DNA of 38,004 bases from Terriglobia bacterium (GTDB taxonomy: Bacteria > Acidobacteriota > Terriglobia > Terriglobales > Acidobacteriaceae), in contig JAIQGK010000030.1 in NCBI GenBank assembly GCA_020072645.1, positions 1 through 38,004 of the forward strand, given 5' to 3'. The position numbers and the translations under genes are program-made. The notes beneath the pieces are model-generated. The model ran no database searches and was not told the origin of the DNA. It saw nothing but the letters and a program-made list of their open reading frames with translations. Positions 1-38,004 of the stretch are shown here, piece by piece (within the stretch, counting starts at the first letter, position 1; each line of letters starts with the position of its first letter).

Positions 1-339
1 CCTGCCTGTACCCTTGCCACTGCGGCCTGCCAAAACGGCAACCCGCGTTTCTTGGCACCTTTTAAATTCGCCACTCGCAGCTCCTTTCCTGCTTAGTGGG
101 GATATTATCTCTGTCTCACTTTCGGGGTGCAGGACACTTCGGCGATTACACTTCGATTCGCGTAGGGTTCAGACGCACCCGCTTTTGCTAGCGGCTAGAA
201 GCTAGTGGCTAGCCGCTAATTGTCAAAGACCGTGCGCATCTCGACGCTGCCACACTTTAGCGGATTCTCTGTATCGAATTAATAGCGAAATAGGACAATG
301 CCCCAGATGGCTGAAACAAACGCACACCGGGCCACACTT
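1..339. other. Intergenic region with dispersed-repeat remnants
   Basis: I see no convincing gene here. A 63-codon open frame near the left edge has no ribosome-binding site and reads as low-complexity Arg/Ser/Leu. Positions 187-218 are a self-similar stretch of GCTAG/CTAGC words that can fold back on itself. It is followed at 220-233 by the 14-mer TTGTCAAAGACCGT, which recurs exactly, in the opposite orientation, at 37624-37637. This suggests a family of dispersed intergenic repeats. The region may also hold the 3' flank of a gene outside the window. Confidence 0.6.
187..233 (+). repeat. Composite intergenic repeat (CTAG-rich stretch plus TTGTCAAAGACCGT)
   Basis: The CTAG-rich, partly palindromic stretch ends in CCGCTAA, followed by the 14-mer TTGTCAAAGACCGT. 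The reverse complement of 37624-37652 shows the same order: CCGCTAA, a short insert, then the identical 14-mer. Two inverted copies 37 kb apart point to a dispersed element. Its function is unknown. Confidence 0.5.
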
Positions 340-1011
340 TCATTCTCTTTTACTTTGAGGATAAGGCTTGAAGTGCCTGCAGCTCTTTCCAGTAAAGTCG
401 ATGCCTTCTCCGGTGGGTGTCAGTTGATGCAATAAAGTCTCATGCTGCCCGATCCAATCGAGCCAAATCTTGCCTTCCTGTTGTGGAATTCTTCCAGGGT
501 CGCCAGCCCCCGGATCAAATGGCGCAAGGGGCGGATTTGGGACAATTTTGGGAAGCTGCATAAGCGCCCAGATTGCTGGCGAGATATAGGCCAGGTCTGA
601 AGCTTCCGGCTTCTTTGCCTTCCAAAACCTTTTGTCAGCTTCGGGAGAAAGAAGATAGCGGTACAGTCGAATCGCAAACCATCCACCTACGTACGGGAGG
701 TCGCTTTCCGCTGCGTCCTGCATTGCGATCTTGTCGTCACCATAAAACGAGCACACGATTTGCTGCTGCGCCCGCTGGTCTCCGAGCCTGGCAAGGGCCA
801 TTACAGCTTGACGTCTGCTGAATGAATCCGTCCTACGCGATCCCAGATATGATCTCAAGGGCACTATTAGATCTGATTCGCCGGTCTTGCCCGCTTCAAG
901 CAGATATCTGCCGTCCAGGACAAACGTATTCATTGTCTCTTTTTGCTGGGCAGACAAGGTATGAGATGGCTTTGACGTCTCCTGAGCTGTGTTCACAGGT
1001 ATCCATAACAA
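340..1011 (-). CDS. Hypothetical exported protein with possible HEAT-like helices
   Basis: I do not recognise this 223-residue protein. Residues 55-110 contain a helical stretch with RRQAVMALARLGD, typical of a HEAT/armadillo-like repeat, so protein binding is possible. The start is uncertain. The first usable codon is a TTG at 1011. However, the same frame continues upstream to a stop at 1078-1080 and would encode an Arg-then-hydrophobic segment (LLCCRGCFGALLGGFLLLW) just ahead of it. That is a good signal peptide or membrane anchor, but it contains no ATG, GTG or TTG; a CTG at 1056 is the only near-start codon. Either initiation is non-canonical or the original start was lost. Real coding is supported by the length and composition; function is unknown. 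Confidence 0.6.
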   Translation of the reverse strand: MLWIPVNTAQETSKPSHTLSAQQKETMNTFVLDGRYLLEAGKTGESDLIVPLRSYLGSRRTDSFSRRQAVMALARLGDQRAQQQIVCSFYGDDKIAMQDAAESDLPYVGGWFAIRLYRYLLSPEADKRFWKAKKPEASDLAYISPAIWALMQLPKIVPNPPLAPFDPGAGDPGRIPQQEGKIWLDWIGQHETLLHQLTPTGEGIDFTGKSCRHFKPYPQSKRE

Positions 1012-1238
1012 GAGAAACCCGCCCAGCAGCGCACCGAAACAGCCGCGGCAACACAGTAACCGGTCGTGCGCGCACTTTCATCGATGCTAGAACGTTCCTC
1101 CGGTCGGCCCTTGCATGACGAATTTCACCCTTCTCTACAAAAAGCGCGAAAAGGAGAGCACACTGCGCTGGATGCGTTACTGACGTGTGTTCGACATGCG
1201 CACGATCAAGCCGATGGACGGTAAGAGAAGGCCGGCGA

Positions 1239-1267
1239 AGCTATCCTGCTTTCGCAGCAGGATAGCT
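1239..1267 (-). terminator. Hairpin downstream of the SBBP-repeat gene
   Basis: GCTATCCTGCT (1240-1250) pairs perfectly with AGCAGGATAGC (1256-1266) around a 5-nt loop, and one more A-T pair closes the base. It lies 13 nt beyond the stop codon of the minus-strand gene. There is no clear U-tract, so it may be a 3'-end stabilising hairpin rather than a classic intrinsic terminator. Confidence 0.55.
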
Positions 1268-1279
1268 CAGCCAGCTGCA

Positions 1280-3778
1280 TCACTGCACTTGCGTTGTAAA
1301 TGAGAAAGAGTTGTTAGACATGTTCAGGTCCTGGGTTTGCGCACGGACACTGAAGTTATTGACCAACGTTGCGCCCGCCGCGGCGTTTACCTTGACCTGT
1401 ATGGTCACGGCGATAGTCTCGTGCGCCGGCAGTCCTCTCCAGTTGCAGGTGATGGTGCCACCGTCTTGCGTCGGGGAAGGCGTTGTACAGGAAGTTGGCC
1501 CGGTACCGCCGGTAAGACTGTCGCTCACGAAGCTGGTTCCGGGCGCGAGCACGTCAGTGATAACCAGATTGTCGCTGTTGTCCGGCCCCTGATTGCCGAT
1601 GAGCAGGCTATAGGTCAGAGTCTGTCCCTGGTGGATTGTGGCGGGAGCGGTGGGCGAAAGCAACGCAAGATCGGCCGCGATGACCACCTTGGCAATGAAC
1701 GCGTCACTGTTTCCCTTGAGTCCCGGTTGGAACGCATCCGGCGTCACCGGAAAATCACCCGCGCTGGTGTTTCCACCAACCCATGCGTTCCAGGCCGGAT
1801 CAACCCAGATCGCCCCGCCGCTTGACGTGTTGCTGCCGCCCAGCAACGTTGAATAGTAGAGCGATTTGCCGTCGGGCTGCAGGGCGGTGACGAATGCATC
1901 CTGGGTGGCTGGAGCCAGGGTCTGCCGGAAGGCATTGGCGGTGGTGGGAAAATCAGCGGAACTGGTGCTTCCGGTCAGGAACACCATTTGCGCGCTGTTG
2001 AGGTGTAGGCCGGCGGAACTGTCCGCGCCGCTGCCACCGAGGAACGTGGAGAAAATGAGAGAACCGCCCCCGCTGCTTACCTTGGTGACAAACGCATCGG
2101 AGCCGCCGGCAATCGTAGTCCGGAAAGCGCCCGTCGTGGTGGGATAGGTGCTTTGCGACGTGGTGCCGGTGATATAGACGTTGTGCGATGGGTCCAGGCC
2201 GATGGCGGTCACGCCGCGAAAACTGTTAGCGCCGCCTAGTAGAGTTGAAAAAATCAGTCCTGAGCCGGAAGAGTTCAGTTTGGATACAAATACGCGCGGC
2301 GAGCCTGAACCAAAGACCGCGCCGTGCGGGAAGTTGGTGGAAGACGTGGTTCCGGCAACATACACGTTCGCCGAGGAATCAATCGCAATGGCATTGACGC
2401 CGTCGGTTCCGTCGCTGCCGCCCAGATATGTGCTGAAAACCAGCGAACTGGCGGGCGCCACGTTGGTATCGAATTTCGCCACGAACCCGGTGGTGTTGGA
2501 GTTGGGTAGAGTTTTCTGGAAAGCGCCCGCTGTCGCCGGAAGGCAGGGATTCGCGGTGCTGCCGGAGAGATACACATGCCCGGAGTTGTCCGCAATCAGG
2601 CCGCCCACGAAGGAGCTGCTGTTTGCTTGGCAAGCTGGGTCCGTGCTGGTAGTTTGCCCAAATAAATTGCTATAGAGGAGTGATGAGCCGTCAGCACTGA
2701 GCTTGTCGATATTGATTCCTTCGTCGGACCCGAAGTTCGGTCCGGGAAATTCATTGAACTGGGCTTCCGCGCTGTAGACATGGCCGGTCGAATCCACGGC
2801 CATGCCGTCGACCTGCACGCGCAGGAAGGTGGAGTAGATCAGGATGCGTCCGGTCTTGTCGAACTTTGAAATGAAGCCGCTCTGCGTGGTGGCGTCACCG
2901 TGAAATATTGCTTGCGAGTTGGCGGAGCGGTCGAATGCTCCGGCGGTGGTGGGATAATCGGCCGCGCTGGTAGTGCCTCCAACGTAGATGTTGCCGTTGG
3001 TGTCGAGCCCGATTGCAGAGATGGAAGTGTCGGCGGGAAATGATGTGCCCAGGCTCAAGTCCTGTCCTGTGGAGCCGCCCAGATGGGTCGCATACGCTAG
3101 CACAGGATCAATCGTCACCGGCAAAGCGCGATCATAGGACCCAAGGGAAATCCCCAGACGGTCAGCGCTGATAAGTTTCCAGGCCGCTTGCACCGCGAAA
3201 CGTTTTCCTTGGATCGTCTGCCAGGCGCGCGGCGCGGACTCCGTCAACTGCAACTTGCCGAGCGTCAGGCTTGCATCGCCTGATGGCTGGATATGAATTG
3301 CATCAATGCCCTCCGTGCGCAGAGCTATTTTGCTTACATCCGCTCCTGGCGCTAACAGAAAGTCGTGTTCCAGATGCCGTCCCTGGCCATAAAACCGGAC
3401 ATCAATGCCCGGATAAACAGACGCATAGCGTAGCGCCGCATAGTTCTCTACCCCCACGATGGCGGGTTGGCGATTCAGATAGTTGCTGCGGGCCACGAGT
3501 TGCTGCTCAGGATTAATGGTGCGTTCTTTCTGAGCGGCATTGTCGAACAGCAGACGGAAGCTTCCCTGGTGCGGCACGGCAACGGTCACTCCGTCAGGGG
3601 TAAAGAAAAGAATGCCTTCGCGGCTTCGCGCCAGAAAGCGGACTTGCGGTGCGGTCTGGCCACGGTTAGTTTCAAAGGTTAGCAGCCCGGTTGCGTCGGG
3701 TAGCGATGGCTGGCTGGCAAAGATGAAGGAGCTAAGGAACAGGCAGACGATAAGGAGCGATCGGAGCGCTTTCAGCAT
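1280..3778 (-). CDS. Secreted SBBP-repeat beta-propeller protein with C-terminal DUF11 domain
   Basis: This 832-residue protein starts with a clear signal peptide (Lys/Arg, then LLIVCLFLSSFIFAS). A conserved N-terminal domain of about 200 residues follows, beginning around FETNRGQ, the form usually found ahead of SBBP repeats. From about residue 240 to 700 there are at least six repeats built on the pattern D-x-x-x-N/H-V/I-Y-V-x-G-T-T-S-x-x-(Y/F)-P-T-T-x-x-A-F, which form a beta-propeller. Residues ~705-830 are a DUF11 Ig-like domain, typical of surface-attached proteins. The start is supported by GAGGA about 7 nt upstream. Such proteins are common in Acidobacteriota and are presumed to be extracellular or cell-wall proteins with binding roles; no catalytic motif is visible. 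It appears monocistronic. Confidence 0.9.
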   Translation of the reverse strand: MLKALRSLLIVCLFLSSFIFASQPSLPDATGLLTFETNRGQTAPQVRFLARSREGILFFTPDGVTVAVPHQGSFRLLFDNAAQKERTINPEQQLVARSNYLNRQPAIVGVENYAALRYASVYPGIDVRFYGQGRHLEHDFLLAPGADVSKIALRTEGIDAIHIQPSGDASLTLGKLQLTESAPRAWQTIQGKRFAVQAAWKLISADRLGISLGSYDRALPVTIDPVLAYATHLGGSTGQDLSLGTSFPADTSISAIGLDTNGNIYVGGTTSAADYPTTAGAFDRSANSQAIFHGDATTQSGFISKFDKTGRILIYSTFLRVQVDGMAVDSTGHVYSAEAQFNEFPGPNFGSDEGINIDKLSADGSSLLYSNLFGQTTSTDPACQANSSSFVGGLIADNSGHVYLSGSTANPCLPATAGAFQKTLPNSNTTGFVAKFDTNVAPASSLVFSTYLGGSDGTDGVNAIAIDSSANVYVAGTTSSTNFPHGAVFGSGSPRVFVSKLNSSGSGLIFSTLLGGANSFRGVTAIGLDPSHNVYITGTTSQSTYPTTTGAFRTTIAGGSDAFVTKVSSGGGSLIFSTFLGGSGADSSAGLHLNSAQMVFLTGSTSSADFPTTANAFRQTLAPATQDAFVTALQPDGKSLYYSTLLGGSNTSSGGAIWVDPAWNAWVGGNTSAGDFPVTPDAFQPGLKGNSDAFIAKVVIAADLALLSPTAPATIHQGQTLTYSLLIGNQGPDNSDNLVITDVLAPGTSFVSDSLTGGTGPTSCTTPSPTQDGGTITCNWRGLPAHETIAVTIQVKVNAAAGATLVNNFSVRAQTQDLNMSNNSFSFTTQVQ

Positions 3779-4002
3779 ATAAAGTCCTCAGAGCACGATC
3801 ATGTATTCCGTACAGGGGATCCGGGAGTGTGCTGCTCTGAAAGATGTAAGCTCCTGCTGCTCTGTTGTATCAATAGATAATAACTATTTACTTAACACCA
3901 TGATGGAATGGCGAGCGATTGCAAGCCGAAACCACATGCATTACAGAGATATTCGCATTCCAGATCAAATGCAGCGCATTCTCACTGAGCGTGGACACCA
4001 GC

Positions 4003-5484
4003 CTATGCAGCTTCCAGTCTGGCCCTTGTTTGACGTTCCACAAGTGAGCGCACGGCTGTGAATTCTGCAATTCCGTGATGGTTGCGCGCGGAATACGCAA
4101 TATAGCCATCCGGACGCACGAGGCTTATGCCCTGCTGCCGCGCCAGTCGCAACTCAACCACGTCGCTTAAGGATGCGCAGAGCTTCCTGGCAGCCTCCTT
4201 TGCCGATGCGTCTGCGGCACGATCCATCACCAGCAGGAAGCGGCTGCGAATGCCATTTCCGCCTCGCATCGAATCATCCAGATATCGTTCTCCCGCGCCT
4301 TCAACAATCGGGCTTCCATGATAGTGGACGCCGAGTTCGGAGAGTCTTTGCACGAAAGCATGCTGAAAAGGCGCCAGCCGCAACACCATGGGTATCACTG
4401 TATCGCGCAAAATTTGTGCAAGTTTACTCGGGGTTCCCAATGCTTTGGTGAGGTAATGGGTCGTCTCGATAACATTTTTAATTACCGGACGGCGTTCGGC
4501 GCTGTAGCTCTCAAGCAACTCTTCATTGCCATGACCATGCAGCGCAAGGTCGAGCTTCCAGGCCAGGTTCCACACATCATGCAGGCCGGTATTCATTCCC
4601 TGTCCCCCAAAGGGACTGTGAATGTGAGCGGCATCGCCGGCGATGAAGAAACGCCCTACGCGCAGATGCGCCACCTGACGGTGGTGAATACGAAAATAGG
4701 CGCTCCAGTGCAGGGCGCGCGCCTCCAGGCCGCTGGGTGCGCGTTCAGCCAGTATCCGGCGCACAAGATCGAGCGATGGCGCATCACCTTCCGTGGTTTT
4801 GATGGACGCTACGATGCGCCGGCGTGTGGCGCTCATGGGAAAAACGGCTACCGGACCTAGTTCGCTCGGGCATAGCTGCAACTGGTCAGCGGGAAGGGTT
4901 TGGTTCGTCTCCAAGTCAGCCAGGATGAACGTATCGTCATATTCCGCGCCTTCAAACCGCAGATTCAGCAGATGGCGAACGGCGCTGTGCGCGCCATCGC
5001 AGCCGACAACGAAAGAAGCTCTAAGCTTGGTTGTTGCGCCCTTACGGTCCATCGTCACATCCACATAATTGTCTTGTTCGGCCGCTGATACGAATTTGGT
5101 TTCATACTCCACAGCGCCGCCCGCGCGCCGCAGTTGCTCCACCAGCAGCTTCTCCGTTACGTTCTGGGGAACCATGGCGACGAAAGGGTATGGACTCTGC
5201 TCGGGAGCGAAGCGCATGTCGGCAAGTGTGCGTCCGTGTGACACTACAGTGACAGACGTAACGCGGTTTGCCGCTTCAAGAAAAGGGCCCACGAGGCCAG
5301 CCATGTCAAAGATCTCAAGCGTGCGAGGAAAAATTGCCAGCGCCTTGGAATGTTCTGACTGCGATGCGCGCGTCTCGATGATCCGATATCTCAGTCCTCG
5401 ACGAGCGCACTCGGTTGCCAGGAACAACCCGACTGGCCCGGCGCCGACGATCAGGACATCAGTATCGACAGCAACGTTTTGCAT
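4003..5484 (-). CDS. FAD-dependent monooxygenase (PheA/TfdB-type aromatic hydroxylase family)
   Basis: A 493-residue class-A flavoprotein hydroxylase. Such enzymes use NAD(P)H and O2 to hydroxylate aromatic or polyketide-like substrates in the cytoplasm. All three family signatures are visible: the N-terminal dinucleotide-binding GAGPVG (residues 14-19) followed by the acidic strand end RIIET, the VVGCDGAHSAVR (DG) motif near residue 160, and the FAD-ribityl motif GDAAHIHSPFGGQGMNTG near residue 285. The C-terminal ~100 residues resemble the thioredoxin-like domain of phenol hydroxylase-type enzymes. A perfect AAGGAGG lies about 6 nt before the ATG. The gene is divergent from an AhpD-like gene across 180 bp, suggesting shared control. 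The substrate cannot be deduced. Confidence 0.9.
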   Translation of the reverse strand: MQNVAVDTDVLIVGAGPVGLFLATECARRGLRYRIIETRASQSEHSKALAIFPRTLEIFDMAGLVGPFLEAANRVTSVTVVSHGRTLADMRFAPEQSPYPFVAMVPQNVTEKLLVEQLRRAGGAVEYETKFVSAAEQDNYVDVTMDRKGATTKLRASFVVGCDGAHSAVRHLLNLRFEGAEYDDTFILADLETNQTLPADQLQLCPSELGPVAVFPMSATRRRIVASIKTTEGDAPSLDLVRRILAERAPSGLEARALHWSAYFRIHHRQVAHLRVGRFFIAGDAAHIHSPFGGQGMNTGLHDVWNLAWKLDLALHGHGNEELLESYSAERRPVIKNVIETTHYLTKALGTPSKLAQILRDTVIPMVLRLAPFQHAFVQRLSELGVHYHGSPIVEGAGERYLDDSMRGGNGIRSRFLLVMDRAADASAKEAARKLCASLSDVVELRLARQQGISLVRPDGYIAYSARNHHGIAEFTAVRSLVERQTRARLEAA

Positions 5485-5664
5485 GATCAGCCTCCTTTTA
5501 ATTAAGTGATGACCAATCCGCGCCTCGGGATTCCGCCTTCGTTCAGGTTCTCAGGCCGCATCCAGAGGCACACGACGCGGCTTGCTGGAAATATTTTTCC
5601 TCTTGCAGATGCCCTGCATCGAATTCGTTCCCTCGTCATCCAAAAGTAAATAAAGGAGAAATTC

Positions 5665-6144
5665 ATGGAAGCGAGAATCGATTATCTGAAAGTTGGTCGC
5701 GGAGTTTACGAAGCGATGCTCGGTCTTGAGAAATACCTTCATCAATGCGGACTTGAGCAAAAGCTGCTTGACCTGATCAAGCTGCGAGTGTCGCAAATCA
5801 ACGGATGCGCGTACTGCATTGATATGCACTGGAAAGACCTGCGCGCGCTGGGCGAAACGGAGCAGCGGCTTTATGGATTGGACGCGTGGCAGGAATCGCC
5901 CTATTACACAGACCGGGAACTCGCGGCCCTGGCCTGGGCGGAAGTGGTTACAAACATCAAAGAAACCCACGCGCCGGACGATGCTTACCAGGAGACGCGA
6001 AAACATTTTAACGAAAAAGAACTGGCTGACCTGACCCTCGCCATATCCACTATCAATGCCTGGAACCGGCTGGCAATTTCAGCCCGGAGCGTGCCCGGAC
6101 TGTATCAGCCGGCGCGCAGCCACGAGCAAAAGAGAAGCGCGTAG
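5665..6144 (+). CDS. Carboxymuconolactone decarboxylase / AhpD-like protein
   Basis: A 159-residue all-helical protein of the CMD/AhpD family. The AhpD-type redox motif is clear: QINGCAYCIDMH, with the two cysteines of CxxC and the downstream His, near residues 49-56. In characterised AhpD proteins this Cys pair reduces peroxides or partner proteins; many homologues are simply called alkylhydroperoxidases. The start is fixed by AAGGAG 6 nt upstream of the ATG. Divergent placement next to the FAD monooxygenase suggests the two respond together to an aromatic or oxidative stress signal, which is inference. A short stem with a T-tract follows the stop. Confidence 0.9.
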   Translation: MEARIDYLKVGRGVYEAMLGLEKYLHQCGLEQKLLDLIKLRVSQINGCAYCIDMHWKDLRALGETEQRLYGLDAWQESPYYTDRELAALAWAEVVTNIKETHAPDDAYQETRKHFNEKELADLTLAISTINAWNRLAISARSVPGLYQPARSHEQKRSA

Positions 6145-6150
6145 GCCTTA

Positions 6151-6170
6151 GTGACCAATGTCACGTTTTT
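6151..6170 (+). terminator. Possible weak intrinsic terminator after the AhpD-like gene
   Basis: GTGAC (6151-6155) and GTCAC (6160-6164) form a 5-bp stem around a CAAT loop, followed by GTTTTT. It sits 6 nt after the stop codon. The short stem makes it weak. Confidence 0.35.
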
Positions 6171-6200
6171 AAAATCGCGCCTTCCGATAAACTTAACTGC

Positions 6201-6815
6201 GTGTACACGGGCGTTACTCCGGCAAAGCTTCCCGACAAAGTGCCGGCGTCCGTGGAAAGCAGCCCACATGCGTGTTTTGCCCTCACTGAGTCGCTCTACA
6301 TCTGCTATTGCAACCCAGCTTGGGACCGGTTTGCTCTGGAAAATGGCGGCGGCGCGGACGTATTGGCGGCCTCAGTGCTGCACAAGCCCTTCCTGCAGTT
6401 CGTGACCGATGAGCTGAGGGAAAACATCAAAAATCTCTTTCAAAGGGCGCGCACCTTCGGACGCCTGCAATCACAAGATTATGAGTGCTCCTCCGCGCAG
6501 GTCTTTCGTCTTTACCGGATGCAGGTTTATCCGCTTCAGTCGGGTTCCGGCTTTGTGGTGAATAATTCGCTCGTGGTTGTGCATCCCCACACGCGGGCCA
6601 TTTGCGAGCCGGATGATTCCATTTACCGCTGCAAGCTGGGTCTAATCCATATGTGTGCCAATTGCCGCCGCACACGCCGAGTTGATGACCCGGCGGCCTG
6701 GGATTGGGTTCCCGCCTATGTGGCACACACCCGGCGAGATGCCACCCACACTGTCTGTCCTTTTTGCCGCGAATATTATTACGGCGCTTATCTGCCCGGT
6801 GCAGCGCAAGAGTAG
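6201..6815 (+). CDS. PAS-like domain protein with C-terminal zinc-ribbon
   Basis: A 204-residue cytoplasmic protein starting with GTG. Residues ~18-130 look like a PAS-type sensor fold: FALTESLYICYCNPAWDRF resembles the first PAS strands with the conserved N-P-A/x-W element, and a second half ends in a V-V-N-N-S-L-V-V-V-H strand. The C-terminus carries two CxxC pairs, C152-x2-C155 (MCANCRR) and C186-x2-C189 (VCPFCREYY), a plausible structural zinc site. There is no histidine kinase, HTH or GGDEF output domain, so this may be a stand-alone sensor or adaptor whose partner is elsewhere. No strong ribosome-binding site precedes the GTG, so the exact start is uncertain. Confidence 0.65.
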   Translation: MYTGVTPAKLPDKVPASVESSPHACFALTESLYICYCNPAWDRFALENGGGADVLAASVLHKPFLQFVTDELRENIKNLFQRARTFGRLQSQDYECSSAQVFRLYRMQVYPLQSGSGFVVNNSLVVVHPHTRAICEPDDSIYRCKLGLIHMCANCRRTRRVDDPAAWDWVPAYVAHTRRDATHTVCPFCREYYYGAYLPGAAQE

Positions 6816-6827
6816 CGCGCCCGCTCT

Positions 6828-7681
6828 TCAATGCCTGGGCTGGAAGTACATCAATCCTTTCTCGCCCGGCTGTCCTTGTCCGCCTGGCGCTGACGATCCG
6901 CCGCCACCGCCGGACACATTGAAGCGGTCGATCTTGAAGCCCTGTTTTGCGGTGATCACCATAATCACGCCGCCCGCGCCACCACCGCCGCCAATCGCGC
7001 CGCCGCCTCCAGCTCCGCCGGATGCATTCAGCACAGGAGCGCCTTTCACGGCCATACCCTGAAGCACAATGCTTCCGCCGCTGCCGCCACCGCCGGCAGC
7101 CGCAGATCCTCCTCCGCCGGTCCCTGCAACGCTGATTGTTCCGCTAATTAAGAGAGTGTTGGTAGCTTGTATCTCAATTGCGCCTCCGCCGTTGCCGCCG
7201 CCCGCTCCGGCTCCCTGACTCGTCCCAAAAGCGCCTCCGCCACTTCCGTTCTGCAGGCAGTTTTTGAAGTCGTGATAATTCTTGCCGCCTTGGCCTGGCG
7301 TCTGGCCGCCGATCGAGCCGCCCGCTCCTCCCTTGCCGCCATAACCTGCTCCGCCCGCGCCCACACTCCCTGACCACTGGCCTCCGCCGGGACCAGCGCC
7401 ATTTCCTCCGCCTGCTCCGGGCCTTAGAGGCGCAGCGCCGGGAAAGCCGTTGCCATCGGAAATTATTTTGCCGTTGATCGTAACGTCGCTGCCCTGAAAA
7501 CCACCGGCGTTGTTCCCCGCACCTGAATGTTCGCGCCATTTTCAATATTGATCTGTGCGAAGCTGAAAGTCACCTTGCCGCCCGCAACCTCCCCGCGGAC
7601 AGAAGTTCCGGGGCCAGTCAGCTCCCCTGTGGATGTATTTATCTCGTAATTGCCGGCAGCTAGAATCAGGTTCTGTGGCAT
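6828..7681 (-). pseudogene. Glycine-rich beta-helix-like protein, split by a one-base frameshift
   Basis: Two reading frames join to make one sensible protein. The first (7681 down to 7463) begins after CGGAGA with an ATG and reads to NIQVRGTTPVVF. There the frame changes, and the Gly-rich remainder continues as QGSDVTINGKIISDG in another frame to the stop at 6828. Adding one base to the run of four A on the plus strand (7497-7500; TTTT on the coding strand) restores a continuous reading frame of about 284 codons. The protein would have Asn/Gly beta-strand repeats, then long GGAGGGG tracts interrupted by strand-like segments, a pattern seen in Acidobacteriota and myxobacterial surface proteins. 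There is no obvious signal peptide. It could be a true pseudogene, a phase-variable homopolymer or a sequencing error. Confidence 0.7.
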
Positions 7682-7907
7682 CGTTCTCCGTCTGTTCTTT
7701 TTTGTGAAGGTGATCGCCCGGTTTGCGCGGCGATCAAGGGTAAAAGTTTTGGGCCGAAATAATGTGGGTTGTTCCAGGCGGAAACTCTACTTCCGGTCAT
7801 GTTCCCGCTGCAAGCGAAAAACGCCCGGCACCGCCAAGCGGGCCATCGGTCATCAAAATTCAGAAAACATCATGTCTGTACCCGGTATATCCTGAATTCA
7901 AAAATGC

Positions 7908-8627
7908 TCAGTTCAGGTCCGCGAGCATAAGTGATGTAAGTACATTGAAATCGCAGGTATTCGGCTGGCAATTGCTGAAGATTACAAAGGTGCGGTTTTG
8001 CCCGGCAGCCAGGCTAATCGGACCGCTATCGAACAGTACCTGGGTTGTGCCTGTCCTGGTTACAAAGACTTCATAGCTTCCGGGGGCCAGCGTCTGATAG
8101 GGGGTGGCAGTGTTGAAGGCAGACAAAGCAATAAGCGGAGTGCCGCTCGGCGTGGACCCTGCGGGCAGCAGGTAAATATCACGAATCACGCTCAAACTTA
8201 CATCCAGAATGCGCAGCTTGGCAGCGGAATTGGGCGCAGGTGTGTTGTCGTCCGCCATCAAACTGCTGGACGAATTAAAGTGCGCCCAGCCGTCCAGCAA
8301 AAACGTGTTGTGCGAATTCGCGGTTAGATCAAGCGGTTCGGTGAATGGCGCTACCGTGACGGAATTTGAAGGCGCCATGCTGAGCTGGCCGCCGGGGGTC
8401 TTGATGGGCACATAGCCGGTATTCCCCTTGTAGGGCAGATTGCTGCTCACCATCGTGCCATCCACAGAAACTTGCACAGTGCCCGCCGACGGATTGAGCA
8501 CCAGCACCCTCAGGCTGGCCGAGGCAAAGTTACCGCCACCGCTCTGCTGATTTCCGCCGCAACTCACGGCGGATGAGACCATGATCAGCGCTCCTGCAAG
8601 GAAGCTATAGTTGGTTAGCTTTGCCAT
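7908..8627 (-). CDS. DUF4397-domain lipoprotein
   Basis: About 239 residues from the chosen start. The ATG at 8627 is preceded by GGAGG at a good distance and opens directly into a lipoprotein signal (FLAGALIMVSSAVSCGG), with the lipobox cysteine followed by GG. An upstream in-frame ATG at 8714 would add a non-signal-like leader and is less likely. The mature protein contains two DUF4397-like halves: a first unit around RVLVLNPSAGTVQVSVDG, and a second around LRILDVSLSVIRDIYLLPAG ending in the typical YEVFVTRTGTTQVLFDSG strand pair. DUF4397 proteins are surface-anchored and of unknown function. The neighbouring glycine-rich gene on the same strand may be co-expressed. Confidence 0.88.
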   Translation of the reverse strand: MAKLTNYSFLAGALIMVSSAVSCGGNQQSGGGNFASASLRVLVLNPSAGTVQVSVDGTMVSSNLPYKGNTGYVPIKTPGGQLSMAPSNSVTVAPFTEPLDLTANSHNTFLLDGWAHFNSSSSLMADDNTPAPNSAAKLRILDVSLSVIRDIYLLPAGSTPSGTPLIALSAFNTATPYQTLAPGSYEVFVTRTGTTQVLFDSGPISLAAGQNRTFVIFSNCQPNTCDFNVLTSLMLADLN

Positions 8628-8831
8628 GCCGGCCTCCGTTCTATTTTCGGGTACCAATTCTAACGCGATCTTAAATATATCGCCGGCAATCCTCAAGATG
8701 CGGCGCAAGGACAAGCATGGGACGTCAGAATAGTTGTCGCAGGATGCCGGCGCTAAGTCAGGTAGATCGGTACTGGAAGGCTTCCTGCTTCGACCGCATT
8801 GAGTTGATCAACTACTAACTACAGCTTGCGC

Positions 8832-9839
8832 TTACTTGGCCGCCTGCTTCTCCCGATAATTAAAATAACCCCACACCTGCTCGCTCATGCGTCCAATCGC
8901 GTCTTCCAGCTCGCTGTAATAGCCGCGATGGTGCGCCGAGAAAAACACAACTGCCACACGCCCCGCGGGCGTCTCAATCAGACCAACGTCGTTGGCGATA
9001 TACGGTGGAAAATCGCCGGTCTTATGCGGAGTGTTGACGTCATCCAGCATGAAGCGCGGGATACGCGTGCGCATCTGCTGCTGGCCCATGATGCGCAGCA
9101 TTTCCTTGCAGGATTTTTCGCTCGCGGCCTTGTTCGTTGCCATCATCTCCAGCAGCTTGCCCATGTCGCGCGCACTGGCCAGGCCAAAAGGATGCTTGCC
9201 CTCAAAATGGAAGCGCTCCACATCGGCGTCGGTCAGTTTGTCAGGAAAGCCCTTGGTAAAAAGTTCTTCCGGAGACAACTTGGAATATGAAGGATCGCCA
9301 GCCTCCGCCAGCGCTCGGAACCAGTCGAAACTCGTCCCGGTGGCAGTGATGGAATTCAATCCCAGTTCATGCATGGTCTGGGTCACGTGCGCCGGGCCGC
9401 CTACGCGGGCAAAAGCCATGTCGGTGGCGGAGTTGTCGCTCTGGATAATCATCAGCTCCAGCGCATCGCGAAAGCTCAGGTTCAGTCCTGAATCAACCGT
9501 TCGCAGCACTCCGGTGCCAAAGCGCTTGTCCGCGGTCTTCATGGCGAACCGATCACCCGTGTTGATCTTGCTCGCGTCCACCTGCCGGTAGATATCCACC
9601 AGCAGCGGAATCTTGATAGCCGACATGGTGTCCATCACCTTATCGGCGTTGATGGCAATCTCCTCGCCCGTATCGAGCGATTTGATGTAAATGCCCCAGT
9701 CCGCGCTCACGCCGGCGGATATCTGTTCGAGCTTTTGTTTGAGCAGGTCAATCGGTTTGGGAGCGGGAGCGGTTTGAGCAGAAGAGGAAAGAGCGAACAA
9801 CAGCAGCACAAGGATAGTATCGAAAAATTTCAGTCGCAT
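8832..9839 (-). CDS. Class A beta-lactamase-like serine hydrolase (periplasmic)
   Basis: 335 residues with an N-terminal signal peptide (ILVLLLFALSSSAQ). The three classic active-site elements are present in order: S73-A-I-K76 (SxxK nucleophile and base), S134-D135-N136 (SDN) and K273-T274-G275 (KTG), so the fold is the penicillin-recognising serine hydrolase type. The omega-loop ExxLN motif that supplies the deacylating Glu in true class A beta-lactamases is not evident between SDN and KTG; the corresponding stretch reads TGTSFDWFRALAEAGDPSYS. It may therefore be a slow or non-hydrolysing binder, a D,D-peptidase-like enzyme, or a divergent beta-lactamase. It is flanked by unrelated genes. 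Confidence 0.85.
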   Translation of the reverse strand: MRLKFFDTILVLLLFALSSSAQTAPAPKPIDLLKQKLEQISAGVSADWGIYIKSLDTGEEIAINADKVMDTMSAIKIPLLVDIYRQVDASKINTGDRFAMKTADKRFGTGVLRTVDSGLNLSFRDALELMIIQSDNSATDMAFARVGGPAHVTQTMHELGLNSITATGTSFDWFRALAEAGDPSYSKLSPEELFTKGFPDKLTDADVERFHFEGKHPFGLASARDMGKLLEMMATNKAASEKSCKEMLRIMGQQQMRTRIPRFMLDDVNTPHKTGDFPPYIANDVGLIETPAGRVAVVFFSAHHRGYYSELEDAIGRMSEQVWGYFNYREKQAAK

Positions 9840-9915
9840 TTGAATTTCACCACAAGGGAATATTTGATAAGGCAGAGCATTCTACCCTTTTGTGTTTTTT
9901 CGTGCTGCTAGCCTG

Positions 9916-9930
9916 CCTGAGCTTGTCGAA
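9916..9930 (+). repeat. Short intergenic CCTGAGCTTGTCGAA motif
   Basis: CCTGAGCTTGTCGAA matches a motif I recall as scattered between genes in many proteobacterial and environmental genomes (reverse complement TTCGACAAGCTCAGG). It lies in the 191-bp gap between the beta-lactamase-like gene and the DUF4062 gene. No hairpin partner is obvious. Confidence 0.3.
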
Positions 9931-10030
9931 TCGATGGTTAACTGGAGTCCTCTGCTTCGGATCTCTGCATCCTGGGCTCCCGTTCTCATAGCGTAGGCTG
10001 AAGTTTTGAGATGACGGTTAGAATATCCTC

Positions 10031-11320
10031 ATGCCTAAAAGACTTACGCGCCTTTCAATTTTTATCTCGTCTCCAAATGATTTGGCGAAAGAACGAGAAG
10101 TGATTGCCTCAGCCATTGAGGAATTGAACCCATTTCTGGAAGAGAGCCACGGCGTCAATCTCCACTCCCTGACTTTTGAAAAAGATGTGGTTCCCGGGAT
10201 TGGAATAGATCCGCAGGCGGTGATAAATGCACAACTTCAAGATAAATATGATATTTACATTGGTCTTCTCGGCTCTCGTTTCGGATCTGAGACACCTAGG
10301 TCCGGCTCGGGAACCGCAGAAGAGTTTCAACTTGCCTATGAACGTTATCGACAGGCTCCCGAATCGGTGCGAGTCATTTTTTATTTTAAAACCATTACCG
10401 ATAATATTCATAAGCTTGACTTGGAGCAATTGAAGAAAGTGCATGGCTTCCGAAAAACCCTAGGTGATGCTGGTGGTTTGTTTCATGACTTTACTGATTC
10501 CGATTCACTGCTTAAGGTAATAAGACAACACTTGCGTACACTTATTAGTGACCAGTGGGATGGCGCTAAATGGAGAGTACTTTCACCACTGCCTGCTGAT
10601 TTAAAGACTCCAGTTGAGCAACTCGTCTCGTCTATAGAGGAAGTTGATTCAACTCTCGCGGAGGAAGAAAGAGATATATCGGAAAACCCAGGTCTGCTAG
10701 ACCTTATAGTCATGGGAGAAACAGCAAACAACGTGGCCTTACAATCGCTTCAGAGCCTAGCTGAATCTGCTGAGCGCAACACACAGGAAATCAAAACCGC
10801 GTTAGAACGGCTGAACATTGCAAAACAACATCAGAGTGCCAAAGAGATGAAGGTAGCTCTGGACCGACTGGCGCTCATTTTACTAAACCACTCGAATCAA
10901 ACGAAAAAGGATGTACTTGCGCTCAAGAGCTCCATGAGCGAAAGCCTTGGTGCTGTACATTCAGCTGCAAAGATGTTTTCCGAAGAGAAACTGGGAGATC
11001 CCGCCGAGTTTCACGGTATCGCAGAGCAGTTAAGTCCCCTGATTGCTTCAATCCGGGGTATGCGGGAGATGTCAGATGAAACACATGACATTGTCTCGAA
11101 ACTACCCGGACATACGCGCGAGTTTAGAATGGCTAGCCGCAAAGCCACGGCTGTATATGCAGAAATGAGCGCCGTAATGACATTGCTGCTGGATAGAGCG
11201 TTGTCTACTCAGCATAGTTTGTCTAAACTTTTTGGTGACCGCAAGCGTGTCTTAGACGAGCAAAGGGCCAACCCTTTATTGGAAGATGCTGACAACAATC
11301 CAGAGCTTAAATCGGAATAG
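10031..11320 (+). CDS. Stand-alone DUF4062 (TIR/SEFIR-like) protein with long helical C-terminus
   Basis: 429 residues. Residues ~8-100 match the DUF4062 pattern: LSIFISSPNDLAKEREVI at the first strand/helix, then KDVVPGIGIDPQAVINAQ and DIYIGLLGSRFGSET, with a later GTAEEFQLA helix. DUF4062 is a TIR/nucleoside-hydrolase-like N-terminal domain usually fused to STAND/NACHT ATPase or TPR modules. Here no P-loop is present; residues ~180-420 are polar, heptad-like helices that look like coiled coil. Codon use is visibly A/T-richer than in the flanking genes, suggesting recent transfer. It may act as a signalling or defence component, but that is inference. No good Shine-Dalgarno site precedes the ATG. 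Confidence 0.82.
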   Translation: MPKRLTRLSIFISSPNDLAKEREVIASAIEELNPFLEESHGVNLHSLTFEKDVVPGIGIDPQAVINAQLQDKYDIYIGLLGSRFGSETPRSGSGTAEEFQLAYERYRQAPESVRVIFYFKTITDNIHKLDLEQLKKVHGFRKTLGDAGGLFHDFTDSDSLLKVIRQHLRTLISDQWDGAKWRVLSPLPADLKTPVEQLVSSIEEVDSTLAEEERDISENPGLLDLIVMGETANNVALQSLQSLAESAERNTQEIKTALERLNIAKQHQSAKEMKVALDRLALILLNHSNQTKKDVLALKSSMSESLGAVHSAAKMFSEEKLGDPAEFHGIAEQLSPLIASIRGMREMSDETHDIVSKLPGHTREFRMASRKATAVYAEMSAVMTLLLDRALSTQHSLSKLFGDRKRVLDEQRANPLLEDADNNPELKSE

Positions 11321-11382
11321 GCACTCTCGCAGACGGCGGGGCCTCCAGACCTAGGTCATCGTTACAGCCAGACCGATCAATC

Positions 11383-13347
11383 TTAGAAGCCCTGTCCCCG
11401 GATCAAACTCACCGCATCCGGCACTCCACCACCGCCTCCGCGCGACCCACCGCCTTTTTCTTCCACTTTGTCGCCTTCGCCTGGAGCCAGAAACAGGTTT
11501 TCTTCCAGACCATGCTGCCGCGTATAGAGATCGTAATAGCGGCCTTGCAACGCCAACAGTTCGGCATGCTTGCCGCGCTCCAGGATCTTGCCGGACTCAA
11601 CCACCAGGATCTGGTCAGCTTGCCGGATGGTTGACAGCCGGTGCGCGATCACAAACGTCGTGCGTCCCTGCATCAGATATTTCAGGCCCTGCTGGATATA
11701 GGCTTCTGACTCTGAGTCCAAACTCGATGTCGCTTCGTCCAGGATCAGGATTCTGGGATCGGCCAGCACGGCGCGGGCAATTGATACGCGCTGGCGCTGT
11801 CCGCCGGAAAGCTTTACTCCGCGTTCGCCGATGATCGTGTCGTACTTGTCGGCAAAGCGTTCTGTAAATTCGTCCACGTGGGCAATGCGGCAAGCCTTAA
11901 GAATTTCTTCTTCGGTTGCCGATGGACGCGAGAAGGCAATATTTTCCTTGATCGATCCATCAAACAGGAACGAATCCTGCAACACCACGCCCAGCGCGCT
12001 GCGGTAGGAATCAAGCCGAACGCGGCTCAGGTCTTGCCCATCAACAGTCACGCGCCCTGAGGTGGGCTTATAGAACGCAGCGGCCAGGCCAATGATTGTC
12101 GATTTGCCAGACCCTGACGAACCCACCAGCGCCGTCACCGTTCCCGGCTGCGCGTCAAAGCTCACGTCATCCAGCACCGGCTTGCCGGGTTCGTAAGAAA
12201 AGTCCACATTTTCAAACGCGATCGCGCCATTAATATGGCCAAGCACAATCGAGCGGTCGGGGTCCTGATCTTCCCGGCTTTCCGCCAGCACTTCGCGCGT
12301 GCGGTCCAGTCCGGCCAGCGCTTCCGTGATCTGTGTGCCGATGCTTGCCATCTGCGCGACCGGCGCAATCAGAAAGCCCATGAACATGGTGTAGCTGAAG
12401 AGCTGGCCTGTCGTCATGTGCCCGGCAAGAATCTGGCGCGCTCCTATAAACATGATGATGGCGCTCACCACTCCCAGCACCACAGTGGACGTCAGTCCCA
12501 TCAGCGAGGTAGCGGTCAGAGACTTCAAGACGTTGTCCAGCAGGCGCTGCACCCCGCGGCTGAAAACGTTCGACTCGCGCTCTTCCGCGTGATATCCCTT
12601 CACCACGCGCACTCCTCCCAGCGACTCAGTGAGCCTGCCCGTAACCTCGGCATTGATCTTTGCTCGCTCGCGGAAAATGGGACGAATCGTTTTGAATGCC
12701 CGGCTGAGCGCCACCATGAGGACCACCAGAAACCCAACGGCGATCGCAGTCATCTCAGCGTTGTATTTCAGCAGGAACACTAGTGACAGCACGGCGGTCA
12801 GAACGCCGCCAAAGAACTCAACCAGCCCGGTGCCGATCAGGTTGCGTATGCCTTCCACATCGCTCATGATGCGTGAGACCAGCGCCCCTGTCTTGTTCGC
12901 GTCGTAATAATTCAGTGAGAGACGCCCCACGTGCGTCTGCACTCGCTTCCGGAGTTCAGAAATCAAACGCTGCCCTTCTTTGGAAAGAAGCTGCGTAAGC
13001 GCAAATGAGGTCAATCCCTGAATCAACGTTGCGCCCAGCACCACCAGAACCAGCGGCAGCAGCAGGTTCGCGCGATGCTTGCCGATCACGTCATCCAACA
13101 GATATTTTGGCGCAGCCGGCAATACCAGCCCACAAAGCCTGCCAAGCAGCAGAAGCAGAAAGCTCAGGACCAACAGTCCGCGCCGGGGACGGACCAACTC
13201 CCCGATCATTGGCCATACCGACTTCAGATGAGCGGCAGCGGATTTCTTCTTCTTGACGTCCGCCTTTGGATCAACTGCCTTTGGGTCAACCGGCTTTGGA
13301 TCAACTATCTTTGCATCAACTTTTTTCGACTCAGTTTCTACTGCCAA
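11383..13347 (-). CDS. ABC exporter, fused permease-ATPase (MsbA/lipid A-exporter type)
   Basis: 654 residues, a complete half-transporter in the inner membrane. Six hydrophobic segments lie at about residues 55-330 (first LLVLSFLLLLLGRLCGLVL, last LFSYTMFMGFLIAPVAQ). The nucleotide-binding domain has Walker A GSSGSGKST near 410, signature LSGGQRQR near 512, Walker B ILILDEATS near 530, and the H-loop VIAHRLST. Homodimers of this type flip lipids or export drugs; the substrate cannot be read here. The start is TTG at 13347 with CGGAG upstream; no internal ATG would keep the first membrane segment. The N-terminus carries tandem VDPK(P/A/I) repeats and a Lys cluster, and the C-terminus a Gly-rich tail (GGGSRGGGGG). 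Both are unusual additions for the family. Confidence 0.93.
   Translation of the reverse strand: MAVETESKKVDAKIVDPKPVDPKAVDPKADVKKKKSAAAHLKSVWPMIGELVRPRRGLLVLSFLLLLLGRLCGLVLPAAPKYLLDDVIGKHRANLLLPLVLVVLGATLIQGLTSFALTQLLSKEGQRLISELRKRVQTHVGRLSLNYYDANKTGALVSRIMSDVEGIRNLIGTGLVEFFGGVLTAVLSLVFLLKYNAEMTAIAVGFLVVLMVALSRAFKTIRPIFRERAKINAEVTGRLTESLGGVRVVKGYHAEERESNVFSRGVQRLLDNVLKSLTATSLMGLTSTVVLGVVSAIIMFIGARQILAGHMTTGQLFSYTMFMGFLIAPVAQMASIGTQITEALAGLDRTREVLAESREDQDPDRSIVLGHINGAIAFENVDFSYEPGKPVLDDVSFDAQPGTVTALVGSSGSGKSTIIGLAAAFYKPTSGRVTVDGQDLSRVRLDSYRSALGVVLQDSFLFDGSIKENIAFSRPSATEEEILKACRIAHVDEFTERFADKYDTIIGERGVKLSGGQRQRVSIARAVLADPRILILDEATSSLDSESEAYIQQGLKYLMQGRTTFVIAHRLSTIRQADQILVVESGKILERGKHAELLALQGRYYDLYTRQHGLEENLFLAPGEGDKVEEKGGGSRGGGGGVPDAVSLIRGQGF
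13259..13330 (-). repeat. In-frame 15-bp tandem repeat encoding VDPKA/VDPKP units
   Basis: Imperfect 15-nt units (TTTGGATCAAC-type on the plus strand) encode successive VDAKI, VDPKP, VDPKA, VDPKA-DVKKKK segments at the cytoplasmic N-terminus of the ABC exporter. The copy number could vary by slippage without breaking the frame. Confidence 0.6.
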
Positions 13348-13525
13348 GGGCTACTCCGATCGTGATGGTGCTCTCCACTAGATTACAGGCTTCTGCCGTG
13401 AGTTTCGGAATATTGTTGGTACCTGCCCAAATGGCTAGCTTGCCGTGCAATGCCATTGACTCCGTCGCTTTCCCGTAGCAGCATGGTTCCCGAAATATCG
13501 GGTTGCGTAATTAAAGGAGGCATCC

Positions 13526-14131
13526 ATGGGAAAGAAGCTGCTGGCGGGCGTACTCGGAGGCTTGGCCTTCTTCTTCTGGTCGTACGTGGCGCATGACGTA
13601 TTGCCGCTAGGCAAGGCCGGCATAAAAGAAATCCCTAATGAACAAGCCGTTCTAAGTTCCATGAAGGCCAATATGCCCGAGAACGGGCTTTATCTCCTTC
13701 CCGGTCTTGGCCTTCCTGAGAATGCTACGCGTGCGCAACAGGGCGCAGCCATGGAAGCGCGCATGCACAAGGTGGAAACCGGGCCTTCAGGCCTGCTGGC
13801 GTATCATCCGTCACTCCAGTTCTCTTTTGGGAAGGCGCTGGGTGTTGAGCTTGGAACCAACATCCTTCAAGTTCTGCTGGCGGTGATGTTGCTCGGCCAG
13901 ACCAGCCTTGTGAGCTTTGCCGCGCGCTGGCGGTTTATTACAATCGCAGGCATTCTGGCCGGCATCAGCACCAACATTTCATATTGGAATTGGTATGGCT
14001 TTCCCGGCAACTACACGCTGGCTTATGTCTGCACGGTGGCCATGGGATTTGTCTTTGCCGGTCTCATTGCCGCGGCAATCGTAAAACCAGGAGCGTCTGC
14101 TACCACAACAGCGAAGGTGGCGGGAGCGTAA
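13526..14131 (+). CDS. Conserved membrane protein of unknown function
   Basis: 201 residues, preceded by a strong AAAGGAGG. Four hydrophobic segments are visible: an N-terminal LLAGVLGGLAFFFWSYVAH, LQVLLAVMLLGQTSLVSF, WRFITIAGILAGISTNISYWNW, and VCTVAMGFVFAGLIAAAIV near the C-terminus. A ~75-residue polar loop follows the first segment and contains NMPENGLYLLPGL. I do not recognise a named family. The gene lies 58 bp upstream of the DinB-like gene in the same direction, so the two may be co-transcribed. Confidence 0.85.
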   Translation: MGKKLLAGVLGGLAFFFWSYVAHDVLPLGKAGIKEIPNEQAVLSSMKANMPENGLYLLPGLGLPENATRAQQGAAMEARMHKVETGPSGLLAYHPSLQFSFGKALGVELGTNILQVLLAVMLLGQTSLVSFAARWRFITIAGILAGISTNISYWNWYGFPGNYTLAYVCTVAMGFVFAGLIAAAIVKPGASATTTAKVAGA

Positions 14132-14189
14132 AATTTAATCGCAGGCATTTAGCAGCAGGAGTTTAGAGTCAAACCAGAAGGCAGTCATC

Positions 14190-14768
14190 ATGCCCATGCA
14201 ATATGAATACACGGCGATTCCTGAAGCGCAGATACCGCGCGCCACAGACCCGATCTTCCAGCACTTGCTCGATACCTACGCCAGCGAGACAAATAAAGTT
14301 GTGAGCCTGTGGCGGCAGTTCGGCAGGGAAGACATGCCCTTCAAGTCGGCGGAGAAGTCGTCCACGGTGCTGGAAATCATGAAGCACCAGCTACTTTCAG
14401 AGCGGCGATTTTTTGCCGAATTCATCGGCCTTGGCGGCGAGCCGGAAGCGGCCGCGCTTCTGCCTCAAGATCTCACGCCTGAAGGATTTTGGCGGCGCAA
14501 TCAGGAGCTGTGCACGCCTCGGCTGATGCGGATGGCAGGCCGTGATCAGAGATGGTGGCTTGAGGTGGTGCCGTTTTTTGACGTGCAGCGGGAGCGCATA
14601 TGGGTCTTCTGGCGGCGCGTCTTGCATACCACGCACCATCGCACTCAGCTAAGCGTCTATCTGCGGCTTCTGGGTAAACCAGTACCTTCAAGTTATGGCC
14701 CAACGGCGGATGTTACCTGGAAAGGCGCTGATCCAACGCGCAGCGTGGAGGCAGCAGGCAGAAAGTAG
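14190..14768 (+). CDS. DinB-family (DUF664-like) metal-binding four-helix protein
   Basis: 192 residues with the DinB/YfiT layout: a helical bundle with His66 in VLEIMKHQLLSERRFF and a second His cluster H146/H149/H150 in LHTTHHRTQLSVYL. Together these form the usual three-His divalent metal site. The C-terminal PSSYGPTADVTW stretch is common in family members. DinB-like proteins include thiol transferases, but most are uncharacterised; no specific reaction can be assigned. It follows the membrane-protein gene by 58 bp and probably shares its transcript. Confidence 0.88.
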   Translation: MPMQYEYTAIPEAQIPRATDPIFQHLLDTYASETNKVVSLWRQFGREDMPFKSAEKSSTVLEIMKHQLLSERRFFAEFIGLGGEPEAAALLPQDLTPEGFWRRNQELCTPRLMRMAGRDQRWWLEVVPFFDVQRERIWVFWRRVLHTTHHRTQLSVYLRLLGKPVPSSYGPTADVTWKGADPTRSVEAAGRK

Positions 14769-14772
14769 CTGT

Positions 14773-14889
14773 TCAGCGGGCCATGGCGTTATCCGCCAGC
14801 AGAACCACGATCGATGTAACGAACACAGCGACAAAAACCATTGCGCCCCAAAATGATTTTTTACCCAACGTCTCCATAAGGCCATCCAT
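14773..14889 (-). CDS. Possible 38-residue single-span membrane peptide
   Basis: A short frame encodes a Lys-containing N-terminus, then AMVFVAVFVTSIVVLLAD and a short polar end. This is a convincing transmembrane helix with an inside-positive start. Two in-frame ATGs are possible (14889 or 14877). Neither has a good Shine-Dalgarno site, and the peptide lies antisense just after the DinB-like gene, so this is a candidate only. Confidence 0.3.
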   Translation of the reverse strand: MDGLMETLGKKSFWGAMVFVAVFVTSIVVLLADNAMAR

Positions 14890-15046
14890 CTACAATCAGC
14901 AGCTACGCTAGATTCGATGCGCCAAAACAGCTTTCGGTTCGGCCTGCCCGACCGACTTTTTTAAGAAAGCCAACAGCAGAATTCCCAGATTGAACCCTGA
15001 ATTTGGTGAATCCCGTGTCTGGCTCGTTCCGATCCCGCGTCTTCAG

Positions 15047-15073
15047 ATCCGTGTTATCCGTGTAAATCTGTGG
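15047..15073 (+). repeat. CCGTGT/ATCTGTGG intergenic repeat supplying a stop codon
   Basis: The sequence has repeated ATCCGTGT-type units ending in AATCTGTGG. Strings of this kind occur between genes in many environmental bacterial genomes. On the minus strand it encodes the last residues (DLHG) and the TAA stop of the reductase gene, so the repeat seems to have replaced the original 3' end. Confidence 0.4.
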
Positions 15074-15950
15074 TAAGACCTGCTTTTCTCCGATAGCGAT
15101 TGAACTGGTGGTCGCCCACGCGGCGGCAACTCATCCAGAACCACCATGGAGCTGTCTCCTTGGTGAAGCCAGGAAACATAAACGTTGTCGGCCGCACATT
15201 GAGCTGAGTGCCCGTCCCCGCCGGTGTAATGTCCTGTTCCGGCGGCACAAGCAAGCCGATCTCGACCGGTGAAACCGTTACAAACTTTTCGTCTATCAGT
15301 CCTGCTCGCGCCATGCTTCCATAGAGCGTAGGACCGCCTTCGCAAAGCAGATGCTCAATGCTCATCTCTCTCCGCAACATGCGCATTGCCGCAGGCAGGT
15401 CGATCGTCTTGTCCTGGCCAGCAATGATTAGGCGCTCCTGGCCGATCCGTCCTTGCAGCCGTGCCGCTCCGGCCTTCGTGGTAAGAATCATCGCGTCCAT
15501 CTGGTCGCCATCAAATACGCGATAGGCGCGCGGATCAACGCCGCCGGAAGCCGTGACAAAAATCACCTTCTCGCGCTTCCGGCCAAGCTTGCTGCGCAGG
15601 TCACGCAGGGATTCGTCTTCAATGCGATATACAGGGCCGCGGCCTTCGTTCAGCTTCGGCGCGCTCAGTGTCTCTTCCACCAGCGTATGGATGCCGGTGA
15701 TAATGGCGTCAGCGTGGGCGCGCAGCAGGTCCATCAGCCAGCGGTCTTCCGCCGACTGTGATATATCCGATCCGGCGGCGTGCGGCCCTTTGAACGAAGC
15801 TACGCCGTCAATCGATTGAACAAAATTGGCGTAAGTCCACGGACGCTCTTCATGTGCGGCAGGGAAGCCCAGCTTTCCGTAAGGCGCAAAGGCGGGATGT
15901 TCGATTCGAGAAGCTTCAGCGTCGTCAAACAGAATCTGAAAGTTGCTCAC
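15054..15950 (-). CDS. RibD C-terminal-type pyrimidine/dihydrofolate reductase-family protein
   Basis: About 298 residues from the chosen GTG start; an in-frame TTG at 16001 would add 17 residues. The core matches the RibD_C reductase fold: YANFVQSIDGVASFKG with the usual S-x-D-G, SDISQSAEDRWLMDLLRAHADAIITGIHT, and the cofactor-binding LLCEGGPTLYGSM. RibD_C enzymes use NADPH to reduce pyrimidine intermediates of riboflavin synthesis or related compounds. A stand-alone form without the deaminase domain, as here, could act on another pyrimidine. The C-terminus WWFWMSCRRVGDHQFNRYRR is followed by a few residues encoded in an intergenic repeat. It lies just downstream of the LysR gene on the same strand and is a likely target or partner. 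Confidence 0.85.
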   Translation of the reverse strand: MSNFQILFDDAEASRIEHPAFAPYGKLGFPAAHEERPWTYANFVQSIDGVASFKGPHAAGSDISQSAEDRWLMDLLRAHADAIITGIHTLVEETLSAPKLNEGRGPVYRIEDESLRDLRSKLGRKREKVIFVTASGGVDPRAYRVFDGDQMDAMILTTKAGAARLQGRIGQERLIIAGQDKTIDLPAAMRMLRREMSIEHLLCEGGPTLYGSMARAGLIDEKFVTVSPVEIGLLVPPEQDITPAGTGTQLNVRPTTFMFPGFTKETAPWWFWMSCRRVGDHQFNRYRRKAGLTTDLHG

Positions 15951-16013
15951 GCCTGAAATGCTAACCGCAGCGCACCCAGGCGCGCTACTGCACAAACGCA
16001 ATTCAGAATTCCG

Positions 16014-16898
16014 CTAATTGTCTTTTTTGGGTAACGTGTGTAAATGCGCAAGAAAAGCCTGTTGCACGCGGCTCAGGTAGCGGCCTTTGAGCGTGACTAC
16101 ACCAATGGTGCGTGAAGCGCGATCATCAGCCACGGCAACGTAGGAACAATCAGTCCGCTCCTCAATCGCCATTTCAGGAACAATAGAAATGCCCAGCCCT
16201 GCCCCGACCATCGCAAGAATGCTGCTGAACTGTCCGCTTTCAAACACCACTTTCGGCACCACGCGCGCACGCTTGCAGACTTCAATCGCCGTGTCGCGAA
16301 AGCAGTGGTCTTCCCGCAGCAGAAGAAAAGGCTGATCGCGCAATTCCTTGAGCAGGATCTTGCGTTTTTTAGCCAGCCGGTGCGCCCGCGGCATGATGGC
16401 AAACAGCCGCTCGGTGCGCAGGTTGAAAGTTTCCAGGTCATGGCCGCGCAAAGGCATGGCCAGGATGGCCAGGTCAATCTGGCCGGCGCGCAGCCGGTCC
16501 ATCAGGCGCGCGGTGACGTCTTCAACCACGTTGATGGAAGCCTCAGGATATTTCCGGGAAAACAGCGCGAGCGGCAATGGCAGGAAATATGGGGCGATGG
16601 TGGGGATCACGCCAATGCTTACTGGCCCAGCAACAGCCGATTGCCGTTCCGCGACTTCGTCCTTGGCGGCCTTGAGTTCTCCTAAAATGGCACGGGCACG
16701 GGGAAGAAATACCTGCCCAAACCCCGTGAGCCGGACGGTACGGCCCAGGCGGTCAAACAGGCGAACGCCGAGTTCTTCCTCCAGCTTCATGATCTGCTGC
16801 GACAATGACGGCTGGGCGACTTGTTCTCTTTCGGCGGCGCGCGTGAAACTCCCGGTTTCAGAAACCGCGCAAAAATAGCGTAGCTGGTGGACTTCCAT
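16014..16898 (-). CDS. LysR-family transcriptional regulator
   Basis: 294 residues, the normal LTTR length. Residues 1-60 are the winged HTH (MEVHQLRYFCAVSETGSF, then QPSLSQQIMKLEEELGVRLF and the wing RTVRLTGFGQ). A linker helix and a two-lobed effector domain follow (PVSIGVIPTIAPYFLPL, then DLAILAMPL). The sequence resembles the OxyR/CynR-like branch, but no OxyR-type redox Cys pair is obvious, so the ligand is unknown. The start codon lies 20 bp from a perfect palindrome, and the regulator is divergent from the Hfq-like gene. Autoregulation with control of the divergent gene or of the downstream reductase is likely. Confidence 0.93.
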   Translation of the reverse strand: MEVHQLRYFCAVSETGSFTRAAEREQVAQPSLSQQIMKLEEELGVRLFDRLGRTVRLTGFGQVFLPRARAILGELKAAKDEVAERQSAVAGPVSIGVIPTIAPYFLPLPLALFSRKYPEASINVVEDVTARLMDRLRAGQIDLAILAMPLRGHDLETFNLRTERLFAIMPRAHRLAKKRKILLKELRDQPFLLLREDHCFRDTAIEVCKRARVVPKVVFESGQFSSILAMVGAGLGISIVPEMAIEERTDCSYVAVADDRASRTIGVVTLKGRYLSRVQQAFLAHLHTLPKKDN

Positions 16899-16918
16899 AG
16901 TCAGTGCCTATTAATCTC

Positions 16919-16939
16919 AGTCCAATTATATATTGGACT
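16919..16939. promoter_or_regulatory. Perfect palindrome, probable LysR operator
   Basis: AGTCCAAT (16919-16926), a 5-nt A/T centre, then ATTGGACT (16932-16939) form a perfect 8-bp inverted repeat containing a T-N11-A-type LysR box. It lies 20 bp before the LysR start codon and about 110 bp before the divergent Hfq-like start, the expected position for an autoregulatory LysR site. Confidence 0.6.
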
Positions 16940-17050
16940 TATAACAATTTCAGCACTATTTTGAGCACCATCAGTAGCGCGCCTCGCCAAAGGCTCTGGC
17001 TGGGGCACGCGATGCCACTGTCACAAGAGATATGGGGCAACGGTGGAATC

Positions 17051-17308
17051 ATGTCAGTGATTAACGTTCAGGAATCGTTTCTCAACGTGGCTCTTGCGGG
17101 CGGGAAGCACATTACCGTCCAGTTGCTGAACGGCGCGCAGGTTTCAGGAAGCGTTCGTTCGTTTGATAAATATTCCATTGTGCTTGAAACCAAAACGCAG
17201 GAACAACTCATTTTCAAGCACTCCGTTTCCGCACTGCTGGTCTGCTGCAGAAACAAGCACTGCACTGAAACGTGCCAGACAGGGTCCGGCATCCGCCAAG
17301 CCGATTAA
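17051..17308 (+). CDS. Divergent Hfq-like RNA chaperone paralogue with Cys-rich tail
   Basis: 85 residues from the ATG at 17051. Upstream in-frame codons run back into the operator and are unlikely to be translated. The Sm/Hfq core is clear: VQESFLN (Q7), LLNGAQVSGSVRSFDKYSIVLE (Sm1), and QEQLIFKHSVSALLV (Sm2) with K56-H57 equivalent to the E. coli YKHA motif. Differences matter: the rim RRER patch is AGGK here, and the distal-face Tyr25 position is Gln24. The C-terminal tail reads CCRNKHCTETC, with four cysteines that could bind metal or sense redox. It may be a second Hfq with different RNA specificity. The nearest plausible ribosome-binding site is a weak GGTGG. Confidence 0.8.
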   Translation: MSVINVQESFLNVALAGGKHITVQLLNGAQVSGSVRSFDKYSIVLETKTQEQLIFKHSVSALLVCCRNKHCTETCQTGSGIRQAD

Positions 17309-17385
17309 CACTTTACTTCTGCCACAAAAAGACACGATGCCCTTCTGCGGTCTGCTGTCCTGGTCGAACCAAAACCTGTGAGCGG

Positions 17386-17694
17386 TTATTTTCCCGGGTG
17401 TGAGGCGGCGGCATGGGCGGATCCCAATTCCACATTCAGCCAGCGGTCCACCAGTTTCTGCAGACATGCCTGGCCGCAAAGATGTTTCGCCGTGGAGTCA
17501 TGCGCCAGCATATTTTCCCAGGGATAGATTTTTAGCATCTGGCGTTCCGGCGCCTCGGCATGAGGGCTAAACGGCTCGCTCCATGCGAGCCACCAGTGGT
17601 CTACCGTGCTTTTTTGCTTGCCGCAGATGTCGCAATTAAAAGTCTCGGTCCAGGTCAACGGAGGCACCCCATCCTTGGGTTGGACTTTCCTCAT
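17386..17694 (-). CDS. Small zinc-ribbon protein of unknown function
   Basis: 102 residues with an N-terminal CDICGKQK knuckle (C21, C24) and a second Cys pair in HLCGQACLQKLVDRW (C73, C77). This gives a four-Cys zinc ribbon separated by a ~50-residue Trp-rich section. I do not recognise a named family, though small acidobacterial proteins of this shape exist. It is convergent with the Hfq-like gene. Function is unknown. Confidence 0.65.
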   Translation of the reverse strand: MRKVQPKDGVPPLTWTETFNCDICGKQKSTVDHWWLAWSEPFSPHAEAPERQMLKIYPWENMLAHDSTAKHLCGQACLQKLVDRWLNVELGSAHAAASHPGK

Positions 17695-17857
17695 GAAGGT
17701 AGCCTACATCAGCAGAAGGGCGCAATAAGCGATTTTTCACCTGAAAATGCCCTGAAATTCCCATATTTCATAGATGTGTGGGAGTGAGTCTCTCTTTTGC
17801 ACAGCTATCCACAGGAGTTCCACAAACTTTTTGTGTTTCGTTCATCTCCCGGCAACA

Positions 17858-17872
17858 ATCGTACGCTACGAT
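17858..17872. promoter_or_regulatory. Inverted repeat in the TonB-receptor leader
   Basis: ATCGTA-CGC-TACGAT is a perfect 6-bp inverted repeat about 120 bp before the TonB-receptor start. It lies in the 300-bp non-coding stretch (17695-17994) where its promoter must be. It is a candidate operator only; no regulator is assigned. Confidence 0.3.
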
Positions 17873-17994
17873 TAAGCTGCAAATACGCGGTAAAACCAAA
17901 TTTCTAGGTTGCATTTAACCCATTGATGACTATTATGGGTGCCCTAGATTCTACCGGGTCCCGCCATGCTGAAGTCCTTCACAGGAGAGAGAGA

Positions 17995-20900
17995 ATGATG
18001 TCACGCTTTTGGAGTTCAATTCAACGGCTGCTCACAGTAGCGCTGTTCGCCGCAACCTGCGGCGCGCTGCTCTACGCCCAGTCCACTACTGATGGCGCCA
18101 TCGGTGGAACGGTTTACGACACCAACGGAGCTGTGGTCGCAAACGCGAAGATCGTTGTGCGCAACAATGGCACAAACGCCGAAACAACGATCACAACGGA
18201 TGGCTCGGGCTTCTTCCGGGTCACCAAACTGCAGCCCGGCACATACACCGTCACAGTCAGCCAGCAGGGCTTCGCGTCATTTAAGTCTGAGCAAGTCATC
18301 GTGCAAGTTGGAAGCGTGACTGAACTCTCGCCCCACATGGCCATTGGCAGCAGCACGGAGACGGTGGACGTAAGCGCAGAAGCGCCGCAGATCAATACCA
18401 CTTCCCCGGAGTTCGCTCCAACGTTTAACCAGACGGCAATTGCCAACCTGCCGATTAACGGCGGGCGCTGGTCGAGTTTCGCGATTCTGACGCCGGGCGT
18501 AGTCAGCGATTCCAGCGGCTTCGGTCTGCTTAGCTTCCGTGGTATGAGCACGCTGCTCAACAACAACACGGTGGACGGCGCCGATAACAACCAGGCCTTC
18601 TTCTCGGAAGAGCGCGGCCGTACCCGCGCGGGCTATTCCACACCGCAGCTTGCCGTGGACGAATTTCAGGTCAACACTTCCAACTATTCATCTGAATATG
18701 GCCGTTCCGCCGGTGGCGTGATCAATACCGTTACCAAGAGCGGCACCAACAGTCTGCATGGCGAAGTTGACCTGTTTGACCGTGACAATGTTTGGGGAGC
18801 CAGCAATGAGTTCACCAAGATTGCGGTCCAGACCTCGCCCGGCAACTTCACCCAGCAGCCTTTCAAGCCCACCGATTGGCGCAAGCGCGTAGCCGGCCAA
18901 GTTGGCGGCCCGGCCATTAAGGACAAGGTTTTTTACTCACTGACCTTTGACTGGTATGACCGGAACTTCCCCGGCACGGCAGTTGCCAGTAACCCTGGCG
19001 CGTTCTTTGCGCAGCAGTTTGATGGTAGTGACGGAGTGCACGCGGCATCGGCCAACGTCATTCAACTGGCGAAGAACTTGAACCACATCACCACCGCGCC
19101 GACTCAGGCCCAGCTTACCCAGGCCCTGGGTGTGTACAACAACGGCTTGGCTGGCCTGAACACCATGCTCGGCCCGGTGTCTCGCGATGGCGAACAGTAC
19201 ATCATCTATCCTAAGATTGATTGGCAGATCGGCCAGAAAAATCATGCATCGTTCTCTTTGAACCGTATGCGCTGGGAGTCGCCCGCCGGCATTCAGACAC
19301 AGGCCACCAACACATTTGGCATTGCCAGCTTCGGCAATGACTTCGTGAAGGACACCTGGGGCGTCGCCAAACTGGATACGATGATTTCAAGCACCATCAA
19401 CAACGAAGCGCGTTTCCAATATGGCCGTGACTTCGAATTTGAAAACAACCAGCCGGCAACTCCTTATGAGCAGAGCAACCTGCTGAATACACCTACTTTC
19501 ACCAATCCGTTAGGATTGCCGCCGCAGGTTTCCATCACCAACGGGTTTACCTTTGGCACACCGAACTTCCTGCTGCGTCCCAACTTCCCGGATGAATCAC
19601 GCATGCAGATTGCTGACACGGTGAACTGGACCCATGGCCGGCACAATCTGAAATTTGGTCTTGATTTCAGCCATGTCACGGATAACTCCCAGAACCTGTT
19701 CCAGCAATTCGGTCAGTACAGCTATTCCAACCTCGTCAATTACCTCACGGATCTGAATGTGACCAATGGTTGCGCAGGTAAACAGTGCTACTCCTCATAC
19801 AACCAGGCGTTCGGCCCATTGGGTCTTGAGTTCAATACCAATGACTACTCCTTCTTCGCTCAGGACGACTGGAAAGTAACGTCACGCTTGAGCGTCTCTT
19901 TGGGGCTTCGTTGGGAAAAGGAACAGCTGCCTGATACGTTCAGCAACTTCGTGAACACGAAGTTCGCAGCGACTCAGTCGCTTCCTTCAGACAACAACAA
20001 TTGGGGACCTCGTGCCGGATTCGCGTTTGATGTGTTTGGAAACGGCAAAACAGTGGTCCGTGGCGGCTATGGCGTTTATTACGCCCGCGTAATCAATTCC
20101 ACGATCTTTAATGCGCTCATCAATACGGGATCGCTGAATGGCCAGTTGTCATTCACATTCCTGCCGGGCGCAGCCGGATCGCCGAATTTCCCGAGAATCG
20201 TGGGAGCGGCGCCAACCACCGCTGTGAAGCCGAACATCGTATTCTTCGATCCGAACTTCCAGATGCCGCAGATTCGCCAGTCTGATTTCGCCATTGAGCA
20301 GAATCTAGGCTGGGGTACTTCGCTATCTGTGAGCTACCTCGGTAGCTTTGGCCGTCAACTGCCAAGCTTCGTAGACACAAACCTAAATCGGCCAACCGCC
20401 TCCGTCACCTACCGCGTACTCAACGGTGGACCGCTCGGAGCCGCAGGTACCTTCACAACGCCTCTGTTCACCGGGGCCCGTCCGAATGCGAACTTTGGCG
20501 CGACCACGGACATCTTTAGTGGCGTTATCAGCAACTACCAGGCCCTGGCAGTTGAGCTGAAGCACCGGATGAATCACCACATCCAGTTCTATGCTAACTA
20601 CACTTGGTCACATGCTCTGGATAATGGCGTAAATGGCCAGACGTTTACCGCCACCAACTCGTTGCTGAATCCTTTCAACCTGAACGGCGAATACGGCAAC
20701 TCGATTTACAATGTACCGAGCCGCTTCACGCTCACCACGGTCATGGAGTCTCCGTGGAAGGCTACTGGCTGGGCAAAGTATCTGGTTGAGGGCTGGAGCT
20801 TCTCCCCCATCTATCAGATCCAGAGCGGATTGCCTTACTCGGCATTTGTGAGCGGCAACTCCCCGAATCCATCCGCAGCCAACCCCTTGACCTCAACCGG

Positions 20901-21276
20901 TATCAACGGCTCCGGCGGCACCAACCGTATCGACATTGGTCGCAATACATTCAGTCAGCCAATCAATTGGATCGCCGATGTCCGTCTCTCCAAGCACTTC
21001 AAGTTCACGGAAAGATACGACGTTGAGTTGTTGACCGATTTCTTCAACATCGCCAACAAACAGAACGTATCTGGCGTGAATACAACTGCCTATTTTGTCT
21101 CAACTGGTACGGTTGCTACGGCCAACGGAAACGTAACCTGCAGCGCCGCAGCTCCCTGTCTGAACTTCAACGTGGATAACACTTTCAATCCACTGTTCGG
21201 TTCAACCACAAATACCAATAGCAACTTCGTCTACTCGCCCCGTCAGGTCCAGATTGGAGCGAAGATTAGGTTCTAG
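17995..21276 (+). CDS. Oar-type TonB-dependent receptor with carboxypeptidase-regulatory-like domain
   Basis: 1,093 residues from the ATG at 17995, which is preceded by AGGAGAGAGAG; an in-frame ATG at 17923 would add a non-signal leader. A signal peptide (LLTVALFAATCGALLYAQ) leads into a CarboxypepD_reg beta-sandwich (IGGTVYDTNGAVVANAKI, TTDGSGFFRVTKLQPGTYTV). The plug follows (ANLPINGGRWSSFAILTPGV, NTVDGADNNQAFF, YGRSAGGVINTVTKSGTN), then a ~700-residue outer-membrane beta-barrel ending in QVQIGAKIRF with the C-terminal Phe used by the BAM complex. Such receptors import large ligands with TonB energy, often glycans or degradation products. A strong terminator follows, so it is its own transcript, although the downstream nuclease and phosphoesterase suggest a related nutritional role. 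Confidence 0.95.
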   Translation: MMSRFWSSIQRLLTVALFAATCGALLYAQSTTDGAIGGTVYDTNGAVVANAKIVVRNNGTNAETTITTDGSGFFRVTKLQPGTYTVTVSQQGFASFKSEQVIVQVGSVTELSPHMAIGSSTETVDVSAEAPQINTTSPEFAPTFNQTAIANLPINGGRWSSFAILTPGVVSDSSGFGLLSFRGMSTLLNNNTVDGADNNQAFFSEERGRTRAGYSTPQLAVDEFQVNTSNYSSEYGRSAGGVINTVTKSGTNSLHGEVDLFDRDNVWGASNEFTKIAVQTSPGNFTQQPFKPTDWRKRVAGQVGGPAIKDKVFYSLTFDWYDRNFPGTAVASNPGAFFAQQFDGSDGVHAASANVIQLAKNLNHITTAPTQAQLTQALGVYNNGLAGLNTMLGPVSRDGEQYIIYPKIDWQIGQKNHASFSLNRMRWESPAGIQTQATNTFGIASFGNDFVKDTWGVAKLDTMISSTINNEARFQYGRDFEFENNQPATPYEQSNLLNTPTFTNPLGLPPQVSITNGFTFGTPNFLLRPNFPDESRMQIADTVNWTHGRHNLKFGLDFSHVTDNSQNLFQQFGQYSYSNLVNYLTDLNVTNGCAGKQCYSSYNQAFGPLGLEFNTNDYSFFAQDDWKVTSRLSVSLGLRWEKEQLPDTFSNFVNTKFAATQSLPSDNNNWGPRAGFAFDVFGNGKTVVRGGYGVYYARVINSTIFNALINTGSLNGQLSFTFLPGAAGSPNFPRIVGAAPTTAVKPNIVFFDPNFQMPQIRQSDFAIEQNLGWGTSLSVSYLGSFGRQLPSFVDTNLNRPTASVTYRVLNGGPLGAAGTFTTPLFTGARPNANFGATTDIFSGVISNYQALAVELKHRMNHHIQFYANYTWSHALDNGVNGQTFTATNSLLNPFNLNGEYGNSIYNVPSRFTLTTVMESPWKATGWAKYLVEGWSFSPIYQIQSGLPYSAFVSGNSPNPSAANPLTSTGINGSGGTNRIDIGRNTFSQPINWIADVRLSKHFKFTERYDVELLTDFFNIANKQNVSGVNTTAYFVSTGTVATANGNVTCSAAAPCLNFNVDNTFNPLFGSTTNTNSNFVYSPRQVQIGAKIRF

Positions 21277-21301
21277 CTTGCGGCAAATCTATCACAACTT
21301 G

Positions 21302-21328
21302 CGCGGCAGCTTCGGCTGCCGCGTTTTT
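21302..21328 (+). terminator. Strong intrinsic terminator after the TonB receptor
   Basis: CGCGGCAGC (21302-21310) pairs perfectly with GCTGCCGCG (21315-21323) around a TTCG tetraloop, followed by TTTTT (21324-21328). It ends exactly at the base before the first candidate ATG of the nuclease gene. Confidence 0.92.
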
Positions 21329-22213
21329 ATGACCCGAGGCTTCGTGAAAAAAATCATCGCTATTGTCCTGCTGGCGCTTCTTCCGGTCCAACTTCTTGCC
21401 TGGGGACCCAAAGGCCATGCCATAGTTGCCGATATCGCGGCATCTCGTCTTACGCCTGCCACCAAACAGAATCTCCAGCTTCTTCTGGGCTCTGACTCGC
21501 TGGCTTCTATCGCAAGCTGGGCCGATTCAGTAAGAAAAGAGCGAGACGAAAGCTACGATTGGCACTTTGTCGATATTCCGAAAGACGCTCCAGGTTTTTC
21601 CGAGGAGCGTGACTGCTTTCGTCCGCAGGACAAACATAAGGATGCGCTCACTGACCATCACAACTGCGTGGTGGACCGGATCGAAATGTTTCAACAGACC
21701 TTGGGCGATGAAAGAGCCTCTCGGGCCGACCGTCTGGAGGCACTCAAGTGGCTCGTCCACTTTGTGGGCGACCTCCATCAGCCGTTGCATGCCATTGACG
21801 AAGCTCGCGGCGGCAATGACATTAAGCTCGCGGTCTTCGGCTCGCCCAAGTGCGGCGATTATGATTGCAATCTGCATTGGGCCTGGGACACGCTTCTGCT
21901 GGAACACACCGGCTATTCAGAAGAAGAATATGTTGGGCGGCTGAACACGTTGATCGCGCAAAAACACCTGGAAAATCAGGCAGCAGGAACGCCGGTGGAT
22001 TGGGCCAATGAATCGCATGTCCAGGCCAGGCACATCATGGAAGCAAAGCCTGCCGCCATCGATGACGCTTACTTTCAGGCAAACATCGAACTTGTAAATC
22101 AGAAGCTGGCGCTTGCCGGACTAAGGTTGGCGGCCCTGCTCAATAGCACGCTGGGCAAAGCGCCCGCCGCAAGAGTCAGTGGCCTTGCGCAACCTGCGGG
22201 CCAGGAGCGCTAA
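21329..22213 (+). CDS. Secreted S1/P1-family nuclease
   Basis: 294 residues; a zinc-dependent enzyme that cleaves single-stranded DNA and RNA and acts as a 3'-nucleotidase. The signal peptide (KKIIAIVLLALLPVQLLA) ends exactly before W-G-P-K-G-H. S1/P1 enzymes need an N-terminal Trp after cleavage, whose amino group and backbone bind zinc. All other ligands are visible in mature numbering: H6, D42, H55, H120, D124, H130 (LVHFVGDLHQPLH) and H159-x3-D163 (HWAWD). The ATG at 21329 directly abuts the upstream terminator and has no ribosome-binding site. A GTG at 21344, preceded by GAGG, is the more likely start and still keeps the signal peptide. It is 2 bp from the next gene. Confidence 0.92.
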   Translation: MTRGFVKKIIAIVLLALLPVQLLAWGPKGHAIVADIAASRLTPATKQNLQLLLGSDSLASIASWADSVRKERDESYDWHFVDIPKDAPGFSEERDCFRPQDKHKDALTDHHNCVVDRIEMFQQTLGDERASRADRLEALKWLVHFVGDLHQPLHAIDEARGGNDIKLAVFGSPKCGDYDCNLHWAWDTLLLEHTGYSEEEYVGRLNTLIAQKHLENQAAGTPVDWANESHVQARHIMEAKPAAIDDAYFQANIELVNQKLALAGLRLAALLNSTLGKAPAARVSGLAQPAGQER

Positions 22214-22215
22214 TT

Positions 22216-25113
22216 GTGAAAAGCGGCTGCTCACGCATTCCCTCTGCTCTCATACATTGGTTTTGTGCGATGAGTGTCTGCGTGGCGTTACTTTCTCCGG
22301 CTGTTAGCGCTGAACAGAAGAAACATATGCCGGCAGCAGAAGAGTTGCCCACCGGCATGAGCATCACGCCGCTGGCAGCGCGCGGATCAACGCTGCAGCC
22401 TCTGAACCCCGGCTTGCCCGATCTTCCTGACTTCACGGTGGACCATCCGATATCAACCGCCGTTAGCCCGGATGGCGGCACGCTGTTGATTCTCACCAGC
22501 GGCTATAACCGCAACAATGATGCGAAGGGCAAAGCGATTCCGGCGCAGACCAGCGAGTATGTTTTTGTCTTCGATGTTCGTCAGCCAAAACCGGTGCAAC
22601 GGCGAGCGTTGCGTGTCCCTAACGCATACGTGGGGCTGGCGTGGGCGCCCAATGGCTCGCGTTTTTATGTTGGCGGCGGCAAAGACGACAATGTGCATAT
22701 CTTCTCGCAGGAAAGCGACCACTGGAGCGAGACGGAAAAACCGATAGCGCTGGGCCACAAGACAGGTCTGGGAGTGGCTGATCGCTCGGAAACGAAAGTC
22801 ACGCCGCCCGATCCAATGGTTGCCGGCGTTGCCGTGAGTCCAGACGGCAAGCGTTTGCTTGTCGCCAATCATCAAAATGATTCCGTCTCCCTCATCGACC
22901 TGGAAAGGAAACAGGTGATCGATGAACTTGACCTGCGACCGGGGAAAATCAATCCGGCGCAAAAGGGTGTGGCCGGAGGCGAATATCCGTTCGGCATAGT
23001 TTTTCTCGCCGACGATAAAGCCTATGTCTCCAGCCTGCGTGATCGCGAGATTATTGCGCTTTCACTGAAGCCAACGCTCACCGTCAGCGCAAGAATCAAA
23101 ACGCATGGCCAGCCGGGAAAGCTGATCGTGAATCGCGCAGGTACGCTGCTGTTTGCCGCGGCTGACAATAGCGATTCAGTTGTCATCGTGGATACGGCAA
23201 AAGATAAGATCGTGGCGGAAATTAAGACCACGGCGCCCGCCGGTCTCTTTGCGAATCGTACCGGCTTTAAGGGCAGCAATCCCAACAGCCTGGCTCTCTC
23301 TCCTGACGAGAAGATGCTCTATGTGACAAATGGCGGCATGAACTCCGTGGCGGTGATCGCTTTAGATAAAGACGCCGATGACAGCCGCGTGGTCGGCCTG
23401 ATCCCCACGGCCTGGTATCCAACTTCGGTCAGCGTGAGCAAGAACGGAGCAATGCTTTACATCGTCAATGGCAAGTCCATGCCGGGACCGAATCCGAAGG
23501 GGTGTCGCAAGACACTTACCACTGTTTCCAACAACAGTCCGTGTGCTGCCGCCGGTCAATATATTCTGCAACTGGAAAAAGGCGGCTTTGCTACAGTTCC
23601 GCGGCCTGACGCGGCGGAACTGCGTGCGCTCACGCAGCAGGTCGCCCGCAACAATCACTTCGCCGCGCCGGCAGATGATCCCAAAGGCCGCCAGCTTTTC
23701 GCATTCCTGCGCCAACATATCAAGCACGTGATTTACATCGTGAAAGAGAACCGTAGTTATGACCAGGTCCTGGGCGATCTGGAAAAAGGTAATGGCGATC
23801 CTTCACTTACGCTGTTTCCCGAGGCCATGACGCCAAATCATCACGAACTGGCGCGGCGCTTTGTTACGCTCGATAATTTTTATGACAGCGGCGAAGTCAG
23901 CGGCGTGGGCTGGAACTGGAGTACGGCGGCGCGCACCACGGACGAAGTGGAACGGACCATCCCCGTTTATTACGCTTTCCGCGGCATGACGTATGACGTG
24001 GAAGGAATGAATCGCAATATCAATGTCGGGCTCGATTCGCCGCATGACCGCAATACGGAAAAGCTTGTCGATGCCGAAAACCAGATGCCCGGCCACGCTG
24101 ATGTGGCGGCGCCAGACGGCCCTGAAGATGAGAGCGGCGCAGGCTATCTGTGGGACGGAGCTCTGCGGTCTGGGCTCAGCGTTCGCAACTATGGTTTCTT
24201 TATCGACCTGAGTCACTACAATCACATTCCCGGCGATGATCCGCCAATTCCGCTGCTGCACGATCCGGCAGCCAGCGGCACACGCGTTGCCACTGCGACC
24301 AAAGCGGATTTGCAGCAAGTCACCGATCCCTACTTCCGCGGCTTTGATCAGCGCTTTCCGGACTATTGGCGCTTCAAAGAATGGGAACGCGAGTTCAATG
24401 GATACGTCGCGCACGATAATCTGCCGAACCTGGAATTGGTGCGGCTCCCCCATGACCATCTCGGCTCGTTTGACGAAGCAGTAGACGGAGTCAACACCGT
24501 TGAGACGGAGATTGCCGACAATGATTACGCCGTGGGTTTGCTGGTGGAAAAAGTGGCGCGCAGCAAGTACGCCCAAGACACGCTGATTTTCGTCATCGAA
24601 GATGACGCGCAGAATGGCCCGGACCACGTGGATGCGCACCGCAGTCTGGCTTTGATCGCGGGACCATATGTGAAGCAGCGCGCGCTTATTTCAAAACGCT
24701 TCAACACTGTTACTTTGCTGCGGACGATGGAAGAAGTGCTGGGCATCAAGCCGCTGGGGCTGAATGACGCCTTGCAGCCGCCCATGTCTGAGGTCTTCTC
24801 CACGCGGCACGCCACATGGAATTACAAAGCCCGAGTGCCAGCAGTCTTAAGGTCGACCAAACTTCCGCTCCCCGCTGCAACAGCTGACAGTGGGCACGAC
24901 GTAGTTGAAAGTGGTCACAATGCTGCTTACTGGGCTGGCAAAACAAAAGGCTTTGACTTTACCGGGGAAGACAAGCTGGATTCAGAAAGTTTCAACACGG
25001 TGCTATGGAAAGGGCTCAAGGGAGAATCGCAGCCATATCCCTCTGAGCGTGATGGCCGCGACTTGAGCAAACACCGGAAAAAGCTTTTGCGTGATCTCAG
25101 AAAAAACCGATAA
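22216..25113 (+). CDS. Secreted YncE-like beta-propeller / phosphoesterase (alkaline-phosphatase-superfamily) fusion
   Basis: 965 residues starting with GTG, 2 bp after the nuclease stop, so probably translationally coupled. After a signal peptide (SVCVALLSPAVSA), residues ~75-400 form a YncE-type seven-bladed propeller (VSPDGKRLLVANHQNDSVSLID, LSPDEKMLYVTNGGMNSVAVI). From about residue 503 a phosphoesterase domain begins with HVIYIVKENRSYDQVLGD, then TLDNFYDSGEVSGVGWNWS, and the late metal-binding DDAQNGPDHVDAHRS. This is the family that includes PhoC/acid phosphatase- and phospholipase C-like proteins. The substrate is unknown. With the nuclease it could release phosphate from extracellular nucleic acids. 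Confidence 0.9.
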   Translation: MKSGCSRIPSALIHWFCAMSVCVALLSPAVSAEQKKHMPAAEELPTGMSITPLAARGSTLQPLNPGLPDLPDFTVDHPISTAVSPDGGTLLILTSGYNRNNDAKGKAIPAQTSEYVFVFDVRQPKPVQRRALRVPNAYVGLAWAPNGSRFYVGGGKDDNVHIFSQESDHWSETEKPIALGHKTGLGVADRSETKVTPPDPMVAGVAVSPDGKRLLVANHQNDSVSLIDLERKQVIDELDLRPGKINPAQKGVAGGEYPFGIVFLADDKAYVSSLRDREIIALSLKPTLTVSARIKTHGQPGKLIVNRAGTLLFAAADNSDSVVIVDTAKDKIVAEIKTTAPAGLFANRTGFKGSNPNSLALSPDEKMLYVTNGGMNSVAVIALDKDADDSRVVGLIPTAWYPTSVSVSKNGAMLYIVNGKSMPGPNPKGCRKTLTTVSNNSPCAAAGQYILQLEKGGFATVPRPDAAELRALTQQVARNNHFAAPADDPKGRQLFAFLRQHIKHVIYIVKENRSYDQVLGDLEKGNGDPSLTLFPEAMTPNHHELARRFVTLDNFYDSGEVSGVGWNWSTAARTTDEVERTIPVYYAFRGMTYDVEGMNRNINVGLDSPHDRNTEKLVDAENQMPGHADVAAPDGPEDESGAGYLWDGALRSGLSVRNYGFFIDLSHYNHIPGDDPPIPLLHDPAASGTRVATATKADLQQVTDPYFRGFDQRFPDYWRFKEWEREFNGYVAHDNLPNLELVRLPHDHLGSFDEAVDGVNTVETEIADNDYAVGLLVEKVARSKYAQDTLIFVIEDDAQNGPDHVDAHRSLALIAGPYVKQRALISKRFNTVTLLRTMEEVLGIKPLGLNDALQPPMSEVFSTRHATWNYKARVPAVLRSTKLPLPAATADSGHDVVESGHNAAYWAGKTKGFDFTGEDKLDSESFNTVLWKGLKGESQPYPSERDGRDLSKHRKKLLRDLRKNR

Positions 25114-25158
25114 GCATCGCCAGCGGCGAATACGTTATCATTACTCAAACGACAAGTG

Positions 25159-25302
25159 ATGGCTGCAATCACCGTGCAAGGGTTGCGCGGTTCTGTTTTC
25201 GGCGCGACCGGAGCAGAGGTCGATTTGCCGCTTCCGGGTTCCCAGTCGCCAGTTGGATACGGCGCAACCAAAATAAGGATTATTACGCCCCAATATGAGT
25301 AG
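25159..25302 (+). CDS. Possible 47-residue leader peptide overlapping the efflux gene
   Basis: A 48-codon frame begins MAAITVQGLRG and ends at a TAG that lies inside the first codons of the adaptor gene (ATGAGTAG, overlap 8 nt). The overlap could allow translational coupling, as the adaptor itself has only a distant AAGGA site. No domain is recognised, and the evidence is positional only. Confidence 0.25.
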   Translation: MAAITVQGLRGSVFGATGAEVDLPLPGSQSPVGYGATKIRIITPQYE

Positions 25303-26530
25303 CTCGATGCCTCCTCAGCATGATCTCAGCTCGCTACGCATTGATGACCATTCGCGCCGCGGCTCCAAGACCGGCAAGCGGCTGGGATTGTTTGCCGCGG
25401 CTGTGGGCGTAGTTTTGTTACTGGGAAGCCTGCTGCTGGCGTTCCGGTCGCAAAAGCCCGTCGTTGAAGTGGCCACAGCCCGGCCGGCAACCGGAGCCAA
25501 AGCTGAGGCGCTGCTCAATGCCAGTGGCTACATTACGCCCCGGCGTCGCGCCACCGTTGCCGCAAAAGTCACCGGACGTGTGGAGCAGATTTATGCGGAA
25601 GAAGGTCTGCACGTGAAATCCGGCCAGGTGCTGGCGACTCTTGATTGTTCGCAGCCGAATGCCGCGCTAACGTCCGCCAAATCGGACCGAGACGCCACGG
25701 CTGCGGCGCTGGCTGATCTTGAGGTGCAGTCCGCCAATGCGGACCGCGAAGCAATGCGCGCGCAGGGCTTGCACACCGCCGGAGTCATCAGTCCACAGGC
25801 GCTCGACGCGGCCAAAACTACGGCGGAGAGTTTGCACTCCAAGATTGCGCTTACCAAGGAGCAGGTACGCGCCGCGGATTCGCGCATCGGCGTGGCCAAA
25901 GAGGATGCGGACAACTGCATTGTGCGTGCGCCATTTGACGGCATTGTGGTTTCTAAGGATGCGCAGCGCGGTGAAGTCGTATCTCCCATCTCTGCGGGCG
26001 GAGGATTCACGCGGACCGGAATCGCCACGCTGGTGGACATGAATTCGCTTGAAATTGAAGTGGACGTCAATGAATCGTACATTGCGCGAGTGCAGCAGGG
26101 ACAGCGGGTGAGCGCAACGCTGGATGCTTATCCCGATCGAGAACTTCCTGCCAAAGTTCGCACGGTGATTCCAACGGCAGACAGGCAGAAAGCCACGGTG
26201 AAGGTACGCATCGCGTTTGACAAGCTTGATGACACCATTCTGCCCGACATGGGCGTGAAGGTGGCGTTCCTGAGCGCCGCTCCAGCGCCAGGAAAAAACG
26301 CGGGCAGTGAAGCGCGGGCGCTGGTGCCCAAGTCCGCTGTGCGCAACGATGGAGGAAAGCAGATTGTCTACCTTGTTCGCGACCAGAAATTGGAGCGGCG
26401 TGCCGTGAGCCTGGGCGCGGAGCGAGGCAGCGACATAGAGATCCTTGCTGGCCTTGCGCCGGGTGACAAACTGGTGGTGAAAGGCGCGGATACATTGCAT
26501 GAAGGGCAAGCGGTGGAAGTGAAACAATAA
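25295..26530 (+). CDS. MacA-like periplasmic adaptor (HlyD/RND membrane-fusion family)
   Basis: 411 residues. A short cytoplasmic N-terminus, one membrane anchor (LGLFAAAVGVVLLLGSLLLAF, ~30-50), then a biotinyl-lipoyl half-motif (GYITPRRRATVAAKVTGRV). An Ala-rich alpha-hairpin of about 90 residues follows, then the returning lipoyl half (CIVRAPFDGIVVSKDAQRGEVV), a beta-barrel (LEIEVDVNESYIARVQQGQ) and a membrane-proximal domain ending VVKGADTLHEGQAV. It links an inner-membrane ABC pump to an outer-membrane channel. It is first in an operon with an ATPase and two permeases; the outer-membrane partner is not in the window. The exported substrate is unknown. Confidence 0.93.
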   Translation: MSSSMPPQHDLSSLRIDDHSRRGSKTGKRLGLFAAAVGVVLLLGSLLLAFRSQKPVVEVATARPATGAKAEALLNASGYITPRRRATVAAKVTGRVEQIYAEEGLHVKSGQVLATLDCSQPNAALTSAKSDRDATAAALADLEVQSANADREAMRAQGLHTAGVISPQALDAAKTTAESLHSKIALTKEQVRAADSRIGVAKEDADNCIVRAPFDGIVVSKDAQRGEVVSPISAGGGFTRTGIATLVDMNSLEIEVDVNESYIARVQQGQRVSATLDAYPDRELPAKVRTVIPTADRQKATVKVRIAFDKLDDTILPDMGVKVAFLSAAPAPGKNAGSEARALVPKSAVRNDGGKQIVYLVRDQKLERRAVSLGAERGSDIEILAGLAPGDKLVVKGADTLHEGQAVEVKQ

Positions 26531-26554
26531 GCAAGCAGCAGGAGGGACTTGGCA

Positions 26555-27295
26555 ATGGTGCGTGTTGACGGAAGCGGACGCTCAAACAGCCTGATTAGTG
26601 CGCGCGGTCTAAGCAAGACTTATTCCCGCGGCGGCGAGCAGATACAAGTGTTGCAAGCCTTGAATCTTGACGTGGAAGCCGGCGAGTTTATTGCGTTCAT
26701 GGGCCCCAGCGGCTCAGGCAAGACCACTCTGCTGAACCTTCTGGGCGGCCTGGATGTGCCTTCGGCGGGCAGCATCACGGTTGCCGGAGACGAAATCACC
26801 CACATGTCGCGCAGCCGGCTGACTCAATGGCGCGCGCGCCACGTGGGATTTGTTTTCCAGATGTACAACCTCATTCCCGTGCTCACTGCTTTTCAGAACG
26901 TCGAACTGCCACTGTTGTTGACGAGTCTTTCCAAGACGCAACGTCGTCAGCATGTGGAAACAGCCCTGGGAGTGGTTGGCCTCAGTGATCGCATTCACCA
27001 CTATCCGCGCCAGCTTTCCGGCGGCCAGGAGCAGCGCGTGACCATTGCGCGCGCCATTGTTTCCGATCCCACGTTCCTGCTTTGCGACGAGCCCACAGGC
27101 GATCTTGACCGCAAGAGCGCGGACGAGATCATGGAATTGATTCTTCGGCTGGTGAAGGAATACAAGAAGACCGTGCTGATGGTGACGCACGACCCAGTCG
27201 TGGCCGCGCGGGCTGACGTGACGTTGCACCTGGAAAAAGGCGTGCTGGTGGAAGCCGACCGGCTGCAGACGGTTTCCAGTGGAGGTGTGCGATGA
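26555..27295 (+). CDS. MacB/LolD-type ABC transporter ATPase
   Basis: 246 residues from ATG 26555, which has GGAGGG 8 nt upstream; a TTG at 26549 would sit too close to it. Walker A GPSGSGKT near residue 50, Q-loop VFQMYNLIPVL, signature LSGGQEQR, Walker B FLLCDEPTGDLD and the H-loop VTHD are all intact. The LSGGQ is followed by E instead of the usual Q, a mild variation. The stop overlaps the next gene's start (ATGA), as expected for subunits made in fixed ratio. It powers the two downstream permeases. Confidence 0.95.
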   Translation: MVRVDGSGRSNSLISARGLSKTYSRGGEQIQVLQALNLDVEAGEFIAFMGPSGSGKTTLLNLLGGLDVPSAGSITVAGDEITHMSRSRLTQWRARHVGFVFQMYNLIPVLTAFQNVELPLLLTSLSKTQRRQHVETALGVVGLSDRIHHYPRQLSGGQEQRVTIARAIVSDPTFLLCDEPTGDLDRKSADEIMELILRLVKEYKKTVLMVTHDPVVAARADVTLHLEKGVLVEADRLQTVSSGGVR

Positions 27296-28434
27296 AATTC
27301 CTGGGCCTGATTCGCGCTAATTTGTTTCGCAAAAAGATTCGCTTCATCCTTACGATTGGATCGTTCGCGGTGGCACTGTTCCTCTTTGGCGTGCTCGCTG
27401 TGGTTCGGGTGGCTTTCAGCGGCGGCGTTGATATTGCCGGGGCCGATCGCCTGGTCGTCATCAACCGCACGTCCATTATCCAGCCGCTGCCGCTGGCATA
27501 TGCGGACAAGATCAGGAGAATCCCGGGCGTGAAGGAGCTCACGTACGCCAATTGGTTCGGCGGCGTATATCAGGATGAACGGAATTTCTTTCCCCAGTTT
27601 GCGATGGATGTCGATAATTGGCGCAAGGTGTTTCCTGAGTTCGATATTCCAGAAGACCAGTGGCAGAACTATGTGAAAGACCGCCAGGGAGCAATCGCGG
27701 GCGCGGCCACTGCCAAGAGATTTGGCTGGAAAGTTGGCGATCGCATTCCCATCAAGGGAACTTTTCTTGGGGGCGTGTGGGAATTCAACCTCGATGGGAT
27801 TTATCACGGCACGCGACAGGCGGATGACGAAACCCAGTTCTGGTTCCAATGGAAACGGTTCGAGGAACAGGTCCCTGCCCAGTACAAAGGCCACGTGGGC
27901 TGGTACACGGTAAAGGTTGACCATCCGGATGACTCATTGCGCATCTCCAAGGCCATTGATACTGAATTTGCCAACTCACCCTTTGAGACTCACACGGATA
28001 CCGAGAAAGCCTTTGCCGCAGGATGGGTAAAACAGTTTGGCAATATTCAATTCTTGATCATGGCGATCGGCGGCGTGGTCTTTTTCACACTCTTACTGGT
28101 GACTGGGAACACCATGGCTATCGCTGTACGTGAGCGGACTGGCGAGCTTGCCGTGCTGAAGGCCGTGGGTTATTCAGATCGATTTGTCCTGCTCTTCGTG
28201 CTATTTGAATCGCTGCTGATCGCGATGATTGGCGGCGCTCTGGGTCTTGGTCTTGCCAAACTTTTCACTCTGGGCGGCGATCCCACGCGCGGGTTGCTAC
28301 CTTTTTTCTTCCTGCCCGGCAAGGCAATCCTCGCAGGATTGGGAGTCACTCTGGCAGTGGGCGCGGCCAGTGGCGTGATTCCTGCGATTGGCGCAATGCG
28401 GCTGCGCGTGGTTGACGCACTACGGAGGGTATGA
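27292..28434 (+). CDS. FtsX-like ABC permease subunit A (MacB-type)
   Basis: 380 residues. One N-terminal membrane segment (FILTIGSFAVALFLFGVLAVV), a ~240-residue periplasmic MacB_PCD-like domain, then three C-terminal segments (FLIMAIGGVVFFTLLLVTGNTMAIAV, FVLLFVLFESLLIAMIGGALGLGL, ILAGLGVTLAVGAASGVIPAI). The RTGELAVLKAVGY stretch is the classic FtsX coupling helix. The ATG overlaps the ATPase stop and the TGA ends one base before the next gene's ATG, so it is tightly coupled. Confidence 0.93.
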   Translation: MKFLGLIRANLFRKKIRFILTIGSFAVALFLFGVLAVVRVAFSGGVDIAGADRLVVINRTSIIQPLPLAYADKIRRIPGVKELTYANWFGGVYQDERNFFPQFAMDVDNWRKVFPEFDIPEDQWQNYVKDRQGAIAGAATAKRFGWKVGDRIPIKGTFLGGVWEFNLDGIYHGTRQADDETQFWFQWKRFEEQVPAQYKGHVGWYTVKVDHPDDSLRISKAIDTEFANSPFETHTDTEKAFAAGWVKQFGNIQFLIMAIGGVVFFTLLLVTGNTMAIAVRERTGELAVLKAVGYSDRFVLLFVLFESLLIAMIGGALGLGLAKLFTLGGDPTRGLLPFFFLPGKAILAGLGVTLAVGAASGVIPAIGAMRLRVVDALRRV

Positions 28435-28435
28435 C

Positions 28436-29605
28436 ATGGCGATTCCTGTTGTTTACAACTTGCGCAGCGTAAAAGAACGCTGGACTTCCGCCGTGGTCGC
28501 CGTGCTGGGTATCGCCGGAACTGTTGGCGTTTTCATTGCCATGTTGTCACTGGCATTTGGTTTCAAGGCGACTCTGGTTTCTTCCGGCTCCAGTGACAAT
28601 GCGATGGTGCGGCGCGCGGGCTCGACATCAGAGATGGACAGCAGCATTTCTCTTGACCAAATCAAGATCATGGAAGACTTTCCCGGCGTGGCCCACGCGA
28701 ACGGCAGTCCGCTGGTGACGCCGGAGGTGGTCGTGATCGCGCCATTTCCTTTGCGGTCGACTGGAACGGATGCCAATGTGCAGGTGCGCGGCGTCTCGCC
28801 CCGTGCGTTGGAAGTCCGCAGCAAGATCAAAATGCTGGAAGGCCGTTTTTATCAGCCGGGCCTGGCTGAGTTGGTCGTTGGACGGAACGTGGATAAAACT
28901 TACGCCGGGCTCAGCATGGGCGATTCAGTAAAATTTGGCGGTGGAACCTGGCGCGTAGTTGGAGTATTTGACGCAGGCGGTTCTGCATTTGATTCTGAAG
29001 TGTGGTGCGACGCCCATGTGCTCAACCAGATTTATCACCGCCCGGAAAATATCTATCAATCGCTCACCGTGCATCTGGATTCGCCAAGCTCTCTGCAGCA
29101 ATTCAAAGACGCAGCCACTGCCGATCCCAGACTCACGGTCGACGTAAGCCCGGAGATTGAGTATTACGCCAAACAATCACGGACTTTGACCACGCTTATC
29201 GTCGTCCTTGGTGGGATCGTTGCCGTTGTGATGGGAATTGGCGCGGTGTTTGGAGCTTTGAATACCATGTATTCCGCCGTGGCCGAGCGATCCCGTGAGA
29301 TTGCCACTCTGCGCGCGCTGGGCTTTGGCGCAGGCAGCGTGGTTTTCTCTTTCATGATTGAAGCGCTGCTCATTTCGCTCGTGGGCGGATTGCTGGGCGC
29401 CGTAGCAGTGCTGCCATTGAATGGATTGACGACCGGCGCAATGAACTGGCAGACCTTCTCTCATCTGGCCTTTGCCTTTCGCATAACCCCGTTTCTGCTG
29501 GGATTGGGATTGCTTTTTGCTCTTGTTATGGGAATCCTTGGCGGATTCTTCCCATCGCTTCGCGCGGCCCGACGTCCCGTGGCTCCGGCGTTGCGCGCGA
29601 TGTAG
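28436..29605 (+). CDS. FtsX-like ABC permease subunit B (MacB-type)
   Basis: 389 residues from ATG 28436, with ACGGAGGG upstream; an earlier in-frame start would overlap the previous gene heavily. The layout mirrors its neighbour: a first membrane segment (SAVVAVLGIAGTVGVFIAMLSLAF), a periplasmic domain, and three C-terminal segments (LIVVLGGIVAVVMGIGAVFGAL, VVFSFMIEALLISLVGGLLGAV, ITPFLLGLGLLFALVMGILGG) with the coupling helix SREIATLRALGFG. Having two different permease genes suggests a heterodimeric pump rather than a MacB homodimer. Confidence 0.93.
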   Translation: MAIPVVYNLRSVKERWTSAVVAVLGIAGTVGVFIAMLSLAFGFKATLVSSGSSDNAMVRRAGSTSEMDSSISLDQIKIMEDFPGVAHANGSPLVTPEVVVIAPFPLRSTGTDANVQVRGVSPRALEVRSKIKMLEGRFYQPGLAELVVGRNVDKTYAGLSMGDSVKFGGGTWRVVGVFDAGGSAFDSEVWCDAHVLNQIYHRPENIYQSLTVHLDSPSSLQQFKDAATADPRLTVDVSPEIEYYAKQSRTLTTLIVVLGGIVAVVMGIGAVFGALNTMYSAVAERSREIATLRALGFGAGSVVFSFMIEALLISLVGGLLGAVAVLPLNGLTTGAMNWQTFSHLAFAFRITPFLLGLGLLFALVMGILGGFFPSLRAARRPVAPALRAM

Positions 29606-29648
29606 CGCAATCATCGCTCAGCAATCGCGCACATGATCGAGACAAAAG

Positions 29649-29677
29649 ACTGCCGCATCCTGAAAAGATGCGGCAGT
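29649..29677. terminator. Bidirectional hairpin terminator between convergent genes
   Basis: ACTGCCGCATC (29649-29659) and GATGCGGCAGT (29667-29677) form a perfect 11-bp stem around a 7-nt loop. On the minus strand the stem is followed by CTTTTG, and on the plus strand by GTTATT. It lies between the permease stop (29605) and the M13 peptidase stop (29700), so it can serve both. Confidence 0.85.
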
Positions 29678-29699
29678 GTTATTCAGGATGAATTAAGCC

Positions 29700-31802
29700 T
29701 TACCAAACGTGGCAGGCGTTAGCACTGACCATTTTCTGGCCGGCTTTGCAGCCAAATGCTTTGGCAAAGTCCGGACTGTTTTGCAGAGTGCCATTTGTGC
29801 GGTACTGGCCTGGGGAATGCGGATCGGTCCTGGCCAGCAGCCGCGAGCTTTCTGGCGTGGCGTTCTGGCACCAGACCTGGGCAAAGCCTACAAAGAAACG
29901 TTGCTCTGCCGTGAATCCGTCCTTAGTCATCGCTACTTTGGGATTCATCTCCATGTCTTTATGCAGTGCTGCCAGCGCGATGCGCAGCCCGCCGTTGTCA
30001 GCCGTGTTTTCACCCAGCGTCAACCGGCCGTTGAGATGGACATCATCCACCGCGACAAACGAGCTGTATTCATCGGCAATGCAGCCGGTGCGCTTGTCGA
30101 ACTCGTCGCGGTCCGCCTGTGTCCACCAGTTTTTAAGGTTGCCTTCCGCATCGAACTTGCTGCCCTGGTCGTCAAAGCCGTGCGTAAGTTCATGGCCAAT
30201 CACCACGCCAATGCCGCCAAAATTCACGGCGTCATCCGCGTCTTTATCGAAGAATGGCGGCTGCAAAATGCCGGCCGGGAAGTTGATGTCATTGTTCGCG
30301 GCGCTGTAATAGGCGTTCACCGTGGGAGGAGTCATGCCCCACTCTTTCTTATCCAGCGGCTTGCCGATCTTATTGAGGTTGCGTTTGATTTCAAATGCTC
30401 GTGCTCTCTGAACGTTGCCGACCAAATCACCGCGCACAATCTTCACGGAGCTATAGTCGCGCCATGTGTCCGGATAGCCAATTTTGTTGGTAATGGCGTG
30501 CAGTTTTACCAGCGCTTGCTTCTTGGTTTCCGGCGTCATCCAGTCCAGGCCTTGAATATCCTGGCCCAGCGATTCTTCCAGCGCGTTCACCATTTTCAAC
30601 ATGCGCTGTTTGCCGTCGGGGCCGAAAGTTTCCGCAACATAGGGCTGGCCCAGCGCTTCACCCAGCAGTCCGTCAGTCATCTGGACGCAACGTTTCCAGC
30701 GCGGCTGCAATTCTTTTTGACCGTTCAGGTATTGCCCATAGAAGGCAAAGTTCTCGCGGACAAATGGATCAGACAATGTCGGCGCGGCCGCTCTTACCGT
30801 ATGCCAGCGCAGATAAGTCTTCCAGTCCGCAATCGGAATTGATTCCACAACAGGACTGATTTTCTGGAAGAAGTCCGGCGGCACCACATTGACTTCAGTG
30901 AAGCTTGGCGCGCCGCTTGAGGCAAAGAAACGGTTGAACTTGAAATTAGGGGCAAGCGTCTCAAGTTCCGTGACCTTCATTTTGTGGTCGCGGTTCTTAG
31001 GATCGCGCATCTGCACGCGCTTTAGAGCGGCGTCGGCCAGTTTGGTTTCGATGTCCATAACGGCCTGGGCCTCTTTTTTTGCCGCCGCTTCATCATCGCC
31101 CAGCAGTACAAACATCTTGGCCACGTGCTCCAGATATTTTTCCCGTGTTTCCTGGGATTTGGCGTCGGTATCGGAGTAGTAATCGCGATCAGGAAGGCCG
31201 AGCCCGCCCTGGGACACGTTGGCAATCTCCATGCTGGCATTGTGCAGATCAGGTGCGGCGCCAAAGCCAAACAACGCCTGCACGCCCATAGAATGAAGAT
31301 AAGCAATGGTTTCAACCAACTGGTCTTGATTGGTGATGGCGGCGATCCGGTCAAATTCCGGCTTTAACGGAGCGCTGCCGTTTTTGTTGACTGTGGTTTC
31401 ATCCATGCAGGATTCATACATGTCGCCAATTTTCTGCTGCACGGGCGTACGCTTGGGATTGTTGGCGGAATCCTTCTGCAGGATGTCGTGCAGGAACTGG
31501 CGATTGTAGTCGAGCAGTTCGTTGAAGCGGCCCCAGCGCGCCTGGTCAGGGGGGATGGGATTATTCTTGCGCCAGTTGCCGCACGCATACTGATAGAAGT
31601 CCTGGCATGGGTCAACGCTCTTGTCCATGGCATTCAGGTCAAAAGACTTTGGCCGCGGGACTGTCTTTTCAGCGTTTTCGTTCTTTTGTACGGAAGCCGC
31701 GGCAGCCGGCGATAAAGGTTTTTTCGTCGGAGCGCTGCCGGTTTGCGCACCGGCGGTCATTCCCATCAGGACAATACACGATAAGACTCGTTTCCAAAGC
31801 AT
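29700..31802 (-). CDS. M13-family zinc metallopeptidase (neprilysin/PepO type), secreted
   Basis: 700 residues from the ATG at 31802, which has GAGGG about 7 nt upstream; further in-frame ATGs at 31826 and 31856 lack a site. A signal peptide (LSCIVLMGMTAGAQ) is followed by the M13 N-domain (DKSVDPCQDFYQYACGNW). The catalytic domain has the NAYYSAANNDINFPAGIL element, HExxH in VVIGHELTHGFDDQG, the third ligand Glu in ENTADNGGL, and the C-terminal CHVW ending typical of M13. M13 peptidases cut short peptides outside the cytoplasm. The gene is divergent from the sigma-54 activator gene, 200 bp from its start. Confidence 0.95.
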   Translation of the reverse strand: MLWKRVLSCIVLMGMTAGAQTGSAPTKKPLSPAAAASVQKNENAEKTVPRPKSFDLNAMDKSVDPCQDFYQYACGNWRKNNPIPPDQARWGRFNELLDYNRQFLHDILQKDSANNPKRTPVQQKIGDMYESCMDETTVNKNGSAPLKPEFDRIAAITNQDQLVETIAYLHSMGVQALFGFGAAPDLHNASMEIANVSQGGLGLPDRDYYSDTDAKSQETREKYLEHVAKMFVLLGDDEAAAKKEAQAVMDIETKLADAALKRVQMRDPKNRDHKMKVTELETLAPNFKFNRFFASSGAPSFTEVNVVPPDFFQKISPVVESIPIADWKTYLRWHTVRAAAPTLSDPFVRENFAFYGQYLNGQKELQPRWKRCVQMTDGLLGEALGQPYVAETFGPDGKQRMLKMVNALEESLGQDIQGLDWMTPETKKQALVKLHAITNKIGYPDTWRDYSSVKIVRGDLVGNVQRARAFEIKRNLNKIGKPLDKKEWGMTPPTVNAYYSAANNDINFPAGILQPPFFDKDADDAVNFGGIGVVIGHELTHGFDDQGSKFDAEGNLKNWWTQADRDEFDKRTGCIADEYSSFVAVDDVHLNGRLTLGENTADNGGLRIALAALHKDMEMNPKVAMTKDGFTAEQRFFVGFAQVWCQNATPESSRLLARTDPHSPGQYRTNGTLQNSPDFAKAFGCKAGQKMVSANACHVW

Positions 31803-32002
31803 AGATACCCTCGAATTGAATTTCATAAAACTGGAAAGTCTATGCCCATTTGCCAAAGCTGTACAGCAGAAGCTTTTGGCCCGGGGTGGAGGCTTTATTT
31901 TGCGGCACAGTTGTGGCCGGAATTAACTGTTGCGTGTAAAACGGCATTGCTGCACTATTAAAATCGCAAAACTCCAATACCTTATCCACAGTCGGCCTTC
32001 CT

Positions 32003-33343
32003 TTGACTAACACGTCCCACGACGAGAGCGCACCGCGCGGCGTACCTTCCGCGGACGACTCCGAATTGGTCATTCAAAGCGCCTCTCTGCAGCGCGTGAT
32101 GAAGCTTGCGGAAAAAGTGGCTCGCCATCCCGCTGCCGTGCTCATTGTGGGTGAGACCGGCTCGGGCAAAGAGATGGTTGCGCGCACCATCCACACGCAT
32201 TCCCTGCGCTGCAACCAGCCGCTGGTGGATGTTAACTGCGCCGCCATCCCGGAAAACCTGGTTGAGAGCGAACTTTTTGGATATGAAAAAGGGGCCTTTA
32301 GCGGCGCGGATGCCATGAAGCCCGGCTTGTTCGAGATGGCCAACAAGGGAACTCTCTTCCTCGATGAAATCGGCGACTTGGATTTAAAGATCCAGGTAAA
32401 GCTCTTGCGCGTGCTCGATGGCGTGCCTTACTACCGCCTGGGCGGCAACAAGAAAGTCAGCGTTGATGTGCGTGTCGTGGCGGCCACCAACCAGCATCTT
32501 GAAGACCTGGTAAAAGCCGGACGCTTCCGCAGCGATCTCTATCACCGGCTGGCCCAGTTCAAACTTGAAGTTCCGCCGCTGCGTGAGCGTCCGGAAGACA
32601 TAGTGGGAATTGCCGAACAGGTGTTACACCAGCACTATCCGGAATCCCGCTTCAGCCGCGACGCGGTGGACGCGCTCACCAGCTATGCGTGGCCGGGCAA
32701 CGTGCGCGAACTCAAAAACGTGGTCTTTGGGGCCGTCTTGCAGGCCCACGACGCACAATCTGAAATCACCGCTGCAGACCTGCGTTTCCCTGATTCAGTC
32801 AGTTCACGCCGCCGCCCTGCCCCCACAGATTCCGATCTGGATCAGGTGGAAAAACGCGCCATCCTGCATGCCCTGGAAGATAGCGGTGGCAACCAGGGAA
32901 GGGCCGCGGAAGCCCTTGGCATTTCACGGCGCACATTGATTCGCAAGCTCAAGATTTACCGCGAGGCTGGCCTGGAAGATTCTTCCGGCAGCCTGAGCCT
33001 TAGCCAGCAGCGTTATTACCGTGCTCAACTCGAGCTCCCTATCGAAATGAAATATGCGAGCGAACAATTTGACGCCGTCTTGCTTAACATCAGCGCCGGC
33101 GGAGCTGGAATTCGTACGGAGAAGCCGCTGAAATCCGGTGCTCCGGTAGCGCTCGTCTTCACGATTCCCGGCAGCAACAATCAAGTTCCAGTAGAACTTC
33201 CCGGACGCATTACCTGGGCCAACAAAAGCGGGCAATACGGGATCCAGTTCAGTGAAATCCCTCCATCGCTTCGCACCAGCCTGCAACGCTGGCTGCGTAC
33301 TGAGATGAAGAAGGATGGCTGGGACGTGGAGAGCGGCGAGTAG
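32003..33343 (+). CDS. Sigma-54-dependent activator with Fis HTH and C-terminal PilZ domain
   Basis: 446 residues. There is no receiver or GAF domain; the AAA+ domain starts almost at once. Walker A GETGSGKE is at 50-57, the sigma-54 contact loop is GAFSGA at 97-102 (Ser in place of the usual Thr of GAFTGA), and Walker B LFLDEIGD is at 118-125. The arginine-finger region (GRFRSDLYHRL) and a Fis-type HTH near 285-325 (NQGRAAEALGISRRTLIRKL) follow. Residues ~345-435 form a PilZ domain: RYYRAQLELPIEMKY supplies basic residues and LNISAGGAGI matches the (D/N)xSxxG loop for cyclic di-GMP. The start is TTG with a poor ribosome-binding site. It probably links c-di-GMP to sigma-54 transcription. Confidence 0.92.
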   Translation: MTNTSHDESAPRGVPSADDSELVIQSASLQRVMKLAEKVARHPAAVLIVGETGSGKEMVARTIHTHSLRCNQPLVDVNCAAIPENLVESELFGYEKGAFSGADAMKPGLFEMANKGTLFLDEIGDLDLKIQVKLLRVLDGVPYYRLGGNKKVSVDVRVVAATNQHLEDLVKAGRFRSDLYHRLAQFKLEVPPLRERPEDIVGIAEQVLHQHYPESRFSRDAVDALTSYAWPGNVRELKNVVFGAVLQAHDAQSEITAADLRFPDSVSSRRRPAPTDSDLDQVEKRAILHALEDSGGNQGRAAEALGISRRTLIRKLKIYREAGLEDSSGSLSLSQQRYYRAQLELPIEMKYASEQFDAVLLNISAGGAGIRTEKPLKSGAPVALVFTIPGSNNQVPVELPGRITWANKSGQYGIQFSEIPPSLRTSLQRWLRTEMKKDGWDVESGE

Positions 33344-33360
33344 CGTTGGCGCGGTGTGGG

Positions 33361-33451
33361 GTGAAAGAGCGGCCCTTCAGGGCCGCGAAAAGGATCAAGA
33401 AAAAGGTCTTTCCTTGCGCCGCAGGCCCGCGCGCAGCAGAGCGGAGCGCGC
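33361..33451 (+). repeat. Left copy of GC-hairpin repeat flanking the ubiquitin-like island
   Basis: GCGGCCC-TTCA-GGGCCGC (33369-33386) forms a perfect 7-bp hairpin, followed by GAAAAGG and, about 25 bp later, CCTTGCGCCGCAGGCCC, then an AGCGGAGCGCG block. The same modules occur in reverse orientation at 37456-37536. The hairpin could also terminate transcription between the convergent sigma-54 activator and E1 genes. Confidence 0.8.
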
Positions 33452-33462
33452 TGATTCTGGAT

Positions 33463-34308
33463 TTAAGGTTTGCTGTAGGAGCCAGCGTTTTGAAATTGAA
33501 AAAATGGATCACCCACATTATGCAGGCCTTCAAAATGGGTGCAATGCCCACTCAGATACTTGAGTTTGTTGCTTGGCGTGAGTGTTTGTGCATCGCCGTC
33601 ATACTCCAGCAAGATCGGAAATTTGATTTCCTTTTCCCACGGCGTAACCAATTTCATAAACATGCCCACAGCCGCTGAAGCAAGCAGCCCGTTAGGCCAC
33701 ACAACCTGCGGCTTTCCGCCCGCGGCATTGTAGCGTTGAGCTTCCTGCTGCAACCGTTGATCCGTGATAATGCCCACACAGCGGAGGCATGAGCCACCAG
33801 GCAGTGAAATAGCTACTTGGCCACCAATAGAAAAGGCATCGCCAACAGGATGCACATCCATTCCCAGGTCGATATAAGGAATCAAATGCCGGCGGGCAAG
33901 CGTCTCTAACTGCTCGCGCTCGGTAAAGCTGTCCACACAACCGAAAATAATGTCGCACTCCTTCAGTTCGTCAGCGTGGGCCTGCCACTTGTCTTTGTAA
34001 CTTACAACATGTATCCAGGGATTGACCCCGCGGGTTAAGCGTTCAGCGACAAAAACTTTGGAGCGTTCAACTGCCACGTCTTCTTCAGTGGCTCCGATCA
34101 GGCGATTGAGGTTGGTCTCTTCAACTTTGTCAGGATCAAAAATCGCGGCATTTCCAACGCCTACGTGAGCAAGCTGCTGGTTTATGTGAGACCCTCCACC
34201 GCCTAGCCCAACAATAGCAGCATGGCACGCCTCCAAAATGTCTGCGCTTTCTGGGCCCAAAAAACTTTGCCGGTCCAGCCGTATAAGCCGAGATAGCTTG
34301 TCGCTCAT
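33463..34308 (-). CDS. ThiF/MoeB/E1-like ubiquitin-like-protein activating enzyme
   Basis: 281 residues. E1-like enzymes adenylate the C-terminus of a ubiquitin-like protein with ATP and pass it on. The Rossmann motif is IVGLGGGGSH (34-40), the nucleotide-binding acidic strand D58-P-D60, then VEETNLNR with the catalytic Arg69. Lys84 follows in ERSKVF and the metal-binding Asp126 in GCVDSFTER. CLRC (C174, C177) and C256/H258 could be the structural zinc site or include a transfer cysteine. It is last in the operon; its ATG overlaps the JAMM gene stop (ATGA). There is no E2 domain fused, unlike CBASS Cap2. The 3' end lies 12 bp from the flanking repeat. Confidence 0.93.
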   Translation of the reverse strand: MSDKLSRLIRLDRQSFLGPESADILEACHAAIVGLGGGGSHINQQLAHVGVGNAAIFDPDKVEETNLNRLIGATEEDVAVERSKVFVAERLTRGVNPWIHVVSYKDKWQAHADELKECDIIFGCVDSFTEREQLETLARRHLIPYIDLGMDVHPVGDAFSIGGQVAISLPGGSCLRCVGIITDQRLQQEAQRYNAAGGKPQVVWPNGLLASAAVGMFMKLVTPWEKEIKFPILLEYDGDAQTLTPSNKLKYLSGHCTHFEGLHNVGDPFFQFQNAGSYSKP

Positions 34309-34802
34309 AGGCGCCTCATTGGAACCCCGACGGAGATGAACTCGGAAATGTCAGTTGGATCTACCTTGTCTGGCATCCAGCATTTTCCAAAAGCGGAGTC
34401 TTGGCTTAGTACAATTGCGCCATGAGGTAAAGCGGGCTGCACGTTCCAAAAATCCGGCACAAAGCGGGCTGTTTCCCGACTATCAATGCTGCTAAACCCT
34501 GGTTTTCCGCGGTGTTCATGGATATGCACATGGAACATTGACGCGCCCTGGTTGTATGCGGCCTCCAAGGCTTTGCGAATTGCATGCGATCCCATGGTTG
34601 CACCGGCTTTGGGGTCATTGAGGTAATCTTCATCCGCGACGGCATGGAATCCTTGTGCGAGTATAAGCAGACCGTCCTCCGGAAGATGCGACGGCCGGCA
34701 CAAGAAAAACCCCACACGTTCGGCGGCAAAAACGTGACGGCGTCTGAGATTCGCCATTGCGGATTTCAACAGCTCCCGTTGGATTTTGAACTTGATTTTC
34801 AT
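34305..34802 (-). CDS. JAB/JAMM (Mov34/MPN-type) isopeptidase
   Basis: 165 residues from the ATG at 34802. This start overlaps the upstream E2-like stop as ATGA, so the longer 258-residue reading from 35081 is rejected because its first 93 residues are in the wrong frame of the E2-like gene. The JAMM zinc site is complete: Glu28 (FAAERVGFF), H93-x-H95 (HVHIHEH), then S104-x2-D107 (SSID). JAMM enzymes remove ubiquitin-like proteins from targets or trim their precursors. In this operon it most likely matures the 88-residue ubiquitin-like protein or reverses its conjugation. Confidence 0.9.
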   Translation of the reverse strand: MKIKFKIQRELLKSAMANLRRRHVFAAERVGFFLCRPSHLPEDGLLILAQGFHAVADEDYLNDPKAGATMGSHAIRKALEAAYNQGASMFHVHIHEHRGKPGFSSIDSRETARFVPDFWNVQPALPHGAIVLSQDSAFGKCWMPDKVDPTDISEFISVGVPMRRL

Positions 34803-35119
34803 CGCAGCGGCCTCAAATGTGCCGCAAGCATCTCCGCAGGTCGAAGGTTGGCCGAAACGCCCTGCCATGACCAGCTGTACCAGTTTTTGCCGAGAATATA
34901 GTGAGTAGACCAGTTCGCGCCCCGCCCTGGTATCACCTGTGGCAGAAATAGCCGTGTGGAGTAGCCAGAATGCTCTTGAATGCAAAGGAGGGCAGGTAGC
35001 TGAGTCCCCCCAGCCACCTGCACACAATTCAGGTAAATATAAGTTCTTCCACCTTCCGGCATCTCTTGAGCGCCGCCGCACAACTCCGCCAGTTCCCGCA
35101 GATGTTCAGCAGCAACCAT
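34799..35119 (-). CDS. Probable prokaryotic E2-like conjugating protein
   Basis: 106 residues between the ubiquitin-like and JAMM genes, overlapping both by 1-4 nt. Coding is strongly supported by this arrangement. The pattern GGRTYIYLNCVQV, LPALLCIQEHSGYSTRLFLPQ, NWSTHYILGKNWYSWSW, then RPAEMLAAHLR fits, from memory, the small prokaryotic E2-like families (Prok-E2_E type) found beside multi-ubiquitin genes. A canonical eukaryotic HPN and flanking active site are absent; C32, C46 and C14 are the candidate nucleophiles. The E2 role is inferred mainly from context and weak similarity, and the protein could instead be an E1/E2 adaptor. Confidence 0.62.
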   Translation of the reverse strand: MVAAEHLRELAELCGGAQEMPEGGRTYIYLNCVQVAGGTQLPALLCIQEHSGYSTRLFLPQVIPGRGANWSTHYILGKNWYSWSWQGVSANLRPAEMLAAHLRPLR

Positions 35120-35385
35120 TAAGATGAGCTCCCGGTCCGGACGTGGCTCACAAATTTCTCATGCTTCTCAATGGTGATTTTGGCGTTGTCATCGAGCGGT
35201 TTGAATTCGCCATGGATGATCTCGTCCAATTCCCTAGAGGCGTCCACCCCGACAAGTCGTTTGAAGTCAGAAACGGTGTAGGTGCCAGCTTGAACCTTCA
35301 GTTCTTTTCCATCCACTGTGACTGTCACCTGTGCCGGATGGCTGGACACAGGACCATGATCATCGTGCGGCATTTCGTGTAACAT
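35119..35385 (-). CDS. Ubiquitin-like protein (multiubiquitin/beta-grasp family)
   Basis: 88 residues, preceded by AGAGGG 7 nt before the ATG; its TAA shares an A with the next ATG (TAATG). Residues ~18-82 follow a beta-grasp layout: strand pair VTVTVDGKELKVQAG, helix TVSDFKRLVG, acidic helix and strand DASRELDEII, then HGEFKPLDDNAKITIEKHEKFVSH. The C-terminus is RTGSSS, a single Gly (G85) followed by three Ser rather than a terminal GG. Maturation by the JAMM enzyme could expose G85, which is inference. It is first in the operon, as expected for the most abundant product. Confidence 0.78.
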   Translation of the reverse strand: MLHEMPHDDHGPVSSHPAQVTVTVDGKELKVQAGTYTVSDFKRLVGVDASRELDEIIHGEFKPLDDNAKITIEKHEKFVSHVRTGSSS

Positions 35386-35544
35386 TTAGAAACCCTCTTG
35401 GTCGTAGATTTTTCGCCACGCAATTACCTATGCTCATCCTGATGGCGAGTTGGACAAAAAAAGTGTAGTTTTTTCCCAAAATCGTGTCCGAAAACCTATT
35501 CAATTGAGCAGAGGTAATCAGGAGCTAGCGCTTGAGGATCTAAA
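35386..35544. promoter_or_regulatory. Divergent promoter region between the two island operons
   Basis: This 159-bp A/T-rich stretch separates two operons reading outward. TTGGACA (35450-35456) and TGTCCGA (35485-35491) form an imperfect inverted pair 28 nt apart, placed symmetrically between the two starts. On the minus strand, TACACT upstream of the ubiquitin-like gene could be a -10 element. Both operons could be controlled from this one site. Confidence 0.45.
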
Positions 35545-36204
35545 ATGGCAGACGATCCTGGCTACCATCGAGCCAAGGGGCCGACCGATGAACGGATTGC
35601 AACCCCGGAAGAAGTCTGGAGCGCCGTACAGTCCTTGACTGAGGCGGACAGCGCCAGGCTGAAAGCCGTAGCGGAGGCGTTGGCCTTTCGCATACGATCT
35701 TACGTCTGGGGAACCGGCGGGGCAGATTTGCTTCAGGAGGCAGTGATTTCCCTCCTGCAAGGAAACAGGAAGTGGCGTCCCTCACGGGTGGACCTTGTGA
35801 GGCTGCTTATAGGTGCAATGCGGAGTATTGCAAGCAACTGGAAACGGAAAGGGGCCCTTGAACAGCCGCCCCGACTTGCCTCAGATCTCATTACGGTAGA
35901 TGAACAGGGAGAGGAGGTCCCGACAGCCGTGGATACCGCGGCTGATAGGTGCCCGGATCCCGAAGAGGCATTACTGCAAAGTGAGGTTACTTCGAGAACG
36001 CAGCAACTAGTCTTGGAGATTGAGGAAATGTTCCCGGAGGATGTTGTCGCCTCACTGGTCATAGTGGGTCTGAAGACCGGCATGAAGGGGCCAGAGATTA
36101 TGGCCAAGCTGGAGATCAGCAGAAAAGAATTTGATGCTGCCGTAAAAAAGATCCGCCGAACAACAAAAGCACGCTGGCGGAAAGGAATACCTTATGTCCA
36201 ATGA
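35545..36204 (+). CDS. Sigma-70-like (ECF-related) regulatory protein
   Basis: 219 residues. The centre has a region-2-like stretch (GADLLQEAVISLLQG, then LVRLLIGAMRSIASNWKRK) and the C-terminus a possible region-4 helix pair (MKGPEIMAKLEISRKEFDAAVKKIRRTTKARWRKG). This resembles a small sigma factor or sigma-like transcription activator that has lost the canonical -10-recognition sequence. The ATG has a GAGG upstream. Its last 11 nt overlap the next gene. Its divergent position against the ubiquitin-like operon makes it the likely activator of one or both operons, though this is inferred. Confidence 0.65.
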   Translation: MADDPGYHRAKGPTDERIATPEEVWSAVQSLTEADSARLKAVAEALAFRIRSYVWGTGGADLLQEAVISLLQGNRKWRPSRVDLVRLLIGAMRSIASNWKRKGALEQPPRLASDLITVDEQGEEVPTAVDTAADRCPDPEEALLQSEVTSRTQQLVLEIEEMFPEDVVASLVIVGLKTGMKGPEIMAKLEISRKEFDAAVKKIRRTTKARWRKGIPYVQ

Positions 36205-36634
36205 TCGTCGGGATCCGAGGACGGAACTCGATGCCATCCTTGAAGCATTGGTTGATTCTATAGAGACAGCAACCGATGAAGAGGTCATTGAAGAATCACA
36301 GGCTTCCGGGGAAAACCTCAAAGCGGTCGCTCAAGAGGTAAAAACTTCTCTGTTAGCCGGGATCAAGCGTTTTGAGCAGCGCAAACTAAACGCAGCACGG
36401 CAAACTTACAAGTCGCGCACCGGAGCCCAACGGAAGCAATTCGTGTTCTCACCCACGCCGGAGGGCCGGCGCAGTCAGTTCCTTGCGATTCTGGCGTCTA
36501 AGCCGCAAATGCAAGCAATGCTGACCGTGCAACATCGCGACTTTGAGAGCCTCACAGATGATGATATCCAAAGCGCTTTGGAAGAGCTCGGCGAGCTTGG
36601 TGTGTTTGACAACGAAGGGAAGCAATCGGAATGA
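36194..36634 (+). CDS. Small acidic protein of the sigma/ImmA module
   Basis: 146 residues, no recognised named domain. The N-terminal ~45 residues are acidic and helical (DAILEALVDSIETATDEEVIEESQA), the middle is basic (KRFEQRKLNAARQTYKSRTGAQRKQ), and the C-terminus is acidic again (ESLTDDDIQSALEELGELG). It overlaps both neighbours (11 nt and ATGA), so it is surely co-translated with them. By analogy with repressor/anti-repressor pairs it could be the anti-sigma or tether that the ImmA protease cuts; this is a guess from position. Confidence 0.7.
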   Translation: MSNDRRDPRTELDAILEALVDSIETATDEEVIEESQASGENLKAVAQEVKTSLLAGIKRFEQRKLNAARQTYKSRTGAQRKQFVFSPTPEGRRSQFLAILASKPQMQAMLTVQHRDFESLTDDDIQSALEELGELGVFDNEGKQSE

Positions 36635-37455
36635 CTGTGTTGCCTCAGACTGCGGCACAAATCCTTGCGGACCTAGGCATCCGCGAACCAGTAGATCTAG
36701 ATATAGAGGCTATAGCTGAGTATTGCGGGGCAACAATCAGGTACAAACCACTGCATGGTTGCGAGGCACGAATCCTTGGCTACAAGGAGCGCGCGATAAT
36801 TACCGTGAATTCGCTTGCGACACGGGAGCGTCAGCGGTTTTCTGCAGGCCACGAGCTTGGGCATTGGATGCGTGATCGCGGCCAGGTCGCCTTTCAATGT
36901 GAAGATAAGAGCTTTACGCGAGAATGGTCAGCAAATAATCCTGAAACCCGGGCTAACAGGTTCTCAAGCGATCTGCTACTTCCGGCGCCGATGTTTAGGC
37001 CGCTGGCGCGTGGCCTACCAATAACTTTTAACACAGTGAGCGATCTCGCATCCCAATTTCAGATGAGTCTCACTGCTACCGCAATCCGGCTCGTCGAGCA
37101 CGGCTGGATGCCGTCAATGCTCGTCTGCAACACTGATGAAGGCAAAGCGTGGTTCGTGGCTAACTCTGAAGTCAAAGGGAAGTTCTGGCCTGTTGAAAGA
37201 CCCGGGAAGAATACGGTTGCGTATGACCTTCAATTGGGTACTAGCCGCGAAAGTCCTCAAGATGTTAGATGCAGCGAGTGGATCAATCACCCGAGGGCTG
37301 ATCGTTATTGGATTAAAGAGGATTCAATCATGTTGCGAGGACGAACTATCCTCTCACTGCTTTGGTGGGAAGACGAGCAACAAATCTTGGATCAAGAGGA
37401 ATATGAGGAGCGTCGCTTTTCAGAGCGTTCAGATCGGCGCAGAGACTGGGAGTGA
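36631..37455 (+). CDS. ImmA/IrrE-family zinc metallopeptidase
   Basis: 274 residues. HExxH is clear at H74-E-L-G-H78 (FSAGHELGHWM), and the downstream Glu ligand lies in NPETRANRFSSDLLLPAP, the usual E-x-x-A-N-x-F-x-x-x-L-L-x-P pattern. Helices resembling the IrrE linker follow, then a ~110-residue C-terminal domain rich in Trp and charged residues, which is longer than in plain ImmA. ImmA cleaves a repressor to induce ICEBs1, and IrrE cleaves DdrO. Here the natural substrate is one of the two co-translated partners. The repeat copy starts 1 bp after the stop codon. Confidence 0.93.
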   Translation: MTVLPQTAAQILADLGIREPVDLDIEAIAEYCGATIRYKPLHGCEARILGYKERAIITVNSLATRERQRFSAGHELGHWMRDRGQVAFQCEDKSFTREWSANNPETRANRFSSDLLLPAPMFRPLARGLPITFNTVSDLASQFQMSLTATAIRLVEHGWMPSMLVCNTDEGKAWFVANSEVKGKFWPVERPGKNTVAYDLQLGTSRESPQDVRCSEWINHPRADRYWIKEDSIMLRGRTILSLLWWEDEQQILDQEEYEERRFSERSDRRRDWE

Positions 37456-37536
37456 CGCGCTCCGCTCTCGGGCCTGCGGCGCAAGGTAGAGTTTCTCTAA
37501 CCATCTTTTTCGCGGCCCTGAAGGGCCGCTCTTCCA
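37456..37536 (-). repeat. Right copy of the GC-hairpin repeat, inverted
   Basis: Reading the minus strand from 37536, the modules are AGCGGCCC-TTCA-GGGCCGC (hairpin arms at 37512-37518 and 37523-37529), GAAAAAG, a divergent 20-bp spacer, CCTTGCGCCGCAGGCCCG and AGAGCGGAGCGCG. They match the left copy closely and in the same order. It directly follows the ImmA stop and may also terminate that operon. Confidence 0.8.
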
Positions 37537-37875
37537 CCAGTCAGCACTATTTTCGTCTTGACATGAAGGCGAACAAATGGTAAATTTAGAAATTCGCTCC
37601 AGAGCGGAAAAGTTGTGCAGTGGACGGTCTTTGACAACCAAAGCAGTTAGCGGGAAACCGGTACTTGGTTCTTGGTATTTAGTACTTGGTAAAGCGTTGC
37701 AACCCTCTGCCGACCGGACAGTTGAAATGAGAAAAATGGCTGAAAATTGGGCCGGATTTGACCGCTGAAAAACGGGAACGAAGGCTTTCGACCGTTCGGT
37801 CACCGCTCGGTCGAATGGCACTTTGGTCTTTGTTTTCAGCAAAAGTGCTATGGGGGGTGGGTCTCTGGCTGGGTA

Positions 37876-37925
37876 CAGACCGGGCACATCCCTGACAGAA
37901 CAGACCGGGCACATATCTGACACTG
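37876..37925 (+). repeat. Two 25-bp tandem repeats at the left end of the IS element
   Basis: CAGACCGGGCACAT plus a variable centre and CTGACA is repeated at 37876-37900 and 37901-37925. The reverse complement contains TGTCAG...TGTGCCCGGTCTG. These lie just before the transposase start, as transposase-binding end repeats do. Confidence 0.6.
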
Positions 37926-37959
37926 CAACCAAGAAGCAGGCGCGAGTAAAAAGGAGCGC

Positions 37960-38004
37960 ATGCCATGGAGAAAGAGCAGTGTTATGGAAGAGAAGCTGCG
38001 GTTC
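37960..38004 (+). mobile_element. Start of an IS481-like transposase (partial at window end)
   Basis: Only the first 15 codons are inside the window: MPWRKSSVMEEKLRF. This matches, from memory, the highly conserved N-terminus (M-P-W-K-x-x-x-V/M-x-E-x-L-R-F) of IS481-family DDE transposases. AAAAAGGAG stands just before the ATG, and tandem 25-bp repeats lie upstream. Identification rests on a short stretch, so it is good but not certain. Confidence 0.7.

Follow-up and report, generated by a model that had tools for sequence, protein, structure and literature searches.

An active question is how costly immune systems are held silent and later turned on. A WYL-family activator, SiwR, is reportedly already in print. 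In the Bil system the genes bilABCD encode a ubiquitin-like protein (Ubl), an E2, a deubiquitinase (DUB) and an E1. The available text of one report describes CalpL/CalpT/CalpS as a three-part CRISPR immune system: CalpL, a Lon-SAVED protease that cA4 from type III CRISPR activates, a sigma inhibitor, and a sigma factor whose release by proteolysis is established (PMC12751052). The available part of a second report states that CapH+CapP, CapW and CapK+CapS work via DNA-binding repressors and control adjacent pathways, and that CapW or CapH+CapP were found with 219 of 544 Bub operons (PMC13373217).

The locus described here lies in a 38,004-nt stretch of DNA (the window), in which seven open reading frames were found between 33463 and 37455, forming two divergent operons. 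The preliminary description had proposed these seven genes in two divergent operons with overlapping stops and starts, an organization borne out by the reading frames and the junction sequences: the minus-strand genes, in the order Ubl, E2-like, JAMM and E1, meet at TAATG, ATGA and ATGA, while on the plus strand a sigma-like gene (SIG) overlaps a gene for an acidic protein (ACID) by 11 nt, and ACID joins an ImmA-type protease gene (ImmA) at ATGA. This arrangement is not a product of chance, since relatives of all four Ubl-operon genes occur together in five loci (L027, L028, L033, L011 and L012) and 75 of the 80 genome loci fetched carry the entire plus-strand trio. An inverted repeat flanking the genes (33360–33434 and 37464–37538) was considered as the ends of a mobile element and ruled out: it is a dispersed repeat with 18 matches in the same genome, both window copies counted and many of the others partial.

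The minus-strand operon looks like a diverged, split Bub-like pathway, judging from sequence comparison. The E1-like adenylating enzyme (33463–34308, minus strand; BubD position) matches Pfam ThiF at 4.5e-31 and, in the alignment, carries a CxxC motif and a conserved C-terminal cysteine; its profile found Citrobacter BubCD (9ea4, 3.5e-30) as the best of 34 PDB matches listed at E ≤1e-12, with MoeB at 1.3e-24. The E1 reading frame of L027 is short, at 224 aa. The E2-like protein (34799–35119, minus strand; BubB position) was identified by profile–profile comparison: its profile A6, of eight rows, two of them from the JAB–E1-fusion loci L015 and L042, aligns with the Prok-E2_E/BubB-type profile A7 (hhalign probability 95.8, P 7.8e-09). 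Profile A7 matches solved BubB at 1.1e-36; A6 itself has no PDB match, and the E2-like alignment contains no invariant cysteine. The JAMM/JAB isopeptidase-like protein (34305–34802, minus strand; BubC position) is assigned from its catalytic residues, E29, H92, H94, H96 and D108 being kept in all six aligned sequences; its best PDB match, the JAB part of BubCD, is not significant (E 0.11). Finally, the ubiquitin-like protein (35119–35385, minus strand), at what we take to be the BubA position, matches the L011 Ubl by phmmer at 7.8e-16, and that relative in turn matches Multi_ubiq (PF14452) at 3.3e-08. This family is matched by two of six aligned Ubl members, the window protein itself being unmatched; a PF14452 search of the window's own genome gave no match, but neither did its controls, which leaves that search uninformative. 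The Ubl C-terminus reads ...SHVRTGSSS, with its G and both final S residues kept in 6/6 aligned sequences. Profile searches thus recognized E1 (ThiF) and the ImmA protein (Peptidase_M78) directly, whereas the E2-like, JAMM and Ubl proteins have no significant Pfam match of their own and were identified via relatives. The earlier reading of a Ubl-conjugation operon is supported as Bub-like by the best match of E1 to BubCD and the alignment of the E2 profile with the BubB type.

Turning to the plus strand, SIG (35545–36204) is assigned as an ECF-type sigma factor by profile and fold. A profile of 64 aligned members matches solved ECF sigma factors (best 4.8e-06), and profile and fold searches alike place SIG among proteins with sigma regions 2 and 4; the window protein alone scored 0.0015 against the ECF model, below the model cut-off. 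Its AlphaFold2 model has a mean pLDDT of 91, and the 50 of 139 Foldseek matches listed are all, by name, to sigma factors or to transcription complexes; of these 50, the top match alone lies below 0.001, and whole-chain TM-scores reach at most 0.39. ImmA (36631–37455, plus strand) is an ImmA/IrrE-type metallopeptidase of the CapP kind, matching PADLOC capP at 5.1e-58, Pfam Peptidase_M78 at 7.8e-14 and, as its best PDB match, CapP 7t5t at 9.3e-09. The HExxH motif is intact in the window and present in 63/63 relatives scanned. Between the two lies ACID (36194–36634, plus strand), a small, all-helical protein conserved in this position and proposed to be an anti-sigma factor and protease substrate. 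The preliminary description had called it acidic, in agreement with its pI of 4.8 (median 4.85 among 64 aligned members, range 4.1–9.3). Its model, of seven helices, has a mean pLDDT of 86 and a pTM of 0.49. No fold match at E ≤0.001, no sequence or fold match to any anti-sigma factor and no cleavage site were found for ACID, and the one PDB sequence match that it has below 0.001 covers a single helix of a designed protein.

The position of ACID bears on which protein the protease would cut. ImmA might cleave SIG itself, for shut-off or precursor processing, with ACID as an accessory protein or chaperone; the N-terminus and linker of SIG are variable, and a linker lacking structure could readily be cut. 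We regard this as quite unlikely, because the presence of a distinct, conserved gene between those of SIG and ImmA, mostly overlapping its neighbors, better fits a sigma/anti-sigma/protease set. ACID overlaps SIG in 58/63 loci and ImmA in 47/63, counts biased toward overlap by the choice of starts nearest the upstream stop.

Both divergent operons carry the same putative promoter element. In the window, one copy (35427–35456, minus strand; TGTCC-N18-GCATAGG) points toward the Ubl operon and the other (35485–35512, plus strand; TGTCC-N18-GCAGA, one mismatch to GCATA) toward SIG. A back-to-back pair of TGTCC-N18/19-GCATA elements lies between the operons in 51/75 loci and is strongly associated with the trio. 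The pair occurs in 47 of 67 loci compared with 12 of 1340 mononucleotide shuffles, in a set where the motif had first been spotted by eye; eight trio loci omitted from that count (L014, L015, L016, L025, L028, L038, L076 and L104) were counted separately under the same rule and have the pair in 4/8, so that no pair was found under the rule in 24/75 (20/67 plus 4/8). In a plasmid test set, the same rule recovered the pair in 8/10 loci, of which seven beat 500/500 shuffles and one (L148) is weak, 8/500 shuffles being as good; the other two plasmids, L142 and L146, have two sites 152 and 178 bases apart, beyond the rule. Among loci with a window-type Ubl operon, L027 and L028 have no pair under the rule, although L027 has two sites with a spacing of 17. 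L011 and L012, whose related Ubl operons stand with CapH/CapP-like genes instead of the trio, have no element pair within 600 bases around the Ubl start. The window's own genome contains four other exact motif matches, all inside predicted ORFs.

The two arms of a locus co-vary. They share spacing in 44/47 loci, compared with 26.3 expected, and the −10 core in 25/47, compared with 14.0 expected, values reached by 0/2000 permutations in each case. The spacers separating the boxes likewise resemble each other more within a locus, from arm to arm (45%), than across loci (31%), and an inverted repeat could therefore account for some of the co-variation. For SIG residues varying together with the −10 variant, relatedness confounds the test.

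These elements also bear on a repressor switch like CapH+CapP, in which ACID, or ACID with SIG, would repress the divergent promoters and ImmA would destroy the repressor. The protease is indeed CapP-like, helix-turn-helix (HTH) plus CapP-like pairs adjoin a related Ubl operon in L011 and L012, and one of three relatives' ACIDs scanned (L106) gives a weak match to the capH model (0.0054) in its C-terminal half and so might point to a repressor-type partner. As a marker, the capH model was dropped, being a generic HTH model with matches in 182/199 genomes. However, SIG matches sigma factors and not repressors, searches of the window ACID gave no HTH family, and neither window SIG nor window ACID matched any PADLOC model at E ≤1, capH included. 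Moreover, the two boxes of an element are spaced by 18/19, whereas the distance separating the elements ranges between 1 and 49 (scanned up to 60), a pattern to be expected from a pair of promoters and not from a single operator. On this evidence we hold a repressor switch to be unlikely.

Nine of 84 loci were removed as near-identical (ImmA >95%; L047, L048, L049, L068, L079, L085, L094, L096 and L099), leaving 75 non-redundant loci. A seed-class partner gene lies upstream in 49 of these, always divergent (26 Ubl conjugation, 16 CBASS/Pycsar, 7 other), and downstream in 1/75; the seed classes were chosen from upstream genes, with singleton classes counting themselves, and these seeds also served for the downstream control. 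The remaining 26/75 have no recognized partner, some owing to contig ends. BilD-like genes adjoin trio relatives in L013 (by PADLOC) and in L030, L032 and L036 (by similarity to L013), and a DUB–E1 fusion occurs in L014, L015 and L042, where the window has separate genes. On plasmids, the trio is complete in 10/10 loci, these being the records opened of 26 with a match, with duplicates and unlisted records left out. In Cereibacter sphaeroides 2.4.1, a plasmid-borne trio is divergent from nucleotidyltransferase and SAVED genes and has an exact element pair, which makes this species a tractable host for laboratory work. PADLOC matched 8/10 representatives of upstream clusters at E ≤1e-5, two of them as TnsB-like only, and 5/10 further upstream picks; among ten downstream controls (nine of the ten further-pick loci, plus L066 replacing L064, which has no downstream ORF), three matched, as restriction-modification methylases.

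The defence-like genes in 3/10 downstream controls indicate that defence islands are a frequent setting for trio loci, and the trio might be a general passenger of such islands, its neighbors not being its targets. We consider this very improbable: seed-class genes are upstream and divergent in 49/75 loci against 1/75 downstream, even if seeds were picked upstream, and both divergent sides bear the same co-varying element. The trio instead resembles a switch that can be reused to turn on bacterial immunity, since its relatives likewise stand back-to-back with CBASS, Pycsar, Bil and other defence genes. The preliminary description had staked its pairing of the operons on their occurring together in other genomes. 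They do, a window-type Ubl operon accompanying the trio in L027, L028 and L033, and the trio is conserved and repeatedly divergent from Ubl-conjugation operons. What did not hold is an obligate seven-gene block: the pairing is modular, as related Ubl operons also occur with CapH/CapP-like genes (L011, L012) and the trio also stands beside CBASS, Pycsar, Bil-like and other genes.

Together, the seven genes probably form an inducible immune or stress locus in which ACID restrains SIG, ImmA cuts ACID, and SIG fires both operons. The minus-strand operon would encode a Bub-like protein-conjugation pathway of Ubl, E2-like, JAMM and E1 proteins, and the plus-strand operon its controller. SIG would be a dedicated ECF-type sigma factor recognizing TGTCC-N18/19-GCATA, and ACID a cytosolic inhibitor keeping SIG off RNA polymerase. 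ImmA, as a CapP-like protease, would cut ACID once triggered, probably by single-stranded DNA from infection or DNA damage, by analogy with CapP and PprI. Freed SIG could then act at both back-to-back promoters, turning on the conjugation operon and, in positive feedback, its own operon; the function would presumably be directed against phage. Gene order, protein families, modular pairing with many immune systems, and paired elements with their co-variation are observed features of these loci. We further favor, by a narrower balance, the broader view that such trios are widespread mobile immune controllers, in which a CapP-type protease senses DNA damage or phage DNA and frees an ECF sigma factor to fire a promoter pair, so that unrelated systems (Bub, Bil, CBASS, Pycsar, AbiE-like, restriction) could all be attached to a single standard promoter.

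Of the two halves of the locus, the sigma/ImmA one holds more interest. From the trio one would predict that a sigma factor exerts positive control through an exact promoter code, a prediction that can be tested in a standard reporter strain, and such a code would allow partner systems to be found by promoter, including the neighbors of the 26/75 loci without a recognized partner. No report of an ImmA version of the protease/sigma switch was found among the open papers, a set to which the primary CapH/CapP and Bub papers do not belong.

Among known systems, Bub is the closest to the minus-strand operon: the window E1 is nearest to Citrobacter BubCD, the E2-like protein aligns with the BubB type, and JAMM and Ubl genes share the operon. 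DUB and E1 are fused in Citrobacter BubCD, a fusion that may not be defining, whereas they are separate in the window, where Ubl and the E2-like protein have diverged beyond Pfam detection; DUF6527, which adjoins the E1 gene in several relatives, is absent from the window's four operon genes. Bil comprises the same four roles, and trio relatives adjoin BilD-like genes, but in the PDB the window E1 has BubCD as its best match, and the 25 of 30 PADLOC matches listed for this E1 do not include BilD. As far as the available text of PMC13373217 describes them, CapH+CapP, CapW and CapK+CapS are, like the trio, small controller genes near the promoter of diverse immune operons. CapH+CapP has the protease in common with the window, where the HTH repressor CapH is absent; its replacement by a sigma factor and an acidic partner implies activation rather than derepression. 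In CalpL/CalpT/CalpS, as presented in the available text of PMC12751052, a protease, a sigma inhibitor and a sigma factor are combined as in the trio, ACID being a proposed inhibitor; the partner there is CRISPR, whereas trio partners are Bub-like, Bil-like, CBASS, Pycsar and other systems. Among the PDB matches listed for SIG or ACID, no chain bears the name CalpT or CalpS, the PDB copy searched being one that may contain none. Measured against that available account, the trio follows a known logic, here with a Peptidase_M78/CapP-type protease instead of Lon-SAVED.

The seven open reading frames and the overlaps between them that were claimed in the preliminary description are present in the window as described. 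They are minus-strand genes for a ubiquitin-like protein (Ubl), an E2-like protein, a JAMM enzyme and an E1 (the Ubl operon), divergent from a plus-strand trio encoding an ECF-type sigma factor (SIG), a small acidic protein (ACID) and a CapP-family protease (ImmA). Pfam directly recognised ImmA and E1, the latter as ThiF. ImmA matched nearly the whole PADLOC capP model (5.1e-58); among solved structures, CapP matched it best (7t5t; 9.3e-09). SIG as a single sequence matched the sigma70-ECF model weakly (0.0015), and a 64-row SIG profile matched three solved ECF sigma factors (4.8e-06 to 1.5e-05). The fold matches of the SIG model (pLDDT 91) are sigma factors (best 2.0e-04), with low whole-chain TM-scores because the two domains are differently set. 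Family-model scans of the window proteins gave no credible match for ACID, Ubl, E2 or JAMM taken singly; ACID is predicted to be all-helical (pLDDT 86, pTM 0.49), and a fold search with this predicted model returned no match at E ≤ 0.001. The seven-gene block is flanked by two copies, in inverted orientation and one on each side (33360–33434 and 37464–37538), of a dispersed repeat that has 18 matches in the genome, many partial and the two window copies included; the contig ends 466 bases beyond the right copy. The adjoining gene (32003–33343, plus strand) encodes a sigma-54 activator with a Fis-type HTH and a C-terminal PilZ domain, whose tie to the block is not obvious.

We class the Ubl operon of the window as a Bub variant: Bub-like, diverged and split. 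Relatives of all four of its proteins are grouped in loci L027, L028, L033, L011 and L012, the last two originating from an E2 search that matched 3 of 150 genomes of the order, the window's own among them. Against the PDB, the E1 profile matched Citrobacter BubCD best (3.5e-30), followed by MoeB (1.3e-24). The E2 profile itself had no PDB match; in profile–profile comparison it aligned with Prok-E2_E (probability 95.8), a profile that matches solved BubB (1.1e-36). The E2-like alignment lacks an invariant cysteine. JAMM residues are kept in all six aligned sequences, and likeness to the JAB part of BubCD was not significant (0.11). In the alignment Ubl ends in G-x-S-S rather than GG, and the JAMM enzyme would cut it after the G. 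Several Ubl operons have a DUF6527 gene next to E1 (L018:9512–10075, L103:4321–4665). The operon divergent from the sigma trio often encodes small proteins close to its start: DUF2188, DUF3892 and a small family that has no Pfam match and looks Cas2/SinR-like; these loci are L034, L039, L041, L055, L061, L080, L082, L088, L089 and L106 (C1), L015, L075, L080 and L082 (C5), and L066, L077, L081 and L100 (C3).

ACID occurs in 7 of 297 genomes of the phylum, its own included, and lies between SIG and ImmA in all seven loci. An ACID profile search of 396 genomes matched nine: the same seven, G381, which carries a diverged trio (L025), and G352, whose weak, stop-containing match has no trio around it. 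An ImmA profile scan of the genome collection yielded 314 relatives; among the best 80, near-duplicates included, 75 have all three trio genes, L104 has SIG and ImmA, and L046, L073, L092 and L098 have ImmA only. Judged by record titles, Acidobacteria, Nitrospira, Rokubacteria, Bdellovibrionales, a myxobacterium, and Alpha-, Beta- and Gammaproteobacteria are among the hosts. Relatives of the ImmA of L095 were found in 26 plasmid records and in no phage records searched; the trio is present in all ten plasmid loci examined from the 26, and the SIG of one of these (L143) bears a sigma-70 family annotation.

Reading of the intergenic regions revealed TGTCC and GCATA on each strand, facing outward; in the window these promoter-like elements lie at 35427–35456 (minus) and 35485–35512 (plus). 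Across 67 loci, sites with at most one mismatch and a spacing of 18 or 19 numbered 39 in the forward and 43 in the reverse direction; the mononucleotide-shuffle background is about 2 per spacing, both strands together. Under a divergent-pair rule (up to two mismatches per arm, 0–60 bases between arms), a pair occurs in 47/67 loci versus 12/1340 shuffles, with arms 1–49 bases apart. The two arms of a locus share the same spacing in 44/47 cases (26.3 expected) and the same −10 core in 25/47 (14.0 expected), an agreement attained by 0/2000 permutations. Spacer identity is higher within loci (45% vs 31%), so an inverted repeat may contribute. Eight loci outside this count bring the total to 51/75, with pairs in L014, L015, L076 and L104 and none under the rule in L016, L025, L028 and L038. 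By the same rule, 8 of 10 plasmid loci have a pair, seven unmatched by 500 shuffles and one (L148) equalled by 8/500; in L142 and L146 the sites lie 152 and 178 bases apart, respectively. Elsewhere in the window's own genome, four further exact TGTCC-N17–20-GCATAGG sites each fall inside a predicted ORF.

Turning to the partner genes, 49 of 75 non-redundant loci have a seed-class gene within 7 kb upstream of SIG, on the opposite strand every time, and one has such a gene downstream, a count biased to the upstream side because the seeds (15 classes, assigned from PADLOC and Pfam scans of representatives) were taken from upstream genes. Upstream partners comprise 26 Ubl-conjugation systems (Bub-like, BilD-like, DUF6791-ThiF, Prok-E2_A/ThiF/JAB), 16 CBASS or Pycsar systems and seven others (AbiEii, MBL/LmuA-like, PADLOC beta, MmeI-type methylase and three TnsB-like). 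A seedless comparison was weaker, with PADLOC matches (E ≤ 1e-4) in 5/10 upstream picks versus 3/10 downstream controls, the latter all restriction-modification methylases. Such defence-like downstream neighbours place the loci in defence islands, so the signal that is specific lies in the divergent position together with the shared element. Examples of partners on plasmids are nucleotidyltransferase and SAVED genes (Cereibacter sphaeroides 2.4.1 pDE) and multiubiquitin-E2-ThiF (Paracoccus marcusii pMARC5; Celeribacter indicus pP73C, where an IS256 transposase gene separates E2 from ThiF). At L011 and L012, with no element pair around the Ubl start, the related Ubl operon has an HTH and CapP-like pair in place of the sigma trio; the regulatory module is thus exchangeable. 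The TnsB/Mu-transposase-like divergent partners (L063:3676–5679, L075:3209–5371, L067) may belong to a transposon or to a sigma-controlled defence system of an unrecognised kind. The divergent partners L051:3905–5662 and L100:4200–5270 had no PADLOC or Pfam match at the thresholds used, and the L055 partner clusters as an L051 homologue; all three are candidate new immune systems.

Because sigma factor, putative inhibitor and protease share one coupled operon opposite an immune operon, and both sides carry the same promoter-like element, SIG/ACID/ImmA is best read as a switch in which the protease would release the sigma factor, the steps from protease to promoter being predicted. The published precedent is CalpL/CalpT/CalpS (PMC12751052), in which the Lon protease, once activated by cA4, cleaves the anti-sigma factor CalpT and frees CalpS. 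Kinship with the CapP family points to ssDNA as the possible trigger of ImmA: CapP reportedly becomes active when it binds ssDNA and cleaves CapH (PMC13373217), and PprI is reported to sense DNA damage through ssDNA binding (PMC10904395). According to PMC13373217, CapW or CapH plus CapP accompanies 219 of the 544 Bub operons, which means that a CapP protease next to Bub has already been published. No sigma-linked form was found in the accessible text of that paper, and searches of open-licence papers showed no report of it; its novelty is provisional. Our verdict is that the regulator is a predicted new form of the sigma/anti-sigma/protease immune switch, differing from the known one in its ImmA/CapP protease and in its attachment to many immune systems as partners.
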